IMG/VR virus record: IMGVR_UViG_3300015262_000001 | Span: 62,001 to 126,000 of that record | Origin: a virus | Direction: 5' to 3' (one strand) | DNA length: 64,000 nt | Shown here: positions 1 to 64,000 of the stretch, piece by piece | Position numbering within the stretch: the stretch's first letter is position 1 | Layout: each line of letters begins with the position of its first letter | Position numbers and translations under genes: made by a program | Notes under the pieces: model-generated | Databases searched by the model: none | Told to the model about the DNA's origin: nothing | Seen by the model: only the letters and a program-made list of their open reading frames with translations

Positions 1-127
1 GATGGATGTCCGGGTCGTAGACGTTTTCGATGTAGTGGAAGTTCTTGCGCTCACCGGTGTTGAGGGGACTGATGTTCGTCCCCGCAACCGCAGCAATCGC
101 GTTAGACAACGGCGACTGGTCAAACAT
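1..127 (-). CDS. N-terminal fragment of an unidentified protein (cut by window edge)
   Basis: Only the first 42 residues are present (begins MFDQSPLSNAIAAVAGTN); the gene continues beyond the left edge. Its ATG overlaps the last codons of the upstream 889-residue gene (ATGTTTGA), which indicates translational coupling, and a GAGGTG ribosome binding site lies about 10 bases before it. Given the neighbours it is probably another virion or tail protein, but nothing in the visible residues identifies a family. Confidence 0.75.
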   Translation of the reverse strand, partial: MFDQSPLSNAIAAVAGTNISPLNTGERKNFHYIENVYDPDIH

Positions 128-2789
128 TGTTGTTCACCTCAAAATAGCCTTCAATCACGCAGACCGACTCCAGGTAGAGATCGTTGACCTGTTTGAAGAA
201 GATGAGTTCCTTATCCGACACGGTAAGTTTACCGTAGTTAGCAAACGGGGTAATGGCAAAGTAACGACGGTCATACTTGAGGTTAACGGGGTCGTACTTC
301 AACCACCAGGTGTAGGCTTTAACCGCATCCTTGACATCCTGGTCGCTGTAGTAGGTATCTCCGCTAGACTGGTTGGGCAACTGGATCAGACCGTTAAGCA
401 CACCGTTTACCACCACGTTCAAGAACGGGCTGTACAAACGGTACTTGTCTTGCAGGTTCGAGATCACCTCAATACCACTGCCGTCTGGACGATGAGGATC
501 CCCATTCTCCCAGTCAATCTCTTCAGCATTGGTTTGCGGCTTAGGTAGCCACAAGGTGAGATAATCACTTACACGTTGGTCCGTCTCACGACTGCGCTCG
601 CGATAAGGCAGCTCATCGTGGTCTTCAACAAACCGGATCGGACACCAGTGGTGCTTAACCATGTACGGCTTACCGTTCAACGGGTTACCGATGTCATCCG
701 GAACTTCTCGCTCTGCCCGTGGAACTTCATCGGTCAGGTAAAGGGCTCCATTAATAACCGTACGAGTAACTCGATCGCCCCGCAGATTATAACGATCAAC
801 GCGGCCGATAACGCCACCATCCACAAATCCGAGTTCGGTGTCAGAGTTCGGCAAAACCACAGTTTTATCCAGACCCATCGCCCGGACCGTGATGGTTTGA
901 GGACCGTCAACGAGGAACTCTTTGTTGTTGATGTAGCAGTATTGGTCTTCATAAATCCAATCTACCTTGTCAACCAACGGATGCCCGTTAAGCCAGATGT
1001 CGATCTGTGCCCAGGTCAACCCAGTGAGGTGTCCGCCATCTTCGTAAATATCCGTGATGGCAAACGCCAAGCTGTGGTCCAAATGCTCCAACTGGAACTG
1101 GTAGCCCAGGATCTTCTTGTTGCTGATCAGAATGCCACGTTTGTTTACCCGGTCCAGTCCTTTCCACACCAGCACACCGTCTTCAACACGGTACATGGCA
1201 GGATCACCTGTCACGTTGGTCCACGCACCGATGATCTGACCGATGTTGACGTTCCACGAAGCGGTGTAGACCTGGTAATCCCAGTCCTTGGAAATCTCAA
1301 CGTCCTGGTTGGTCACAAGCATGTCAATGTCACGACCGGTAGAACCCATGGTGAACTCTACCATGGCACAGGCTGGATTGTTCGGCGAGTAATACATGAT
1401 CCCACTCATGTTCCGCCATTCCAGGAGCTGACCGTTCTCATCATGTTCCCAGGCTGTACAAGCCTCCTGGTAGGTCACAGGGATGTCGACACCCCGACTA
1501 CCCAGCAGATAGGTCGCTCGTACCGGCGTCTCGCTCAGAACGCGTGTGGCAGCGTTGTAGCCTACCGACAGGATCGCATCCTCGCGCTTAACGTTCTTCC
1601 ACTGCTTACGCAGCAACTGCAAGACCGGACCTTGTTCCAATTGCTTGGCCGTCCATTCCGGCATGTTGGCTCGAGCGTCGACCATGGCTCGCATGATATC
1701 GATGTCAGGCATCCGGTACAGGTAACGAATGCGCTGATGCTCATGAGGCCACTGGAAGGTCCAGGCAGTCTTGCGAATCAACACCAGGATCCGGCAGTCC
1801 AATGGATCGGACAAATCAGGATGGTATTCGGTCATCGCTTGAATCACGTCATCCGCAATCGCCACATCCACATGAGTCAGCTGACGAATAGTCTTCTCAT
1901 CATTGCGATGGAGATAAAGACCACGACGTTGACCACCCATGAGGAAGTAATCGTTGTCGTCGAAGTAACGGATGGTGAAGTCACCCTTGATCTTTGGTGG
2001 ATGCAGGATGACCTTGTTCTTCTGATCCAACTCGGAGTAAAAAGCTTGGAGCAGGTTGTACATGTACAGCTCGGTACGCAACACTGTCGGGTCGTGCCAG
2101 AACTCGATCACGTCACCAGGAGCAATCGGGTTGATGTTCACAGGTAGCCCGTTGATCACGGTACCGTTATGGAACAACCCTGTATAACCAGGACGTGCCT
2201 TAACAGCGTTATAACGACCCAGGAAGGTACTGTACTCAGCCGGGTTCTCGTACACACAGGTTTCGAAGATGTACGGGTTACCCGTTTCGTTGAACACCAA
2301 ACGACTCTTGTCCACCAACACCGAAGGCGTGTAGCAACGGAAGTGCATGTCGTCGCCATCAAGGATTGGCGTCTTACCCAACTTCTGAACAGCGATCAAC
2401 ACCAACCCGTCATAAGTCACCATCAACCAACAGTGACTGCGGCTCTGCATGTAGCCCTTGGTCGAATACATATCAACACACAGACCGCGAGCCTTGCACA
2501 GCATACCAATGTTAACCCAGCGATCCAGTGGATTACGTCGCAGAGTGTTGTTCTTGAAGTTCCAGAACCCAGGATGCAAACCGCCTGCCGAGAACACGTG
2601 AAAGAAAGTATTCTTCTTGGGCAGGGTCCGCCATTTGTTCATGTAGCTGAAGTTTGAACTGTAGCCGTATTCTTCGGTAATGCGATTAAGCTTTACCTGG
2701 TACTGCTGGTTCTCTTCCGGATTAGACCAGAGATGATCGTCCGTGTATCGAACCAGCGGCGTATTGTCTTCCGGTCCACGAATACCCAT
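120..2789 (-). CDS. Large probable virion structural protein, 889 aa
   Basis: Long open frame of 889 residues ending at a TGA that overlaps the next start codon. It lies directly downstream of another minus-strand gene and divergently from the tail sheath gene, a position occupied by tail or baseplate structural genes in phiKZ-like phages. The protein is rich in aromatic residues and short beta-type segments, with no signal peptide, membrane segment or enzyme motif that I recognise. The ribosome binding site is weak (CGGG about 9 bases before the ATG), but the ATG is 5 bases after the stop of the upstream gene, so coupling may supply initiation. Role as a structural protein is inferred from context and size. 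Confidence 0.7.
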   Translation of the reverse strand: MGIRGPEDNTPLVRYTDDHLWSNPEENQQYQVKLNRITEEYGYSSNFSYMNKWRTLPKKNTFFHVFSAGGLHPGFWNFKNNTLRRNPLDRWVNIGMLCKARGLCVDMYSTKGYMQSRSHCWLMVTYDGLVLIAVQKLGKTPILDGDDMHFRCYTPSVLVDKSRLVFNETGNPYIFETCVYENPAEYSTFLGRYNAVKARPGYTGLFHNGTVINGLPVNINPIAPGDVIEFWHDPTVLRTELYMYNLLQAFYSELDQKNKVILHPPKIKGDFTIRYFDDNDYFLMGGQRRGLYLHRNDEKTIRQLTHVDVAIADDVIQAMTEYHPDLSDPLDCRILVLIRKTAWTFQWPHEHQRIRYLYRMPDIDIMRAMVDARANMPEWTAKQLEQGPVLQLLRKQWKNVKREDAILSVGYNAATRVLSETPVRATYLLGSRGVDIPVTYQEACTAWEHDENGQLLEWRNMSGIMYYSPNNPACAMVEFTMGSTGRDIDMLVTNQDVEISKDWDYQVYTASWNVNIGQIIGAWTNVTGDPAMYRVEDGVLVWKGLDRVNKRGILISNKKILGYQFQLEHLDHSLAFAITDIYEDGGHLTGLTWAQIDIWLNGHPLVDKVDWIYEDQYCYINNKEFLVDGPQTITVRAMGLDKTVVLPNSDTELGFVDGGVIGRVDRYNLRGDRVTRTVINGALYLTDEVPRAEREVPDDIGNPLNGKPYMVKHHWCPIRFVEDHDELPYRERSRETDQRVSDYLTLWLPKPQTNAEEIDWENGDPHRPDGSGIEVISNLQDKYRLYSPFLNVVVNGVLNGLIQLPNQSSGDTYYSDQDVKDAVKAYTWWLKYDPVNLKYDRRYFAITPFANYGKLTVSDKELIFFKQVNDLYLESVCVIEGYFEVNNNV

Positions 2790-2794
2790 GATGT

Positions 2795-3673
2795 TTACCC
2801 GTTGAGGTCGTAGGTGTAGTCGATGTGTTTAGTGAACGACTCCAGTACACCCTTGTTGTATTTAGGATCCAACGCCATACCCAACGGGGTCTTAGCGTAC
2901 AGTTTGTAACGCGCTGCACCGTAGACCAATGCAGTGAACAGACAGGGGGCTTCAGCCGAGGCAATGATCACCTTGCTACCCAATGCCACGAAACTGATGC
3001 CACCCAACAGCGCCATGAAGTCCTTGAACTCCACACCCTTCAGTTGATACAGCACAGGGTTGTTACGGATGGCTTCGAACAACTGCTCCAAAGTGGAGAG
3101 CTTAGGTACACCTTCGACCACGCCGAGGATGTAACCTTTCTCACTGCCGTAGATCGAACGGATAACGTTCAATGCCAACAGCTCGAGATCAGTCGTTACG
3201 TCTTCTTGAATACAGATCATGTAGTACGACAACAGCACCTTGAGGGTAAGGCCGGCGTTAACATCCAGACCAGCCCGACGAATCAAACGGCTACCGAAAG
3301 CTTCAGAGAACGCCTTGGTTGCCATCAGTCGGCAGTTCTTCAGCGGAACCACATCACCTTCAGCGACGTCATGTTGCATGAATGCTGCCAGGCGCATGAT
3401 CGCAATCTCGTTGGCATTCACTACCGCGTTGCTTTTGTTACGGAATGGACGCTCGTCATAGACGGTGATCAGTTGACGATTGAACCCTTCCATGGTAATT
3501 GGAAAGGCGAAAATAGGAATGGGGAGGTCGGTTTCATGGGTCACCACGTACACCCCAGGCTTCTTGGTGGGGGTCAGGTTACGGGTGACATGAAGGGTCT
3601 TAATAGTGCTCTCAACCTTGTCAGCGACCTTGAAGGGTTTCCCGACCGTAGTGTCGTAGGCATTGATCAGCAT
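2795..3673 (-). CDS. Probable virion structural protein, 292 aa
   Basis: 292-residue protein with an AGAGGTAA ribosome binding site just before the ATG. It is the first gene of the minus-strand unit that runs off the left edge, and is divergent from the tail sheath gene with 118 bases between the two starts. It contains several moderately hydrophobic helices (around residues 205-250) but no clear membrane protein pattern. No enzyme motif was recognised. In phiKZ-like phages the two genes before the sheath gene encode virion proteins, and I infer the same here. Confidence 0.65.
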   Translation of the reverse strand: MLINAYDTTVGKPFKVADKVESTIKTLHVTRNLTPTKKPGVYVVTHETDLPIPIFAFPITMEGFNRQLITVYDERPFRNKSNAVVNANEIAIMRLAAFMQHDVAEGDVVPLKNCRLMATKAFSEAFGSRLIRRAGLDVNAGLTLKVLLSYYMICIQEDVTTDLELLALNVIRSIYGSEKGYILGVVEGVPKLSTLEQLFEAIRNNPVLYQLKGVEFKDFMALLGGISFVALGSKVIIASAEAPCLFTALVYGAARYKLYAKTPLGMALDPKYNKGVLESFTKHIDYTYDLNG

Positions 3674-3791
3674 GGGGTTACCTCTAAAAATAACATGTTA
3701 TGTGCCAGTGGTATAACACACTGTACGGCCCAGAAATGGCTAGCATACGATTGTTTTAGGACCCACAAACAGGACATCAACGAGGTTCTCC

Positions 3792-5966
3792 ATGACTGTT
3801 CTTAACAGCATCATTCCGGGGAAAGTGAATAATCGTGGTATCAACGACAAGTCGATCCCCGATTACACTATCTCCACCCCGACGTATCCACTGCACCTTC
3901 CGGTCATTACCATGGTCACTCCTGTGGGTGATTTGGCGGAAGATAAGGGTACCCAGTGGATCTCCACTGCTGACTTCACCAAGAAGTTCGGCAACGTGTT
4001 GGACCACACCACCCCCTTCTACAACCCGAACTCTGCGCTGGTTAGTCAGCTCATCAAGGGCGGTCAAGCAGCCATCGGTGTTCGCCGTGTATCGGCTAAC
4101 AAAGAAGTTGCCCGTGTGGCAATCTCTGCGTTCGTTCAACTGGTAGAGTTGGCAGACTACGAGCGTGACCTGGCTGGTAAGTTCAAGCGTGATGCTCAAG
4201 GCGCAAAGATTCCAACCGGCGATACCTTCACCACTGCACTGAGCATCGAGATCAAACCTGATCCTGAAGCGAAGAAAGGTGTAGCGGTCGGTGGCCTGCA
4301 ACGTCGTACCATTGCCGGCACTCCAGCCAACGGTGAAATCCCGGCTGTGCCTGACACCATCGTTTACCCGCTTTACGAAGCGGTGTGTGGTGTGGGCGAT
4401 CAGTACAACCGCGGTGGCCTGGTTACCGGTGTTACCGATAACAACGTTAACTGGCGTGCAGTTTCGGAATTCGTGACCGCCACTGGCGTGTTCCCGTTCG
4501 ATCTGAAGATGTTCACCGAAACCGAGATCGGCGCACGCAGCTTCTCCAAGACGCCAAAACGTCTGGAAACTGTTTCGTACACCCTGTTCAAAACCGAAGT
4601 CAATGGTGTGAAGTTCAGCATCAAAGACGGTTTCGGCCAGTTCACAGGCACGAACGTCAACCGTAAGGTTGTTCCTGTTCACCAGCCGTTCAACGACGTC
4701 TACGTCTACGAAGACCACATCACCTCGCTGTGCCAGGCGATGTACGCCGTTGAAGAGCCGAACAACCCGAACATGCTCGATGTGAGCCAGTTCCCGTTCC
4801 AGCAGATGAACCCGTTCACCTGCGTAAACCACAACGGTGCCCCGTACTACGCACTCGTCAACACCGGCGCAGTGACCTGGGACATGACCGGTTCGGTTAA
4901 AGCCAGCGGTGGCGTTTCGCCATTCCTGGATGCCGATGGCAAACTGCCGGCGTACGTGACCGTGCCTGCACTGGACGATCCGTTCAACGTCTTGGCCAAC
5001 GCCAAGTACCCGATCACCAACGTTCAAGCTTGGGAAGTTAACAACAAGCTGATGGCGCTGGACATGACCGAGTACCTCGCCGGTACCGAAACCAAGAACT
5101 ACACCAAGAACCGTCAATCTTTCTACTGGGACGTTGGTTTCTCCCAGGAAGTTAAAGACCTCTCGGTACAGTTGCTGGCCAGCCGTAAAGACATCATCGT
5201 GATTCCAGATGCGACTGTATTTACGCCAGGCAAGACCAACACCCTGGCCGACGTGTACTCGCGCTTCACTGCGCTGTCTGCACAAGCCAAGCTGTTCCCG
5301 GAATCCCAGTACTGGGGCACTCCAACCTGCCGTTCGGCGGTCAACCTCATCGAAGCTTACGTTATCGACGAGAAGAGCGCTGATGCAATGTCGGGTAACC
5401 TCGACCTGGCTTACGCGTTTGCGCTCTTCGCTGGTAACAGCGCTGGTGTGATCCGTGCAGCGTTCTCGCCTGACAGCAAGGACAACCGTAACCTGCGGAC
5501 CATGCATTCGCCTAACATCGAGTTCGAGGAAGACTTCGTCGCCGGTGACAACTTCACCAACGGTGGTATCACTTTGCGTACGCGCAATACTGACACCATG
5601 TTCCGTCCATGCCTGGTTACCCTGTACCCGAACGCGGATTCCGTGCTGAAGGACTTGGTCACCAACTTCCTCTGCGTGTGCATCGAAAAGATCGCACAAG
5701 ACGAGTGGAACAACGTCTGCGGTGACACCTCGCTGTCGGCTTCCGACTACGTGGCTAACTTCAAAGACGGCGCGGAACGCAAATGCCGCGATCGCCTCGG
5801 TGGCCTGTGCAAGTCCATCACGTTCGTACCAAGCTACGACGAGACCCAACCGGGTGGTCGTGCTGTGATGAACACTATCGCCCATGCTTACTTCAACAAG
5901 GGTAAGTACATGATGAACCTGGACCTCTTCGCCTACAACGAAGAAGATCTGGCCACCAACTCGTAA
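3792..5966 (+). CDS. Tail sheath protein
   Basis: 724-residue protein that would polymerise into the contractile sheath around the tail tube. The size matches the phiKZ-type sheath (about 700 residues). The N-terminus has the typical sheath opening with a start-site region leading to a TPVGDLAEDKG segment, and the C-terminal part (about residues 590-710) has the conserved sheath layout in which neighbouring subunits interlock: a basic helix with repeated aromatic residues, then a short beta segment near FNKGKYMMNLDLFAYNEEDL. It is followed 13 bases later by the tube gene, the usual sheath-tube pair of contractile tails. Start chosen at the ATG preceded by GAGGTTCTCC. Codon use is strongly biased to C-ending codons, consistent with high late expression. 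Confidence 0.85.
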   Translation: MTVLNSIIPGKVNNRGINDKSIPDYTISTPTYPLHLPVITMVTPVGDLAEDKGTQWISTADFTKKFGNVLDHTTPFYNPNSALVSQLIKGGQAAIGVRRVSANKEVARVAISAFVQLVELADYERDLAGKFKRDAQGAKIPTGDTFTTALSIEIKPDPEAKKGVAVGGLQRRTIAGTPANGEIPAVPDTIVYPLYEAVCGVGDQYNRGGLVTGVTDNNVNWRAVSEFVTATGVFPFDLKMFTETEIGARSFSKTPKRLETVSYTLFKTEVNGVKFSIKDGFGQFTGTNVNRKVVPVHQPFNDVYVYEDHITSLCQAMYAVEEPNNPNMLDVSQFPFQQMNPFTCVNHNGAPYYALVNTGAVTWDMTGSVKASGGVSPFLDADGKLPAYVTVPALDDPFNVLANAKYPITNVQAWEVNNKLMALDMTEYLAGTETKNYTKNRQSFYWDVGFSQEVKDLSVQLLASRKDIIVIPDATVFTPGKTNTLADVYSRFTALSAQAKLFPESQYWGTPTCRSAVNLIEAYVIDEKSADAMSGNLDLAYAFALFAGNSAGVIRAAFSPDSKDNRNLRTMHSPNIEFEEDFVAGDNFTNGGITLRTRNTDTMFRPCLVTLYPNADSVLKDLVTNFLCVCIEKIAQDEWNNVCGDTSLSASDYVANFKDGAERKCRDRLGGLCKSITFVPSYDETQPGGRAVMNTIAHAYFNKGKYMMNLDLFAYNEEDLATNS

Positions 5967-5979
5967 GGAGTAAGTAGTT

Positions 5980-6888
5980 ATGGCTGCTGATACTAACTAC
6001 CCGCACCGTACAGACACCACGTTGATGCCAACGAGTGACCCGTTTGTCGAGGCCTTGGACCTCGGTAACCGTCCCGTCATCGATGGCGACGCCGGTGGCA
6101 TGTACGGTTGGGCAGGCAACATCTTCGAGTACATGTCGGCTCAGCCTCATGTGTCTCAACAGGGCTGGTGTATTGTCCTGAGTACCCCTCAGTTCTTCTC
6201 CCGTCTGCCGGGTGGTACCAAACTTCATTCCCTGTGCAAAGCGTTCTTCGAGAACCGTTCGCAGGAATGGAGCGGCATCCGTGACTCCACAGAGATCAAC
6301 TTCGGTTCGATGGAGTGGACAGGTCACAAAATGTCCGTGGCAACCGGTGCTACCCGTTCCCTGGGTAGCGTGACCCACAAGGCCTACGACGTGGAAGGTG
6401 AAGTATTCACTCACATGTTGAAGACCTGGTCGCGTTGGGGTGTAATGGACCCTGAAATCCTGAACGCCAAAATGGTCATCCTGGACGATCCAGGAGACAT
6501 GCTGCTCGACGACACCTCGTACTCGGCGATCTACTTCGAGCCAACCCGCAACATGAAGGACGTAGCTCACGCCGCGATCCTGGTAGCGGGCCAGCCGACC
6601 ACGACCGTTCCGATCGAGATCAAACGCAACAAAGCCGATGAAAACCAGATCCGCTCTATCGAGATGGAATTCACCGGTGTGATCGAAATGGACACCCTCG
6701 CGGTGAAACAGATCGCTCGCAAAATGTTGGCACTGTTGCCACTGTTCAACCCTGACGCAGTGACTGCTCCGTCTGGCTTCCAGGAACGCACTGCGATTCT
6801 GGAAAACCTGGCTAACGCAGGTACCATCGAACGCATGACGCAAGCGCAAGCGACCGTAGCGGCCGAGGCAGCTGATTACCTGGGTTAA
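5980..6888 (+). CDS. Tail tube protein
   Basis: 302-residue protein immediately downstream of the sheath gene, with a strong AAGGAG site ahead of its ATG. Size, position and the acidic N-terminus followed by beta-rich sequence and a helical C-terminal tail fit the phiKZ-type tail tube subunit, which stacks in hexameric rings inside the sheath. The gene is the last in its plus-strand unit and is followed at once by a strong GC-rich hairpin. Assignment rests on size and gene order rather than a catalytic motif. Confidence 0.8.
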   Translation: MAADTNYPHRTDTTLMPTSDPFVEALDLGNRPVIDGDAGGMYGWAGNIFEYMSAQPHVSQQGWCIVLSTPQFFSRLPGGTKLHSLCKAFFENRSQEWSGIRDSTEINFGSMEWTGHKMSVATGATRSLGSVTHKAYDVEGEVFTHMLKTWSRWGVMDPEILNAKMVILDDPGDMLLDDTSYSAIYFEPTRNMKDVAHAAILVAGQPTTTVPIEIKRNKADENQIRSIEMEFTGVIEMDTLAVKQIARKMLALLPLFNPDAVTAPSGFQERTAILENLANAGTIERMTQAQATVAAEAADYLG

Positions 6889-6905
6889 ACACCAAGCGTA
6901 AATAT

Positions 6906-6939
6906 AAGCCCCTCCACCCTTTTCGGGGTGGAGGGGCTT
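6906..6939. terminator. Bidirectional terminator between convergent genes
   Basis: Fourteen-base perfect stem (AAGCCCCTCCACCC paired with its complement) with a 6-base loop, lying between the stop of the tail tube gene and the stop of the opposing minus-strand gene. T-rich sequence follows on the plus side (GCTTTTTC). Confidence 0.85.
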
Positions 6940-6951
6940 ATAGCTGCTTTT

Positions 6952-7380
6952 TCAATAAAAGCCTTTACCATCGCGATTGTCAAACACAAATACCTGACCA
7001 TAAACACTGATCAAAGCGTTGTTGTTTCGATTGACCACCTCGTTAAATATCCACAGGTCTTGTGAATGAGGAGTCTTATCAGAACAGAAGGGAGCGTACA
7101 TCCTGATGTAGTTACACATCTCCTTGTTCGTATAACGAACAGGGAAGCGACACAGCCAGCCTACAACATTTCCGGAAAGCTGGGGCTCCTTTACCATCAC
7201 ATCACGAACCATAGTTACAGTCCCAGCATAGATTCCTAATCTATACCAGAACGTCATACCGTCATCGGTTAAGGTCAAGCCGTAGAGTAATCCACGCCGT
7301 TCCTTTCGCCTGATCACCAGTAAGACAATAACGGTTAGCCAGATCATGACCGTTATCAAATCCATGATGAACTCTGACAT
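6952..7380 (-). CDS. Small membrane-anchored protein of unknown function
   Basis: 142 residues. One N-terminal membrane segment (about residues 6-23, IMDLITVMIWLTVIVLLVI) is followed by a basic stretch (RRKERRG), which predicts the N-terminus outside and the bulk of the protein in the cytoplasm. The soluble part has no motif I recognise. It has a GAAGGTAATAGGT ribosome binding region and starts 5 bases after the stop of the upstream 243-residue gene, so the two are probably co-transcribed. Confidence 0.65.
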   Translation of the reverse strand: MSEFIMDLITVMIWLTVIVLLVIRRKERRGLLYGLTLTDDGMTFWYRLGIYAGTVTMVRDVMVKEPQLSGNVVGWLCRFPVRYTNKEMCNYIRMYAPFCSDKTPHSQDLWIFNEVVNRNNNALISVYGQVFVFDNRDGKGFY

Positions 7381-7385
7381 ACCTA

Positions 7386-8117
7386 TTACCTTCGAGCAAA
7401 AATGCGGTTATAGTTATTCTTCACAAGACCACTGACATAATCCGCGTCGTCAGCAAGTACCTGGAAGTTTCTTAACTGCTCCTGCTTGTTGTTAAGGACC
7501 ATAACTGGCAGCGTTTTCCACGCCGTTCCACGACGGCCAAAGCGTTCAGCAAAACTACTAGCCAACGCCTTGCACCATTCATCAGGGTCCATGGGGCTAA
7601 GATTAGGCGTAGAATTGTTTCTGACAAATTCAACTACCACTTTTGCATGATCTGGGTAGAAGACATCGGTTAATAAACGAACTTCATTGGCAATGACAGC
7701 AACGATAGTATCCACTGAAGGACGCAGGTTCAATAAACTGACACGACGACAGCTCTTGTAAATACTTTGAATATCTTCGTCGGTAAAGAAACCATCAGCA
7801 CGTTCATTTAAGAATACGACGGCAAAGGCTGCTGATGCATCGGGGGTAACACCGTCATACCGTTTACCCGTCTCCATGAGCATCGTGACAGCGTACATGA
7901 TGTGAAGTGTACCATCGGGTAGGGAATGAAGTGCAGCGAGCTCCTTGGTGGCACACAGGGCGTTGTACAGCCATGCATGATCGTAACCCTCTGGGTTCTT
8001 CTTCATATGGTTGAAAATGGTGAAGATAAAGTCCAAAGGTAGGTAGTTACCAACAACAGTAAGGACGCCCTGAAAGAGCTGGAAGTTTTTGCGGTCCGCC
8101 GCACGAAAGCGGTTCAT
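7386..8117 (-). CDS. Hypothetical protein, 243 aa
   Basis: Mostly helical, soluble 243-residue protein with no recognised motif or membrane segment. Ribosome binding site CAGGAG precedes the ATG. It sits upstream of the small membrane protein in the same orientation with only 5 bases between them, so a joint role is possible but unproven. Confidence 0.65.
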   Translation of the reverse strand: MNRFRAADRKNFQLFQGVLTVVGNYLPLDFIFTIFNHMKKNPEGYDHAWLYNALCATKELAALHSLPDGTLHIMYAVTMLMETGKRYDGVTPDASAAFAVVFLNERADGFFTDEDIQSIYKSCRRVSLLNLRPSVDTIVAVIANEVRLLTDVFYPDHAKVVVEFVRNNSTPNLSPMDPDEWCKALASSFAERFGRRGTAWKTLPVMVLNNKQEQLRNFQVLADDADYVSGLVKNNYNRIFARR

Positions 8118-8163
8118 AAGGTACTCCTGAGAATTAGAGCAAAAAAATAAAAGAAAGAGTAGG

Positions 8164-8179
8164 GGGAGGAAACCCTCCC
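8164..8179 (-). terminator. Intrinsic terminator after the secreted 154-aa protein gene
   Basis: On the minus strand: GGGAGG, loop GTTT, CCTCCC, followed by a T-rich run (TCTTTCTTTTATTTTTTT). It lies just past the stop at 8186. Confidence 0.6.
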
Positions 8180-8185
8180 GCCACT

Positions 8186-8650
8186 TTAATCAACTGTGGT
8201 CATATTGGCAAAGTTCTCAGAGAAATCAAATGCAGTACTGATGCTAGCAGCCGTACATTTATCCGAGATTAACACTGTCACACCTGTTTGTAGTTTGTAA
8301 TACGCTGAGATGACACCACCCTTATCCATGTAACCCACTGTAGTGAATTCTTTTCCATCCGCCGAGTAGATCTCTCGAGTGTCGGTTGCTTCCGCCGCTG
8401 AATGGTGGTAGGAGGTACCCATGTCGTTGCCCAGTTTAACGACGGTCTGTTCCGGCTGAATCAAATCCTTGCCGTAGAGAATCGTGAAGGTGTCTGTCTT
8501 GGGGTCACGCAGAACTAGCAGGCTTTTGGCGTCTTCTGTGTCACAGCTCAATAGAACATCTTCTTGCTTATCCTTGGGTATGCCATCCATAACTCCAGCA
8601 TGGACAACTACCGAAACAAAGATAAGAAACAGCGCGGTAAGCAATCGCAT
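8186..8650 (-). CDS. Secreted (periplasmic) protein of unknown function
   Basis: 154 residues with a clear N-terminal signal peptide: MRLL, a hydrophobic core (TALFLIFVSVVV) and a probable signal peptidase I site after HA at residue 18. No lipobox cysteine is present. The mature part has two cysteines (in LLSCDTED and SDKCTA) that could form a disulfide in the periplasm. No domain family is recognised. It is a single-gene unit with AAGGAG before the ATG and its own terminator. A role in modifying the host envelope is a guess from the export signal only. Confidence 0.7.
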   Translation of the reverse strand: MRLLTALFLIFVSVVVHAGVMDGIPKDKQEDVLLSCDTEDAKSLLVLRDPKTDTFTILYGKDLIQPEQTVVKLGNDMGTSYHHSAAEATDTREIYSADGKEFTTVGYMDKGGVISAYYKLQTGVTVLISDKCTAASISTAFDFSENFANMTTVD

Positions 8651-8702
8651 AACTAACTCCTTGATGAAGAGGAATATTCCTAATCCCCCAAAAAATAAAA
8701 GA

Positions 8703-8720
8703 CAGAGGATTTCTCCCCTG
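8703..8720 (-). terminator. Intrinsic terminator after the 120-aa gene
   Basis: Minus strand: CAGGGGA, loop GAAA, TCCTCTG (one G-T pair), followed by TCTTTTATTTTTT. Confidence 0.6.
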
Positions 8721-8737
8721 CCTTTTACGACGTTTAC

Positions 8738-9100
8738 TTACAGATACACAGCACGCTCAAGTACACCCATGCTCCACTTGTTGTGGACTTGGTCAGCATT
8801 GAACGCCTCTACTGCGGCTTGCAGGCTGGCGTGTAATCTTGTTTCGATAAGACCGCCTACCGAGTTACGGGAAACACGAACTTCGCCATTCTCCAGGTAC
8901 ATATGGTTCAGGCAGAAACCGGCTGTGTTGCTGCACAGAGGAACAACGATCCCTTTCTGTACACCTGGTTGACGGAAGATTGCAAGACCTGCGATCTTCA
9001 TGGTGTCTTTACCACTGTTGTGGTCGTCACCGATTACGCCATCGTTAGCTTGAACGATTGCTACGATTTCGTCGAACTGAGCTGCGTTGAAATGAGACAT
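8738..9100 (-). CDS. Hypothetical protein behind a TATATTAC promoter, 120 aa
   Basis: The open frame extends further upstream, but the start is placed at the ATG at 9100 (MSHFNAAQFDE) because a GGAG site lies 8 bases before it and a TATATTAC promoter with a leader hairpin lies between 9118 and 9181, which would make the upstream codons untranslated leader. The protein is soluble, has no recognised domain, and is expressed as a single gene ending in a hairpin terminator. Probable early accessory gene. Confidence 0.65.
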   Translation of the reverse strand: MSHFNAAQFDEIVAIVQANDGVIGDDHNSGKDTMKIAGLAIFRQPGVQKGIVVPLCSNTAGFCLNHMYLENGEVRVSRNSVGGLIETRLHASLQAAVEAFNADQVHNKWSMGVLERAVYL

Positions 9101-9117
9101 GATAATACTCCGGAGTA

Positions 9118-9181
9118 TGAAAGACTTAATTGTCTTAATCACAGGAGTAATATAGGTCTGAAAACTGATGTATCTTAAATA
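9118..9181 (-). promoter_or_regulatory. Promoter and leader cassette, copy A
   Basis: On the minus strand this block has a conserved upstream part (TATTTAAGATACAT), a CCTATATTAC core (core 9147-9154) and, 10 bases downstream, a small hairpin AAGAC/GTCTT (9121-9136) in the leader of the 120-residue gene. TATATTAC is, as I recall, the early promoter consensus of phiKZ-type phages read by the virion polymerase. Aligned without gaps to 54206-54269 it matches at 55 of 64 positions. Confidence 0.65.
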
Positions 9182-9215
9182 TACCTACCTAGCCCTTAAC
9201 AGGCTAGGTAGGTAT
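9181..9215 (-). terminator. Terminator after the 62-aa gene
   Basis: Fourteen-base perfect stem ATACCTACCTAGCC with a 7-base loop, placed just after the stop at 9225 and directly before the next promoter. Confidence 0.7.
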
Positions 9216-9224
9216 AATAACGAG

Positions 9225-9413
9225 TTAACGTTTTGGTAAATCCAGATCCATGCCGTAACCAAACTGCTTAGGTGGCTCCAGTGGTTTAACAAAACCAGGA
9301 TTCTCCTTCAGTCCGTTTGGGTTCCACGATGGTCGATCAGCAGGCATCGTCGAGTAGACTTTACCCAAAGCATCCAGGTGAAGCCGTTGGCGCATTTCGT
9401 CATCAGGTGTCAT
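9225..9413 (-). CDS. Small hypothetical protein, 62 aa
   Basis: 62-residue, proline-rich soluble protein (for example PPKQFGYGMDLDLPKR at the end). AGGTTAGGGTT precedes the ATG. It lies 41 bases downstream of the thymidylate kinase gene and upstream of a hairpin terminator, so it is probably the last gene of the kinase transcript. No family is recognised. Confidence 0.5.
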   Translation of the reverse strand: MTPDDEMRQRLHLDALGKVYSTMPADRPSWNPNGLKENPGFVKPLEPPKQFGYGMDLDLPKR

Positions 9414-9454
9414 AACCCTAACCTTTTGTTTGTGGACTATAACATCTGAACCCG

Positions 9455-10114
9455 TTACACCCCAGTTTTAGGGCGTTTCTTCATGAAGTCGATTACCGAC
9501 ATCAAACCAGGAAGAACCTGTGCATACACCTGATCTTGATTGACCTCGGCATTAACCAGAACATAGCTACCGTCGTGAATCCGGTACTTGGTCAGATTGA
9601 CGAAGTTCAGACGGGCTGTGTTTAACTTATCCATTGCCATGGAGTCAAACTGATCACGAGCCATTTCTTCTGGAGTGATACGCTTCTGGAAGATTGCAGG
9701 GTCACCATCCAACAAGAACGTAAGGTCCGGGAAGAAGTCACCGTGCGCAGCCAGGTGAATATTCAGAAGCTGCTTTAGACCGGCCTCTTGCTGGAAAGCA
9801 AACGTGGAATCACAGAAGCGATCACACAACACAACCTTACCAGCTTGCAATGCAGGCTTGATGACGTCCTTGATATTCTCGGCACGCGCAGCATTGAACA
9901 ACAACGCTACTGTCATCGGATCCAGTTTGCCAGGGTTGTCCGGAATCCCCTCACGACACAGCTTGCGCAGATACTCAGCGGCAAAGGTACCACCAGGCTC
10001 ACGAGTGCGGATGTAAGGTACGTTGGCCTGTTGCAGCTGAGCTTCCATCCGATCCAGCACACTGGTCTTCCCGGAACCTCCCAGCCCCTCTACAGCGATG
10101 AATTGCCCTTTCAT
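9455..10114 (-). CDS. tmk: Thymidylate kinase (dTMP kinase)
   Basis: 219 residues, the usual length for the family. It phosphorylates dTMP to dTDP with ATP in the cytoplasm, feeding dTTP to phage replication. Visible motifs in order: P-loop GLGGSGKT (residues 10-17), the TREPGGT segment that positions the substrate phosphate (about 36-42), the LCDRFCDST segment (about 93-101, equivalent to the DRY/S motif), and a LID-like region with RITPEEMARD. The P-loop and DR motifs are intact, so the enzyme should be active. GGGGAAGTGG serves as ribosome binding region. It lies with short accessory genes, which suggests early or middle expression. Confidence 0.9.
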   Translation of the reverse strand: MKGQFIAVEGLGGSGKTSVLDRMEAQLQQANVPYIRTREPGGTFAAEYLRKLCREGIPDNPGKLDPMTVALLFNAARAENIKDVIKPALQAGKVVLCDRFCDSTFAFQQEAGLKQLLNIHLAAHGDFFPDLTFLLDGDPAIFQKRITPEEMARDQFDSMAMDKLNTARLNFVNLTKYRIHDGSYVLVNAEVNQDQVYAQVLPGLMSVIDFMKKRPKTGV

Positions 10115-10201
10115 ACAACCACTTCCCCATTCTTAAATACGATAAGTTTACTAACTCGTTCAATACGATTGCTTACAAAATATACAGGACAAAAAAATAA
10201 A

Positions 10202-10225
10202 CCCTACCCTCCGAAGAGGGCAAGG
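10202..10225 (-). terminator. Intrinsic terminator after the Nudix-like gene
   Basis: Minus strand: CCTTGCCCTC, loop TTCG, GAGGGTAGGG (two wobble pairs), followed by TTTATTTTTTT. Confidence 0.7.
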
Positions 10226-10233
10226 TATTACAG

Positions 10234-11043
10234 TTACGCAGCCGGAGCGAAGTGCGTCAGGATGTAGTCTTCAACAGCATCGATCTGATCGACGATCATC
10301 TTCGACCATGGTTCGAAAGGCACTTCTGGATCTTTGAACAGCGTATCGTTCTTGAGATCGTCAGCAGTTGCCCAGGCAACAGCGTCGTTCTGAGGCTCAG
10401 CCATGTCGAAGCGAACGGCTTCAGAAGCATCGATGGCATACACCACACCGTAGTGGATGTTGCCGACGTAGCCGGGTTCAGGTTTGCTGTCCATAACGAA
10501 GCCTACCTTCTTGAAGCCAGCTTCTTTGGCCTCGCCCATTACGTAATGGGTAACGTCTTGGTTGTCCTTGTCGAACAACTTGACTTCTTCGCCACCTTCA
10601 CGATCAACGGAGTCGTCAGTGGTTTCGTTCATGTCGATCAGCGGGGTGTGAGTCAACAGACCTGCGTCGCTGAGCATGTGATACGACACGTCGTAACCTT
10701 CGATATGGCCACCGGCGCCCAGGCTCAACTTGGACGTCAACTGACCTTCGTTGTTGGTCTTGTTACGACGGTAGACCATGAAGACAACCCGGGGGCGATC
10801 TTGCTGGAGGTTCTGGATGATGCGGTAGAACAAGATGTAACCGATGCCTTGACGCAGCAGTTCGAACTTGGCGTTCAGACCACGTACCGAACCCATGGTG
10901 ATATCATCAAGTGCACACAATCTGTGATGCAGCTCTTCTTGTGGCAGCAGCGTGAACGCATTGTCAGCGACGATAGCAGCCAGAGATGGGCCGTGTACGC
11001 CGTAAGTGAATTCGGCGCCTTTAGGAATAGTCTTCAACAACAT
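10234..11043 (-). CDS. Nudix-like hydrolase with an expanded loop
   Basis: 269 residues. The middle shows the parts of a Nudix site: SLGAGGHIE (about residues 107-115), as in phage and bacterial Nudix proteins that begin the box with GGHI, then after an unusually long insertion DREGGEEVKL (about 147-156), which fits the RExxEE core with both catalytic glutamates. A hydrophobic strand with IHYGVVYAID follows, typical of the fold. The expected activity is hydrolysis of a nucleoside diphosphate linked to another group; the substrate cannot be told from sequence. The C-terminal part (AWATADDLK to PWSKMIVDQ) aligns with the product of the next upstream gene, so the two are likely paralogues. AGGAGC precedes the ATG. 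Confidence 0.6.
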   Translation of the reverse strand: MLLKTIPKGAEFTYGVHGPSLAAIVADNAFTLLPQEELHHRLCALDDITMGSVRGLNAKFELLRQGIGYILFYRIIQNLQQDRPRVVFMVYRRNKTNNEGQLTSKLSLGAGGHIEGYDVSYHMLSDAGLLTHTPLIDMNETTDDSVDREGGEEVKLFDKDNQDVTHYVMGEAKEAGFKKVGFVMDSKPEPGYVGNIHYGVVYAIDASEAVRFDMAEPQNDAVAWATADDLKNDTLFKDPEVPFEPWSKMIVDQIDAVEDYILTHFAPAA

Positions 11044-11070
11044 GGGTATTGCTCCTGGTTGGTATAACGA

Positions 11071-11850
11071 TTAGCAGATGGTTTTCAAACCTTGTTCGTG
11101 TGATGGTGTCCAGTTCCGTTGTTCGGCGCGCAGCGCTTCAACAAACTGAACAGACCACGGACAGAGTTTTTCAAAGGTATTGGGATCAGTCAACAACCGA
11201 TTGGCAGAGACCCAGGCATTGGAGACATAACGATGCTGATCACCTGGGTGTCTGATGTCGTACTCACCTTCACCAGCTACTGCCATGTGTAAAGAGCGGC
11301 AGTCTTCACCAGTGGTTGGTGTGGTCATAAATCCGAGAAAGGTAGTGCAGCGAAAACCAGCACTAACTTGACGACCTACCGGGTACAGAACAGCTCCTTT
11401 GAGTGCCGCCTCACTGGCCTTATTCAAAGTACTGATAACATCGATTATTCCTGGAGCGGTGATCGTTTGATCTTGTATGCATTCATGCATGACAATATCT
11501 TGATGATCAACGCCACGTTCCATCCCCAGTGAGATGCAGTCTGACCGCTCATCCCGGAAGCTTGCGAACATCAGTTCGTATGCAGTAGTACCGTCCGGCA
11601 TAACTACAGTGACCGGCTTAGAGATAACACTGAAAGTCAGTACCGGCTGGTTGGAGGAATCAATACCCAAGTGGCGCGTACCCGCCATAACAGCAAAACC
11701 ATCAGGCAAAAAGAAATAGCGGGTATCGATACCACCCGCAAGTTGTTGCTGATCGGTAAACGTGCGGCCGTCTACCAACTCCTTGAGTTCGCTACGCACC
11801 AAGCCCAGGGTCAGACCCATGTCTTCGGTATAATCATCCGGATGCAACAT
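11071..11850 (-). CDS. Probable diverged paralogue of the Nudix-like protein, 259 aa
   Basis: No intact Nudix box is visible, but the second half follows the same order as the downstream Nudix-like protein: a FLGFMTTPTTG segment, a SLHMAVAGE strand matching IHYGVVYAI, then SNAWVSANRLLTD and FEKLCPWSVQFVEAL matching AWATADDLK and FEPWSKMIVDQIDA. I infer a tandem duplication with loss of the catalytic box in this copy. If so it may bind rather than hydrolyse a nucleotide. The start is the ATG preceded by AAGGGGTAATAACGAC. The similarity was judged by eye. Confidence 0.5.
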   Translation of the reverse strand: MLHPDDYTEDMGLTLGLVRSELKELVDGRTFTDQQQLAGGIDTRYFFLPDGFAVMAGTRHLGIDSSNQPVLTFSVISKPVTVVMPDGTTAYELMFASFRDERSDCISLGMERGVDHQDIVMHECIQDQTITAPGIIDVISTLNKASEAALKGAVLYPVGRQVSAGFRCTTFLGFMTTPTTGEDCRSLHMAVAGEGEYDIRHPGDQHRYVSNAWVSANRLLTDPNTFEKLCPWSVQFVEALRAEQRNWTPSHEQGLKTIC

Positions 11851-11867
11851 GTCGTTATTACCCCTTA

Positions 11868-12311
11868 TTAGTCTTTACCGTGTTCACGATAATAGTTAAT
11901 GCGGTTAACTCCGACCTGGTGAATCTCTTCCCAGGACTTACCGCCGAAGTTGTAGTACATACAGATTACCCAACCCAGTGTCAAATGACCGTGACGTTCG
12001 CGCTCACAGTTCACCAGACTGATGCTGTTGATAGGACGCAGTGGCTCACTCTCCAGTACGTCAATAAGAGCTCGCCGATGTTCGTCACCCTTGGCACCTA
12101 CTGGGGTGGAGTAGTGACCGCGACGCCAAGCTACCCAGGGATGATCGTCAACACCTATGGCTTTGTCGCCGAAGGGACTTGGTTCAGCCTTCTGGGGTTT
12201 GTAATGGTTACCTTCGAAGCGGAGCTTTTCTTCAGACGCTAGATTGGCCACTGCGTCTCGATAGTCTATACGTGGCATTTTGGTATCTGCTTTATTGAGT
12301 TTAGTGTTCAT
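11868..12311 (-). CDS. Hypothetical protein, 147 aa
   Basis: Soluble, charged protein with an AAGGGGGGAA ribosome binding site, rich in histidine, tryptophan and arginine in the middle (WVAWRRGHYS, ERERHGH). No known motif is recognised. It is read in the same direction as the Nudix-like pair, 17 bases before the 259-residue gene, and is probably in their transcript. Confidence 0.6.
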   Translation of the reverse strand: MNTKLNKADTKMPRIDYRDAVANLASEEKLRFEGNHYKPQKAEPSPFGDKAIGVDDHPWVAWRRGHYSTPVGAKGDEHRRALIDVLESEPLRPINSISLVNCERERHGHLTLGWVICMYYNFGGKSWEEIHQVGVNRINYYREHGKD

Positions 12312-12347
12312 TTATTCCCCCCTTGAACTCTCTAATGATCGCGGATA

Positions 12348-12659
12348 TTACTCTATCGCTTTACGTTGTTCGATAAGCAACTCAACCGCTTGAATAGCGT
12401 CATCCAACTTACCTGGCTGAGCAACCCATGCACTGCCGTCAGAATAGAACTCTACAACACGTACCTTGGGAACAGCAATCTTTCCCTTACTGCGATTATG
12501 TCCTGGTATCGCACAGGTAATATTAACACCGTTAGGCTTCATGGTGAAGGTAAGAGTATAAGTTATCCTGAAACCGTTTATAGACGATTCGGTTTTACGG
12601 TCGGTAAAGAACCCCGTTTTATCTAGCTCGCGATATAACTTCCTGTAGTCGGGATTCAT
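12348..12659 (-). CDS. Hypothetical protein, 103 aa
   Basis: Short soluble protein with a beta-rich centre (residues about 25-75) and a helical C-terminus. GGGGTAAAGA precedes the ATG. It lies between a terminator on its upstream side and the 147-residue gene 36 bases downstream, and could be the first gene of the Nudix-thymidylate operon. No family is recognised. Confidence 0.55.
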   Translation of the reverse strand: MNPDYRKLYRELDKTGFFTDRKTESSINGFRITYTLTFTMKPNGVNITCAIPGHNRSKGKIAVPKVRVVEFYSDGSAWVAQPGKLDDAIQAVELLIEQRKAIE

Positions 12660-12692
12660 TCTTTACCCCAAAAATGAAAAAAGCGTAATAGT

Positions 12693-12722
12693 GGATGACT
12701 AAGGATCGCTCCCTAGTCATCC
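12693..12722 (-). terminator. Intrinsic terminator after the 146-aa gene
   Basis: Thirteen-base stem with one mismatch (GGATGACTAGGGA on the minus strand) followed by GCTTTTTTCATTTTT downstream. Confidence 0.75.
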
Positions 12723-12738
12723 TTACTACTGTGTGGTG

Positions 12739-13179
12739 TTAGCTGAACAACGCAGTGGCCAGCGCTACGTGTTGGTCACGATGTTCCTGCAACCAGTCCG
12801 TTTGTTCTTCGTTGTGGTAGTAGTCGATCGCGGTGGTCGAGATACCGTACATGTGATCGTCGCCCACTTGCTGTTGCAGGTGGTGCTGGGAGTTGATGGT
12901 GAAACCGCCGAAGTCCAGGGTACCGTCGATAGTGGTCAGCTTTTTGTTGTCAGCAAACTGATCACGGGCCACTTGTGCAGTAGCCACTTCAACCTGGCCG
13001 GAGAGTTGATTGATGTAGGTAACGTGCGCCTGCATCGATTCCGGAGTGATGTCTTCCGGCAGTTCCAGTTTCGCAGCGTCGAACGTAGCGTGGTTGGTGG
13101 CCTTGTTGTAGGTGACGTTTTCCACCAGTTCTTTAACAGCTGCGTCTTGTGCTGCGGAGTATTCTTTATTCAAGCTCAT
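12739..13179 (-). CDS. Hypothetical protein behind a TATATTAC promoter, 146 aa
   Basis: The open frame begins at 13239, but I place the start at 13179 (MSLNKEYSAAQ) because GAGGTTTACA precedes it and the upstream codons fall in the promoter leader. The protein is acidic and helical, with no known motif. It is a single-gene unit with a TATATTAC promoter at 13274 and a terminator at 12693, the pattern of the other putative early genes in this window. Confidence 0.65.
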   Translation of the reverse strand: MSLNKEYSAAQDAAVKELVENVTYNKATNHATFDAAKLELPEDITPESMQAHVTYINQLSGQVEVATAQVARDQFADNKKLTTIDGTLDFGGFTINSQHHLQQQVGDDHMYGISTTAIDYYHNEEQTDWLQEHRDQHVALATALFS

Positions 13180-13246
13180 TGTAAACCTCGTAAGTACAGG
13201 TGTGTGAGAAATTAGGAAGCAAGAAGAGGTGGTGTCCACGTCCCCC

Positions 13247-13281
13247 CAGACGGTAAGTCTGTTGCTCGGGATAGTAATATA
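13247..13281 (-). promoter_or_regulatory. TATATTAC promoter with leader hairpin
   Basis: CCTATATTAC on the minus strand (core 13274-13281), preceded by an A/T-rich stretch. Twelve bases downstream is a small hairpin CAGAC, loop TTACC, GTCTG (13247-13261), analogous to the AGAC/GTCT hairpins after the promoters at 9147 and 54235. An 8-base inverted repeat, GTCTGTTG (13257-13264) and CAACAGAC (13305-13312), brackets the core. Confidence 0.6.
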
Positions 13282-13328
13282 GGCTTGAAAATTTCTAACC
13301 CAAACAACAGACCTGGACAGTTACTTAC

Positions 13329-14267
13329 TTAACCTACCAGAGTGCTACGAATAGCATTTGGTTCTGGCTCAGCAACGGACTTCATGGAGTTGCACTGGAT
13401 AGTGACCTCACCCTCCTCACCAAGCTCCACTACGCCGTTAGGAGAGATGAACTTTACATCACCGAAGATCTTGCGGAGATGAGCAACGGTACCCTGTGGA
13501 TCCTGATCGTCTTTGTCGAGGATCACGGTGTGGATGGTGACGCCCAGGAGTGCAGAGGCTTCGCTCAGCAGATCAAAGTCAGCATCAGTGGCCAACATGT
13601 CGAGCACGTCGAACGGATCGCTCAGGTGGCTACCGCCGTCGCTGGTAGGAACACCGAAGTAAGCGATAACCTGGCCGATGGTCTTGAGGAAGTACTCGTT
13701 GGTAAAGCCCTGCTTCTCGAACATGACTTCAGCAAAGTCAGTAGCATTCGGATAGTCGAACAACGCCTTGGTACGATCTTCCGACAGGTCGAAGCGAGTG
13801 GCCATGTAGGCAACCAGAGCTTCAGCCTTTTCACGTGGAGTAACCGCCAGAGCAAAGTCAATCAGACCGTCATCGAAACCGATCAGGCGACCAGCAACCA
13901 TTTTGAACAGATCAACATGAGTGTGGAAGTCACCCGCGCTGATACGGTTGGAGATAGCCACGTTGGTGTGGTTCTCGGAGGCAATAGTGCCTTTGGTCCA
14001 TGCAGTCAGACGGTTGCCCACCGAACGCATGTGCTGTGCCACGATCTTGGCGATGTAGACGTGCACCGCGTCAGACTTCTTCGTACTGACAGCCACACCT
14101 TGGATCAGGTGAATGTCAGTATTGGCGTCTTTGGAGTTCAGCCACTCTTTGGCGGAAGTTTCCAGCAAAGCCTGAATAATGTTGACACCGCCAGTGACTT
14201 CGCGCAGCGTGTTTACAAAAGACAGCGTTTCCAACAGCTGAGTAGCTGCACGCGATTGAGTATCCAT
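13329..14267 (-). CDS. Hypothetical protein, 312 aa
   Basis: Largely helical soluble protein. The open frame reaches 14300, but the ATG at 14267 (MDTQSRAATQLLE) is favoured because GAGGACGAAGTA precedes it. No enzyme motif, signal peptide or membrane segment is visible. It lies between the TATATTAC unit and the terminator of the prohead protease gene and appears to be its own transcription unit. Function unknown. Confidence 0.65.
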   Translation of the reverse strand: MDTQSRAATQLLETLSFVNTLREVTGGVNIIQALLETSAKEWLNSKDANTDIHLIQGVAVSTKKSDAVHVYIAKIVAQHMRSVGNRLTAWTKGTIASENHTNVAISNRISAGDFHTHVDLFKMVAGRLIGFDDGLIDFALAVTPREKAEALVAYMATRFDLSEDRTKALFDYPNATDFAEVMFEKQGFTNEYFLKTIGQVIAYFGVPTSDGGSHLSDPFDVLDMLATDADFDLLSEASALLGVTIHTVILDKDDQDPQGTVAHLRKIFGDVKFISPNGVVELGEEGEVTIQCNSMKSVAEPEPNAIRSTLVG

Positions 14268-14335
14268 TACTTCGTCCTCTTGGTTTTTAACAAAATGCAC
14301 TAATTGCTATAACTATCGTGCTGCCGTGAATAAAT

Positions 14336-14372
14336 ATAACTGCTACTGGGGACCGTCCCCAGTAGCAGTTAT
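14336..14372 (-). terminator. Terminator after the prohead protease gene
   Basis: Seventeen-base perfect stem (ATAACTGCTACTGGGGA with its complement) and a 3-base loop, 8 bases past the stop at 14380. Confidence 0.8.
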
Positions 14373-14379
14373 AAGGGTC

Positions 14380-15240
14380 TTACTTGAAGATCGACAGAGC
14401 GTTGGAGCGAACAATCTGAATCTTCTTGTCGTGTTGACCACGAAGACGTTGTTCTACTTCACGAATCATCGAGGTAACACGCTCGTAACTTTCAGTACCT
14501 GCAAAACGAGCCTTGGCTGCTTCGCCATGCACGGTCTGCTTACACATGAACAGGAACTCATCCACCGTCGCCTCGACTTCTGCCGGGGTTGGGTTGTACA
14601 GAGCCGAAGACAAGAAGTCCTCCAGACCCGCGGTGCGGTATTTACAGGCCTCCAACATGCCCTGCTCCATCACCACGTCGTAACCTGTCCAGTATTCAAC
14701 TTCACGGACACGGTCACCCATCTGCTGTGGCTTGGTCACCGTGCGGATGGAGATCGCGGTATTCATGTCCGGATCTTCGATGCTGTCCTGGAATACTTCT
14801 TTGAGAGGACCGAATGAACGGATCTCTACCTTGTTGTATACAGGATCACGGTCACCACCGGTCATGATGAAATGGATCTTGCGAATCGACGCGCAGACGT
14901 TGGGTTCCAGCACTGTACGCAAACGGTGAATCCACTGATACAGATCCGTGATAGCCGTTTGAATAATTCGCCCGTCTTTGCGCTCCCAGAAGAACTGGGG
15001 AGGGTGACCCATTTCACACCAAAGCTGGTTTTCCGCTGCACGACGGTTCAGGTCGCTCTCTGGGTTCATGCACTCTTTGACATAGTCATTGAAGCGATAA
15101 CCCACACCACCACGGTTTTTAATGTTGAAACCACCCGCGTTCATCAGGTAGTAGAGACCGTTGGGTTCCATTGGCTTCAGGATACCCTTCTTACCACTAC
15201 CTTCCAACACCGTGCTACCAAATGTAAGTATCTGGCTCAT
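14380..15240 (-). CDS. Prohead maturation protease (T4 gp21 / phiKZ type), probable
   Basis: 286 residues. The first 80 residues follow the layout of T4-type prohead proteases: GGFNIKNRGGVGYRF (an N-x-NGR-Y-like segment), LNRRAAENQ, then CEMGHPP, in which His79 would be the catalytic histidine of the GELGHP motif. A serine in TAISIRTV (Ser164) is in the right place for the nucleophile. The enzyme cleaves scaffold and inner-body proteins in the immature head, in phiKZ after S/A/G-X-E. It ends a minus-strand unit that also holds two likely structural genes and the virion polymerase genes, matching the order I recall for phiKZ gp175 to gp180. AAGGGG precedes the ATG. Confidence 0.65.
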   Translation of the reverse strand: MSQILTFGSTVLEGSGKKGILKPMEPNGLYYLMNAGGFNIKNRGGVGYRFNDYVKECMNPESDLNRRAAENQLWCEMGHPPQFFWERKDGRIIQTAITDLYQWIHRLRTVLEPNVCASIRKIHFIMTGGDRDPVYNKVEIRSFGPLKEVFQDSIEDPDMNTAISIRTVTKPQQMGDRVREVEYWTGYDVVMEQGMLEACKYRTAGLEDFLSSALYNPTPAEVEATVDEFLFMCKQTVHGEAAKARFAGTESYERVTSMIREVEQRLRGQHDKKIQIVRSNALSIFK

Positions 15241-15962
15241 ACTGGGACCCCTTTAATAATCTTCTCCAGGTCAGTAACACGGTCATCAGGGTTCACAATA
15301 GCTGCTACCGTGTTGTCGCGTTGGTAACCACCCATGATTTTCGGGAACGTACCGTCGATCAGGAGCCCACTGTTATTAAGACCCACAATTACTGGAGGTC
15401 GTCCTTCCAACATCGCCTTACTGTACCGGTACGGCTTTTCCAGGTTATCTGGATCACGGAACATTAATGACATGTAGACACGCATTACCTGAGGGCTACT
15501 ACCTACGGGATCACCGCTCTCAGAAGCTGCGAAGTCAAACATCGACGACAACGCATTTTCCACCACATACCAAGGACGCTTGGCGTAGTAGAGGAACTCC
15601 ATGTAATACGCATACGGTTGGTTGGGTTCTTGCAGCACGTTGATGTTCTCGATTACCGTGTCGCCTTTGGTAAACTCTAACACCAGATACTGGGAACCCT
15701 TGATTGCAACTTCACGAATGCTCAACGGTACGAGGGTAATGTCCATCAATGAAACCAGAGGTGCGTAACTGTCCCCTGGTATCACCAATCCAAGCACCGC
15801 AGGCGTTGTGACTGTTTCCCCTACCACTGCCATGCCGCTGTCAACAAAACGTTTAGGCAGATGGATCTCGAAATCGCGTTTAGCAATAACGGACCCATCT
15901 TCCAGTTCAATTAACAGACGGTCTGCAATCTTGGGGTCGTGCTTGAGATTGCCGACGTCCAT
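15237..15962 (-). CDS. Probable virion or assembly protein, 241 aa
   Basis: Soluble, beta-rich 241-residue protein; its stop overlaps the ATG of the protease gene by 4 bases (translational coupling), and its own ATG follows the stop of the 510-residue gene by 3 bases. No motif is recognised. Tight coupling to the protease and the 510-residue protein suggests a head or tail assembly role. Confidence 0.6.
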   Translation of the reverse strand: MDVGNLKHDPKIADRLLIELEDGSVIAKRDFEIHLPKRFVDSGMAVVGETVTTPAVLGLVIPGDSYAPLVSLMDITLVPLSIREVAIKGSQYLVLEFTKGDTVIENINVLQEPNQPYAYYMEFLYYAKRPWYVVENALSSMFDFAASESGDPVGSSPQVMRVYMSLMFRDPDNLEKPYRYSKAMLEGRPPVIVGLNNSGLLIDGTFPKIMGGYQRDNTVAAIVNPDDRVTDLEKIIKGVPV

Positions 15963-15965
15963 CGG

Positions 15966-17498
15966 TTAAGCTCCGAGCAGGCGTTTCACGAGTTCGTTGA
16001 CTACCGCTACGGTCAGGCGCTCACGCTTGTCCATGACGTTGTCTTCTTTGCTCGTGTCCACGAAGGTGGCTTCAATGACGTCAGCCGTCAGAGTGGCACC
16101 ACAGGCACGCAGGAAGGCAGGGATCAGGGTGGTTTCCAGCAAGGTATCCAGACGAGGATCACCACCGTCATCAGGACCCACGCCGACTTCGATCACGTCG
16201 CCGCCGTTGAAACGTTCGGCCAGGATGTAATGCGCTTTCTCCAGCTCATTAGCGAACTTCGCCTGAACCCAGCTAATCAGCATCTGATTAGCACCGCGGG
16301 CAATGTTCGTGCGTTCCAACAGCTGAGGGCTCTCGCTGATGAAATCGAAGATCGCCTTGATGCCGCCCTTGATGAACAGATCACGCGACTGTACCGACAA
16401 CTTCTCGTGGATGTGATCGTAGTAAGCTTTGGCGTGAGCCTTGCCACGACCTACATCGTTGATGAAGTCAGTCACGGTCATCGTGTTACCGGTCAGGTTC
16501 GCCCAGTGGTAACCCATGATCGCTTCGGTGAAACCCGCTTGGGCCGATTGGATCTTGTCCAGCATGCTGTTAGTGTAGAACACCTTCAGCTTGGCTTGCA
16601 TGAAACGGGTATCACCGTACTGCGACTGGCTGTGTGGAGTCAGCGAAGCAGACTTCTCAGCTACGATCACCAGTTGACGCTGGCGGTAAACCGCTACCAC
16701 CGACTTCAGCTTGATGAGGTACAGGGTCATGCCGTTCCACAGCAGGCTGACGAAGCTGCGGTAGGTCGACAACTCACCCGTTACCAGCCAAGGCGCAGGA
16801 TCTTCGCTGAAGTACATCTTGGTCAACAGGACATACATCTTCAGCAGCAGAACGAAACGCACCGACTTGATCTGCGAGAAGTCGAAGATGCCGTCTTTGC
16901 TGACGAACAGGTTTTCCAGTTCACCGAAATCACCGATACGGCTGCAAGCGTCACCAATACTTTCGTCATCGTCTTCGAGGATGGCGATCAGGTCACCGTG
17001 AGTAGCCCCGATGAAATCGAGAACTTCCTTCTGATCAGGCCAGCGCCATTTCAGTTGGTTGAGGAGCTTCAGGTCAACACCGGTGTAGGTGATTGACTTG
17101 TCACGTACTTCGGTCGGATACAACGCCGATTCGAAGAAGCCGTTGTCCACGTTGATGTATTGCACGTCGATCAACTGTTCGGTCAGGCTTTGCAGTTGTT
17201 TACGCGAATACAGCAACTGAGTGTCTTTCAACACACGACGAGCCATCGGCACACCGTAGGTACGAATGTTACCCAGGGAGTCACGGATGATCTCGGCCAG
17301 ACGATCAGAGGCACCTTCGACGGCCTCGGTGTGCATGTTGCCTTGGCTGGCTTCCATGATCTCCTGACGGAAGTTGTCAGTAAAGGCCAGAGCGCCACCG
17401 GATTCACCATTGAGGCCGGCGATCACAGGACCAGGACGGAAGGTACCGCCGCCTACGGCGATCAGTTCGCCAAGTGCAATACTGGATTCGCGAATCAT
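15966..17498 (-). CDS. Probable virion structural protein, 510 aa
   Basis: 510 residues, predominantly helical in the middle and C-terminal parts. No enzyme motif is seen. The ATG overlaps the stop of the 58-residue gene upstream (ATGA), and its stop is 3 bases before the next start. The position between the protease and virion polymerase genes corresponds to phiKZ gp177-like virion proteins as I recall the order. The assignment as structural is by context. Confidence 0.6.
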   Translation of the reverse strand: MIRESSIALGELIAVGGGTFRPGPVIAGLNGESGGALAFTDNFRQEIMEASQGNMHTEAVEGASDRLAEIIRDSLGNIRTYGVPMARRVLKDTQLLYSRKQLQSLTEQLIDVQYINVDNGFFESALYPTEVRDKSITYTGVDLKLLNQLKWRWPDQKEVLDFIGATHGDLIAILEDDDESIGDACSRIGDFGELENLFVSKDGIFDFSQIKSVRFVLLLKMYVLLTKMYFSEDPAPWLVTGELSTYRSFVSLLWNGMTLYLIKLKSVVAVYRQRQLVIVAEKSASLTPHSQSQYGDTRFMQAKLKVFYTNSMLDKIQSAQAGFTEAIMGYHWANLTGNTMTVTDFINDVGRGKAHAKAYYDHIHEKLSVQSRDLFIKGGIKAIFDFISESPQLLERTNIARGANQMLISWVQAKFANELEKAHYILAERFNGGDVIEVGVGPDDGGDPRLDTLLETTLIPAFLRACGATLTADVIEATFVDTSKEDNVMDKRERLTVAVVNELVKRLLGA

Positions 17499-17671
17499 TT
17501 CGACGCTCCTTGTACACAGGCAACGATGGCCTTGCTGATCTTTTCATCCATTACGGATTCACCCAGCGGGGCAAGGAATTGCAACCCTACTTTGGCGAGG
17601 GTCCGCTTAACGACCTCCACGGTATTGGCGACCGTGACGATGTTGGTGATGAGTTGCTCTTTATCAGTCAT
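17495..17671 (-). CDS. Small hypothetical protein, 58 aa
   Basis: Short gene that is easy to miss: 58 codons from an ATG with AGGAG 9 bases ahead to a TGA that overlaps the next start (ATGA). The product begins MTDKEQLITNIVTVANTVEV and is a soluble, mostly helical protein with a mildly hydrophobic centre. The overlap at one end and the ribosome binding site at the other make it very likely to be real. It follows the endolysin gene in the same transcript. Function unknown. Confidence 0.7.
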   Translation of the reverse strand: MTDKEQLITNIVTVANTVEVVKRTLAKVGLQFLAPLGESVMDEKISKAIVACVQGASK

Positions 17672-17692
17672 CGGACCGATCTCCTGGTAGGG

Positions 17693-18619
17693 TTAGAGTG
17701 GTGAAGGGCTGGAGACGCGGTTCTTGACCGACATCCCTTGGTAATACATGTCGTAGAGACGAGCACAGATCTCGCCCACGGTGATGTCACCATCCTTGTC
17801 AATGTCGAACCCGCTGTTTTGCAGATAAGACTTGGCTTCGATAGGGACAGGAGAATCTTTGCGGAACAGGACTTCGTCCGGACCTTTACCCACCGCAGCA
17901 GGATAGAAGATCGTCAGATAGAAATCCTCGAGACGTTTGTAGACCTTGCCTCGCTTCTGCCACATCTCGAAATACTTGAACACCAGATCAAGTTGATCCA
18001 GTTGGCTCATGGCCTTGACGTCGTCCAGGGTGATATTCAACCCGTACGTCTTGGACAAGTCGGTCACTGCCGCAGTACCGAACTGAATCAGACCGAAGTA
18101 GTTGCTACCGCCGTTGTTCTGTTTATCAGGACGGAAGGTACCGCCTGATTCAAAGCACATGCAGGCCATCAATGCAGAGGCTGCACCCGAGAACATGTTT
18201 TGTTTGCTGCACCAGTCGCGAACCTTCATGCTGAAAGCCGCTGGAACTCGCGTACTCCAACCGAGGTCGTAGAACGGAAGATTGTTGCGCTTGGAATAGC
18301 TGAACAACACCTGGCGCAAACCACCCAGGCTACCGTTACCTGGAATGCCATCCACTGCGCGGGCATAAAGACCAACCAGTTTCAAGTTGCTCTGGATATC
18401 TTTAACCGCTTGTACTGCAACATCGTAGCCAGCTCCTGAGGCAACAGGCAGGGGCACAGAGCGCCCCCCGTTGAGGAACAGGTGGTAGTCCTGAAACATC
18501 TTCAGGACCCCATCCCGACTTCCATTACCCCAGACACCGTCAATAGCGCCGGAGTAGACCTGACCCTCACCGAGGACCACCTGAATGTCTTTAACTCCGT
18601 TGACTGTCTGGAAGATCAT
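17693..18619 (-). CDS. Modular endolysin: two peptidoglycan-binding repeats, transglycosylase-like domain, EF-hand loop
   Basis: 308 residues. It would degrade the host cell wall at lysis. The N-terminus has two peptidoglycan-binding type repeats (about residues 8-47 and 70-110), each with the VKDIQ...G...AIDGVWGNGS pattern. The catalytic domain (about 125-250) resembles SLT-type lysozymes, with Glu157 in CFESGG as the likely catalytic acid and NYFGLIQFG about 17 residues later. Near the C-terminus is a complete EF-hand-like loop, D272 to E283 (DIDKDGDITVGE). There is no signal peptide, so release would need a holin. The N-terminal placement of the binding domains is typical of phiKZ, EL and OBP endolysins. 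It begins 3 bases before the end of the beta gene spacing, with AGGGG ahead of the ATG. Confidence 0.85.
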   Translation of the reverse strand: MIFQTVNGVKDIQVVLGEGQVYSGAIDGVWGNGSRDGVLKMFQDYHLFLNGGRSVPLPVASGAGYDVAVQAVKDIQSNLKLVGLYARAVDGIPGNGSLGGLRQVLFSYSKRNNLPFYDLGWSTRVPAAFSMKVRDWCSKQNMFSGAASALMACMCFESGGTFRPDKQNNGGSNYFGLIQFGTAAVTDLSKTYGLNITLDDVKAMSQLDQLDLVFKYFEMWQKRGKVYKRLEDFYLTIFYPAAVGKGPDEVLFRKDSPVPIEAKSYLQNSGFDIDKDGDITVGEICARLYDMYYQGMSVKNRVSSPSPL

Positions 18620-18621
18620 CT

Positions 18622-21600
18622 TTACTTACCCCTGTAAATGGCAATAGCCTGTTTGGTAACCCCAACCGACAATTCACTTGTGCCCAGTCGATCCCTAAAG
18701 CTCAGTACCATGCGGTTAAAACCGCCTTTAAAACTACACTTGACGTCTACCACACGACCGTCTTGAGTCATCAACGGCTTCTTCATCACACCGTTGACGG
18801 TACCTTTCATCTGGTTGGCAATTACGTATTTGTCCGAGGTGGTAGAACCATCCATGGATTCGACGTAGACGGTAAACAATATCTTCCCTGGTGACAATAC
18901 AGGCTTACTCACGTTGAGGTTGTTACTCACGCTACCTGTTGCAACACTGCCATCAATCGAAGACATACGCTTGCGTTCTTTGTCCGAGGTAGCGACCAGT
19001 TTACGCACACTGTCCGACATCTTTTCCACAGGTGAGTTGTACATCACGTCGATCTTAACGACCTGGCCGTGGTACTTGGAGCGAATCTGTTTGATCCCCA
19101 GACGGTTGATATCCCCGACTTGAGTATTCGTATCTCCAGCCCCTGCCAGGTGGCTCTCTTCAATTTCGCATAAAATCGCGTCGTAGTCGATTTGGTCACC
19201 TTGTTTAACCTTAAAGGTCACAACCTTATCCACGTCTACAGCGAAGGTGTTCTTCGTCAGAAACGGGGTAATCGATTCCTCCATGATCTCTTTCGAAACC
19301 GCGATGGAGTCCTCGTAGGTATCCTGGTCTTCTACCAACGCAATGCGAACTTGCTTGCCGTTAAGCCAAACCACTTGTCCTGGGCAGAACGGGTCACGAG
19401 CAAACCACTGCTTGTCCCAGCCCAGTACTTCACCCTTGGTAAACTTGTCGCCGACTTTCATATCGGTAACACGGGTGTGACGATGGTATTCACCACTGGC
19501 TTCACCAATAACCAAACCCAACGGATACTTTTCAGCAGTACCGTCGTTATAGGTGATTTCCAGATAGTCCTCTTCGACTGCCGTTACCTTGCCATCCTCT
19601 TTAGCCACCTTGCTGTAGAGTTCGGAAGTCCGTTGAGCAATGACGTTGTCATAACCTGTACGGGTGATCGGCATGGTGTAGTTTTCAGCACTGACCGCTT
19701 GAGACGCCTGAGTCGAGGTAAACATCCCACGCTTGGTATCATCCTTGTTCATACCAAATGCCAGATTACCTGTTACCGAATACAGCGAGGTAGCAGATGG
19801 CTTACTCTTGGTGTCAATGTTGCCGCGGTAGTCGAGGATCTGAGGGTCAGAGGTGGTGTAGGTTACGAAACCCACTTTACCACTGTCCTTGTTAGCCTCG
19901 GAGATCTTGCCACGATAGCTCTTAAGCTGAACGCGAGCCCGTTTAACCACTGTGATCTCGCTACGTCCACCAGTACCACCAAAGGTCAACTCTTCCTGAT
20001 CCTTCAACTGGTGGATAGGGTTCACTTCCTCCACTCGGTTAACCGAGGTATCCTTGAGGATGCTCATGATCACAGCTTCAGGGTTGATCTCAAGCTTCTG
20101 CTTACGACCCTTGCCTTTGTTGAAGTACTGACGTGCAGCCCCTACCATGATCTTGTAGTAATGACCAGCGAAACGCTCGTAGCCTACGAAACGCTGCTCT
20201 TCCAATTCCACCTCGTGAGGGGTGTAGTCAGTTTCCAGCAGCTTGGCTGCGTCAATCAGCAGGTAATGAAAGGACTCACTGTAACCCATGCGTTTCAACT
20301 GATCTTTGGTGATCGCGTCAATAAACATTTTGTACAGCAGGTTCATCTCCAGGAACTGCGAAGGACGAACCTTTGGATCCCCCATCAGTGGACCCCAGAT
20401 ACCTTTGTTGTTCAGGTCACTCCGACTGAAGTTACTGATGTTGTTCAACTTAGGCATACCACCAAAGATCAGGGTGGTCAGTTTCTCACGACGGTTGAAG
20501 ATCAGATACTCGTCGTTGAACTGGATGGCGTACTCGTCGTCAGCCAACTTAGGACGCGTCCCCATCGGCACACTGCGGGTCGTTGCCTTAATGATCTTCA
20601 GCAGGTCATCAATCCCGAAGTAGTAACACAGGACTACACCCAACGGGAACTGAAAGCCGCTGATGTTGATCACGGCATGTTCATTGGGCGCTTTGCTGAA
20701 GTTGATCCCCATCAACCCTTCAAAGGTGTTAAACTCAACACCATCCAGGTAGAGGTTGCCGTAGCTGTCGATCGTGATTGGTTTCTTGTTCTTGACGCCT
20801 ACCAGGAACATGTCCGGTTTGGTAAACTTCTTGAACTCAGGATGTTCTTCCAACAACTTCTCGATGCGGAAGTCCAGCAGGTATCCACCCACGTTGATCC
20901 ACTGGAAGCGACTGGCCAGGATGGTGTAGATCCGCGGACCGGTATAGTCACGGTTACGACCATTACCACGACTCAACGTGATATCCTTGTCAGCCATAGC
21001 GCGCAGCAGGATCTGTTTCTTCAGCCACACCCCCAGGTCATCCACCACCTTCTTGCTACGGGTCACCATCAACTGGCGGTCATAGTGAGAGGTCAGCAGC
21101 ACAGTGCTTGCATCGATCTTGCGGATCGGCAGTTCCATGCGTTGCAGTTGCAGGTGAGACTTAACCCCGTCAACAGTAAAGGAGCCGTCTTTATTCACCT
21201 TAGGGAAACGAACCTGGTGAGTCGACTGCTCCCCATCAACGTGATGGACTTGCATTGTCATGACGTCGTAGGAACCCTCTACACCATGAATCTCTTCATG
21301 CTTGTAGTCGTTCAACGCAAAACCTGCGTTCTGGATACCCACCGCCATGCGAGCGATGTCCTTATACAGGAACTTGTCCACATAACCCTGCTTCAAGACT
21401 TTGGCACGGCTCTGGAGCATCGATTGATCGAGAATCGTGGGGAAGTTACCTTCGATCTTTGCGTCGCTGAGAAGTGACTTCAGCTCCTCTGGTTTGATCT
21501 CCATGTATTCAGCCAGACTCTGACCGTTTTCCATTTCAATGTGATAAACCTGAGTAGCCTTGCGCATGAAGAACTGCTGTTCTGCAACAGACAGACTGCC

Positions 21601-22992
21601 TTCACGAGCCTTCTCTTCCAGTGCTGCGGATACCCCACTTTCAAACGAGGTGAACGGGTCCTTCTTGATGGAGACTTCGCCAACCACTTTATCCTGTTCG
21701 AGCAGACGATCATCTACATGTGAGGTCCAGTCTTCAGTGCTTTCAGGATTTGTTCCGTCTCCCTCTTGTCCGGTCCCTTCATCACTTCCGTCGTCAGCTC
21801 CTTGACTACCACCGAAAGCATCACGGAGAGGATCAGGATGACCAGTAGTTCGCCCACCGTCATTTTTGCGAGGAAGCGTTCCTTCTCCGGATCCACCGGA
21901 TGTTTTACCTTTCCCTTTCTCAGCTCGCGACGCCTCTGCATCCAGGCGCCCAGCCGTCTCTGCTTCTTCTCCTCTTCCATCTTCCTTTTCCTCTTTTACC
22001 ACTTCCTCTTCCGAGACACCACCCCGGGTAAGGTTAAGCAAGGCCAGGTAAACACGTTTAGACGCATTCAAACGTTTACTGTGTTTCTCACGCTCGCTCT
22101 TTGGCGAGTCTCCATCCTTGGGCTTTGCTTTCGGATCCATTTCTGCATCCAACCACCCTTTCAGTGTACCGAGGTGAATTACCAGCGCACGACTGTTAAA
22201 CACAAAGATCAGGTGGAAATCTTCGATCGCTTTATCAGAAAGCTTATTTAGCAGACTGTATTCGTAGTCACCGAACAGGAAAGCCATCCAGTCCATCAAC
22301 CAGTAGGAACTTTCCTGCTTGGTGGTCCGTACAGTTTTGTTGCTGGCCAGTGGCTTACCGTCACGGAAGCTTTCAACGTAATGATCGTAGTCGACCATCA
22401 GTTCGGTAAACGACGGCATGTGCAGCGGCAGGTCAATGCGGTGGAACTGCTTGCGGCGTTTACCACGTTCAGCTTCTTCGTTAACACCGTCCATCAACAG
22501 ATTGAAGTGGTTGTAGAACCGCTCGAAGTTGATGAACAGAGAAGCCCGTGGATGCCAGAGCATATCGGCAAGACCGTAGCTCTTAACAATCAGAACCTTG
22601 TCCTTGTTGTAGACCGTGTTGATATCCTTGGTCCAGTTGTACTTGTAGTGCGAACCGCGATAACCCAGGATAACTTTACGAGGTTCGATCTGTACAGCAC
22701 GACCGCTACCAATCACCGGGGTGTACTTGGCCGGAAACTCGATAAACACTTCATCAGGGTAGTTGCTGATAAAGGCTTCGGAAATCGACGGGCCGATCTC
22801 TTGTGGGTTGTTTGGGAAGAAGTGAACCAACGAAGAACGTGGCAAGATGATCTCGCCAATCCCGATAAAGACAGGGGCGATCAACTCTTGACGCTTACGC
22901 TGTACAAAGGCGCGGTAGAACTGAGGATAGAGTGCTTCATCCCCCGTCACAGCGTCTAGGGGACTCAGCGTGTTCGCCGATGGGATATTCAT
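18622..22992 (-). CDS. RNA polymerase beta subunit, N-terminal and central part (virion polymerase, gp178-like)
   Basis: 1456 residues starting at the ATG at 22992 (MNIPSANTLSPLD); the open frame upstream belongs to the overlapping beta-prime gene. Beta-type landmarks: VEDQDTYEDSIAVSKE at about residue 1225 (matching NFEDSILVSE of bacterial beta) and, near the end, SDKYVIANQMKGTVNGVMKK followed by GGFNRMVLSF, matching the GDKxAGRHGNKGVIS and VPSRMNIGQ blocks. The protein ends there, so the C-terminal clamp part of beta is missing and is probably supplied by the 226-residue protein at 39003. Residues about 330-445 are a low-complexity acidic, glycine-rich linker that also hides another reading frame. 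Such split polymerases are packaged in phiKZ-like virions and transcribe early genes. Confidence 0.85.
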   Translation of the reverse strand: MNIPSANTLSPLDAVTGDEALYPQFYRAFVQRKRQELIAPVFIGIGEIILPRSSLVHFFPNNPQEIGPSISEAFISNYPDEVFIEFPAKYTPVIGSGRAVQIEPRKVILGYRGSHYKYNWTKDINTVYNKDKVLIVKSYGLADMLWHPRASLFINFERFYNHFNLLMDGVNEEAERGKRRKQFHRIDLPLHMPSFTELMVDYDHYVESFRDGKPLASNKTVRTTKQESSYWLMDWMAFLFGDYEYSLLNKLSDKAIEDFHLIFVFNSRALVIHLGTLKGWLDAEMDPKAKPKDGDSPKSEREKHSKRLNASKRVYLALLNLTRGGVSEEEVVKEEKEDGRGEEAETAGRLDAEASRAEKGKGKTSGGSGEGTLPRKNDGGRTTGHPDPLRDAFGGSQGADDGSDEGTGQEGDGTNPESTEDWTSHVDDRLLEQDKVVGEVSIKKDPFTSFESGVSAALEEKAREGSLSVAEQQFFMRKATQVYHIEMENGQSLAEYMEIKPEELKSLLSDAKIEGNFPTILDQSMLQSRAKVLKQGYVDKFLYKDIARMAVGIQNAGFALNDYKHEEIHGVEGSYDVMTMQVHHVDGEQSTHQVRFPKVNKDGSFTVDGVKSHLQLQRMELPIRKIDASTVLLTSHYDRQLMVTRSKKVVDDLGVWLKKQILLRAMADKDITLSRGNGRNRDYTGPRIYTILASRFQWINVGGYLLDFRIEKLLEEHPEFKKFTKPDMFLVGVKNKKPITIDSYGNLYLDGVEFNTFEGLMGINFSKAPNEHAVINISGFQFPLGVVLCYYFGIDDLLKIIKATTRSVPMGTRPKLADDEYAIQFNDEYLIFNRREKLTTLIFGGMPKLNNISNFSRSDLNNKGIWGPLMGDPKVRPSQFLEMNLLYKMFIDAITKDQLKRMGYSESFHYLLIDAAKLLETDYTPHEVELEEQRFVGYERFAGHYYKIMVGAARQYFNKGKGRKQKLEINPEAVIMSILKDTSVNRVEEVNPIHQLKDQEELTFGGTGGRSEITVVKRARVQLKSYRGKISEANKDSGKVGFVTYTTSDPQILDYRGNIDTKSKPSATSLYSVTGNLAFGMNKDDTKRGMFTSTQASQAVSAENYTMPITRTGYDNVIAQRTSELYSKVAKEDGKVTAVEEDYLEITYNDGTAEKYPLGLVIGEASGEYHRHTRVTDMKVGDKFTKGEVLGWDKQWFARDPFCPGQVVWLNGKQVRIALVEDQDTYEDSIAVSKEIMEESITPFLTKNTFAVDVDKVVTFKVKQGDQIDYDAILCEIEESHLAGAGDTNTQVGDINRLGIKQIRSKYHGQVVKIDVMYNSPVEKMSDSVRKLVATSDKERKRMSSIDGSVATGSVSNNLNVSKPVLSPGKILFTVYVESMDGSTTSDKYVIANQMKGTVNGVMKKPLMTQDGRVVDVKCSFKGGFNRMVLSFRDRLGTSELSVGVTKQAIAIYRGK
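21714..21980 (-). CDS. Candidate nested membrane protein inside the beta gene, 88 aa
   Basis: An 88-codon frame overlapping the beta gene in a different register, located exactly over the low-complexity linker. GAGG lies 9 bases before its ATG. The product is very basic at first (RRLGAWMQRRRELRKGKVKH), then has one hydrophobic segment of about 18 residues (42-59, VGELLVILILSVMLSVVV), then a charged tail: the layout of a single-span membrane protein with its N-terminus inside. Its codons end mostly in G or C over the hydrophobic part, whereas the beta-frame codons there end mostly in T. The endolysin gene follows in the same transcript, so a lysis accessory role is conceivable. It may still be a chance frame. 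Confidence 0.4.
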   Translation of the reverse strand: MEEEKKQRRLGAWMQRRRELRKGKVKHPVDPEKERFLAKMTVGELLVILILSVMLSVVVKELTTEVMKGPDKRETEQILKALKTGPHM

Positions 22993-22996
22993 ACCT

Positions 22997-24613
22997 TTAT
23001 TTCTCCATACCGCTGGTGGCGGCTTTGAGCATAAACAAAATGGGTTCGTTAACAGGGTCGTAAAGGAACCGATTGCTACCGCTGATGTAATACTCGCGCT
23101 TACCAAACAGATCGTTAACCTGAGCCTTGCTGTCTTCAGCACACACACTGTTACTGTTGAGCATGTCACCATCGTGGTCGGAGTCGAGACCGGCTTCACG
23201 ACTTGGGTCTACTGACATGGCATCAAAGTAGTCTGGCTTTTCAATGTTGTGCGGATAGCGCATGCATTCTTCAAGCACTTCCCACTCAGTATCACGGATG
23301 ACCCGAGGCTTGGCGCCTTCAATGCTCAGGAGGTTAACCTTGGCAGGGAAGATAGAACCAATACCAATTACCGGGTAACGTGTCTGTTGGGAGACCTGGT
23401 CACCAATCGTCTTGTGGCAAGAGAGGTAGTAGAGCTGCATGTAGGTGATTGGAGTCACCAGTTTACGATCCTTACCCGCTGGCAGGTCGTTGATGTCACT
23501 CAGGACACAAACATCATGACCGTCGTCGTACACCAGCGCCAGATAGTGCCCAGAAAGGATGATGGGTTTGGAGCGGAGTCGAGCATTTCCGAAACCGTTG
23601 AAGAGTTTGGAGATGCCTGTGGCAGTTGACCACTTTTCGACAACGGCTGCTGAGACCTCAACATATTCATACTCCAGTGTCTTGGTATTGACTAACTTGA
23701 CGTTTTGGGATCCTGGGCTAAAGATGGTACCCAGGTACTTGGTGAGCAGTGCGTGAATGCAAACGTACTGAAAGTTCAGCAGCGCTTGATAGAGGCCCAT
23801 GTCCACCGAGTTGGGGTTGACCCCATTCCCTTTGTGCAAGTGCTCCCTGGAGACCTTACGAGCGGTAATAACGTTACGGGTACCCGATACCACGCCACGA
23901 GTAGAAACCCGCCGCTGGAACAGACCCGACTTACCGTCCATCAGATCAAAGATGTATTGGTCGATATCGTTGTAGGAACTCTGAAGACCCCAGCGCACTG
24001 TGTCATACAGTGGGTTATCACCATCTTCCTTACTACCCAGCGACACCACACGAGTGCGGAACAAAAGCTTGCGATAAAAGTCGGTGATCTCTGGTTCAAC
24101 AGTAGTGCCGTCCGGCTGGAACTCGATGTCCCGTAGCCCGGCAGGTGGAACCAGGACCTTGGCAGCCAATGCAATCGGCTTGAACCGTTGGACCAGCTCA
24201 ACCTTTTGTTTACGCTTGTAGCTCTCGGACAGAGTCGGCTGCAATTCTTTGAAGTGACTGATAAAGAAACTGAAACCAGTCTCCCCGTCGAGGAGGTTGG
24301 ATTTTATGAAATCTTTGGCCTGTGGGTCCCAGACGGCGTATTCCGTGCCTTTGAGAATTCCGAGGTAAAGCGACTTTGTTTGAATCATCGCTTTAAAGTA
24401 AGTTGGGTTGAATATTTCTAATTTGGTGTCAATGTACGCTTCGGTTTCGTCGCGCTCTTTGCTACCCAACTTGCCGAAGATTTCAGGAGAATAAAGACCT
24501 TCCTCATTGAGGTTTTGGGTCATGCCTTCAAATGCGTCAGTGGACGTCACCGGCATAAATACAGGCGGTGTGATTTTGTTAAAGTCCAGTAACGTAAGGT
24601 TTGTGGGTTTCAT
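22997..24613 (-). CDS. RNA polymerase beta-prime subunit, N-terminal part with catalytic aspartates (gp180-like)
   Basis: 538 residues. LDSDHDGDMLNSN near the C-terminus (D479, D481, D483) matches the absolutely conserved NADFDGD of beta-prime, whose three aspartates bind the catalytic magnesium, so this is the catalytic half. It ends soon after that motif, so the beta-prime C-terminal part must be encoded elsewhere, outside this window. Its stop lies 4 bases before the beta start, so the two are co-translated. The ATG is preceded by AAGGGA and lies 27 bases from the divergent ATG of the giant virion protein. Place and partner genes suggest the virion-packaged enzyme rather than the second, non-virion polymerase; this is inference from gene order. 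Confidence 0.85.
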   Translation of the reverse strand: MKPTNLTLLDFNKITPPVFMPVTSTDAFEGMTQNLNEEGLYSPEIFGKLGSKERDETEAYIDTKLEIFNPTYFKAMIQTKSLYLGILKGTEYAVWDPQAKDFIKSNLLDGETGFSFFISHFKELQPTLSESYKRKQKVELVQRFKPIALAAKVLVPPAGLRDIEFQPDGTTVEPEITDFYRKLLFRTRVVSLGSKEDGDNPLYDTVRWGLQSSYNDIDQYIFDLMDGKSGLFQRRVSTRGVVSGTRNVITARKVSREHLHKGNGVNPNSVDMGLYQALLNFQYVCIHALLTKYLGTIFSPGSQNVKLVNTKTLEYEYVEVSAAVVEKWSTATGISKLFNGFGNARLRSKPIILSGHYLALVYDDGHDVCVLSDINDLPAGKDRKLVTPITYMQLYYLSCHKTIGDQVSQQTRYPVIGIGSIFPAKVNLLSIEGAKPRVIRDTEWEVLEECMRYPHNIEKPDYFDAMSVDPSREAGLDSDHDGDMLNSNSVCAEDSKAQVNDLFGKREYYISGSNRFLYDPVNEPILFMLKAATSGMEK

Positions 24614-24640
24614 TTAAAAATTATCCCTTGGGAGTTAAAG
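24614..24640. promoter_or_regulatory. 27-base divergent start region with overlapping ribosome binding sites
   Basis: The starts of beta-prime (minus) and the giant virion protein (plus) are separated by 27 bases. The element CCCTTGGGAG supplies GGGAG to the plus gene and, read from the other strand, AAGGGA to the minus gene, so the two ribosome binding sites overlap. There is no room for two full promoters. Confidence 0.55.
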
Positions 24641-27600
24641 ATGGCCGATGATTTCGATTCATGGGACGATGATCCCTTTGGTGGCGATCTAGACTTTGAC
24701 GACGATTTCGATAAACCCAAAGCAGGTTTTATCAGAAGCTTTGCTACTGGCTTCCTTTCGGGTGTCGTCGGCAAGACCGTAGGTGACACCGATGCCAGGG
24801 TTAACACCCTCAAAATGGTTTTGCCCAATACTTGGCTCGGGACGTTCAGTAACGTCGCCCTGCTAAACCAGCGCCGTAAGGAGGTAATGGAGGAGATTAA
24901 AGGGGATAGTTACCAGACGGTACAGGATCTCCAGTATCTCGCACAACGGGCCGGGACCAAACTGGGTAAAGGGGGTCCTAATAAAATCTCCGATCAACTG
25001 ATGAAATTCAGTTCCCATGATTTCTCGGACTGGGAAAAGGTCGATTATAGCGGTGACGGCGACAGTCCTCCCCGTATGGGTGAGACCACTGACGACGAAG
25101 TCAAAATGGTCATGGAGGCAAGTGAAGCCAATTCCTTGCTAGAACGTTCGACCATGGAAACCATTGCAGACCGTACGATGAGTATGATGTCTGAGGTGGG
25201 TGGTCGTACCATTGGTAGCATGAATGGCATGAACCGTGCGCTGGTGCGTAATAACCAGCTCATGGAACAGTTGGTTGACTTCCAGCGCCGAGTGCAGGCA
25301 CGTAACGATGCCATGCAACTCAACGTCATGACGCGGATGTACCTGACGAACGCCAAGTACTACAAGTTCCAGGAAGTAGCGCAGCACCGCGTTATCGCTG
25401 AATTGAAAAGCATCCGCGAATTCTCGAAGATGTCTGACTATGAGAAGACCTCTCACGGCCAGGCCATTCGTAAAGAAATCCGCTCGCAGTTCTTCAGCAC
25501 GGTCAAGAGCAAGTTCGGTGGCATCTCTGAGTTCATCAACGACAAGTTCGGTAAGGATGCACGGACTGGCACGATCGGTGCCGTAGGTGACGTTGTAGGC
25601 TCTGTACGCATGGCTGCTGAGATGACTGAGGGCATGACCCTCAATCTCGGTGACATCGCTGGTAACGCCGCGGCTGGCTTGTTCATCAGTCAACTGCCTC
25701 GCATCATGAAGTCTGGTAAGGCACGTGAGTACCTGGCCAAGTTCAAGAAGAACTATCCGAAACAAGCGAAGTGGGCAGAAGACGCCTATAAGCGAATGGA
25801 GGATCTGGGTAACGTAGCGACTTACACCACTGGTAACGCAGCAGGTTTGGTTAACGCCATGCAGCGCCACTATGTAGGTGGCATGGACGTTAATGCTCAC
25901 GAGAACTACGACGAGTACCTGGCTTCGTTACCGCCTGGTGCCAAGCCTACTCCTAAGCTGGAATGGGAAGTCCTCAACACCCTGAAGAAAACTGCTAACA
26001 AAGGGTTGGGTGCGTTGTATGAGAACACCTGGTCGAGCAGTGGTAGTCGTTACTCCCTGACTAACCGTACGTTGGCTGATAGCTACGAGCAGTCACAGTG
26101 GACCCGTCGCAGTGACCGTACCCTGAACGAAATCATTCCTCAGTGGCTGAGCCAGATCCACCTGTCGTTGGAAAAACAACGTACCGGTGATGATCGCATG
26201 AAGCCAATGTCGTATGACTACGTGAAGGCTCGTTTCATTTCGCATGAACAAAAGGTTAATAACGTTGTTAACAAGGTTATCGACCGTAACAGCTTCAGTT
26301 CGGTGGCTACGTCCTCCAACAACATCACAGACACGATTGACCAACTGGGTTTAGGTGCACTCAGCCCTGAGGCCAAGAAAGCGCTGTCGATGGAACTGAT
26401 CATGGGTAGCGATAAGGAAGAGGCGTTTACGCCTTGGAACTTCCTGAAGCTGGATGAGCACTCCGGGGTATCCCCAAAGGTTGCTAAAGAAATCCGTCGT
26501 GCCATGAAAGCTGCGTTCGACATCACTGACGATCACATCAGCGCCTTTGAAGGAGGTAGCGATGCGGACCGTATCAAGATGGCTGGTTACCTGCCAACTG
26601 AAAAGGCTCGTAAGAATGTTGTCGGTGTGGCCGATGCTGTTAAAAGCCTTGGCAACCTGGTTCCGGATATTGCTGCACAGTTGGACATTCATAAAGGCAC
26701 CGGTAGTTACGATGCCTTGAAAGAATCGGGGTTGGTCACCACGGACGAGTATAACCGTGATGACATCAACATGGACATGATCAAGCAGGCCATTGCCTCC
26801 TACATTGAGGACCCTAGTCGTCGCAATCCGACCATTCCTGATCGTGCCCCTCTCCCGACGCGCCCGGGGAGCTTTGGTGGTTTCCCCTACACTGTACCGA
26901 CCTTCGGCAACAGAACGCCTGTAATCCCCGGAGAGGACTCCCCAGAGGGTCTTAAAGTCCAAGGAATGGACAAGCTGACTGAATCACTGGGAAGTATCGG
27001 TGATTTGAAGACAGCCATCAACAACATGGGCGGTCCTAGCAACCCTCTGGCTCAGATGTTGAACCTGGATCCGTTGAACGCCGGCATGACCACTCTGAAC
27101 GAGCAGGTTAAGCGTCTGGTGGAAATGGGCGGTGAACGTAATGACCTCCTTACACGCATCCTCAACGGTCAACCGGGTGGTGGCAAGCCGCCAACTTCAG
27201 AAGACCAGCATGACGTCACTGCTGGTAAGCGGTCGATCATCGACCGTCTGAAAGCAACCAACCTGAAGGACATGTTCAACAAGGGTGTGGACAAGCTGCT
27301 GGATGCTCAACCTCTGGTATTGGGTGGTCTCCTGGGTGGCCTTGCTGCTTATGCGTTCCATGACCCTAAAGCAGCTGCATTGCTGGGTGGTGGTGCTGCG
27401 GTGGCATTGGCTTACGGCAGGTTTCACAGCATGTCCAAGGCCCGTGAGGCTCTGGATAGTGAAGACCTTTACGAAGAAGGTTCCGACGTTCCGATCCTGG
27501 AAGCTAACAAGCTGGCCAACCGCAACTACTACGATGCGACGAAAGGATTCCTCATTACGTCCTGGAAGCAAATCACCGGTAGTGTCAAGGACATGACCAA

Positions 27601-30600
27601 CGACACCATCATTGGTGCGCGTCGATTGGCGGCTAAACTCTTTACCAAAGAGAACAAGGAAGTATTGCTCAGCGGGTTGAACAAGATACGGGACTTTGCG
27701 GTCAAGGCATTCAAGTGGATGGATCCATTTGGTCGTGCAGTGGCTCTAAAGGACAGAATCGTTAATCGTTTCCACCAGATGGACGTTTACAAGGAGGGTG
27801 AATCCTCCCCGGTGTTGGTCGGCAAGCGTTTTGCCACCGGTGAATACTGGAAACGTGGTGAGGGTGGCGAAGCGGTTCAGCTGACGGGTTGGCATGAGAT
27901 CGATGGAGCGGTCTATGACAAGAACGGTGAGGTCATCATTACCCAAGAGGAATACGACCGCGGTCTGAAAACCTCGATGGGTCTGAGCATCAACAAGTTG
28001 GGTGCTGCCGGTAAGAAGTTCGGCGCGCTGACCATGGATCTGTTCAACAAAGCACGGGAAAAGGCGGGACCTGCGTTCGGTAAGGCCAAGGACGCCACCA
28101 TGAAGGCCCTCAAGGCCGACTACAGCCCGATCGTCAACGCAGTCGATCGTATCTACCACTTGCTGCTGAAGCACTGGGGCTACGCGCTGGAGATGCCTTT
28201 GGCACCCTCTACTGGTCCGACTAGCGATGAAGAGATTAGCGTCCCTGTAACGGATGTTAAACCTCCAAAGCTGAAGGTCAAGCTCAAAGCAACTGCCTAT
28301 GACAAGAAACCGGTAGGACCGGTCGATCGTCTGGAGATTCCAAAAGCTGCACAACAGCCAGAAGTACACCCTGAGGAGTTGGCACGTCGGGAGACGGAAG
28401 ATACCAAACCTAAAGGTGGTCTCTACAGAAATGTTGAGGAAGAGATCAAGCGGCGTACTCGCGAGCAGTTGGGTGAACAGCCTACCGAGGACAACCGTCT
28501 TAACTCCCGTGCTGACAAGATTCAAAAGGCTAAGGAGAAGAAAGACGAAGACGCCAAAGATGCCATGATCAAGTTGAGCCAGGGCTTTGGGTTCTTCGGT
28601 GGAAAGGGAGACAAGGAGAAGAAGGAAAGCACGGGTATCTTTGGTCTGTTGAAAGACGGTCTGGGTGCAATTGCCGGTGGTATCTTCGGTCTTACCAAGT
28701 TCTTCACTGGTTCGTGGTGGAACAGCTTCAAGACGCTGGGTAATTTTGCCAGCATTGGTATCAAGACATTGCCCGCCATCGCCACAGGGATTGGAGCGCT
28801 TGCGAAGGGAATCTTTACGCTTCTGCGCACAGGCAGTATTACAAATGCCGGTGCTGATACCTTTGACCATCTGCGAGGAAAGAAACGCACGAAAGCTCAG
28901 CGAGACGCTGCCCGTGCTCGCCGTCGTACTCCTGGTGGTCGTGTTGGTAAAGGTAGTTGGAAACTGGGCGCTGGCATGGCGATGAACTTTGGCGTAGATG
29001 CACTGGTAAACTCGGGGATGATCGACGAGGGTGGTGCGCTCGAGAAGCTTGGTGATATCGCTTCTACTGCTACTACTGTAGTGGGTGGGTATCAGATGGC
29101 TGCTGGTGTCGCTTCGGCTGTCGGCGTTGACATCGGTGTAGGTGCCATGGCCGGTGCAGCGGGTACTGCGTTGTCGGCAGGTTGGGGTCTCGCGGCTCCG
29201 TTGCTGTTTAACCCGATAACTCTGGGTGCATTGGCGGTCGGCGCAGTCGGCTACGGCATCTACCGTTACGTTAAGCGTGGTTCAGGTAAGCAGTTCGAAC
29301 TCCGCATGACGCAATACGGTGTGTCGGATCCTGACAGTGACCTCGCTAAGAAGATCCTGCAAGTTGAGGAGAAGCTCACCAACTTCGTGGTCATCGGCAA
29401 CGGTCGCGCATCGTTCTCTAAAGAGGCTCCGCTTCAAGAGATCCTCAAGGCGTTCATCACTGACCCTAACAGCAAGCAACAACTGGGAAGTATTTTCAGC
29501 TGGTTCAACGGTCGCTTCAAGCCGGTGTTCCTGACCTACATGGCCTGTCTGGATGTGGTCAAGTTGAAGTCGTTAAAGGAATACGATGATGCTGTAAGTC
29601 AAGACGTCTACAAGGTAGCCAAGCAGGTCAACCAGACCCTCGGTTCGGTGATGCCATTTCCGTATTCGATTGTTGCCAAGATCGATCCGGACACACCGCT
29701 TCTTGGTGAGAAGGCAACTGTCGTTCGCTGCAACAACTTGCTGGATGAGCTGCGGCAGTACATCAATCGCAAAACCGATACCACCGCTGATGCCGAAGCC
29801 ATCAAGACCCCTCAAGGTGTGGAGTCGCTGAAGAAGGAACAAGCGAGTCTGCAAGCAGTTGTAAATGCACCTCGTGGTTTCTTTGAAAGCAATGACAAGT
29901 TGCAGGCTGTGATCAAAGCTCAGACTCGTTTGAGTGAGATCGACAGTCAGCTGGGGCAACTGAACAGCAGCTACAAGGTAAGTGCAGTAGCCGCGCAGGT
30001 CTTTATTAAGGACTTGCTGCCTGACAATCGCCCGGTGGATATGCTCACTGGCATTCGTTTGGCGTGCTACGGTAACGACCTGGACTTGACCTGGCGTGTG
30101 GAAGCCGTTCTGAAACTGGAACGCCACTGTGAATCCCTGATGGTTATTTCTGAAGGGGGTGCTCAGTTCAAGGGTCAAGTAGGTGACATGTTCGGTCTCT
30201 TCAAGGATTCCTTCCGCGTTGACAGTGGTGATGCAGATAACTGGTGCCGGTGGTTTAAAGACCGTTTCATGCCAGTCCTCATCAACTACTTCAACCTCAT
30301 CCAAAATTACCGTCGTGGTAATCCGGGTGTGGTGTGGAGAACCCTGTCGGTAACCGCACGCTATGAGATTGCCAAGGGGCTGGTAGAGACCAAGGCGGAA
30401 CCAGGCGCTGGGTTGATTGTACCGATTTGGAATGTCAGGGCTGCACCGTTTAAAGACGCGGTATCTCCAGGTAAACCAGACCGGGTAGACCGGATGCTGA
30501 ACGTGCTTGGTGAAGCCAGTACAACGGCTAAGCTGAAGGATCCTGAGAAGGAAGCAGGTAAAACCAACACCCAGTCCTGGGCTACAGCCATCTCCCCTCA

Positions 30601-32644
30601 CAAGACGGGTGGTGCCTTTACAACGAAGCAGGCAAACATCGATGATGTGAGCAAGGCTAGAAATAGTCGCGACGTTGGCTTGGGTGGGCAGTACGGTACG
30701 AGCACCGGTCGTGGTTCGGGGACCGGTAACACCTTTAACCTGGGCGGTGCTTATCAGACCCCGGGTAATTCTTACGGCTACCAGCCACTGACCGGCTCCA
30801 GCGACACAAGTCACCTGGACCTCAGCGGAGTGAAGGAAGCCGATGGTAAGGATAACGGTGTTAAGGTACCTAAGCAGTTGGCAGAGCAGCTCATCATTCG
30901 CGAGATGTTGAAACAGGGCTTTACTGACCCTCGTGCTATTGCTGAGATGTTGGCACTTACCAACTACGAGACCGAAGGCTACGGTCGTACTGTAGAAAAC
31001 ATGCGTTACACCACCCCTGATAATTTGGTGAAGACCTTCCGTGAGGTTACCAGTCTGGAACAGGCGCGTGCGCTTATTGCAGCAGGTCCTGTGGCTATTG
31101 CTAACGCCGTTTACGGTGGTGGTAAGGGTCAGTCACTGGGTAACGTTGCACCAGGGGATGGGTGGAAGTATCGTGGTCGTGGCTTGGTACAACTGACGGG
31201 TCGTGCGCAATACGCTCGCATTGGACAACAACTGGGTATCGACCTGGTCAACAATCCAGAGCTGGCGTCTAACGATCCAAACGTCATGGCGGCTATCGCG
31301 GTTAACTTCTACAAGAACAGTAAGCTGTTGCAAAGCATCACCCAGGACGGTAACTTCGGTCGTGCAGCCACTGGCTTGAATGGTGGTAACGAACTGCCAG
31401 GTATGCCTAAGCGGTTCCAACTCTACACCTCTTACCTGCAACAACTGCAAAGCGGCCAGTTGAAAGCTGACGATGCTGCTGCGCAGGGTACGAACACGGC
31501 GCCTACTCAAGGTGCGGGTTCGATGTACGGTGGTGGTAGCAGCCCGGCTCCAACGATCGGTGGTGGTAACACTCCTCAGATTGGTGCGGCTCCAGGCGGT
31601 GGTTCTCGCAACGCAGCTGCTTACAGCACGCCTCCAAGTTTGATGGCTCCAGGAGGTGGTGGTGGGAATTACGGTGGTGACTACGGGAACGCGGCTCCTA
31701 GTGAGCCAGGGTCTCTGGTCGGCGGTGGTACGGGTATTAACTCGAGCGGCTTGCGTCTTAAGTCAGGAGAGGCCATTGCGGGGGGTAACTCCCATCCTGG
31801 TATTACCCGTCTGGCCCAACTGATCCAGACTCAGGTCCCTAACTTCCGCTACTTCTCTGCGCTGAACGACGCTTTCCATAAACGGACTAAGCCTAATTCC
31901 AAGCATGCTGTAGGCTTGGCGTTGGACTTTACCTTGACCAACGGTGCAAGTGGTGCGGGTCAAGCCATTGGCATTGTAACGGGTATCTTGCGGACTGCTA
32001 ACTTGGGTCCTGCTGACTTCCTGTTGCTTAACGAGTACGCTAAGGCTTCGGCTGGTGCTACTGGTGGTCACGTCCATGTGGGCTTCAAGTCCCAGGAAGC
32101 AGCTGACAAGTTTGCACAAGCGTCTGGGGCTAATCAGCCAGCAGGTCAGGACACAACAGCGGGTGGTACGGTAACTGAAAAGGGTCAGCAGTACGATCCT
32201 GGTCAGATGCCTTCTGCTCCGCCTGATACTTCGACCACTCCAACACCAGCAATGCAAAGCAACGCCCCTGTTGCTGGGGGTCCTCAAGTTGCGCCGGGAG
32301 CAGGTGGGGGAGCAATCCCTGGTCCGTACACCTCCCTGCCATTGCCGGGTAACCAAGGTTCTACTGCTAACCCTAGTGGGCCTGTTGCTGGCCCTGGTGC
32401 TGTTCCGCAGCCCAATAGCCAGCTTCCGCCTGAGGGCTACAATAAACCCGCGCCTAAACAACAAGCTAACAATCAGCAAGCTGCACCAGCTGATCCAGGT
32501 GGCTTGATGGAGAAACTCACTACTGTTGTTGGTGAGGGCACCGGTAAGCAGGATACAACCAACCAGTTGCTGCAACAAATTGCTGGACTGTTGAAATCGA
32601 TGGAGAGCAATTCGAAGCCTACTTCGCCTGCTGTCACTATCTGA
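24641..32644 (+). CDS. Giant virion protein with GH19 glycosidase and M15-type peptidase domains (gp181-like)
   Basis: 2667 residues, the largest gene here. The N-terminus is very acidic (DDFDSWDDDPFGGDLD). Hydrophobic, glycine/alanine-rich stretches lie at about residues 885-925 and 1470-1545. Near the C-terminus is a GH19-like lysozyme/chitinase domain (about 2080-2265): Glu2110 in NYETEGYG is the likely catalytic acid, with YRGRGLVQLTGRAQY following. Then come Gly/Pro-rich linkers and an M15-type peptidase domain (about 2370-2500) with H2422-x6-D2429 (HAVGLALD) and HVH at 2477-2479 as zinc ligands. The protein would open the cell wall from the virion during DNA entry. GGGAG precedes the ATG. 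It sits beside the virion polymerase, as phiKZ gp181 does in my recollection. Confidence 0.8.
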   Translation: MADDFDSWDDDPFGGDLDFDDDFDKPKAGFIRSFATGFLSGVVGKTVGDTDARVNTLKMVLPNTWLGTFSNVALLNQRRKEVMEEIKGDSYQTVQDLQYLAQRAGTKLGKGGPNKISDQLMKFSSHDFSDWEKVDYSGDGDSPPRMGETTDDEVKMVMEASEANSLLERSTMETIADRTMSMMSEVGGRTIGSMNGMNRALVRNNQLMEQLVDFQRRVQARNDAMQLNVMTRMYLTNAKYYKFQEVAQHRVIAELKSIREFSKMSDYEKTSHGQAIRKEIRSQFFSTVKSKFGGISEFINDKFGKDARTGTIGAVGDVVGSVRMAAEMTEGMTLNLGDIAGNAAAGLFISQLPRIMKSGKAREYLAKFKKNYPKQAKWAEDAYKRMEDLGNVATYTTGNAAGLVNAMQRHYVGGMDVNAHENYDEYLASLPPGAKPTPKLEWEVLNTLKKTANKGLGALYENTWSSSGSRYSLTNRTLADSYEQSQWTRRSDRTLNEIIPQWLSQIHLSLEKQRTGDDRMKPMSYDYVKARFISHEQKVNNVVNKVIDRNSFSSVATSSNNITDTIDQLGLGALSPEAKKALSMELIMGSDKEEAFTPWNFLKLDEHSGVSPKVAKEIRRAMKAAFDITDDHISAFEGGSDADRIKMAGYLPTEKARKNVVGVADAVKSLGNLVPDIAAQLDIHKGTGSYDALKESGLVTTDEYNRDDINMDMIKQAIASYIEDPSRRNPTIPDRAPLPTRPGSFGGFPYTVPTFGNRTPVIPGEDSPEGLKVQGMDKLTESLGSIGDLKTAINNMGGPSNPLAQMLNLDPLNAGMTTLNEQVKRLVEMGGERNDLLTRILNGQPGGGKPPTSEDQHDVTAGKRSIIDRLKATNLKDMFNKGVDKLLDAQPLVLGGLLGGLAAYAFHDPKAAALLGGGAAVALAYGRFHSMSKAREALDSEDLYEEGSDVPILEANKLANRNYYDATKGFLITSWKQITGSVKDMTNDTIIGARRLAAKLFTKENKEVLLSGLNKIRDFAVKAFKWMDPFGRAVALKDRIVNRFHQMDVYKEGESSPVLVGKRFATGEYWKRGEGGEAVQLTGWHEIDGAVYDKNGEVIITQEEYDRGLKTSMGLSINKLGAAGKKFGALTMDLFNKAREKAGPAFGKAKDATMKALKADYSPIVNAVDRIYHLLLKHWGYALEMPLAPSTGPTSDEEISVPVTDVKPPKLKVKLKATAYDKKPVGPVDRLEIPKAAQQPEVHPEELARRETEDTKPKGGLYRNVEEEIKRRTREQLGEQPTEDNRLNSRADKIQKAKEKKDEDAKDAMIKLSQGFGFFGGKGDKEKKESTGIFGLLKDGLGAIAGGIFGLTKFFTGSWWNSFKTLGNFASIGIKTLPAIATGIGALAKGIFTLLRTGSITNAGADTFDHLRGKKRTKAQRDAARARRRTPGGRVGKGSWKLGAGMAMNFGVDALVNSGMIDEGGALEKLGDIASTATTVVGGYQMAAGVASAVGVDIGVGAMAGAAGTALSAGWGLAAPLLFNPITLGALAVGAVGYGIYRYVKRGSGKQFELRMTQYGVSDPDSDLAKKILQVEEKLTNFVVIGNGRASFSKEAPLQEILKAFITDPNSKQQLGSIFSWFNGRFKPVFLTYMACLDVVKLKSLKEYDDAVSQDVYKVAKQVNQTLGSVMPFPYSIVAKIDPDTPLLGEKATVVRCNNLLDELRQYINRKTDTTADAEAIKTPQGVESLKKEQASLQAVVNAPRGFFESNDKLQAVIKAQTRLSEIDSQLGQLNSSYKVSAVAAQVFIKDLLPDNRPVDMLTGIRLACYGNDLDLTWRVEAVLKLERHCESLMVISEGGAQFKGQVGDMFGLFKDSFRVDSGDADNWCRWFKDRFMPVLINYFNLIQNYRRGNPGVVWRTLSVTARYEIAKGLVETKAEPGAGLIVPIWNVRAAPFKDAVSPGKPDRVDRMLNVLGEASTTAKLKDPEKEAGKTNTQSWATAISPHKTGGAFTTKQANIDDVSKARNSRDVGLGGQYGTSTGRGSGTGNTFNLGGAYQTPGNSYGYQPLTGSSDTSHLDLSGVKEADGKDNGVKVPKQLAEQLIIREMLKQGFTDPRAIAEMLALTNYETEGYGRTVENMRYTTPDNLVKTFREVTSLEQARALIAAGPVAIANAVYGGGKGQSLGNVAPGDGWKYRGRGLVQLTGRAQYARIGQQLGIDLVNNPELASNDPNVMAAIAVNFYKNSKLLQSITQDGNFGRAATGLNGGNELPGMPKRFQLYTSYLQQLQSGQLKADDAAAQGTNTAPTQGAGSMYGGGSSPAPTIGGGNTPQIGAAPGGGSRNAAAYSTPPSLMAPGGGGGNYGGDYGNAAPSEPGSLVGGGTGINSSGLRLKSGEAIAGGNSHPGITRLAQLIQTQVPNFRYFSALNDAFHKRTKPNSKHAVGLALDFTLTNGASGAGQAIGIVTGILRTANLGPADFLLLNEYAKASAGATGGHVHVGFKSQEAADKFAQASGANQPAGQDTTAGGTVTEKGQQYDPGQMPSAPPDTSTTPTPAMQSNAPVAGGPQVAPGAGGGAIPGPYTSLPLPGNQGSTANPSGPVAGPGAVPQPNSQLPPEGYNKPAPKQQANNQQAAPADPGGLMEKLTTVVGEGTGKQDTTNQLLQQIAGLLKSMESNSKPTSPAVTI

Positions 32645-32649
32645 TTGTA

Positions 32650-32682
32650 CGGAGGTGGGGTCACACCCACTTCCGCTTTTTT
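32650..32682 (+). terminator. Intrinsic terminator after the giant virion protein gene
   Basis: Stem CGGAGGTGGG with CCCACTTCCG (one G-T pair), 6-base loop, followed by CTTTTTTCTTTT. Confidence 0.85.
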
Positions 32683-32707
32683 CTTTTCACAAACCAGGTA
32701 TTTATCA

Positions 32708-34882
32708 ATGGCCGTAACAATTCGAGACCGCGACATTATCACCAAGTCGTTTCGATTGCTTACACGTGGTGTACAACCCAGCGACCTGTTACAGCAAATG
32801 GACTGGGACCGCTACTTCAACGTGTTTAGCAGCGCAACAGGTGACAACCGCTACGTTAACCCTGTTCCACAATGCAGCCCTGCTACCGATCCTCGTTACA
32901 GCCGCTTCCTGAATTCGTCTGAAGGCGGCATGGGTAGCATGTACAAAGAGGTTTACGAGAACAACGTAACCCTGCTGACCCTTACACCGAGCGTACCTCA
33001 GTTTGCTGGTCTGCTGAGTTTTATCACCAACATGTTCAGCCCTACTGCTGCGATCATTGCTAACAAAGGTCGTGCTCCAGGATTGGCGTACTACATGGGT
33101 CAGGCGGCTACTGCTATTGCTTTCTGGCCTATGCAGTTGATCAGTATCGGTATTCAGTTCCTGTCGTTCCTGACGGATTCACCCAAGAATAACTTCTGGA
33201 CCTGTAAGCCAGCGATGGGTGCCTACACCATGGCATCTACTGGGGTACTCAATGACTTCATGGTTAAGCTGGGTTACATTGACCCGGTGCTGCCTAAACG
33301 TGGCCAGGAACAAACTGACGGGCTGTACGGCCGTAAGCCTGACTATGACAACAGCAAAGCAGTGCAAGACCTCAGCCTGCTGATGCCCGACGTTATCAAC
33401 GCCGATGGCACAGTCGACTTGATGCGGTTGATCATGAAGGGTACTCGTAAACATCGGGTCATGTTGAATAAGCTGGCTCAGATGGATAACGAGGCGCTGA
33501 CTACACCGGATGAGAAGTTCCTTCGTGCACAGCAGCTCATGGAAGAAGTCACTTTCGATGACACAGTCTGGGCGGGTGATCCTACCCAACAGTTTATCGA
33601 GAAGGAGTTTGGCTCGGTTGGCAAGTACCGTGGTGAGGATGAAGGCAAGTTCGTTGAACAGGACAGTGCGTATGCCAACGAATCTGCATATTCCAATATC
33701 AACAACGCTGACCAAGGTTTGGCTTCCTTTAACGTAGACCAGGCCGCATCAGCAAGCGGTGGCGGCGGTACCAGTGCTGGGATGGAACCCTCCAGTCAGG
33801 GTGCTCCAGGTGCTACACCGGGCATTAACCCTAACCAGCAATCGAGCCGTCCTCAGCCAGCCTCTTCACAGACCGGTGGTAATGCGGCTATTGCGAGTGG
33901 ACAAACCATTTCGTATGAAGACAACCCGAATGATCGTACTTGGGCAGGTGACGTAGCCGACCTGGTACAGACTGCATTCTCCGGTGGTCTGGATGCAATC
34001 ACTTTCCGAGTAGACGGTGGCGTGGGTCCGGTAACCGATAGTTTCTCCAACAGTCACTCTCCGTCACCGATGGCCTCGAAGTTCAACTCTGTTGTTAAAG
34101 CAGCGAACGACTTCCGCTTTGACGTGGCAGGTGGTGCTACAGGTATCGGTATCATCGACTCCGTTGTTAACACCATCAAGGAAGGTGCCATTGGTGCTCT
34201 GTCGGGTACTGTGATCGGCAACATTCCCCTGGCGTTGGTAAACAACAGCTACGTGAAGATCGCTGACCACTGGGACGGTTCGACAACTAACCTGCACAAG
34301 GAAAGTTACTCGATTACGTCTCACTGCAACTACGCTCATCCTTATGAGCAGATCATGAAGATCTGGGTACTGTTGGCTCTGTTCCTGCCAATGGTTGCAC
34401 CGAACACTGCGGGTGGTTCTACTTACACCTCGCCGTTCATGCTGAAAGCGTTCTGCAAGTCGCGTTCGATCATTCGCACCGGCATGATGGAAAGTCTGAG
34501 CTTTACTCTTGGCTCTGGTGATGGCGGTTGGACTCTGGATCGTCGTCCTCTGAACATCAAGATCGACTTCACCATCGTCGACCTGGAACCGTTGATCACC
34601 GTTCCTATCGACCGTTCGATCAGCTTGCTCGACATGACCAACCCGTCCCAGGTAGCTAACCGTCTGTTTAACGACGATACTGCTTACAACAACTACCTGT
34701 CACGTCTGACCGGTATTGACTACCTCGATACCGTGATGAAATATGCACGTCTCAACCGTAACCTCACAGGCATCAGCCTTGATATGAAACAGAGCATCCG
34801 AGCTGACAACATTGCAGCCAAGGTGAACGACTCTATCATTGGTGACCTGGCCCGCATCTTTGTACGTCCTGTATCCCGATAA
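32708..34882 (+). CDS. Probable virion structural protein, 724 aa
   Basis: 724 residues from the ATG at 32708 (MAVTIRDRDIITKSF); the frame upstream runs through the terminator hairpin and is unlikely to be translated. The N-terminal third has hydrophobic segments (about 95-165), a serine/glycine/glutamine-rich linker lies at about 345-405, and the C-terminal third is a compact mixed domain. No enzyme motif is seen. It is next to the giant virion protein and separated from it by a terminator, so it needs its own promoter, not identified. Structural role inferred from context and size. Confidence 0.65.
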   Translation: MAVTIRDRDIITKSFRLLTRGVQPSDLLQQMDWDRYFNVFSSATGDNRYVNPVPQCSPATDPRYSRFLNSSEGGMGSMYKEVYENNVTLLTLTPSVPQFAGLLSFITNMFSPTAAIIANKGRAPGLAYYMGQAATAIAFWPMQLISIGIQFLSFLTDSPKNNFWTCKPAMGAYTMASTGVLNDFMVKLGYIDPVLPKRGQEQTDGLYGRKPDYDNSKAVQDLSLLMPDVINADGTVDLMRLIMKGTRKHRVMLNKLAQMDNEALTTPDEKFLRAQQLMEEVTFDDTVWAGDPTQQFIEKEFGSVGKYRGEDEGKFVEQDSAYANESAYSNINNADQGLASFNVDQAASASGGGGTSAGMEPSSQGAPGATPGINPNQQSSRPQPASSQTGGNAAIASGQTISYEDNPNDRTWAGDVADLVQTAFSGGLDAITFRVDGGVGPVTDSFSNSHSPSPMASKFNSVVKAANDFRFDVAGGATGIGIIDSVVNTIKEGAIGALSGTVIGNIPLALVNNSYVKIADHWDGSTTNLHKESYSITSHCNYAHPYEQIMKIWVLLALFLPMVAPNTAGGSTYTSPFMLKAFCKSRSIIRTGMMESLSFTLGSGDGGWTLDRRPLNIKIDFTIVDLEPLITVPIDRSISLLDMTNPSQVANRLFNDDTAYNNYLSRLTGIDYLDTVMKYARLNRNLTGISLDMKQSIRADNIAAKVNDSIIGDLARIFVRPVSR

Positions 34883-34897
34883 AAAACATAGTGGTAA

Positions 34898-34939
34898 CTA
34901 TAACCCCTCCTACCCTTTGCGGGGTAGGAGGGGTTATAG
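34898..34939. terminator. Bidirectional terminator between convergent genes
   Basis: Eighteen-base perfect stem CTATAACCCCTCCTACCC with a 6-base loop between the stops at 34882 and 34945. Confidence 0.85.
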
Positions 34940-34944
34940 CGTGT

Positions 34945-36051
34945 TTAGAAAGCGTACTTTGCCGCACCAGGGAATTGACCCCTCAGTGTACCCAAGGCCG
35001 AAGCATCATGGAACATGCCTGCGGTACACAGCAGAGGAACCAAGACGTCCTCAGGCTGTAACAACTTCTTGAGGTCTACGCTGGCAGCATTCATCAAACC
35101 CAGATCCAGCACCTTACCGAAATAGGTTTGTTTCATGTACCACTCAGGTCCAATCAGGTCAACCAGAATAGCCAACAGCTTGGCACGTATCACAGGATAC
35201 TCTTCTGGAATGGTCGTCTTGTCAAACCGGAAGTTACTGAACAACACAGAAACGAATCGAGGATACTTGCTCAACAATACGTTTTTGGTTTGTGTATCGA
35301 ACAGTTTAAGCATGGCATCCATGGATTCAATGTCACCATTAGTGATCACATTCTCCATGGCTTCAAGCGCCGCATCTCGCTTGATCAATTCAAATCCTTT
35401 CGGATAAGAATCCCAGATCTTGCGATAACTATCAGACATACCAAAGATAGACGCGTTCTTCAGCACGCTGTTATAGAACGCACCCTTGACACTAACGTCC
35501 AACAAGTCATCGGCACCAGCTGCTTTACCGAGCATGTTCAGGGTTTGTTTACCCAACTGTCCACGCCAGTTATCATTGACCCGGAAGTTGGTGCCGCTGG
35601 TGGTCAGGATATTACCGATATTCAACCCGGTGATCTTCTTGAACTCAGCAGCCAAAGACGCTGACAATGCACGAGCTGCACCGTTCTGACCACCATTGAT
35701 CTTGTAGCCGGCCGCGCTTGACACCGCAGAGATGATGGCGTTATCGCTAAAGGCGATACCGTCAGGACCCATTCTGATACTCTTGGTGAGATCCTTAAGG
35801 TTCAGGATACCGCCAGACAGGGAACCGATAATACCGTTCAGTTGTTCCACAGCGGTAGAACGGTATTCACTGATGGTACCCATTACGCCGGTATCACGGC
35901 TGGTCTTTAACGCCACACCTTGTTTCTGGTTAGCCGTGGTAATGTCAGCTGGAGTAAGAGACGATTCCTTGACCGACTTCATGGCAGTGTTGGTATTGCT
36001 TTGGAAACTGGTAACAGATGGATTGAGGTCCAATCCGCTGAATAAGTCCAT
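34945..36051 (-). CDS. Probable virion structural protein, 368 aa
   Basis: Start placed at 36051 (MDLFSGLDLNPSVTS), where GGAG lies 7 bases before the ATG, rather than the longer frame starting at 36126 that would overlap the upstream stop and run through a terminator hairpin. Serine, alanine and glycine-rich with helices and no catalytic motif. It converges on the 724-residue protein. Structural assignment is from context only. Confidence 0.6.
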   Translation of the reverse strand: MDLFSGLDLNPSVTSFQSNTNTAMKSVKESSLTPADITTANQKQGVALKTSRDTGVMGTISEYRSTAVEQLNGIIGSLSGGILNLKDLTKSIRMGPDGIAFSDNAIISAVSSAAGYKINGGQNGAARALSASLAAEFKKITGLNIGNILTTSGTNFRVNDNWRGQLGKQTLNMLGKAAGADDLLDVSVKGAFYNSVLKNASIFGMSDSYRKIWDSYPKGFELIKRDAALEAMENVITNGDIESMDAMLKLFDTQTKNVLLSKYPRFVSVLFSNFRFDKTTIPEEYPVIRAKLLAILVDLIGPEWYMKQTYFGKVLDLGLMNAASVDLKKLLQPEDVLVPLLCTAGMFHDASALGTLRGQFPGAAKYAF

Positions 36052-36088
36052 GGAGTGTCTCCGATAAACAAAAAAATAAAGGAGGTTA

Positions 36089-36110
36089 AGGCGGGGGAAA
36101 TCCCCCGCCT
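36089..36110 (-). terminator. Intrinsic terminator after the 147-aa gene
   Basis: Minus strand: AGGCGGGGG, loop ATTT, CCCCCGCCT, followed by TAACCTCCTTTATTTTTTTG. Confidence 0.75.
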
Positions 36111-36122
36111 GTACCGTACCGG

Positions 36123-36566
36123 TCAAGAACTTTCAGGTTCGTCATCACGTACCGGAGGTAGTTGCGCACGGTCTTTACCGACAATACGCTGCACCTCCGA
36201 TACTTCATATACCTTGCCTTCGGTATCGGTTATCCTGAAGATAATCTCCACCTTGGCCATCCTTAAAATTGAAAGTCCTTCCAGAAACTTGCTGAATGTA
36301 AGACCAGGTTTCTGAAAGTACGTGTCCTTGATATTACCGGTTCGAGTCGTACGTTCCTCTTTTGCCTTATCGGGATCTTCGGTAGTAACTCGCCAGTCCA
36401 GGTAATCCCTGAGATAGCTGATCCACTTACGCGGATTCATGTCCATCTTCCGTAACAGCTTTCTGAACAACCGTGCAGGTGTGTCCTGGAGCTGATCATC
36501 GTCCACATACTTGTGAGAGATACTGTCGAGTTGATTAGCCCTTAAGTTTTTCTTTGGCTTCTCCAT
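36123..36566 (-). CDS. Hypothetical protein, 147 aa
   Basis: Highly charged soluble protein (MEKPKKNLRANQ at the start, acidic at the end). The ATG, with AAGGGTGCTC ahead of it, lies 32 bases inside the end of the upstream gene, so translation is coupled. No family is recognised. It is the last gene of the unit driven by the TATATTAC site at 37192. Confidence 0.6.
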   Translation of the reverse strand: MEKPKKNLRANQLDSISHKYVDDDQLQDTPARLFRKLLRKMDMNPRKWISYLRDYLDWRVTTEDPDKAKEERTTRTGNIKDTYFQKPGLTFSKFLEGLSILRMAKVEIIFRITDTEGKVYEVSEVQRIVGKDRAQLPPVRDDEPESS

Positions 36567-37161
36567 TGAGCACCCTTAGCTGTGATTGCACAATTAGCCG
36601 AGCAATGGCGATTAAGTCTTCAGTTAACATTTTGAAGTGTTTGCTCGCCAAGAATGCATCGAGTGGTGGATTGAAGGAAGACTTCTTCTTCTTAGCCTGA
36701 TCTGGAGACAGCTGTTCTGCATGTTGCTCGCAGTACTGCTTGACCAGGTTAACCCCATACGTAAAGAAGACTTCCGTTGTATAACCACTACTGTACCAGT
36801 CCATGAATGGTACCTTACTACCCACACCAAAGCTACGGAAAGTATCTTCCACCTTGACGGGGTTACCGCTTACTAGCCCGTATAACAGCCTGTGAGCCTC
36901 ACCAGAGGTGCGAGTGTAAACACTCAGTTCTAGGGTATAGAACCAGTCAAAGTCCTCCACCAGCTCGACACCACTGACTTGTAGCAGCGCATCGTATAGA
37001 AGTGTCACAGAGTCAATAAAACGGACCTTTGCAGACCCGTAACCTCTCTGAACCTCATCGAATTGATTCAGCAACTGGTTATAATGCTCCAGTTGCGCCC
37101 ATCTCCCTACAAAAGGAAGCTTACCGAGTAGCTGCAATGCGGACCGCTTGGTGAGTATCAT
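36535..37161 (-). CDS. Hypothetical protein behind a TATATTAC promoter, 208 aa
   Basis: The open frame begins at 37227, but a TATATTAC promoter at 37192-37199 lies inside that extension, so the start is placed at the ATG at 37161 (MILTKRSALQLLG), preceded by AAGGGG at a spacing of 9. The product is soluble and helical with no recognised motif. It heads a two-gene minus-strand unit. Confidence 0.6.
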   Translation of the reverse strand: MILTKRSALQLLGKLPFVGRWAQLEHYNQLLNQFDEVQRGYGSAKVRFIDSVTLLYDALLQVSGVELVEDFDWFYTLELSVYTRTSGEAHRLLYGLVSGNPVKVEDTFRSFGVGSKVPFMDWYSSGYTTEVFFTYGVNLVKQYCEQHAEQLSPDQAKKKKSSFNPPLDAFLASKHFKMLTEDLIAIARLIVQSQLRVLNGEAKEKLKG

Positions 37162-37191
37162 GAACTCATGCCCCTTACTGTTCTCAGGTAA

Positions 37192-37199
37192 GTAATATA
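37192..37199 (-). promoter_or_regulatory. TATATTAC promoter
   Basis: AACCTATATTAC on the minus strand, preceded by TTTTTTAA. Downstream CTTAC and GTAAG can pair across a 9-base loop in the leader. The same bases carry the only ribosome-binding-like sequence (AGG) of the divergent plus-strand gene, so control of the two genes overlaps. Confidence 0.6.
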
Positions 37200-37212
37200 G
37201 GTTTAAAAAATT

Positions 37213-37761
37213 ATGGACACCGCTCAAGAAGCAGTAAAGCCTAGAGAAATCTCTCCCTTTGCAGACAAGTTATCTGACCTGGATAAGAAACACAGGACTG
37301 AAGACGACGAAGCCGCTGAGGCAATGGACAACCTCCGTAAAGCATTGACCGCAGACCTGGAAGATGAAGACCAGAATAAACTGGTAGAAGCCATCCAGGT
37401 TAACCGTGCATTGCTCCTGAAATACGCCATGCAGCAATACCTGTCCAAGCCCAGCAGCGCTTCGCTGCTGGAAGGTGTCAGCTCTCTCCTGGGTCACATG
37501 GAAAAAGTTGTCCGTGATAACCGTAAGGAAAAAGCCAAAAAGAAAGAAGGCGAAACCAACGTACTGGCATTCAACGAAATGCTGGAAGCCATGAAGACCA
37601 TTAGCAGCGGCGCAGTTGCGTTGCCAGTGTTCGACATGTCGCGGTTCTTGCTGGATCCTAACAAGTCTCTGCTGGATCAGACCAAGAACGTTTCCCCTAT
37701 CAAACCGGGTGAACTCGTTCAAGGCATCCAGGTGGTCGATATAGATGGTAACGCGGTGTAA
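37213..37761 (+). CDS. Hypothetical charged helical protein, 182 aa
   Basis: 182 residues, rich in lysine, aspartate and glutamate, predicted to be helical with a coiled-coil-like basic stretch (DNRKEKAKKKEGE, about residues 98-111). The ATG has no good ribosome binding site: only AGG 11 bases upstream within the sequence that is also a promoter for the opposite strand. A leaderless or weakly initiated message is possible. No family is recognised. Confidence 0.6.
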   Translation: MDTAQEAVKPREISPFADKLSDLDKKHRTEDDEAAEAMDNLRKALTADLEDEDQNKLVEAIQVNRALLLKYAMQQYLSKPSSASLLEGVSSLLGHMEKVVRDNRKEKAKKKEGETNVLAFNEMLEAMKTISSGAVALPVFDMSRFLLDPNKSLLDQTKNVSPIKPGELVQGIQVVDIDGNAV

Positions 37762-37782
37762 AAACATTTAACAGCATAAAGG

Positions 37783-37811
37783 CTAGAGTGGAGGCAGTGC
37801 CTCCACTCTAG
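37783..37811. terminator. Bidirectional terminator
   Basis: Thirteen-base perfect stem CTAGAGTGGAGGC with a 3-base loop between the convergent genes ending at 37761 and 37820. Confidence 0.85.
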
Positions 37812-37819
37812 TTGCAGGG

Positions 37820-38557
37820 TCACTTTTCCGAGTAATCGAAGAACTGATGCTTAATCGGCACCAGGGTGATAGCCGTACCCAAGGACATGCTCATGCTGAA
37901 GATCAGGTCGGAAACACTACCCGTAAAGGTATCGAGCTTCTTAGCCAAAATATCAGGCACAATAAACGCTGTGTTTGGAATCGGGAACTTGCTCAAGGAT
38001 TCCATCAACGTCTTGGAATCCTCACCGATCAGCGAGTCGTACTTGAATACGTAACGGAACTGCTTGTAATACTGAGCGGTCATCGTCGCCGGATCACTGC
38101 TGAACGTCTTGACCGACACCAACCCTTTGAACGCACTACGGCAATGAAGAACAAAGTCATCGATCATTGCTTGGTCAAATTCATAGGGGAAGATGTTGAC
38201 GTTAAGGTTAACCGTCTTGATCGCTACCGGCTTCTCTTCCAACTGCTCCAACGACACCACAGTGCGGATGAAGTCGTTATAGAAGTTAGACGGGTAGTAC
38301 ATGAGCCACGAGCTGACAGAACGTTTCTTCCAGGCCGCTTCATACTTCTCCCGATCAATGTCGAAGAACGGGTAGCTGAAGGTATCCATTTCACGCGCTT
38401 TGTAGTTATCAGCTACGTGCAGGTCCCAGAGACGGTTGCCCTCTGCCTTGCGTTTGGCATCATCTTCAATGCCTTCAGTCATCAACAGACTGAGTAACCC
38501 ACGACGGGGATCATAGATACAATCGATCTCCGTATAGATTTCCAGGACCTTATTCAT
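37820..38557 (-). CDS. Hypothetical protein, 245 aa
   Basis: Soluble mixed alpha/beta protein, no known motif. The ATG overlaps the stop of the upstream 146-residue gene (ATGA). It is the last gene of a five-gene minus-strand group that also encodes the beta C-terminal fragment, separated from the RecA-like gene by a hairpin. Possibly virion-associated by analogy with phiKZ gene order; not certain. Confidence 0.6.
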   Translation of the reverse strand: MNKVLEIYTEIDCIYDPRRGLLSLLMTEGIEDDAKRKAEGNRLWDLHVADNYKAREMDTFSYPFFDIDREKYEAAWKKRSVSSWLMYYPSNFYNDFIRTVVSLEQLEEKPVAIKTVNLNVNIFPYEFDQAMIDDFVLHCRSAFKGLVSVKTFSSDPATMTAQYYKQFRYVFKYDSLIGEDSKTLMESLSKFPIPNTAFIVPDILAKKLDTFTGSVSDLIFSMSMSLGTAITLVPIKHQFFDYSEK

Positions 38558-38994
38558 TTCTTCTCGTCCTTCGCCGGAGCGTCAGGAGTGACTTCCAGGC
38601 GCATGGAGTCACCATACACACGTGTAGCCAGTAGGACAAGGTAGGACAAGGCCTTGTGGTCGTCATGACGCTTAACCGACTCACCACCAGGCGTACCGGT
38701 GATTACGCTGTTCAGCAGCTTTTCGAAATCATCGATCAGCTTCTCACGAGCCATTCCCAGGTCGGTCAGCACCTGCATCTGGAAATTGATCCAGCCATCG
38801 TAAGCTTCACCATCAGCGCCGATACCGAGGAAGAACGTGTCGTAAGCTTCACCGAAACGAACCAAAGGCGTCAGGAAGATGGTCGACATCGGGATCTTCA
38901 GATTAGGCAACTCCTTAGGCTGAAGATCGATTAGAGCATTGTTGATCACCAACTTAAGGTGCAACAGGTCGTTCATGTCACTCATGTCATCCAT
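38554..38994 (-). CDS. Hypothetical protein, 146 aa
   Basis: 146 residues, soluble, starting MDDMSDMNDLLHLKL, with AAGGTG before the ATG and 8 bases after the stop of the beta C-terminal fragment. No domain is recognised. Coupled to the following gene by an ATGA overlap. Confidence 0.6.
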   Translation of the reverse strand: MDDMSDMNDLLHLKLVINNALIDLQPKELPNLKIPMSTIFLTPLVRFGEAYDTFFLGIGADGEAYDGWINFQMQVLTDLGMAREKLIDDFEKLLNSVITGTPGGESVKRHDDHKALSYLVLLATRVYGDSMRLEVTPDAPAKDEKK

Positions 38995-39002
38995 GGTGCA
39001 CC

Positions 39003-39683
39003 TTATCTACGAGAGTTCATGTTGTTGTCGATACCACGAGCCCGCAACAAATAATGCGCAGTCTTCAAGACCTTGGCGATGTCACCGCGCTCCAGGCTGG
39101 AGTTGGTGTTGGTCTTGCCCGTGGTGAGGATGTCGTTCTTGTACGCACGCAGGGCCTGCTGGTCACCACCCTTGACGTTATACAGTTCGTTGGCCATGAT
39201 GGTCAGCCCGAGGTTACGTAGTACAGTAATCTCAGGTTGGCTAATGCCCGTTGAACGGCTGTCACCCATGACCTGCCCAGTGAGGTCGTCGATGGCTGTG
39301 TCGTCTTTGGCAGCGGAGAACTTTTTTACCCACATCTGACGTTGTTTACGCAGCACATCGGTACCCACAATCGCGGTGTACGGAGTCATCGACTTGATGC
39401 CCGTTTCCTCGTCGTAGATAACCAGCCGCTGTTCCAAGGATACGTTGTATTCCTTAGCCAGCTTCTTGAGGTTTTCCCAATCGATCATCTCATCCGGGTT
39501 GTCGTTGCTTCCCCAGATGGCCAGTACGCCGATTTCTTCCAGCTTGACCATGAACTCGTCAAACTGTTTATCGTTCAGGGCTTTGAACAACCGTTCGTAG
39601 ATTACACGGTTACCGCCACCCTTGGTGACTTTACCCATAAACGTCAGGATAAAGTCCTCAAATCCCTTACGGTTCTTTGCCAT
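39003..39683 (-). CDS. RNA polymerase beta subunit, C-terminal fragment (probable, gp149-like)
   Basis: 226 residues. From about residue 62 it follows the C-terminal part of bacterial beta: MIDWENLKKLAKEYN, then RLVIYDEETG (matching IRLYDGRTGE), TAIVGTDVLRKQRQM (matching the VTVGYMYMLKLNH segment), a glycine/serine-rich stretch, QPEITVLRNLGLTIMANELYNVKGGD (matching [27 protein letters not shown]) and LRAYKNDI (matching TKMYKNIV). The beta gene at 18622 lacks exactly this region, so the two would assemble into one beta subunit, as in phiKZ where beta is split. The match was made by eye against remembered E. coli beta and needs a profile search. GAGGAAGTAAAC precedes the ATG. Confidence 0.6.
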   Translation of the reverse strand: MAKNRKGFEDFILTFMGKVTKGGGNRVIYERLFKALNDKQFDEFMVKLEEIGVLAIWGSNDNPDEMIDWENLKKLAKEYNVSLEQRLVIYDEETGIKSMTPYTAIVGTDVLRKQRQMWVKKFSAAKDDTAIDDLTGQVMGDSRSTGISQPEITVLRNLGLTIMANELYNVKGGDQQALRAYKNDILTTGKTNTNSSLERGDIAKVLKTAHYLLRARGIDNNMNSRR

Positions 39684-39685
39684 GT

Positions 39686-40057
39686 TTACTTCCTCTGGTA
39701 CCCGTACTTGGTGTAAGGCTTGTTGGCGTTGGTCACCACCTCACACGCCATCGAGAGGAAGGGATCGTTTTGTGCGATCGTGATGGTCACCAGCTTGTCG
39801 AACAGCATGGTTACGTTTTCCAACGTCTGACCAAACACAGTCTTGTTCTTGTCATCGACTGGAATGATGCCAATCGTTTCGTCAATATTACCCAAGCCGT
39901 ACTTACCAGAAACAGTGAACATGGTAAGACCTTGGTCGGATTGCTCGGCCAGCTTTGACTTCAAGCGAGCCATGTAAGCGAATGGGTCAGCACAGAGATT
40001 GATAAAATTACTGTCGGCAACCACGAGTACTACATTCCCACATTGTTCGGTATCCAT
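39686..40057 (-). CDS. Hypothetical protein, 123 aa
   Basis: Soluble 123-residue protein, alternating strands and helices (VVLVVADSNFINL near the start). Its stop is 2 bases from the start of the beta fragment gene. GGGGATACGGG lies before the ATG. No family is recognised; the tight spacing suggests it is translated together with the polymerase fragment. Confidence 0.55.
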   Translation of the reverse strand: MDTEQCGNVVLVVADSNFINLCADPFAYMARLKSKLAEQSDQGLTMFTVSGKYGLGNIDETIGIIPVDDKNKTVFGQTLENVTMLFDKLVTITIAQNDPFLSMACEVVTNANKPYTKYGYQRK

Positions 40058-40080
40058 TACCCGTATCCCCTAAATAAGAA

Positions 40081-40109
40081 ATAGGGACTCGATGGATTGA
40101 GTCCCCTAT
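40081..40109 (-). terminator. Hairpin after the RecA-like gene
   Basis: ATAGGGACTC and GAGTCCCCTAT pair with one bulged C across an 8-base loop, between the stop at 40122 and the next gene. T-rich sequence is weak, so termination may be partial. Confidence 0.5.
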
Positions 40110-40121
40110 ACATATAGCCGC

Positions 40122-41618
40122 TTATTTCTTAGCGGTTTTCTCCAGCCAATATGGCTTGCGTTCGCCAATGGCGATTTTCAACAGCTCCATAGTCGAGACG
40201 GTGTGCTGTTTGATCTCTGGGTTCGTGTGCCAGTAGTACACGGTGTTTTCCAGAATGTCGTCCCAGCTGTACCCCTGCTCCTTGATCTTTGCATACAGTT
40301 CTTGAGGGGTGATGCGATAACGCTTCGGTGTATCGAGCCAGAAGGCTTGCATGTGCAGCATCTGGTAGCAGATGGTCAGTGCGCGTTCCAACTTAGGATC
40401 GGTCAGTGTCTTTTCCCAAATGGTGGTACGACCCAGTTTGAGTTCAGGGTACAAAACGCAGGCGTGGCTGATCGCCGAGCCTTCAAGACCGAACATGCCG
40501 TTAGTTTTCATAGCATGATACATGGTCAAACCTTCCTGGATCCCTAAACTTTGGGAACCAATAAAGAAGAAACTACCACCACTAGAACCACTCTTGTTAC
40601 GATAAGCAGTAAATGGGTAAAACAAAAGGTCTGGGTTTTCTTTAGCATCTGCATCGAGAACAATATCTTTACCGTAAGGGTTAGGGTACAGCCATTCCTG
40701 GCCGTTCTTCAGAGCGGAACCTTTGATGATCTCCCAGCCAACTTGTGGGACACGCATCAGAGACTTAGGTCCCTTGAGCTTCTTACCAGGACGGATGAAG
40801 ACCGATTCCTTTTCCTGGGGACGTCCGGACATGTTGATGGTGTCTACCACCTGAGCAGTCCAGAACTGCACGCAACCAACTTCGCCACCGAGTACGTCAG
40901 CGTCTTCATAGACGATGCGTTTCATGTTGCCGATGGCCATGTCACGAGTACGCTTCTCACCGCCTTCGTCGACATCGCCGTCTTGGAAGTGTGCCGATAC
41001 CTTGTGGAAGTGCATCTCAGAGATCGAGTCCACAAAGGTAATGATCGGGGTAATCAGTTTGATTGGCAAACCGTCATTACCGAGGTACGGTGTAGTGATG
41101 TAAATGTCTTTCTTGGCTTTGATGTCTTCTTTGACCTTAACGTTCAGGTCTTTGAAGAAGTTGTGCACCCAAGTACCGTCTACGCCGGCGATCTCAGCTT
41201 TCGGATCATGGCGGCCGAATGGGTTGGCCTTGTGGTCATTACGGTTGAAGTAGAACAAACGTTTGTTGAGAACGTGCTCCATGAAGTAGCCCGGAATCCC
41301 ACATTCCCGGTCATACATGTCAGCCATACGTTTAATCGACAACGTTGCTTCGATGTCCATGATGAAGGAAATCGACGTTGGAATGCGGAACAGCATGCGC
41401 ACGATTTGCAGTACGGCTTCACCCGTCTTCTGTGTATTGTTCCCCCCACACACCGCGTTGTTACGGCACGCCCCACCGTTAAGGTAAGTAATGCCGTTTG
41501 GACCGACCACGTGTTCGCCGTTGACCATGTCGTTGATCGGCGATACGTTATATGCTGGAATCAGTGCATCAGATGATTTGATCGCGTCAACAAAAGAAAA
41601 CGGACTTATACTCGCCAT
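40122..41618 (-). CDS. RecA/UvsX-like recombinase, probable, with an altered P-loop
   Basis: 498 residues. The RecA-type order is visible: a P-loop-like GGNNTQKT (residues 58-65) in which the last glycine of GxxxxGKT is replaced by glutamine, then ISFIMDIEATLS (matching the CAFIDAEHAL segment of RecA), and later PIITFVDSISEM (Walker B, matching LIVVDSVAAL). The family forms filaments on single-stranded DNA and drives strand exchange in phage replication and repair. phiKZ-like phages carry a UvsX-like gene (gp152 as I recall) in the same neighbourhood. The Gln substitution may alter ATP use. AGGAAGG precedes the ATG. Confidence 0.6.
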   Translation of the reverse strand: MASISPFSFVDAIKSSDALIPAYNVSPINDMVNGEHVVGPNGITYLNGGACRNNAVCGGNNTQKTGEAVLQIVRMLFRIPTSISFIMDIEATLSIKRMADMYDRECGIPGYFMEHVLNKRLFYFNRNDHKANPFGRHDPKAEIAGVDGTWVHNFFKDLNVKVKEDIKAKKDIYITTPYLGNDGLPIKLITPIITFVDSISEMHFHKVSAHFQDGDVDEGGEKRTRDMAIGNMKRIVYEDADVLGGEVGCVQFWTAQVVDTINMSGRPQEKESVFIRPGKKLKGPKSLMRVPQVGWEIIKGSALKNGQEWLYPNPYGKDIVLDADAKENPDLLFYPFTAYRNKSGSSGGSFFFIGSQSLGIQEGLTMYHAMKTNGMFGLEGSAISHACVLYPELKLGRTTIWEKTLTDPKLERALTICYQMLHMQAFWLDTPKRYRITPQELYAKIKEQGYSWDDILENTVYYWHTNPEIKQHTVSTMELLKIAIGERKPYWLEKTAKK

Positions 41619-41722
41619 TGCAACCTTCCTGATAATTTTATGAATTCAATCCAGGGCCAATCCGCCCAATTATTACTGGGCAAGCTGCCCTCCCCCAAAC
41701 TATAGCAATGCAGAGGTCAGTA

Positions 41723-42544
41723 ATGGAACAATCCACCGACACCCCGAACTACCTGGCACTGGTACAGAAACCAGAACCTTTTACCGTTCAAGGCTTTGAA
41801 GCCCTGAGCCTGGGTGAAAACTTTAAGCTGTTCTTTAAAGAGTTCACTTCCTCGATTGACAACCGCATGGCAACGCTGAGCAAGTCAATCCATAAGGTGG
41901 ACGCCTCCGCCGCTCAACACAGCATCACCAGCCACAAGGTGCTGTACGTCAAGAACACCGGTGTTGAAGTCCTCGCCCCAGAAGGCTATGCCGTGGGCAT
42001 GGGCAACATGATGGCGCACACCAAAGCAGTGACCGATGGCATCTACATCGTGTGCAGTTTGAAAACCGAAGCATCGAGACTATATGATTGGCTGAAACAA
42101 GTCATCCGTAATGGTCGTATCGATCGCAGCTTTAACTGGAGCATTCGCGACTTCGACAACGCTCTGGGCAAGACCGAAAACTTCGTACGCCAACTACCTG
42201 CCAGTGGTCGCCACCTGAAGTACACTCTCGGCCAGATGTACTTTAACTTCGACGAGTTCTTCGCTTGTGTTGATACCTTTAACGACACGGTACAGACCCT
42301 CGGCGCACGTGATATCGAAATGCTGGCTAAGGAACTGAACAACGTTTACGAACTGGGTCAGCTGTTGACTCACAAGATCCAGTCGAACGAACTGGTGATC
42401 AACGAACAAGGTATCGATGACATCGAAACCATCATCAACAAGTTTGTTGGCCTGGTGAACTTGTCGGGTGCCGTCCTGGTGCTCCTGAACGACCTCACAG
42501 CGGTGTTCAACGAACAAACCAAGACCATCGCAGCCTTGCGTTAA
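41723..42544 (+). CDS. Probable virion or internal protein, 273 aa
   Basis: Start placed at the second ATG (41723, MEQSTDTPNYLALVQ), preceded by AGAGGT at a spacing of 5-6. The product is soluble and helical over most of its length, with no enzyme motif. It is a single plus-strand gene divergent from the RecA-like gene and closed by a strong terminator. Structural role is only a guess from its C-ending codon bias, like the sheath gene. Confidence 0.55.
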   Translation: MEQSTDTPNYLALVQKPEPFTVQGFEALSLGENFKLFFKEFTSSIDNRMATLSKSIHKVDASAAQHSITSHKVLYVKNTGVEVLAPEGYAVGMGNMMAHTKAVTDGIYIVCSLKTEASRLYDWLKQVIRNGRIDRSFNWSIRDFDNALGKTENFVRQLPASGRHLKYTLGQMYFNFDEFFACVDTFNDTVQTLGARDIEMLAKELNNVYELGQLLTHKIQSNELVINEQGIDDIETIINKFVGLVNLSGAVLVLLNDLTAVFNEQTKTIAALR

Positions 42545-42559
42545 TAAGCAGCCATAAAC

Positions 42560-42595
42560 CTAACTACAGGAGCCTTTGCGGGCTCCTGTAGTTAG
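42560..42595. terminator. Bidirectional terminator
   Basis: Fifteen-base perfect stem CTAACTACAGGAGCC with a 6-base loop between convergent stops at 42544 and 42604. Confidence 0.85.
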
Positions 42596-42603
42596 TAAGT
42601 GCT

Positions 42604-44121
42604 TTATGACTTTCTACCCAGCTCTGCTTCCGACAATACTCGAAGGTTTGCCCCTGCACTGGTGTGCACGTAGATAAAGTCGTTAGTCTTTACCAGTGTG
42701 CAGTAACGCATACCTTGCGCGTTACGGGAGTCTACCGCTACCCACACCTCGACATCAGGGTCCTCAACCGAGTTAAACGAGTTGCGCTCTGGAATGTCGT
42801 AACCCACAGACAACATGATCGGTACTGGCTTAACCGCATTGCGATGTTCGACCAGAACTTTAAATGATGTCTTTAGCTGATTAAACTCAGGGTTCAACTT
42901 CACCTTGACAACACCCTTGCTATTGGCTTCCTTGGTGTAGATCATATCCGTGATATTGTAGAACTTGGTATCACCAAAGACATTGTTCTCATCCTTTTTA
43001 AGGAACGATTCCATCACAATGTCCATGGTGTCCAGGAACTCACGGATGCGATACGACATCAAGACCGGAGAGATCAGTTCGATCAATATCGGTTTACCAT
43101 TGCCCTTAGTAACAGGCGAGACCAGGTTGTTGTCTTCCTTAATAGCAGGAATCCCGTCCAGCATGCGCGCCACGTCTTTACTCGTGAGGTTGTTAAGAGT
43201 TCCCGCCGACAGGTACCCGTCTGGGTTTGCAATCTTCTTGGCGGTAAACTCGAACATCTTGTCCAATAACGTGATTGGAGTCAATGTGTACAGCTTCGAG
43301 TAGGTGACGTCAGGCGTAATCTTGCCGTAGTAGTTTTTGTCGGGCTCCACTTTGCCGAAGCTGTAGACCCGATACCCATGAAAAAGATCGTAGAACTTGT
43401 CAAACTGACCAGTCTCGAAGTACCAGCGGGTAGCGCTGACCATCTTGTTAAAATCCGACTCAGGGTTCTCGTATTCCTTACGAGACATTACCGAAACATC
43501 CGGCTTCTGTTCATGACCCCAAACGCTAGATATCTCAGCGATTTCCATTTGCTTGTGAGCGAGACGGTTACCCAACCCACCCTCAGCAGAACCTGGAAGA
43601 TCGAAGAACAACTTACGTTCCTTGTTATTTCTCAGGATCTCCAGCTGTTCGTAAACCTCGAGGCCGATCTTGACTTCTTCTTTGGTCAGAATGTGTTTGC
43701 CCACTTTTACATCTTGACCAGTTATCACGTTCCAAGCGGGTTCTTGCATTTTACTAATGAGTTCCAGTTCCTTGTGGGGTGTTATGATCCACAAGTTCTT
43801 TTGCCCACGTTCATTTGCTACCTTGAGAACCTCCAAGAATCCTTTCATCAAACTGTCAACCAAACTGCTCGCGTTGGGAACAGTCAGACTGATGATATCC
43901 TGTACCACAACCACGGTGTTGGGTTTCTGTTTATTGCCAGTGTAATAACCAGTCGACGTGGCTACGTCTTTGGCGAGTTTCTTCTTACCTTCTTCTTTCA
44001 CATCATAGGTATAACCGTGGCCACCCAGGTAGTAATGATGTTTACGACGACCTTCCTTGGGCTCTAAGGCATTTGCAATGAGATAAACGACCATGTTTAT
44101 CGTTGGAATGATTTCGTCCAT
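42604..44121 (-). CDS. RNase H-like protein (tentative), 505 aa
   Basis: 505 residues. The N-terminal 200 residues have the order of an RNase H fold: a strand-rich start (HHYYLGGHGYTYDV), NASSLVDSLMKGFLEVLKVANERG followed by NLWIITPHKELEL (the helix and strand before the DS motif), and DLPGSAEGGLGNRLAHKQMEIA, which resembles the WVKGHSG..GN..AD.LA segment. Not all four acidic catalytic residues can be placed, so activity is unclear. The remaining 300 residues are unrecognised. I recall an RNase H annotation for a phiKZ gene near its uvsX-like gene, which agrees with the location. Possible role: removing RNA primers. Confidence 0.4.
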   Translation of the reverse strand: MDEIIPTINMVVYLIANALEPKEGRRKHHYYLGGHGYTYDVKEEGKKKLAKDVATSTGYYTGNKQKPNTVVVVQDIISLTVPNASSLVDSLMKGFLEVLKVANERGQKNLWIITPHKELELISKMQEPAWNVITGQDVKVGKHILTKEEVKIGLEVYEQLEILRNNKERKLFFDLPGSAEGGLGNRLAHKQMEIAEISSVWGHEQKPDVSVMSRKEYENPESDFNKMVSATRWYFETGQFDKFYDLFHGYRVYSFGKVEPDKNYYGKITPDVTYSKLYTLTPITLLDKMFEFTAKKIANPDGYLSAGTLNNLTSKDVARMLDGIPAIKEDNNLVSPVTKGNGKPILIELISPVLMSYRIREFLDTMDIVMESFLKKDENNVFGDTKFYNITDMIYTKEANSKGVVKVKLNPEFNQLKTSFKVLVEHRNAVKPVPIMLSVGYDIPERNSFNSVEDPDVEVWVAVDSRNAQGMRYCTLVKTNDFIYVHTSAGANLRVLSEAELGRKS

Positions 44122-44181
44122 TGTGAGGTGCTCTCAAAAGGTGTAGTTACACATTAATGAGCTCTCGGGTGAAGATTCACA

Positions 44182-44634
44182 TCACGGACGGTGAAGTGCC
44201 TTACGCACCAGCGCTTTGTTGTTTTCCCGCAAGATGGTGTTCTCGTCCAGAGTCTGTAATAGCTGTAAACGCAACCAATGGTTTTGTTCAAACAGACGAG
44301 CGTTAGTCTTGAGGAAAAGGATATTTTCTTGCTTTAAGGCCACGTTCTGACCCGCCAGCATGTCGTTGATGCGAATGAACCCTTTGATAGGCCCACCGTT
44401 ATCCCCATCGAACAAAAGGTTTACTTTAGAAATACCCACCTCCATGTCCGAGAGTTCGGTTCGCATGTTGAAGTTCGCAATCAAAAGACTGGTCGCCGTA
44501 AACATGAGTACCGTCACCAAGAAGATAGAAGTCTTCAGTGCCGATGTTAATTGCTCTTCAAGTGTTTCACCCTTTGTCAACGAGAGTACAAATTCTATAG
44601 ATCTGTTGGTTAGCTCTCTAAAGACCGCTAACAT
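44182..44634 (-). CDS. Membrane protein with one span and a coiled coil
   Basis: 150 residues: about 35 residues of amphipathic N-terminus, one membrane span (about 36-54, SIFLVTVLMFTATSLLIAN) and a long helical part with coiled-coil character (about 95-145, NVALKQENILFLKTNARL and onward). The order resembles inner-membrane spanins, whose coiled coil reaches across the periplasm, but no outer-membrane partner was found nearby. The start is 31 bases from the divergent structural gene. Function not established. Confidence 0.6.
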   Translation of the reverse strand: MLAVFRELTNRSIEFVLSLTKGETLEEQLTSALKTSIFLVTVLMFTATSLLIANFNMRTELSDMEVGISKVNLLFDGDNGGPIKGFIRINDMLAGQNVALKQENILFLKTNARLFEQNHWLRLQLLQTLDENTILRENNKALVRKALHRP

Positions 44635-44665
44635 GGGACCATCCTTACTGAAGAGGTGAGAGTTT

Positions 44666-46009
44666 ATGAGCGCTGTAATGTATTTGTCTTTTGGTAGTAT
44701 TTCACCACTTTATAACAACAATCCAGAGAACGCCGCTCCATTGGGCGAACTCTCTAACAAATCCAGGAGCTATCAGAAAGACCCTGGTACCTTTACCCGT
44801 ACTGATGCTGCTACGGTTACTGAACTGGTTAACTTCCTCACCCTGACGGATGAAGTTGAAACCAAGATGCCAGCCAGTATTGCACTGGTACAAATCGGCA
44901 TCAGCGATTGGCTTTATGCACAGGCAAAGTTGGGTAACATTACCAGCAGCCGTCCACTTACGCTAGCTCTTTTGCAAGCAACTTTTTCGAACAACATCGA
45001 TATTACCGATATTGGCGAGATGGTTACCGACAACGCCATCTGGATGCCAAGCTTTATCCACGGTGCTCATCTGGTAAACGGCGAGCGTCAAGACTTCTAC
45101 CTGTGGTTTGCTGACGCTTACTTCCAGGATCAGTTCCCTCGGGTCAAGTTCACCGCAGTGCACCCGCTTCCTCTGGGAGAAATGGACTTCCTGATGGAAG
45201 CCAACTACCAGCAGATCGGAGCCCGTCTACTGCTGGAAACTCCGAAGGTTATCGAAGATCGCCTGAAGACCCTTAATAGCCAAAGTGCGTGGCCCTATAC
45301 CGACCGGGATGTGTTGGAGTTCCAGATCATGGACCTCGTCAATACACCAAGCTTCAACGTCGGTAGCTGGACCTACATCTGGTGGGGTAACGGCAAGGAT
45401 GCAGAAGATCAACTGTTCGATCAACTGCAACAAGAGATCCTCGACAACTCCCAATTCCCCCGTAGTCGCTGGGAAGAGAAGATCCCTGACCTGTTCAACC
45501 CGCTCGAGTTTTACGTCATCCCGAACTTCGACCGTTATGGCTTGTTGAACAAGACCAACGGCGCGAAGCAATACTCGCCAATCACCGATCGTGAAACCAT
45601 GATGGTGCTGGTTGACAGGTATCTGACCCCGAACATGACGAGTGACCACGTCATAAAATCCATGCAGGAAGTTCCTTTCCTTTATAAGTCGCTTAACTGT
45701 GCCTTCGTGGCCAAGTTGAACAACCGTGCTGGCATGGAAAAGATTACCGCACTGTTCCCTGATTACTCGCTCATCCCGACGGAAGATTCTGACCTCGATC
45801 TGATGAACCCTGTCACGATGAACTTCATCTTCCAAATGGAAGGCTTGTTGGCTGCTGCTGAAACGGTTACCCCGATCAGTCTGCCTCCGCAGGGTATCAC
45901 CCGTGTAGTGCGCTTCGGTCAAACCTACGTCGCCCGTCGTATCGGTAAAGTCAAAATCCTGATACTGACGAAGTATCAAATGTTGCAAGACGGTGTAGTG
46001 AGTGAATAA
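44666..46009 (+). CDS. Probable virion structural protein, 447 aa
   Basis: Start at the ATG preceded by GAGGTGAGAGTTT. 447 residues with many aromatic and proline residues and no enzyme motif; the overall texture is that of a head or tail structural protein. Its stop is 2 bases before the next start, so it pairs with the 246-residue gene. Divergent from the coiled-coil membrane protein. Confidence 0.6.
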   Translation: MSAVMYLSFGSISPLYNNNPENAAPLGELSNKSRSYQKDPGTFTRTDAATVTELVNFLTLTDEVETKMPASIALVQIGISDWLYAQAKLGNITSSRPLTLALLQATFSNNIDITDIGEMVTDNAIWMPSFIHGAHLVNGERQDFYLWFADAYFQDQFPRVKFTAVHPLPLGEMDFLMEANYQQIGARLLLETPKVIEDRLKTLNSQSAWPYTDRDVLEFQIMDLVNTPSFNVGSWTYIWWGNGKDAEDQLFDQLQQEILDNSQFPRSRWEEKIPDLFNPLEFYVIPNFDRYGLLNKTNGAKQYSPITDRETMMVLVDRYLTPNMTSDHVIKSMQEVPFLYKSLNCAFVAKLNNRAGMEKITALFPDYSLIPTEDSDLDLMNPVTMNFIFQMEGLLAAAETVTPISLPPQGITRVVRFGQTYVARRIGKVKILILTKYQMLQDGVVSE

Positions 46010-46011
46010 CC

Positions 46012-46752
46012 ATGGCTGATCAAAACATGATCCCGGCTATTAATGCCGCGGGTCGCTTCGAAGCAGCAGCTCCGTTTGACCAGATCGTAAACCAGTCTAC
46101 CTATTACACGGTAGAGGCCACCCGCACCATCCACGAGATGGAAGGTGCTAAGCTGGATCTTTACAGTCTGGTGTTCCAACCAGTTGGTGTGAGTCCTGAA
46201 GACTTCCCACTGGTCGTTAAACGTGCCAAAGATGCTGGAGCGATCATCTGCGCACTGCTGGACCGTAATGGGGTTCCTGTTTATGTACCCACCACCTACC
46301 TGACGTCGTTTCCGTTAGTAGATGGTGTGTCGTATGAACGCATGTGCATGATCGCTGACCTGGGTCCTGTACCACCGTCCATGGCCGCGGCTATGCAACA
46401 GGTGCTGGACCACACCAAGCAGTACATCACGGCTACCATGGGCATTGCCTCTGTCGTAAGACTGGGGACCATTCCAACCGTGGGCTACGTGAGCCAGCAA
46501 CAAGCTGATGCGTATGAGAACACCCGTAAAGGACAGATCACCGATACCAGCAACGATGTAGCCAAAGTACGCACCCTGACTCAACAGGTAGCAAACAAGG
46601 ATACCTACATCGTTAAGTTGGAAGGTGATTTGATCGGTACCAAAGATAGTCTGGCTCTGGCTGAGGCTAAACTTACTGCGACTCAAGCGGCACTTGCTAG
46701 TGCTAACGAGGCGTTGGTAGCGGCTGGGCTTCCTCCAATACCAGTACCCTGA
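46012..46752 (+). CDS. Probable virion structural protein with C-terminal coiled coil, 246 aa
   Basis: 246 residues. The first 165 are mixed alpha/beta; from about 175 to 235 a long alanine- and leucine-rich helix with heptad character (VRTLTQQVANKDTYIV, LALAEAKLTATQAALASANEAL) suggests oligomerisation. Translationally coupled to the upstream 447-residue gene (2 bases apart). Closed by a bidirectional terminator. The role is inferred. Confidence 0.6.
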   Translation: MADQNMIPAINAAGRFEAAAPFDQIVNQSTYYTVEATRTIHEMEGAKLDLYSLVFQPVGVSPEDFPLVVKRAKDAGAIICALLDRNGVPVYVPTTYLTSFPLVDGVSYERMCMIADLGPVPPSMAAAMQQVLDHTKQYITATMGIASVVRLGTIPTVGYVSQQQADAYENTRKGQITDTSNDVAKVRTLTQQVANKDTYIVKLEGDLIGTKDSLALAEAKLTATQAALASANEALVAAGLPPIPVP

Positions 46753-46765
46753 TGCAGCCATAACG

Positions 46766-46797
46766 CCTCTAACAGCCCTTGTGGGGGCTGTTAGAGG
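46766..46797. terminator. Bidirectional terminator
   Basis: Thirteen-base perfect stem CCTCTAACAGCCC with a 6-base loop between convergent stops at 46752 and 46810. Confidence 0.85.
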
Positions 46798-46809
46798 TAG
46801 TCGTGGTTA

Positions 46810-48576
46810 TTACACCTGACGAATCGTGCCTACTTCAATACCGTCATCACCTTCCACCACTTCACGATACGTGTAAGGTTTGATGTACGGGTTTGGTACG
46901 TCGAGCAGGTAACCGTAGAGCGCATCTACGAAGCTCTGCGTGTAGCTGTTGAGGATCTGCTTCTTGAAGTCCAGCGTTTCATCTTCAATCGGCGTTGGAC
47001 GACCGGTTTCGTGGTATTCGTAGACGACCCACTCATTCAGATCCAGACCGATGCTACCGCCATGAGCATTCAGCTTACCGATGATGTCGTTGGCCACTTC
47101 TTCCATGTACTTCACACCGTAAGCAGCGGAGAAGCCATACACACGGTTAAGGAAGTGACTCGATGCCATCAACTGTTCTTTGAGGTTGGCGTCAAAGAGT
47201 TCCTGGATAGCCGGATGCTGACTGACCAACGCACGGTACTTCGCGAACATGCGATTGATCTGGCGAGTGCCGTGGCTGATGCGCTTGACATTCACCTGAA
47301 CGACCTTGCTGTAACCGGACCATTCGAAGATGTTGATAGGCTCGTCACCCAGAACGATCTCACCCGACTCAGGCAGCTTCGGATAAACACGATCCAGCGC
47401 TACGTTCATTTCTTTCAGACCGTTGACACCTTTAAAGCTCAGGTAAAGGTCGTGATCCTTTTGCCCGATGATGTCCGCCAGTTTCAGGGCGATGCGATTG
47501 ATCTCACCCAGACGAATACGGAGGTCTTCATTCAGACGTTCGCAGACTTCTTTAACCTGAGTGAAATCACCGTCGAACAGGTCGTCCAATGGGTCTTTGT
47601 CGAAGCTGAACGGGAAGAAGCTCAGCGGCAACTCTATAGGCGCCTGTGTCACATTCAGGTTAAAGCCCTTCGCCGAGTGACGACGTTGGTGAGTCCACGC
47701 CATCGGTTCTGGACCTTCCATCGCAACCATGAACTCAGGGATGAGTTTGGTCAGCACAACAAACGACCGCGATTGTTCACCCACTTGGAAACGGAACCAG
47801 GTTACTTCCTGATCACCGTCCATGCCCGCATAACGAAAGATGCGCAGGTCAGCTGGATAGGAACCAGCACGTGGATCAAGGGCCACCGCGGTGAACGGGA
47901 CGTCGCTAACCGCCATCATGAAGAAGCGGATAAGCGCGGCAGTTGTCTTCGGAAGACTATTATCGGGCGTTGGGAAGATCTGAGGCAGGGAGTGCAGCGC
48001 TTTAGCAAGTTGCGCGGAAAGGTTGGCTTCTTTGGTAGAACTGGCGAAGCTTTCTACCTGACCAATTTTAATCGTTGCGGAGTCTTCGCCTTCTTTTGGT
48101 GTGGTCATTTCTTTCAGCAATTCCCCGGAGCTTTCTGGAGTGTGAGTTTCCACAACCATTTGTTCGACGTAACCCTCTTTCGGTGCGTTGGCACGGATTT
48201 CTTCAACCAGCGCACGCCACTCTTCTTCGGTACCGATGAAACCGTTCGCCACGCCGTTCTCGTAGGTCGGAGCGATATAACCGATCTGTCCACCCTTGGT
48301 AGGGTCGATCACCGGCCGCTCGGTGATAGGTGTTTGCATGACGTCAGTCAGTTTGTCCATGTGATTATCCCAATCAGTAAGCTTTACAGGGATCCCGTCT
48401 CGCTCATAATTTTTGACGGTTGTGGTAGTCCCAACTGCCCGGTCGTCATCATCGAGATGTACCGCGATGTTGATCTCATCTGGTTCACTAGGATCGCGAT
48501 CCCAAGACCGTTGTTCGGCTTCGTCCAGAGAGCCCGCGATATAACGCGCGATACCCTCTTTATTTTCTTCGCTCAT
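46810..48576 (-). CDS. Large protein of unknown function, 588 aa
   Basis: 588 residues. The first 190 residues are acidic and probably flexible (DLDDDDRAVGTTTT, HTPESSGELLKEM), the rest is folded with a run of hydrophobic strands at about 215-320 and helices towards the end. No enzyme motif is seen. It forms its own minus-strand unit, AGAGGGAAAGTA precedes the ATG, and its start is 41 bases from the divergent helicase gene. The size is near that of the nuclear shell protein of related phages, but I see no sequence reason to call it that. Confidence 0.6.
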   Translation of the reverse strand: MSEENKEGIARYIAGSLDEAEQRSWDRDPSEPDEINIAVHLDDDDRAVGTTTTVKNYERDGIPVKLTDWDNHMDKLTDVMQTPITERPVIDPTKGGQIGYIAPTYENGVANGFIGTEEEWRALVEEIRANAPKEGYVEQMVVETHTPESSGELLKEMTTPKEGEDSATIKIGQVESFASSTKEANLSAQLAKALHSLPQIFPTPDNSLPKTTAALIRFFMMAVSDVPFTAVALDPRAGSYPADLRIFRYAGMDGDQEVTWFRFQVGEQSRSFVVLTKLIPEFMVAMEGPEPMAWTHQRRHSAKGFNLNVTQAPIELPLSFFPFSFDKDPLDDLFDGDFTQVKEVCERLNEDLRIRLGEINRIALKLADIIGQKDHDLYLSFKGVNGLKEMNVALDRVYPKLPESGEIVLGDEPINIFEWSGYSKVVQVNVKRISHGTRQINRMFAKYRALVSQHPAIQELFDANLKEQLMASSHFLNRVYGFSAAYGVKYMEEVANDIIGKLNAHGGSIGLDLNEWVVYEYHETGRPTPIEDETLDFKKQILNSYTQSFVDALYGYLLDVPNPYIKPYTYREVVEGDDGIEVGTIRQV

Positions 48577-48617
48577 TACTTTCCCTCTTTTTAAATGGGT
48601 GCCATCGGAGGCAGTTC

Positions 48618-51461
48618 ATGTTTAACTTATTTTCAGTTGCTGTAAAGCAAACTGGGGTGTATGTACATATCACAGGAGTTTCATACGGCGCACTGGCACG
48701 AGACATCGAAAAGTTCTACAGCAGCTCACTGATCACCAAATGGCAGATCCGTAGAGAGACCTGGGATACCATCAAGGTTCATAACTTCTTTTTGGTGGAA
48801 TTTCATCTTGTCCTAGGTGAACTGCTAAAGGTTCGTAATCTTCGTAGCCGGCGTAGAGAGTTGGCAGAATTAAAACACCTGCTTGAAACTGAAACCTGGA
48901 TTAAAGACACCGTCAACCCCATTGGAAGACAGTTCGACTTCAAGAAACTGGATCGCTTTAAGGTTGCTCCTTTTCCTAAACAACGCGAGTTCCTGGAACA
49001 ATACCCCATTATCAAACCCAGCTATCACCTTAAAGGATTGTTGCTGGATGCTGCGGTGGGTAGTGGTAAGGCTATGCCCCTGAACACCCAGGTGAAAGTA
49101 CCGGGTGGCTGGAAGCGTCTAGGTGACCTTAAGATAGGTGACCAGGTGATAGGACCCAAGGGTAACGTTGCCAACATTACGGGTTATTTCCCTCAGGGTG
49201 TTACCGAGAGTTTCCGGTTTACCTTTGAGGATGGACGTACTGCCGATTCGCATCCACTCCATTTGTGGGAAGTAGCTGAGGCAGGCTTTGATGACCAAGG
49301 CCACGCTATTGGACAGACCTACGTTACTACGACCAAGGACATCGTTAATCACTTTGATCAGTTCAGTTACCATATCCCGTTGGTAGGTGACGTAGGTGAA
49401 GGACTTGCACCTTCCGAACTGGATCTACAACAGATAGCAACTGGTCTGCTGACTGCTGGTATACATATGGCTGACCCAGTGACAGAACTTTCCTACGTGG
49501 ATCGTCGTCAGATTGCCAAGCACATGATCGAGCAATCAGCCTGTCATGTGTCTGAAGCTGGTGTGTCTGTAGTGGTGACTAACGCCTATGGTGCTAGCAA
49601 CTTCCAGAAGGTCATGTGGAGCCTGGGTGGTATCGCTACTCAAGAACCTTTCGGTGACGGTTTCAAGGTGAACTTCAAACACCGTGACATGGTGTGGCTG
49701 GTAGACAGTTTGGTAAATCTGTCGCTGGGGGATATCATCGACGTTACCCAATACATGAAGCTCAAGCTGAAGATTGTGGCCATCCAACAACAGCCACAAA
49801 TTGAAACAGCCTGTATCAGTATTGACAGCGAAGATTGCCTGTACATTGTTGATAACTGGATCGTAACCCACAACACTGTTACTTCGTTGATGTGGTCGGT
49901 GCTGGTAAGCGATAACAAGTGTATCGTTCTCTGCCCACTGAACATCGTGGAAGAAGTGTGGCTGGGTAACATGCGGAAGCACTTCAAAGAGATGCCACGA
50001 GTATGGACATCTACGTCCGGTCGCTTGTTAACCGATGACTACGACTACTACATCGTGCACTATGAGTTCCTCCAGGGCAACCACTACGACTACTTACGTA
50101 AATGGTTCAATGAAGCCATGAAGCGTAATAAGAAGCAGTTTAGTCTGATCGTCGATGAGTCCCACAACTTTAATGACATGAAGTCTAAGCAAACCCGTCG
50201 ATTGGTGGAGCTAGCTGATGATGGGTTGTTCGAAGATGCGCTACCGATGTCTGGGACGCCGCTGAAGGCACTTGGGAGTGAGATCTACCCCATCACCTGC
50301 CTTATCGACAAACACTTCGACAAGCACGCTAGAGACTTCTTCATGGCGAGCTATGGGCGTAACCGTCCTGCATTGATCTCGTTGTTGGCTAACCGTATCG
50401 GTCGGGGCAAGTTCTCTATCCCTGAATTGGCTGGTATGGGAGATCCTCCTCCGTTTGAGATCATCAAGGTTAAAATCCCTAATGGGGAACAATACACCTT
50501 GGAAACCATTCGGTTGGCGATGCAGACGTATATTGTGGAGCGGGTTCGTTTCTACAATGCACACATGGCTGAGTTCATCGTGTTCTATAACGATGTGGTT
50601 CAGCGCTATGAATACACGGTCCTTAAGCACCCTAAAGAACTGGCCGAGCTACAACGCTACAAGGCGGTCGTTAATCGGTTCCGCACCCAAGGGTACAACA
50701 ACTTCACTGATTCAGCTGACAGCGCCTTCTGCAAGCACGTAGAGGAGTCTATCGAGCGTGGTATCAGAGGTCCAGAGTTGGCTGAATTCCGTAATGTGAA
50801 ATCAGCCGTTAAGTACCTGGCGTTGAAGATCCGCGGGGAAGCTTTGGGTAACGTATTGGGTCGTGCTCGCATCAATGCGATCAAAGATCTGATCGAGCAT
50901 GCTGAGTTACCTAAGTACATTGACGACGTAGAGAAGAAGACAGTTATCTTTACCTCTTACGTTGAAGCCTTGAAACTCTCGGTTGATTATTTGACCAAGC
51001 AGGGTTACAAGCCTGTATCAGTGTTCGGTGAAAACAGCGGTGATCGTGATCCAACGATCAAGCAGTTTGGTGAGGATGCTCGCACCAATCCGTTGGTGGC
51101 GGTGTACAACAGTTTGAAGGAAGGTTATCCGTTGTTGATGGCTAACCAGATCATCGGACTGGATTCCCCATTCAGGGAACACGAGTTGCGACAAGTAAAA
51201 GGAAGGATCTGGCGTACCGGACAGGATGCAGCGCAATGCTTCTTCCGTATGTTGGATATGGACACCGGCGATAAGCTCAACATCACCACGCGCAGTCTGG
51301 ACATCTTGGCCTGGAGTAAAGAACAGGTAGACGCCCTGATGGGTCGTATGGAAGGTCACGTGGCGTTTGCTAACGTAACCGGTGAAGAGTGTCTGGACAT
51401 CAGTGAAGAACTGACGGGTCGTCCGCTTAAATTGACTAACAGTGTGCTATCTCTTTTCTAA
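48618..51461 (+). CDS. SNF2-like superfamily 2 helicase interrupted by an intein
   Basis: 947 residues including a 268-residue intein; the spliced protein would be 679 residues. Motif I is LDAAVGSGK/TVTS, split by the intein between Lys and Thr of the Walker A sequence. Then LCPLNIVEEVWLGN (motif Ia), LIVDESHNF (motif II, DESH), ALPMSGTPLKAL (motif III, SGTP), KTVIFTSYVEALK (motif IV) and QVKGRIWRTGQD (motif VI, with QxxGRxxRxGQ), the full SNF2-type set. It would move along or remodel nucleic acid using ATP. The start ATG has GGAGG 6 bases before it. The intein must be removed to rebuild the Walker A site. Confidence 0.8.
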   Translation: MFNLFSVAVKQTGVYVHITGVSYGALARDIEKFYSSSLITKWQIRRETWDTIKVHNFFLVEFHLVLGELLKVRNLRSRRRELAELKHLLETETWIKDTVNPIGRQFDFKKLDRFKVAPFPKQREFLEQYPIIKPSYHLKGLLLDAAVGSGKAMPLNTQVKVPGGWKRLGDLKIGDQVIGPKGNVANITGYFPQGVTESFRFTFEDGRTADSHPLHLWEVAEAGFDDQGHAIGQTYVTTTKDIVNHFDQFSYHIPLVGDVGEGLAPSELDLQQIATGLLTAGIHMADPVTELSYVDRRQIAKHMIEQSACHVSEAGVSVVVTNAYGASNFQKVMWSLGGIATQEPFGDGFKVNFKHRDMVWLVDSLVNLSLGDIIDVTQYMKLKLKIVAIQQQPQIETACISIDSEDCLYIVDNWIVTHNTVTSLMWSVLVSDNKCIVLCPLNIVEEVWLGNMRKHFKEMPRVWTSTSGRLLTDDYDYYIVHYEFLQGNHYDYLRKWFNEAMKRNKKQFSLIVDESHNFNDMKSKQTRRLVELADDGLFEDALPMSGTPLKALGSEIYPITCLIDKHFDKHARDFFMASYGRNRPALISLLANRIGRGKFSIPELAGMGDPPPFEIIKVKIPNGEQYTLETIRLAMQTYIVERVRFYNAHMAEFIVFYNDVVQRYEYTVLKHPKELAELQRYKAVVNRFRTQGYNNFTDSADSAFCKHVEESIERGIRGPELAEFRNVKSAVKYLALKIRGEALGNVLGRARINAIKDLIEHAELPKYIDDVEKKTVIFTSYVEALKLSVDYLTKQGYKPVSVFGENSGDRDPTIKQFGEDARTNPLVAVYNSLKEGYPLLMANQIIGLDSPFREHELRQVKGRIWRTGQDAAQCFFRMLDMDTGDKLNITTRSLDILAWSKEQVDALMGRMEGHVAFANVTGEECLDISEELTGRPLKLTNSVLSLF
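49071..49874 (+). other. Intein in the helicase Walker A motif, class 3 type
   Basis: Residues 152-419 of the helicase. It starts with Ala in place of the usual Cys or Ser (AMPLNTQVKVPGGWKRLGD, block A) and ends VDNWIVTHN before Thr+1. Internal block B reads DSHPLHLWEV with Trp at intein position 66, block F reads TACISIDSED with Cys at 248 in place of the usual Asp, and the +1 residue is Thr. Trp, Cys and Thr together are the WCT signature of class 3 inteins, which splice through the block F Cys. The 268-residue length leaves about 130 residues between the splicing halves; this middle part contains VMWSLGGIATQ and resembles a degraded LAGLIDADG endonuclease. Confidence 0.75.
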
Positions 51462-51480
51462 TCATTCAGGAAACTGGACC

Positions 51481-52479
51481 ATGTTCGATACACTACCGGA
51501 AGTAAGCCACGTTGAAACCATGATGGACGGCATCCTGGATTCCCTCAAGGGCACAGAGAGCCTTGACCTCACGTATGCGCAGCGTTACGTAATTGGCGTA
51601 CTCGACAGTAACGACATCACTCGGTCGTCTGTGACAGGCACTGAGGGCCTTCTCAGCGATATCGGCGACGGTCTTGCGAAAGTCTGGGAATACGTCAAGA
51701 AGATGTTCAAGGCTATCTGGGATTTCTTCTTTGGCAAGAAGAACAAGGAGGACTCGGAAGTAGCCAAGGCATCTGTCAAGAGTACTGAGGAGGCCATCAA
51801 AGAAGTTGAGTCTCCACAGGTAACCGAAGAGAACGTTAAAACCGTCGTCTCCCAGGTTGAAAAGAAGGTTAACAAACTTCCAGAGTCTCCGAAGAAAAAG
51901 GAACTCCAGAAGAAAGTAGAGACCGTCAAGGCCGCAGAACCAGCCAAGGCCAAAGCAGCAGCACCGGGTCTGATCAAGGAAGTGTTCGACGCCGATCTGG
52001 CGGACAAGCCGAAATTGAACGAGATGGCCAAAAAGTTCAATGTTCTGTATGAAGACCTTACTGCACGTAAGGAAGAATACGCAAAGAACGAAGGCGATCG
52101 TAAGGTACTGGGTCATGCCATCCAGACGTTCCTGAACGGCTTCACAGGCTTGAAGGAGCCACGTAAAGGTTTGGCTGAGACCAAGGCCTGGATCACCTGG
52201 GCGCATCGCTGCCTCGAAGCTACGGACAACAGCCTGGAAACTATCCGAGCAATGAAGTCCGAGCACGAGCATGCTATCAGAGATACTCAGGCAAAGATCG
52301 ACGGACTCAGCAAGAGCCAGTACAGTAAGCAGGAGTTGATTGAAGAGATCACCGACCTTAAGCGTGTAATGGCCACTGTTGTGACTGTGATCAAACTCGC
52401 AGAACAAACACGTGAGTGCATTAGCGAGATGGCCAAGGGTATTGAAGCCTGTTGTATCAAAACAAAAGAAAAAAGTTAA
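51481..52479 (+). CDS. Charged helical protein, possible inner-body (internal head) protein, 332 aa
   Basis: Start at 51481 (MFDTLPEVSHVETMM); the longer frame overlaps the helicase end. After about 70 residues comes an amphipathic aromatic helix (VWEYVKKMFKAIWDFFFGKK, about residues 71-90), then a Lys/Glu-rich helical body with coiled-coil stretches. Inner-body proteins of phiKZ-like phages, as I recall, share a short propeptide and a tryptophan-rich amphipathic helix. A possible protease site G-T-E lies just before the helix (VTGTE/GLLSD). The assignment is tentative. The gene follows the helicase by 19 bases. Confidence 0.45.
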   Translation: MFDTLPEVSHVETMMDGILDSLKGTESLDLTYAQRYVIGVLDSNDITRSSVTGTEGLLSDIGDGLAKVWEYVKKMFKAIWDFFFGKKNKEDSEVAKASVKSTEEAIKEVESPQVTEENVKTVVSQVEKKVNKLPESPKKKELQKKVETVKAAEPAKAKAAAPGLIKEVFDADLADKPKLNEMAKKFNVLYEDLTARKEEYAKNEGDRKVLGHAIQTFLNGFTGLKEPRKGLAETKAWITWAHRCLEATDNSLETIRAMKSEHEHAIRDTQAKIDGLSKSQYSKQELIEEITDLKRVMATVVTVIKLAEQTRECISEMAKGIEACCIKTKEKS

Positions 52480-52484
52480 CAGAG

Positions 52485-52518
52485 TACTCTCCTTAACCCA
52501 CGTGGGTTAAGGAGAGTA
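52485..52518. terminator. Perfect 34-base palindrome, bidirectional terminator
   Basis: TACTCTCCTTAACCCAC followed directly by its exact complement, centred on CACGTG, between the convergent stops at 52479 and 52529. A 15-base stem forms with a 4-base loop. Confidence 0.75.
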
Positions 52519-52528
52519 TAAGACGTCT

Positions 52529-52831
52529 TTAAGTTGTTTGCTTAAGCAGTTTGCCTAACCATTCAAAGATGGCAGGCTTAGTGTATTTCAGGATGTAACC
52601 ACGGTTGTAGATACGATAGAGAGCCCGTTCCATCGTCTTAGCGTATTGATCTAATCTTGTCGCTTCTGCTTCTAAGGATTTGAATGTTTGGTAGTGCACC
52701 ATGTCCATGATGACTATCGTTCTAGCCCTGGACCTTAAAAGCTTGGCCTCGTCCCGTAACAGGTTCATCTGTGCAACTAGTTCGCTGAATCTATCCTGGA
52801 ACTCCTTACCCGTCATTTTTCGAATACACAT
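52529..52831 (-). CDS. Hypothetical protein, 100 aa
   Basis: Start at 52831 (MCIRKMTGKEFQDRF), preceded by GGAGG at a spacing of 7. Helical, basic protein with a coiled-coil-like middle (RDEAKLLRSRARTIV). No domain is recognised. Last gene of the minus-strand accessory group. Confidence 0.55.
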   Translation of the reverse strand: MCIRKMTGKEFQDRFSELVAQMNLLRDEAKLLRSRARTIVIMDMVHYQTFKSLEAEATRLDQYAKTMERALYRIYNRGYILKYTKPAIFEWLGKLLKQTT

Positions 52832-52847
52832 CACAGCACCTCCATTG

Positions 52848-53111
52848 CTACCAGTTATCGATTGAACCGTACAACCCAACAAACTCGGCTACAGCTTTGT
52901 CGATGTCACGTTGTGTTTCAGCTGCCATCTGACGTGCCGTGAAAGAATCCTTGGGATTCTCCAATTGGTGGATCAGGTCGACAAACACTTTCTTGGTGAA
53001 CTCCATCTCTTCAATCCGACGGTAGAGCTTAAGCTTTCTATCCAGCTCAATAGCTTTCTGGCTACGGACGTAAATGGATTTCTGAGGAAACATCTGAACG
53101 ACCTGACTCAT
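52848..53111 (-). CDS. Hypothetical protein, 87 aa
   Basis: Helical, charged protein (QKAIELDRKLKLYRRIEE) with AAGGAG ahead of its ATG. It lies 27 bases after the stop of the 138-residue gene. No family is recognised. Confidence 0.55.
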   Translation of the reverse strand: MSQVVQMFPQKSIYVRSQKAIELDRKLKLYRRIEEMEFTKKVFVDLIHQLENPKDSFTARQMAAETQRDIDKAVAEFVGLYGSIDNW

Positions 53112-53138
53112 GATTTTACTCCTTGCGTTAAATAGCCG

Positions 53139-53555
53139 TTAAAAACGGCTACGTTCAATTTCGGCTTCGGTCATATCACAATAGAAATGATCGATCGTTT
53201 TCTGTTCACTAAACACAGCGCCTTGTTTCCACATCATCAGGGCGCGGGCGTTGTGTTGGACGTCCACGCGCTCAACGTTACCCAGGGCCTTCAGCTCGGA
53301 CAGCGCTTTACCCAAAGGCTTGATATCAGCCTTGTCGAATGGGTAAACATAAATCTGCGCAACCGCAAACTGCATGACCAGCTTGAGGTCATCGAAGAAC
53401 TCCGGAATTTCTTCCTCATCGACAACGGTAACACTTAACTGCTTGGCGCGCCAATCCTCCATCGCACACCTGATGCCTGCCACTTCGCAGATAACCAAGT
53501 TGCCGAAGTTGACATCAAAGCCGTCAGCATTCTTACGGATTACTGTGGTAACCAT
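53139..53555 (-). CDS. Accessory protein sharing a C-terminal domain with the 459-aa protein
   Basis: 138 residues. The last 75 or so residues (about EIPEFFDDLKLVM to the end) align with the C-terminus of the 459-residue protein at 56175; both have YxxxKxDLxPLGxALS, and both end in KTIDHF....TxxEIExSxF. I infer a shared fold, perhaps a binding or targeting module; no known family was recognised. GGAGATTCAAA lies before the ATG. Part of the 52529-54189 accessory group behind the TATATTAC site at 54235. Confidence 0.6.
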   Translation of the reverse strand: MVTTVIRKNADGFDVNFGNLVICEVAGIRCAMEDWRAKQLSVTVVDEEEIPEFFDDLKLVMQFAVAQIYVYPFDKADIKPLGKALSELKALGNVERVDVQHNARALMMWKQGAVFSEQKTIDHFYCDMTEAEIERSRF

Positions 53556-53613
53556 TTTGAATCTCCAATAGTTTCAGGGGCCAGAGTGACCCCTGTTAAT
53601 TGAGTTGCGATTA

Positions 53614-53985
53614 TCAGTGAATAGAACGCGAGTGACTGCTGCTTTTGGCCTTGTTCATGGCCGCTGTCACCAAGCTGTTCTGGCGGGTGGTATCCTCACT
53701 CATGAGTTTGAGCAGGGATGGGCTAGCTTTAACCAACGAGCTCATTTCCATCTCAAAGCGACCACCCTTGCGAACATGCAGCACACCCAGCTGGTGACCG
53801 AACTCAGTACTGGCGAATTCGATGAAGTCACCTTCATTGCAATAACTGATGGCCAGTTGCAACATCCGAGGCATCGCAGTGTCAAAATAGTTATAGTGCC
53901 GAACCATAATGACTTCTTTGGATTTACCACGAGTCATGGTGGCGATAACACGACGACGGCTAGGGGTGTTAAATTCGTTAGACAT
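53614..53985 (-). CDS. Hypothetical protein, 123 aa
   Basis: Soluble protein, basic at both ends (RRRVIATMTRGK, KAKSSSHSRSIH) and rich in beta segments in the middle. AAGGA precedes the ATG. The basic termini could bind nucleic acid, but no motif is recognised. Downstream of the 64-residue gene by 9 bases. Confidence 0.55.
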   Translation of the reverse strand: MSNEFNTPSRRRVIATMTRGKSKEVIMVRHYNYFDTAMPRMLQLAISYCNEGDFIEFASTEFGHQLGVLHVRKGGRFEMEMSSLVKASPSLLKLMSEDTTRQNSLVTAAMNKAKSSSHSRSIH

Positions 53986-53994
53986 GAGGATTCC

Positions 53995-54189
53995 TTAAGC
54001 GTTCAGGGTAGACAGTTCGGCTTCACGTTCTTTCAGCTTAGCCTCTTGGCTTGCCAACAAACCTTCAAGGGTTTTAATCCCCGTAGTGTCTGCAAAACTG
54101 ATTTGGTCAATCTGACCGAGAATGTGTTGAATCTTCTCCTTGATCAGTTGTACGCTGCTCTCCAGGGTTTTGCGGTATTCAGTATTCAT
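53995..54189 (-). CDS. Small coiled-coil protein, first gene behind a TATATTAC promoter, 64 aa
   Basis: 64 residues, almost entirely helical with heptad-like spacing (SSVQLIKEKIQHILGQIDQ, LASQEAKLKEREAELSTL). AGGAG lies 7 bases before the ATG. The promoter and leader cassette at 54206-54269 lies just upstream, so this is the first gene of the unit and a likely early gene. Confidence 0.6.
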   Translation of the reverse strand: MNTEYRKTLESSVQLIKEKIQHILGQIDQISFADTTGIKTLEGLLASQEAKLKEREAELSTLNA

Positions 54190-54205
54190 GGTATTACTCC
54201 TAGGG

Positions 54206-54269
54206 TGAAAGACATAATTGTCTTAATCACACTGGTAATATAGGTCCAAAAAAACATGTATCTTAAATA
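54206..54269 (-). promoter_or_regulatory. Promoter and leader cassette, copy B
   Basis: Same arrangement as 9118-9181: TATTTAAGATACAT, an A/T run, CCTATATTAC (core 54235-54242), then after 10 bases a hairpin AAGACA/TGTCTT (54209-54224), then an AGGAG ribosome binding site. In copy B the hairpin has 6 paired bases, one more than in copy A. Confidence 0.65.
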
Positions 54270-54270
54270 A

Positions 54271-54296
54271 ACCCCTACCCCATTACGGGGTAGGGT
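54271..54296 (-). terminator. Hairpin after the 66-aa membrane protein gene
   Basis: ACCCCTACCCC pairs with GGGGTAGGGT (one bulged C) across ATTAC, directly before the promoter cassette, repeating the terminator-then-promoter order seen at 9181-9118. Confidence 0.65.
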
Positions 54297-54300
54297 TATG

Positions 54301-54501
54301 TCACGCTAGACCATAGGCGATCATGATCTTCTGCACCACTAGGTACCAGCTGTAAGGGAAGAAGAAAACGGAAACAAACGTGCTCCAAAACCCTTTAGCC
54401 AGTACCCAGCCGGCAACCCACATAACCAAGAACACGATGACGGCGGTTAAACCAGCCCAAGTAACGCGCGCTTTAGGTTCTATCATTTCATCATTTTCCA
54501 C
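54301..54501 (-). CDS. Small two-span membrane protein, 66 aa
   Basis: 66 residues from a GTG start (AAGGAG at a spacing of 6). Two membrane segments, about residues 14-36 (rich in Val, Trp, Leu) and 39-62 (WSTFVSVFFFPYSWYLVV), joined by a very short turn, make a hairpin with both ends on the same side, presumably the cytoplasm. Holins and antiholins can look like this, but many phage membrane proteins do as well, and the endolysin is 36 kb away. Function not assigned. Confidence 0.6.
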   Translation of the reverse strand: MENDEMIEPKARVTWAGLTAVIVFLVMWVAGWVLAKGFWSTFVSVFFFPYSWYLVVQKIMIAYGLA

Positions 54502-54511
54502 GCTTTACTCC

Positions 54512-55180
54512 TTACACATCATCCTGTTGCTGGAGACCCATCAAGGCCGTGAGCATCTCGACATTGCTTACGACAACCTCTACATTAATCCAGGTATCGA
54601 GCAATTTGTCCATGAGCGTTACGAGATCGAGTCTATTCTTCACGTACAAGAAAGCCAGTATGTTCTCGTCCTGATGTTCGGTCAAGTCTACCCGTATACA
54701 GAAGTAACCATCGTGATTCTCTTCATACAGAGGTAACTCTTCCTCCTCGCCCATTAACTCCAACAACCTGAAAGAAGAGCGGTCAGCAATAACCTGGATG
54801 CCAGCATACTCTCGATATACCACACCCTCGGAATACACATACGGCTGAGTAATGCGCTGGTATTGCAAGTGGGTTAGTCCGTCCACCCATTCTTGCATTT
54901 GCTCCAGGGTCTCGCCGTTAAGTAAAGGATTACAGTATTGATCGATATCGCCCTGCACGGCCCTGAACAAAATCTGCGCGACATGGCCCTTGGTAAAGAA
55001 TCGACCTTTGTTAGGATCCACTTTGCCTGCGTCATGAAACACTGCATGCACATCTATTGGCCCATGAGGGGACTTCAGGGTAGACTTGGCCAGGTAGTTG
55101 GCATGCTCAGTCTCCTTAACGCCATTGACCTCGTAGACATGAAAGAAACGATCTTTAGTAACAATCAAATTACCGGTCAT
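54512..55180 (-). CDS. Hypothetical protein, 222 aa
   Basis: Soluble acidic protein. Its ATG overlaps the stop of the upstream gene (TAATGA), and AAGGAG lies before it. No domain is recognised. One of a run of short minus-strand genes (52529-57685) that are typical early accessory genes. Confidence 0.6.
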   Translation of the reverse strand: MTGNLIVTKDRFFHVYEVNGVKETEHANYLAKSTLKSPHGPIDVHAVFHDAGKVDPNKGRFFTKGHVAQILFRAVQGDIDQYCNPLLNGETLEQMQEWVDGLTHLQYQRITQPYVYSEGVVYREYAGIQVIADRSSFRLLELMGEEEELPLYEENHDGYFCIRVDLTEHQDENILAFLYVKNRLDLVTLMDKLLDTWINVEVVVSNVEMLTALMGLQQQDDV

Positions 55181-55494
55181 TAACTCTGCTCCTTAGGGCG
55201 TACCACATACTGGCGGTTATCTTCATCTTTACAAATGACCCAGCCATTATCTCTAGCCACCTTGTCGGCGTGTTCCCTGAACCTCATCGAATCAAGTACC
55301 GCTTGTTCCCGAGCCTGAACAGATCGGAGCTGCGGTATGTACGACATGACATCGTGTGACTGCTGCAATAACGTGTTAATAGTCATCATCGCTTCTTCTA
55401 CAGTACTCTTCTTGTAGGTGAACTCGATCCCACCGCGGAAAACTGGCTTGGCTTTCTGTTTACGCCAATCGGCCATACTAACTACTTCGCCCAT
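55180..55494 (-). CDS. Hypothetical protein, 104 aa
   Basis: 104 residues, charged, helical; GGGAGAAGACA precedes the ATG. A second in-frame ATG (at MADWRKQKAK) is possible but has a weaker site. Its stop overlaps the next start. No family is recognised. Confidence 0.6.
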   Translation of the reverse strand: MGEVVSMADWRKQKAKPVFRGGIEFTYKKSTVEEAMMTINTLLQQSHDVMSYIPQLRSVQAREQAVLDSMRFREHADKVARDNGWVICKDEDNRQYVVRPKEQS

Positions 55495-55511
55495 TGTCTT
55501 CTCCCTAGCGA

Positions 55512-55889
55512 TTAAACGGCGTGGCCGATAAGAATGTGCGTCTCTTCATTGAGCGCATTCAACTTATCTTCAAGATCTTTGTAATCACTGAGTACACTAG
55601 CAATCACATCAGCTTCAAAGCCTTCTTCCGGGTCGTTAACATACTCCCGAGCTGGCGCCAGCATTTTCAGCAGTTCTTCCTTGGTGATGATCCTGCTCAT
55701 ACCCCAGGTAAACGGCTTGGCCATGAATTCCTCATGGAACCAGAGGCGAGGACCGATCCAGAACGTTTCATAACCTTCATGAACAACATTGCTGAAGTCG
55801 GTCGACTCACCAGCCTCCAGCTTTTCACGTTCGTATTGGTTTGCAAACTGTTCTTTAGTAAGCAGCGCTATGTGTAAGCTAGTAGCCAT
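55512..55889 (-). CDS. Hypothetical protein, 125 aa
   Basis: Acidic, helical soluble protein of 125 residues with AGGAG 6 bases before the ATG. Located 8 bases after the stop of the 87-residue gene. No motif is recognised. Confidence 0.6.
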   Translation of the reverse strand: MATSLHIALLTKEQFANQYEREKLEAGESTDFSNVVHEGYETFWIGPRLWFHEEFMAKPFTWGMSRIITKEELLKMLAPAREYVNDPEEGFEADVIASVLSDYKDLEDKLNALNEETHILIGHAV

Positions 55890-55897
55890 GAGATCTC

Positions 55898-56161
55898 CTA
55901 AAGAGGTTTCTTGCGTGCGGTGTATTCCAGCATAACCCGCACGTCCATGTGGTGTTTGTTAAAGTACGCAACCAACAGCTTTTCACAGCCGCGAGTCATC
56001 GCATATACGGTTGACGCATTAAAACGCTTGTACTCGTACTTACTCTTGTAAGGTCGGAAGCAAACCTTTAATTTGATCAGAGTGTCCTGATCTGCGATGA
56101 ACAGCCCGCCGTTAAGTTTGCTAATGCCTAGAAAGACTTTATCCACAACTTGACTGTCCAT
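55898..56161 (-). CDS. Hypothetical protein, 87 aa (basic)
   Basis: Small basic protein (FRPYKSKYEYKRFN, TARKKPL at the end) with AAGGGTGCTGCG before the ATG. The basic charge could suit nucleic-acid binding, but no fold is recognised. It lies 13 bases after the stop of the 459-residue gene. Confidence 0.6.
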   Translation of the reverse strand: MDSQVVDKVFLGISKLNGGLFIADQDTLIKLKVCFRPYKSKYEYKRFNASTVYAMTRGCEKLLVAYFNKHHMDVRVMLEYTARKKPL

Positions 56162-56174
56162 CGCAGCACCCTTT

Positions 56175-57554
56175 TTAGAACTTGGAGTTTTCGATTTCTT
56201 CTTTGGTCAGGCGGTGAACAAAGTGATCGATCGTTTTGTGCGGTGACACCACTTCACCGTTCCCCCAGACTTGCAGGTAGCAACCCATGTGAACCGCCAT
56301 TACAGCACGATGGTTCTTGGACAACGCTACCCCCAATGGTGCGAGGTCTTCTTTCTCCAGTGCGTAGATAACACCTTCGAGAGTTTCCCATTTCACGGAC
56401 AGACTGATATCTTCAACAAACTTTGGGATGCGTTCAACGTAGAGACAAGGAACACCCATCCGGATTAAAGTTTCAACCTGACCCACAAAAGGAAGACCTT
56501 CCAAATGACCCACCGCTAGACGACCGTAGTTAACATTGGCACCATGCTTGTTAGGGCGGACAATATTCACACAACGACGGTTGGCGGTTTCTGCGTCGGC
56601 CTTTAACGTTAAGTCCCGGGTATTGGGAGCCGGAACAATAGTTGGGGTGGGTTTCCATTCGTCGGAAACTTTCTCCAGCAGAACGAGTGTATCCTCGCTA
56701 ACCAGAATCGGTGTAGACGAAGAATGTACAGCACCCTTACTGTCAGTAAAGACAACCGACGCACCTTTGTTAATCCGACTTTCCATATCACGAAGGAAAG
56801 TGGGCGACTCATGGATAATGACGTCCGGCTTGTCCACGGCGTGTACCGATGCTGCAAGCGCTTTATAGCTAGAAAGGTTCCTGTCTACCGTATCCAATAG
56901 CTTTTTAACATCTTCCTCCGAAGCTTTGCTAATCGGAATGCGGGGCGCTTCAAGAGTAGAGTTACCCCAGTTGTTCGGGCGAGTTGGTGCTATTCCTGTT
57001 TCCAGGAGTTCCCCTACCTCGTCTTGCGTGAGATGGTGGACATCACCGGTGTGCAGGTTGGTGCATTCGAAACGTGGTTCGAGCGCTGTTTCGTACATCT
57101 TTTTCATGGTCCCGTCATCAGGCTCGAAAACGGAGGTAGGTTCATAACGAAGATTACCGGTTACGTTAATAACCTGGTCTACCATGCTGATCATCCCCTT
57201 GTCTAACAGACCGCTATCGCCAAATGCTTTAAGCAAACGAGTGATCAGTTGTTTGGCATCAGTGGGTTCGTAAACCGCATACAACTGTTCGTCCCTGAAG
57301 GTGCCATCAAACTGTGCCGTCTGAGGGTTGAGCAGGAAGGACGTTCCATTCTTACTCGCCTTTCCGAGAACAAGACGAACATCCAGCGCAGTATCAGTAG
57401 ATACACACGTGGCCTCGTAGAAGCCGTCTTCCAGCGTTGCGCCTTTGATCATCAAAGCTGGAGTTCCGCCCAGATCAAAGTTGTGCTCAACGTAATTGAA
57501 ATAAACGGTACCAGCAGGCAGAGCGAGGAAATCTTTAAGGGGTACAATTTTCAT
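56175..57554 (-). CDS. Multidomain accessory protein, 459 aa, with a C-terminal domain shared with 53139
   Basis: 459 residues. N-terminal part is beta-rich, the middle is helical and polar, and the last 100 residues (from about RIPKFVEDISLSVKW) align with the 138-residue protein 3 kb downstream, ending KTIDHFVHRLTKEEIENSKF. No enzyme motif is visible. AAGGA precedes the ATG. The gene is the largest of the accessory run. Function unknown; the shared domain suggests duplication within this gene cluster. Confidence 0.6.
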   Translation of the reverse strand: MKIVPLKDFLALPAGTVYFNYVEHNFDLGGTPALMIKGATLEDGFYEATCVSTDTALDVRLVLGKASKNGTSFLLNPQTAQFDGTFRDEQLYAVYEPTDAKQLITRLLKAFGDSGLLDKGMISMVDQVINVTGNLRYEPTSVFEPDDGTMKKMYETALEPRFECTNLHTGDVHHLTQDEVGELLETGIAPTRPNNWGNSTLEAPRIPISKASEEDVKKLLDTVDRNLSSYKALAASVHAVDKPDVIIHESPTFLRDMESRINKGASVVFTDSKGAVHSSSTPILVSEDTLVLLEKVSDEWKPTPTIVPAPNTRDLTLKADAETANRRCVNIVRPNKHGANVNYGRLAVGHLEGLPFVGQVETLIRMGVPCLYVERIPKFVEDISLSVKWETLEGVIYALEKEDLAPLGVALSKNHRAVMAVHMGCYLQVWGNGEVVSPHKTIDHFVHRLTKEEIENSKF

Positions 57555-57571
57555 GATAGAGTCCTTGCGAA

Positions 57572-57685
57572 TTAGGCTTTAATAAAGGTTGAGATCAGGT
57601 AAGCGATCCCGAAGGCCCCGAAGGCCCCAAGCACTTGAATCAAGAAGATAATCACCGCCCGCTTGTTAAAACGTTTGTAGCGCAT
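57572..57685 (-). CDS. Very small membrane protein, 37 aa
   Basis: A 37-codon gene with a perfect AGGAGG 6 bases before its ATG. The product is basic at the start (MRYKRFNKR) followed by one hydrophobic segment with several glycines (AVIIFLIQVLGAFGAFGIAYLIS), so it is a single-span membrane peptide with its N-terminus inside. It is first in the accessory run and has a TATATTAC-like site upstream (57731). The strong ribosome binding site makes it very likely to be real. Confidence 0.7.
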   Translation of the reverse strand: MRYKRFNKRAVIIFLIQVLGAFGAFGIAYLISTFIKA

Positions 57686-57730
57686 AAATACCTCCTGTAA
57701 ATTTTTGAAAAGAAATGGGGTTGCAAGTAG

Positions 57731-57738
57731 ATAATGTA
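57731..57738 (-). promoter_or_regulatory. Weak TATATTAC-like promoter
   Basis: AACCTACATTATC on the minus strand differs from CCTATATTAC at two positions and has the same A/T-rich lead-in (AAAACTCA). It lies about 45 bases before the 37-residue gene and is the only promoter-like element for that run. Confidence 0.4.
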
Positions 57739-57829
57739 GGTTTGAGTTTTATTATAAATGAAATGCCACTGACTATCTTATTTTGCAATTTTATGCTCCA
57801 AGCCCCCTGACCCTACTGTGGAACTAAAT

Positions 57830-58417
57830 ATGGCCTTTCCAAACGAACAACTGTTTTTGGACAGGTTCATCGCTTATAACCAAGACCGCTATAAGGATGA
57901 ACAGAACTTTGTAAACGCACTCACCGCCCTGACCATCGGCCAAGTCGCCTTCACCAATTTCCGTAAGTCGGAAAACGCTGGTGTTATCACTTACCTCGTC
58001 GACGTTGACTCACCGCAACTCTTCACAGGAGTCGACCAAAAATATCAACCGGCCGACTACGTGGCCAACGGACCGGCTAACCTGATTGACCCCACACCGT
58101 TGACCCTTACTGAACTTGAATCCAAAACAGTACAGGGCATCTACCTCTTGTCAGGAGAGGGCGACAGTGTGTCCGGGGCAGTGTTGGCGCGACAAGGTTT
58201 CAAGGATGCTGCAACAGTTCTTCAAATCATCAAGGACAGTTGCAAGTACGTGCTGTCGGATGAGGAGATCACAGTCGATCAGTTGGTGAGCTCTGCTGTT
58301 ATCGATTCACATACCGTTATCGGTACGCTCACAGTTGTCGAGAGCAACGGCGGGGTTATCACCGACGCAATTCACGACGGCACCTATCTGCACGACGGGA
58401 CTCTTACCTATCAGTAA
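57830..58417 (+). CDS. Hypothetical protein upstream of the tail fibre, 195 aa
   Basis: Start at 57830 (MAFPNEQLFLDRFIAY), with TGTGGA upstream; a GTG at 57818 in the same frame is also possible. Soluble mixed protein with a beta-rich C-terminus (VIDSHTVIGTLTVVESN). It is 41 bases ahead of the long fibre gene, so it may be an adaptor or other part of the fibre assembly, but no family is recognised. Confidence 0.6.
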   Translation: MAFPNEQLFLDRFIAYNQDRYKDEQNFVNALTALTIGQVAFTNFRKSENAGVITYLVDVDSPQLFTGVDQKYQPADYVANGPANLIDPTPLTLTELESKTVQGIYLLSGEGDSVSGAVLARQGFKDAATVLQIIKDSCKYVLSDEEITVDQLVSSAVIDSHTVIGTLTVVESNGGVITDAIHDGTYLHDGTLTYQ

Positions 58418-58458
58418 GTCCGTGCAAATCTTAAATTAAATTCCTGAAGGAACGAGTC

Positions 58459-61400
58459 ATGGCAAATATTGTCGAAGTAAGTGAATTTCCCGAAGACATC
58501 CCCCTTATCGATACGGGGGAACCAGTACGTGGTGGTCCAGATGGCGCCGATAACCGCGCACCAAAACTGTTGGCAAACCGCACTCGCTACCTGTACGACC
58601 AGTTCCAGGCCCTGGTAGTTGGCGGGCTGAACGTTATCGGTACCCTCAACAACCAGGCTGCACTCGATGCCATTCCAACTGGACCGCTGGTCAAGGGCGA
58701 TGCGTACTTCGTCGAAGGCGCGTTGCATGTCTGGAACATGGTTGAATGGGTTAACTCCGGTTCGCTGTTGGGTCCACGCGGTATTACCCTGCTCGGCGCC
58801 TGGCCGGACGGTGTAGCGTTGCCTGATCCTACTTCCAACTCGGTAGGCGATGCCTATGTCTGGAAGAGCGATATCTGGCTGCTCATTCCTCAACCAGATG
58901 GCTGGGTTACCATCGGCTTGAAAGGCGACAAGGGTGACAGTGCTTACGACGTCGCTGTTGAAGACGGTTTTGCCGGTACCAAACCGCAGTGGCTGACTTC
59001 TCTGGTGGGCAAAAGCACTTACCAGATCTGGATTGACCAAGGTAACGTCGGTACTGAAGCAGACTTCTTGCTCAGTCTGAAAGGCGCCGCTGGTTCCGTC
59101 GGTTCTGTTAAAGTAATTGGTACTCTGGCCAGCGAAGCTGAGCTGGATGCTATCCCTACCGAGGGCATGGCTGAAGGTACTGCTTATTTCGTTCAAGGTG
59201 CCTTGCGCGTCTGGAACGGCATCGAGTGGACGGATTCCGGCTCCCTGTTGGGCGACCGTGGTATCACGCTCCTTGGCACCTGGCCTGACACCACTGAGCT
59301 GCCATCATGGGAAGCCGCCACTATCGGTGATGCTTACATCTGGAGAAGCGATCTGTGGTTGCTGGTTCCTGGTGGTGATGGCACCCCTCCTCCAGAAGGT
59401 CAGCCAGCGCTAGATCCGGCCTGGAGCCCAATCGGGTTGGAAGGTCCTGAAGGCGACAGCGCTTATGACGTCGCCGTGCAAACTGGCTTCGTCGGCACCA
59501 AGCCTCAGTGGTTGGCAACACTGGTCGGTAAGTCCGCTTATCAAACTTGGCTGGATCTGGGTAACGTTGGTGACCAACAGGCGTTCCTCGATACACTGAA
59601 GTCGGTTGTTCCTGGTCCTCCTGGCGATGAAGGCCCTGCTCGTTCTCCATTCGAGGTGATGGGTGCCAAGGCTTCTATCGGCCAACTCCCGGCAACTGGT
59701 GTAGCAACCGAAGCTTGGTACGTCGGTAGTCACCTGTATGTTTGGGTAACTACCCTTGCTCAGTATGTCGATCTCGGTTCGGTTGGCGGTATGTCCGCCT
59801 ATGAACTGGCGGTTGAAGATGGGTTTGGTGGCACGCTGCAACAGTGGTTGGAGTCCCTGAAGTCTACCGTTGAAGGTCCAACCGGTCCTCGTGGCCAGAA
59901 CCTGAACGTTAAGGGCACTGTAGCTAGCCAAGCTTTCCTGAGCAGCATTCAGGGTGTGGTAGAACAAGATGCGTATGTCACCGACAATACCGGCCACCTG
60001 TGGGTTTATGTCGATGCGGCGTGGGTCGATATCGGTCCTTTCCAAGGTAAGAGCGTTTACCAAGTTTGGATTGACCAAGGTCATAGCGGCGACGAAGCTA
60101 CCTTCCTGCAATCGCTGCAAGGTGTTGACGGTAAAGATGGTGTCAACATCGTTGTTAAAGGTTCGGTGGCTACATTCTCCGCACTGACCGCGACTCCGGC
60201 TGAGCAGGATGTTTACTCTGTTCGCGACACCAACACCCTGTACGCTTATGTCGGTGGCGGCTGGATCCCTCTGGGTACCTTTAAAGGTGCCGACGGTGTA
60301 GACGGCAATCCAGGCACTAACGGTTCTTCTATCACGATCATCAAGATCCTGACTCCTGAAGACCAGGTAGTTCCAGATGCAGCGGCTAACGCTGGTAAGG
60401 CTTATGTCGACCTGAACAAGCACCTCCAGTTGGCTCTTGGTGGCCAGTGGTACGACGGTGGTGCTGTTGGCGCTACTGGTGATCGTGGTCCTCAGGGTAC
60501 GGGCATTAACCTGCGTGGTACCGTAACTGGTACACAGTTCCTGCCTCGTGTAGATCAAGGCGCCGTAGACGGTGATGGCTACTTCATCGCCAGCAGTAAA
60601 CTGTTGTACGTGATGGTTGATGCCCAGTGGGAAGGTCCGTTCGACATCATTGGTCCAGAAGGCCCTCCAGGTGCCAATGGCGAGAAAGGTGAGGCCGGTA
60701 CCTCGATCAACATCCTGGGCGCTTACGCTACTCTGGGTGAGTTGTCGACTGCGCACCCTACTGGTAACTTGGGTGATGGTTACTTGGTTGGTAACAACCT
60801 GGCTATCTGGACTACCGCTAACGGTGGCGAATGGATCGATATCGGTCTGGTTCGTGGCCCTCAGGGTATCCAAGGTGTTCCTGGTCCTTCTGTCATCGGT
60901 CCTCGTGGCTTCAAGGGTGATAAAGGTGCATCCTGGATCACCCTTCCGGCTGGCGACGATGAGCCTGGCGCTGGCTTCACTGGTAACATCGGTGACTGGG
61001 CCGTTTCCGATACCTTCAAGGTCTACTACAAGTCGGCTGTGTCGGGTTGGACTTACTGGGGTCAACTGGTAGCGGGTGATGTCAACTCGCCGGTGCTGTC
61101 CTTCGGTAAAGCGGTACGTCTGGGCAATGAGTGGATTGTGTTGCCGGTAGATGAAGTACCGAACATGGTCGATGGCAAACTGTACGTTCGCTCCCTGATC
61201 AGCGGTAACACCGGCAACGAAGGTGAATGGGTCGAGTTGGTATTCCCTGACCCGTTCGACGACGCTCCGGATGATGGCAACAAGTACTTGCGCACTCGTG
61301 CCAACGGTCAACCGGCCGGTACGTGGGCACTGCTGCCGTCCATCATCCCTGAAGTACCGGATGATGGCAAAACTTACGGGCGTAAGAACCCAGTGGGTAG

Positions 61401-62466
61401 TGGCGGTGCTGATGCTCTCTGGATTGAAGTTGTTCCAGAGCCGCCAGTGGACTCTAACCTCTACGGTCGTAAGGGTGACAAAACCTGGCAGGTCATCACT
61501 GGTGGTTTCGCTGACGTTCCTACCGATGGTAACTTCTACCTGCGTAAAGGTGACCACAGCTGGTCCCAGTTCATTCCTCCTACGTTGGGTGACTTGGGTG
61601 GTGTTCCGACTTCGGCACTTGGGGTTAGCGTTGCAACGCTTGTTGGTGGTTTTGTTCCATCGAGCCAACTGCCAAGTTACGTCGATGATGTTCTGGAGTT
61701 CGCTAACCAGGCAGCTTTCCCAGGTACTGGTGAAACGGGCAAAATCTACATCGCCAAAGACACCAACGTTCAGTATCGCTGGTCGGGTACTGTTTACATT
61801 GCGTTGGTAGCTTCGCCTGGAACGACGGATGCTGTTGTAGAGGGGACAACTAACCTCTACTTCACACAAACTCGAGTACGGACGACTCCGTTGACCGGAC
61901 TGAGTTTGGCCACCAACAGTGCGATCGCCGCTACGGATACCGTCATCACGGCGTTCGGTAAACTCCAGGCGCAGATCACTGCGTTCGTACCTGGTTTTGC
62001 TGATGTGCCGACAGACGCCAACCTGTATCTCCGTAAGGGTGATCATACCTGGTCGGTGTACACCGGGGTTAACGCTCCGGCTAACGACGGTCACCAGTGG
62101 ATCTACAAAGGAGGCGTTTGGGTTTCGTTTGATCGTTATGATCTTGCGATTCAGGCAATTTCTGCAACAGCCACTATCGACCCAGCAGTCAACCTGTTTG
62201 CGAAGGTCGATAACTCGGCAGCCACTGCCAAAACCATCACACTGGCTGATGGGCCGAAAGTTGGCGGTGCTATCGGTGCTCGTGCGCTGACAGTAGTCGT
62301 GAAGATCAACGGTGCTGCTGGTACCATTACCTTTGCCGCTACCGGTGCAACTGTTCTGGTTTGGAACGGCGGTTCGCCTCCAGGCCTGACCGGTAGCCGT
62401 ACTGTCCTTACCTTCCTTTGGGACGGTGTGGAATGGACTGGTGCTTCTGGTGCTGTAGTACCTTAA
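58459..62466 (+). CDS. Long tail fibre protein with repeats and collagen-like segments
   Basis: 1335 residues. It carries repeated modules typical of phage fibres: six copies of a G-x-SAY-type repeat (GDSAYDVAVEDGFAGT..WL, GKSTYQIWIDQGN..., and variants), Gly-X-Y segments (GPTGPRG, GPEGPPGANGEKGEAG, GPQGIQGVPGP) that form triple helices, and two FADVPTD..LRKGDH..W motifs. The C-terminal 200 residues are the likely host-binding tip (TTNLYFTQTRVRTTPLT, DGPKVGGAIGARALTVVVK). A tandem duplication of about 160 residues lies near the N-terminus. It would form a trimeric receptor-binding fibre. Ribosome binding site AAGGAACG. Followed by a terminator and a DUF4376-like gene. Confidence 0.85.
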   Translation: MANIVEVSEFPEDIPLIDTGEPVRGGPDGADNRAPKLLANRTRYLYDQFQALVVGGLNVIGTLNNQAALDAIPTGPLVKGDAYFVEGALHVWNMVEWVNSGSLLGPRGITLLGAWPDGVALPDPTSNSVGDAYVWKSDIWLLIPQPDGWVTIGLKGDKGDSAYDVAVEDGFAGTKPQWLTSLVGKSTYQIWIDQGNVGTEADFLLSLKGAAGSVGSVKVIGTLASEAELDAIPTEGMAEGTAYFVQGALRVWNGIEWTDSGSLLGDRGITLLGTWPDTTELPSWEAATIGDAYIWRSDLWLLVPGGDGTPPPEGQPALDPAWSPIGLEGPEGDSAYDVAVQTGFVGTKPQWLATLVGKSAYQTWLDLGNVGDQQAFLDTLKSVVPGPPGDEGPARSPFEVMGAKASIGQLPATGVATEAWYVGSHLYVWVTTLAQYVDLGSVGGMSAYELAVEDGFGGTLQQWLESLKSTVEGPTGPRGQNLNVKGTVASQAFLSSIQGVVEQDAYVTDNTGHLWVYVDAAWVDIGPFQGKSVYQVWIDQGHSGDEATFLQSLQGVDGKDGVNIVVKGSVATFSALTATPAEQDVYSVRDTNTLYAYVGGGWIPLGTFKGADGVDGNPGTNGSSITIIKILTPEDQVVPDAAANAGKAYVDLNKHLQLALGGQWYDGGAVGATGDRGPQGTGINLRGTVTGTQFLPRVDQGAVDGDGYFIASSKLLYVMVDAQWEGPFDIIGPEGPPGANGEKGEAGTSINILGAYATLGELSTAHPTGNLGDGYLVGNNLAIWTTANGGEWIDIGLVRGPQGIQGVPGPSVIGPRGFKGDKGASWITLPAGDDEPGAGFTGNIGDWAVSDTFKVYYKSAVSGWTYWGQLVAGDVNSPVLSFGKAVRLGNEWIVLPVDEVPNMVDGKLYVRSLISGNTGNEGEWVELVFPDPFDDAPDDGNKYLRTRANGQPAGTWALLPSIIPEVPDDGKTYGRKNPVGSGGADALWIEVVPEPPVDSNLYGRKGDKTWQVITGGFADVPTDGNFYLRKGDHSWSQFIPPTLGDLGGVPTSALGVSVATLVGGFVPSSQLPSYVDDVLEFANQAAFPGTGETGKIYIAKDTNVQYRWSGTVYIALVASPGTTDAVVEGTTNLYFTQTRVRTTPLTGLSLATNSAIAATDTVITAFGKLQAQITAFVPGFADVPTDANLYLRKGDHTWSVYTGVNAPANDGHQWIYKGGVWVSFDRYDLAIQAISATATIDPAVNLFAKVDNSAATAKTITLADGPKVGGAIGARALTVVVKINGAAGTITFAATGATVLVWNGGSPPGLTGSRTVLTFLWDGVEWTGASGAVVP
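58630..59602 (+). repeat. Tandem duplication inside the fibre gene
   Basis: Two copies of a unit of about 480 bases. Both run from a (V)IGTL..QAALDAIP / VIGTLASEAELDAIP segment through GSLLG.RGITLLG.WPD and GDAYVW.SD.WLL to GDSAYDVAV and GK..YQ.W.D.GNVG. Copies are roughly 58630-59110 and 59110-59602. Confidence 0.7.
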
Positions 62467-62479
62467 CAGCTAACTCATG

Positions 62480-62503
62480 GAAGCCTCCAAGGATGGAGGC
62501 TTC
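62480..62503 (+). terminator. Terminator after the fibre gene
   Basis: Nine-base perfect stem GAAGCCTCC with a 6-base loop just after the stop at 62466. Confidence 0.7.
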
Positions 62504-62607
62504 TGTGACTACCATGGCTGGTATGACATATGGTGTCAAGAGGTCTGTGCTGGAATTGGTACTTTGATATAGGCATACCTTTTTAATTTAATACGCAAGG
62601 AATCATC

Positions 62608-63264
62608 ATGACTGAAGTTACCCGCTTGACGCGACTGATTCACTCTGAATCGGATACTTACCCTGTATACTTGTCTAACATGGCAATGTATGCACCAAAC
62701 ACCATGTACGGTGCTACTGTAGACTCCGATCTCCTGATCGAGTTTGGTCTGGAAGTAGTTCACGATACTGAAATTCCCACCGGTGACGTGGTTACTGAAG
62801 GGCGCCCTGAACTGATCAGTGGTGAATGGTACCAGACCTGGGTGGTCCGTTCCTACTCTGAAGTTGAAGCCGCTACACGTCTGGCTACTGCTAAGACCAC
62901 TCTACAAGCACAAGCTGAAACCATGCGTGTTACTCAATTCGACCGTGGCTTCCCACACACCTTTGGCGAGAACGTCTACCACGTACAGATCCGGAATGCC
63001 GATCGTTCCAACCTCCTGGGTCTGCGCACCGTGGCCAAAGAAGTAGTAGCCGCGGGTGGTGACATGACATTCGAATTCCGCGTGTATGAAAACGTGGTAG
63101 TCGAGATCAGTGCCGCTGAAATGGTAGCCGTAGCTGACGCAGCGTTTACCGCTGCTACTCTTGGCTACCGCAAAACTTGGGCAGTAAAGGATGGCGCTGA
63201 TCTTGCTACCACCATCGAAGAGTTGCCACCATTGACTACTGAGGAGGACTTCTTCGTGGCATAA
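62608..63264 (+). CDS. DUF4376-like tail fibre accessory protein, 218 aa
   Basis: 218 residues with CAAGGAATC before the ATG. The second half has a layout seen in DUF4376 tail proteins: VYHVQIRNADRSNLLGLR, an AAGGDMTFEFR strand, NVVVEISAAEMVAVAD and a final helix. Such proteins accompany tail fibres and are thought to assist their folding. It follows the fibre gene and precedes a hairpin, so it is probably expressed with the fibre module. The assignment was made by eye. Confidence 0.55.
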   Translation: MTEVTRLTRLIHSESDTYPVYLSNMAMYAPNTMYGATVDSDLLIEFGLEVVHDTEIPTGDVVTEGRPELISGEWYQTWVVRSYSEVEAATRLATAKTTLQAQAETMRVTQFDRGFPHTFGENVYHVQIRNADRSNLLGLRTVAKEVVAAGGDMTFEFRVYENVVVEISAAEMVAVADAAFTAATLGYRKTWAVKDGADLATTIEELPPLTTEEDFFVA

Positions 63265-63270
63265 GCAAGT

Positions 63271-63296
63271 AACCTCCCTCTCTGGAGAGGGAGGTT
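63271..63296 (+). terminator. Terminator after the DUF4376-like gene
   Basis: Eleven-base perfect stem AACCTCCCTCT, loop CTGG, with TATTACT following. Confidence 0.7.
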
Positions 63297-63365
63297 TATT
63301 ACTGGCGGAACTTTTGCGCACTACTTAGGTAACCATACTCCCGCCCTTTTTTAAAGGAATCACTC

Positions 63366-63824
63366 ATGAGCACATTTACGCGATTCAGTGCAATCGAACA
63401 GTTGCAGTACGACAAAGCTGCAAGTGTGTTGAATAACAAGGACCTCTGGGCGGTTATCCCTGGATTCCGCTACTACATTGGTAGTGAAGGGTCTGATAAA
63501 TACGTAGATGTGGAAACAGGGTTCAGAACCGATGGGGCGACCATCCCTCGATTACTGTGGTGGATACTCCCTCCAATGGGGGAATACAGCCAAGCGTGCA
63601 CGTTACATGATAAATTGTGTCAAACGTACCGCATCACGCAAATCATTAACGGTGTCCCTACACAGGTTCCTGTCACTCGTAAAGAGATCGACGAGATTCT
63701 TAAAGAAGCCATGGATGTCCTCGAAGTGATTGCGTGGAAAAAGTTTCTCATTAATTGCGGAGTCGATGGGTATCGCATCGCTACCAATCCGACTAAACCA
63801 AAAGCCGGATACCTCGTAGCGTAA
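63366..63824 (+). CDS. DUF1353 family protein, 152 aa
   Basis: 152 residues with AAAGGAATC ahead of the ATG. The central pattern VETGFRTDGATIPRLLWWILPPMGEYSQACTLHD fits DUF1353, a family common near phage tail fibre and lysis genes. Function is not established. It is in the tail fibre module, between the DUF4376-like gene and a truncated gene. Confidence 0.65.
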   Translation: MSTFTRFSAIEQLQYDKAASVLNNKDLWAVIPGFRYYIGSEGSDKYVDVETGFRTDGATIPRLLWWILPPMGEYSQACTLHDKLCQTYRITQIINGVPTQVPVTRKEIDEILKEAMDVLEVIAWKKFLINCGVDGYRIATNPTKPKAGYLVA

Positions 63825-63845
63825 CTATTACGATGGAGATTCGTC

Positions 63846-64000
63846 ATGTTTGAAATGCTGCTGAGTGGGATGCAGGTTGCTCAAAACTACTTCCCCCTTT
63901 CAGGGCCTGGCACTAAGACTCTGACAAAAGGTAACCAAACACTAGGTTACTTTGGGGAAGTTTCTGGAGCTGAACTGTTTTACGGTTCAGAGTTGGTGTT
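63846..64000 (+). CDS. N-terminal fragment of a fibre-module protein (cut by window edge)
   Basis: The ATG at 63846 is preceded by GGAG at a spacing of 7. About 51 residues are visible (MFEMLLSGMQVAQNYFPLSG onward), soluble and glycine-rich, with no family recognised. The gene continues past the right edge. Confidence 0.6.
   Translation, partial: MFEMLLSGMQVAQNYFPLSGPGTKTLTKGNQTLGYFGEVSGAELFYGSELV

Follow-up and report, generated by a model that had tools for sequence, protein, structure and literature searches.

A conserved overprinted gene, very probably encoding a small membrane protein, inside the virion RNA polymerase beta-subunit gene of EL-like and related large phages

The window, i.e. 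the whole stretch of 64,000 nucleotides analysed here, comprises bases 62001-126000 of a virus record of 228,597 bases. It contains a gene for a beta-type subunit of the virion RNA polymerase (vRNAP), whose nearest relatives in public phages are annotated as RNA polymerase beta subunit (EL, 56%; RisingSun, 54%; Miami, 44%); in OBP and N1M2, the homologue is annotated as virion-associated. An initial annotation had proposed that an 88-codon frame in another register spans the low-complexity linker of this subunit. We confirm this frame: it is the +1 frame of the beta gene, and it is fully nested on the same strand. The GAGG preceding its ATG, the hydrophobic span, the basic N-terminal half (14 K/R versus 7 D/E among residues 1-40) and the charged tail are all present as described; direct reading also bore out that third positions in the span are mostly G or C in the nested frame and mostly T in the beta frame. 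The coordinates of these and of further features are compiled in Table 1.

An endolysin-type gene lies directly 3' of beta in every carrier of the nested frame that was fetched. The N terminus of the window's endolysin has no apparent signal sequence or transmembrane (TM) segment. EL188 and OBPgp279 are characterised endolysins (PMC3352856). The 58-residue ORF 3' of the endolysin is matched by one of similar size at the corresponding position of the fetched relatives, even where the endolysin is absent (KTN4, Eowyn), and is therefore probably a member of the vRNAP/head cluster and not a lysis gene. The long antisense ORF opposite beta is not conserved as a gene and is probably an artefact of codon usage.

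Table 1. Positions of the nested gene, its parts and signals, the surrounding frames and the separate candidate lysis genes (window numbering unless another record is named)
Feature	Position	Strand	Remarks
Beta-type subunit of virion RNA polymerase, 1456 aa	18622..22992	-	codons 338-427, acidic low-complexity linker, contain the whole nested ORF
Nested gene, 88 aa plus stop	21714..21980	-	ATG start; TAG stop at 21714-21716; +1 frame of beta
Shine-Dalgarno-like AGAGGA	21989..21994	-	GAGG (21990-21993) ends 9 nt 5' of the ATG
In-frame TAA	21996..21998	-	six codons 5' of the nested ATG; f1 translation reads W*KRKRKM
Nested residues 1-40, basic helix-forming N-terminal half	21861..21980	-	conserved W13, R17
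Nested residues 41-59, predicted single TM span TVGELLVILILSVMLSVVV	21804..21860	-	KD 2.57; AlphaFold2 helix; more hydrophobic than codon-resampled controls
Nested residues 60-88, charged helical tail	21717..21803	-	conserved R73, E74, E76, G85
Neighbouring ORF in the same +1 frame, 77 aa	21480..21713	-	negative control; rates.130/.093/.365
Antisense ORF opposite beta, 761 aa	19192-21477	+	in codon register; 0-7 antisense stops in relatives
Endolysin-type gene	17693..18619	-	peptidoglycan-binding and lysozyme-like domain, sub-threshold Pfam hits
58-aa ORF 3' of the endolysin	17495-17671	-
Overlapping i-spanin-like and o-spanin-like lipoprotein genes	L064:670-1534 = G000:C1 about 194169-195033	+	lipobox ..MSGC
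Two-TM protein, candidate holin	L064:1634-2362 = G000:C1 about 195133-195861	-	phrog_14084/11099, unknown function
EL spanin-like pair	NC_007623 115947-116661	-	gp111 (N-terminal TM) overlaps lipoprotein, lipobox LVGC

Within this genome, chance was assessed by keeping the beta amino acids fixed and resampling synonymous codons from the gene's own usage. By this measure, neither the openness of the nested frame (P(no stop)=0.87) nor an ATG with a Shine-Dalgarno (SD) sequence (P=0.36) is unusual; the hydrophobic span is (P=0.0013), as the sole significant feature of those tested. A basic +1 frame that is poor in stops follows from the acidic codons of the beta linker, and this lends some weight to a reading in which no protein is made and the pattern reflects codon bias of the linker or a structure of the RNA or DNA that is under constraint. 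Folding of the SD region is unremarkable (z -0.15), which speaks against this reading. As openness and start signals are not significant in this genome, the case for a gene rests on comparison.

In six close relatives, the substitution rates at beta codon positions 1/2/3 are.253/.145/.092 inside the ORF versus.086/.050/.293 outside. The fast position inside the ORF is beta position 1, which is the third position of the nested frame, where the order 3>1>2 is the ordinary one of coding sequence. Suppression at synonymous sites of beta, proposed as a check of the interval, is strong: third-position divergence falls from 0.29 to 0.09. A blind sliding scan of the entire beta gene found the lowest 89-codon windows of the position 3/position 1 ratio to start at codons 331-337, the ORF itself starting at 337-338, and the position pattern of variable columns is inverted over the ORF (chi-square P=5e-17). 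The switch is repeated in RisingSun-like contigs (.296/.146/.096 inside versus.077/.047/.320 elsewhere), in the N1M2-Sureiya pair (Fisher P=6e-8) and in the Vibrio 2TSL-PDCC-1 pair (P=4e-4), i.e. in four lineages in total. Moreover, identity over the linker is higher in the nested frame (f1) than in the beta frame (f0) in 10 of the 10 relatives compared. The earlier suspicion that the nested frame is the one under selection is thus substantiated: codon-position periodicity indicates purifying selection in this frame, the hallmark of an overprinted gene, and the comparison supports a linker in which the nested frame is more constrained than the beta frame. Over nested residues 63-88, constraint is about equal in both frames, which is consistent with the conserved EW..VDD-type beta motif found there. 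The neighbouring ORF in the same +1 frame served as a negative control: its substitution rates follow the normal pattern of beta, and it is not conserved as a gene and was rejected.

A database-wide comparison led to the same picture. IMG/VR contains 26 loci that encode beta relatives. Wherever they cover the linker, down to about 53% beta identity, the +1 frame is open, and its product consists of a basic N-terminal half followed by a hydrophobic span and a charged tail, whereas frame +2 over the same linkers is full of stops. Related genomes thus hold an open frame with start and stop, as befits an overprinted gene. A tblastn search of phage records with the window's nested protein alone gave no match because the sequence has diverged too far, so that profiles were needed. 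Profile A1, built from 17 nested proteins and searched against whole phage genomes, matched the held-out genomes of Miami (7e-11), 2TSL (4e-9), OBP (5e-8), AerS_266 (1e-7) and N1M2 (6e-7), in each at one significant place only, which was always the nested frame in beta; the whole genomes of KTN4 (phiKZ type), SPN3US and Deimos-Minion gave no match. In 9 of 9 held-out phages, the f1 profile outperformed the f0 and f2 profiles derived from the same DNA. Three-base periodicity in the nested frame (slow positions 1 and 2, fast position 3) in four lineages, the higher identity of f1 than of f0 and f2, and the matches of the held-out profile are not what codon bias or nucleic acid structure would produce; the reading without a protein, to which we give hardly any credence, is effectively refuted.

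By means of tblastn with lineage-specific nested proteins, 60 public records carrying the nested frame were found, GenBank/RefSeq duplicates counted: EL-like phages (9), Petsuvirus-like phages and allies (14), Vibrio/Photobacterium phages (15), Aeromonas phages (7+4), Miami-like phages (7), RisingSun/Joad (3) and FishSpeaker (1). All matches in annotated phage records fall within beta, with no free-standing homologue among them, and no homologue was found in bacterial and archaeal genome contigs. In none of the records whose annotation was examined is the nested ORF annotated as a gene. On a midpoint-rooted beta tree, the carriers form a single clade, outside of which stand Deimos, Proteus 10, KTN4, SPN3US, Kwan, pVa-21, LucasX and Eowyn, all without the nested gene. 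Relatives with a broken nested frame, which would have spoken against a gene, were sought within the clade; in every member examined it is open, even in Aeromonas phage D6 (L062), which is diverged. In D6, the frame is open for 120 codons and has a hydrophobic span, its profile score being below threshold; it looks like a strongly diverged or decaying copy. The span of L017 is weak (KD 1.44). Given the absence from phages of the phiKZ, SPN3US and Deimos types, the tree is compatible with one overprinting origin, and a single event followed by retention would be the simplest history. The frame would then have arisen once, in the ancestor of the clade comprising EL, RisingSun, Miami, the gorgonviruses (Vibrio), OBP-Petsuvirus and the Aeromonas jumbo phages, and since then the nested protein, and not the polymerase linker, would have been the constrained product.

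The arrangement of ribosome binding site and ATG recurs among the relatives. At the corresponding position, most of them have AAAGAGGA or a better SD sequence, and L004, 2TSL and pTD1 have a perfect GGAGG; in N1M2, Sureiya and AVP1, the SD sequence is weak and the nested start is ambiguous. The position of the stop is common to nearly all EL-type relatives. The in-frame TAA shortly upstream of the ATG favours internal initiation and disfavours a frameshift from upstream beta sequence as the origin of the product. Given the recurrent SD-ATG pair and the near upstream stop, we infer that the nested ORF is translated from its own start: ribosomes would initiate internally on the beta mRNA, at signals lying within codons of the disordered linker.

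The predicted product is a single-pass inner-membrane protein of 80-105 residues. W13, R17, S56, E74 and G85 are invariant across 15 sequences (IMG and window). AlphaFold2 models a TM helix at residues 42-67 with a pLDDT of about 90, the flanking helices being of lower confidence (mean pLDDT 68). An excess of K/R N-terminal to the TM segment in nearly all members suggests that the topology is probably N-in; the basic amphipathic N-terminal half would thus be cytoplasmic, followed by one TM helix and a short charged helical tail outside. Searches with the nested protein against Pfam, PHROGs, NCBIfam and PDB profiles gave only noise, and so did Foldseek with the AlphaFold2 model, whose only BFVD match was a 'holin' (E=6.9). 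Leaving its role aside, we consider it highly probable that the overprinted gene and its membrane protein are real; at the level of sequence comparison, the gene, its frame, the TM segment, the restriction to a single clade and the constant place are established.

With respect to function, the initial annotation had considered a lysis or membrane role conceivable. The membrane part of this proposal stood, and so did the endolysin neighbour; a lysis role was not established. It is nevertheless the single most likely role, if a tentative one, ahead of functions with the vRNAP, virion or early vesicle and of functions at the host membrane. The nested protein, inferred to be made late, would be a membrane-active protein of the lysis pathway, either a holin or a lysis-timing partner of the adjoining endolysin, and by its late build-up would open the inner membrane, or gate it, for the cytoplasmic enzyme. 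An endolysin that lacks an apparent signal sequence or TM segment needs a holin, and the nested protein, like single-TM holins, is small, has a predicted TM helix and is encoded beside an endolysin. The presence of the endolysin-type gene next to beta in all fetched carriers contrasts with that of a wall hydrolase in 2 of 8 non-carriers; yet these two, Deimos-Minion and Proteus phage 10, have the hydrolase after beta and no nested gene, and the association is confounded by common descent. In addition, the nested protein matches no holin family profile.

A further argument against a holin comes from a separate locus, which extends over 194.2-195.9 kb in the window's phage (G000) and 115.5-116.7 kb in EL. 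Here, the i-spanin-like protein of the window's phage consists of an N-terminal TM segment and a coil and is encoded in an overlapping pair with the lipoprotein; convergent with this pair is the gene of the two-TM protein, whose EL counterpart is gp109. Weak matches to an Rz-like spanin (E=0.023) and to a holin (E=0.057) were obtained for the cassette of the window's phage. EL gp110 seems to be annotated from an internal start, which removes the lipoprotein signal, the true start lying upstream. In OBP and N1M2, two copies of the two-TM protein are found in one frame. This would be the more conventional lysis cassette and the two-TM protein the more natural holin. The nested protein need therefore not be one, and this is why the lysis role is rated no higher. 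A spanin is not indicated either, as the nested protein has no lipobox and only 29 residues after its TM segment.

Two other roles are possible, each somewhat less so than lysis. The protein may be a membrane partner of the vRNAP or of the early infection vesicle, produced together with the vRNAP and the head proteins, perhaps packaged and tethering the injected polymerase or DNA to the inner membrane. In every carrier, the protein is encoded within the gene of a vRNAP subunit, with head and vRNAP genes around it, and its N-terminal half is basic; however, phages of the phiKZ and SPN3US types inject a vRNAP too and lack the nested gene. Equally conceivable, and equally uncertain, is an effector at the host membrane, acting in superinfection exclusion, the sensing of membrane depolarisation or counter-defence. 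Such tasks are common for small single-pass membrane proteins, and fast yet constrained evolution with conserved W, R and E positions would fit; on the other hand, PHROGs, Pfam and NCBIfam gave nothing above noise, and genes of this kind usually lie in variable early regions and not at a fixed late locus throughout a clade.

On balance, we lean towards a clade-wide overprinted family of membrane proteins in vRNAP beta that serves infection, be it in lysis timing or in tethering of the vRNAP or early vesicle, with the beta linker persisting partly to carry it; its function would have been overlooked because annotation suppresses overlapping ORFs. For large phages, a conserved overprinted membrane gene within a subunit of a multisubunit-type RNA polymerase appears to be undescribed within the open literature searched, subscription papers and preprints lying outside that scope. 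It would add a conserved protein, missed by annotation, to the well-studied phages EL, OBP, RisingSun and N1M2. One practical consequence is that two genes would be affected if the vRNAP beta linker were mutated or truncated.

Small membrane proteins encoded by overprinting are already known, examples being phiX174 E, MS2 L and Rz1; gene E is nested in gene D, and L overlaps the coat and replicase genes. Like E and L, the nested gene lies out of frame within an essential phage gene and encodes a small membrane protein; as in L, the N-terminal half of this protein is basic and a hydrophobic segment is present. The differences are that E and L, from tiny and compact genomes, are single-gene lysis proteins, whereas the nested gene resides in a 228-kb phage that has an endolysin and candidate spanins and where it is thus not the sole lysis gene; there is no sequence match to E or L, and its lysis activity is only putative. 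To class III type single-TM holins, it is similar in size, the single TM segment, the likely N-in/C-out topology and the endolysin next to it, but it has no family match, the genome holds a rival two-TM candidate and the function is, again, only putative. Overlapping Rz/Rz1 spanins (PMC6139136) are likewise envelope-protein genes overlapping on the same strand in tailed phages; the nested protein differs from them in its missing lipobox, in having only about 29 residues after the TM segment and in having a polymerase subunit as host gene. The nested gene resembles overprinted viral genes (PMC8227390) in what appears to be its origin, a frame that arose de novo where an older protein is disordered. 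It differs from them in its host frame, which encodes a subunit of a multisubunit-type RNA polymerase in a large DNA phage, where genome compression is not an obvious reason for overprinting.
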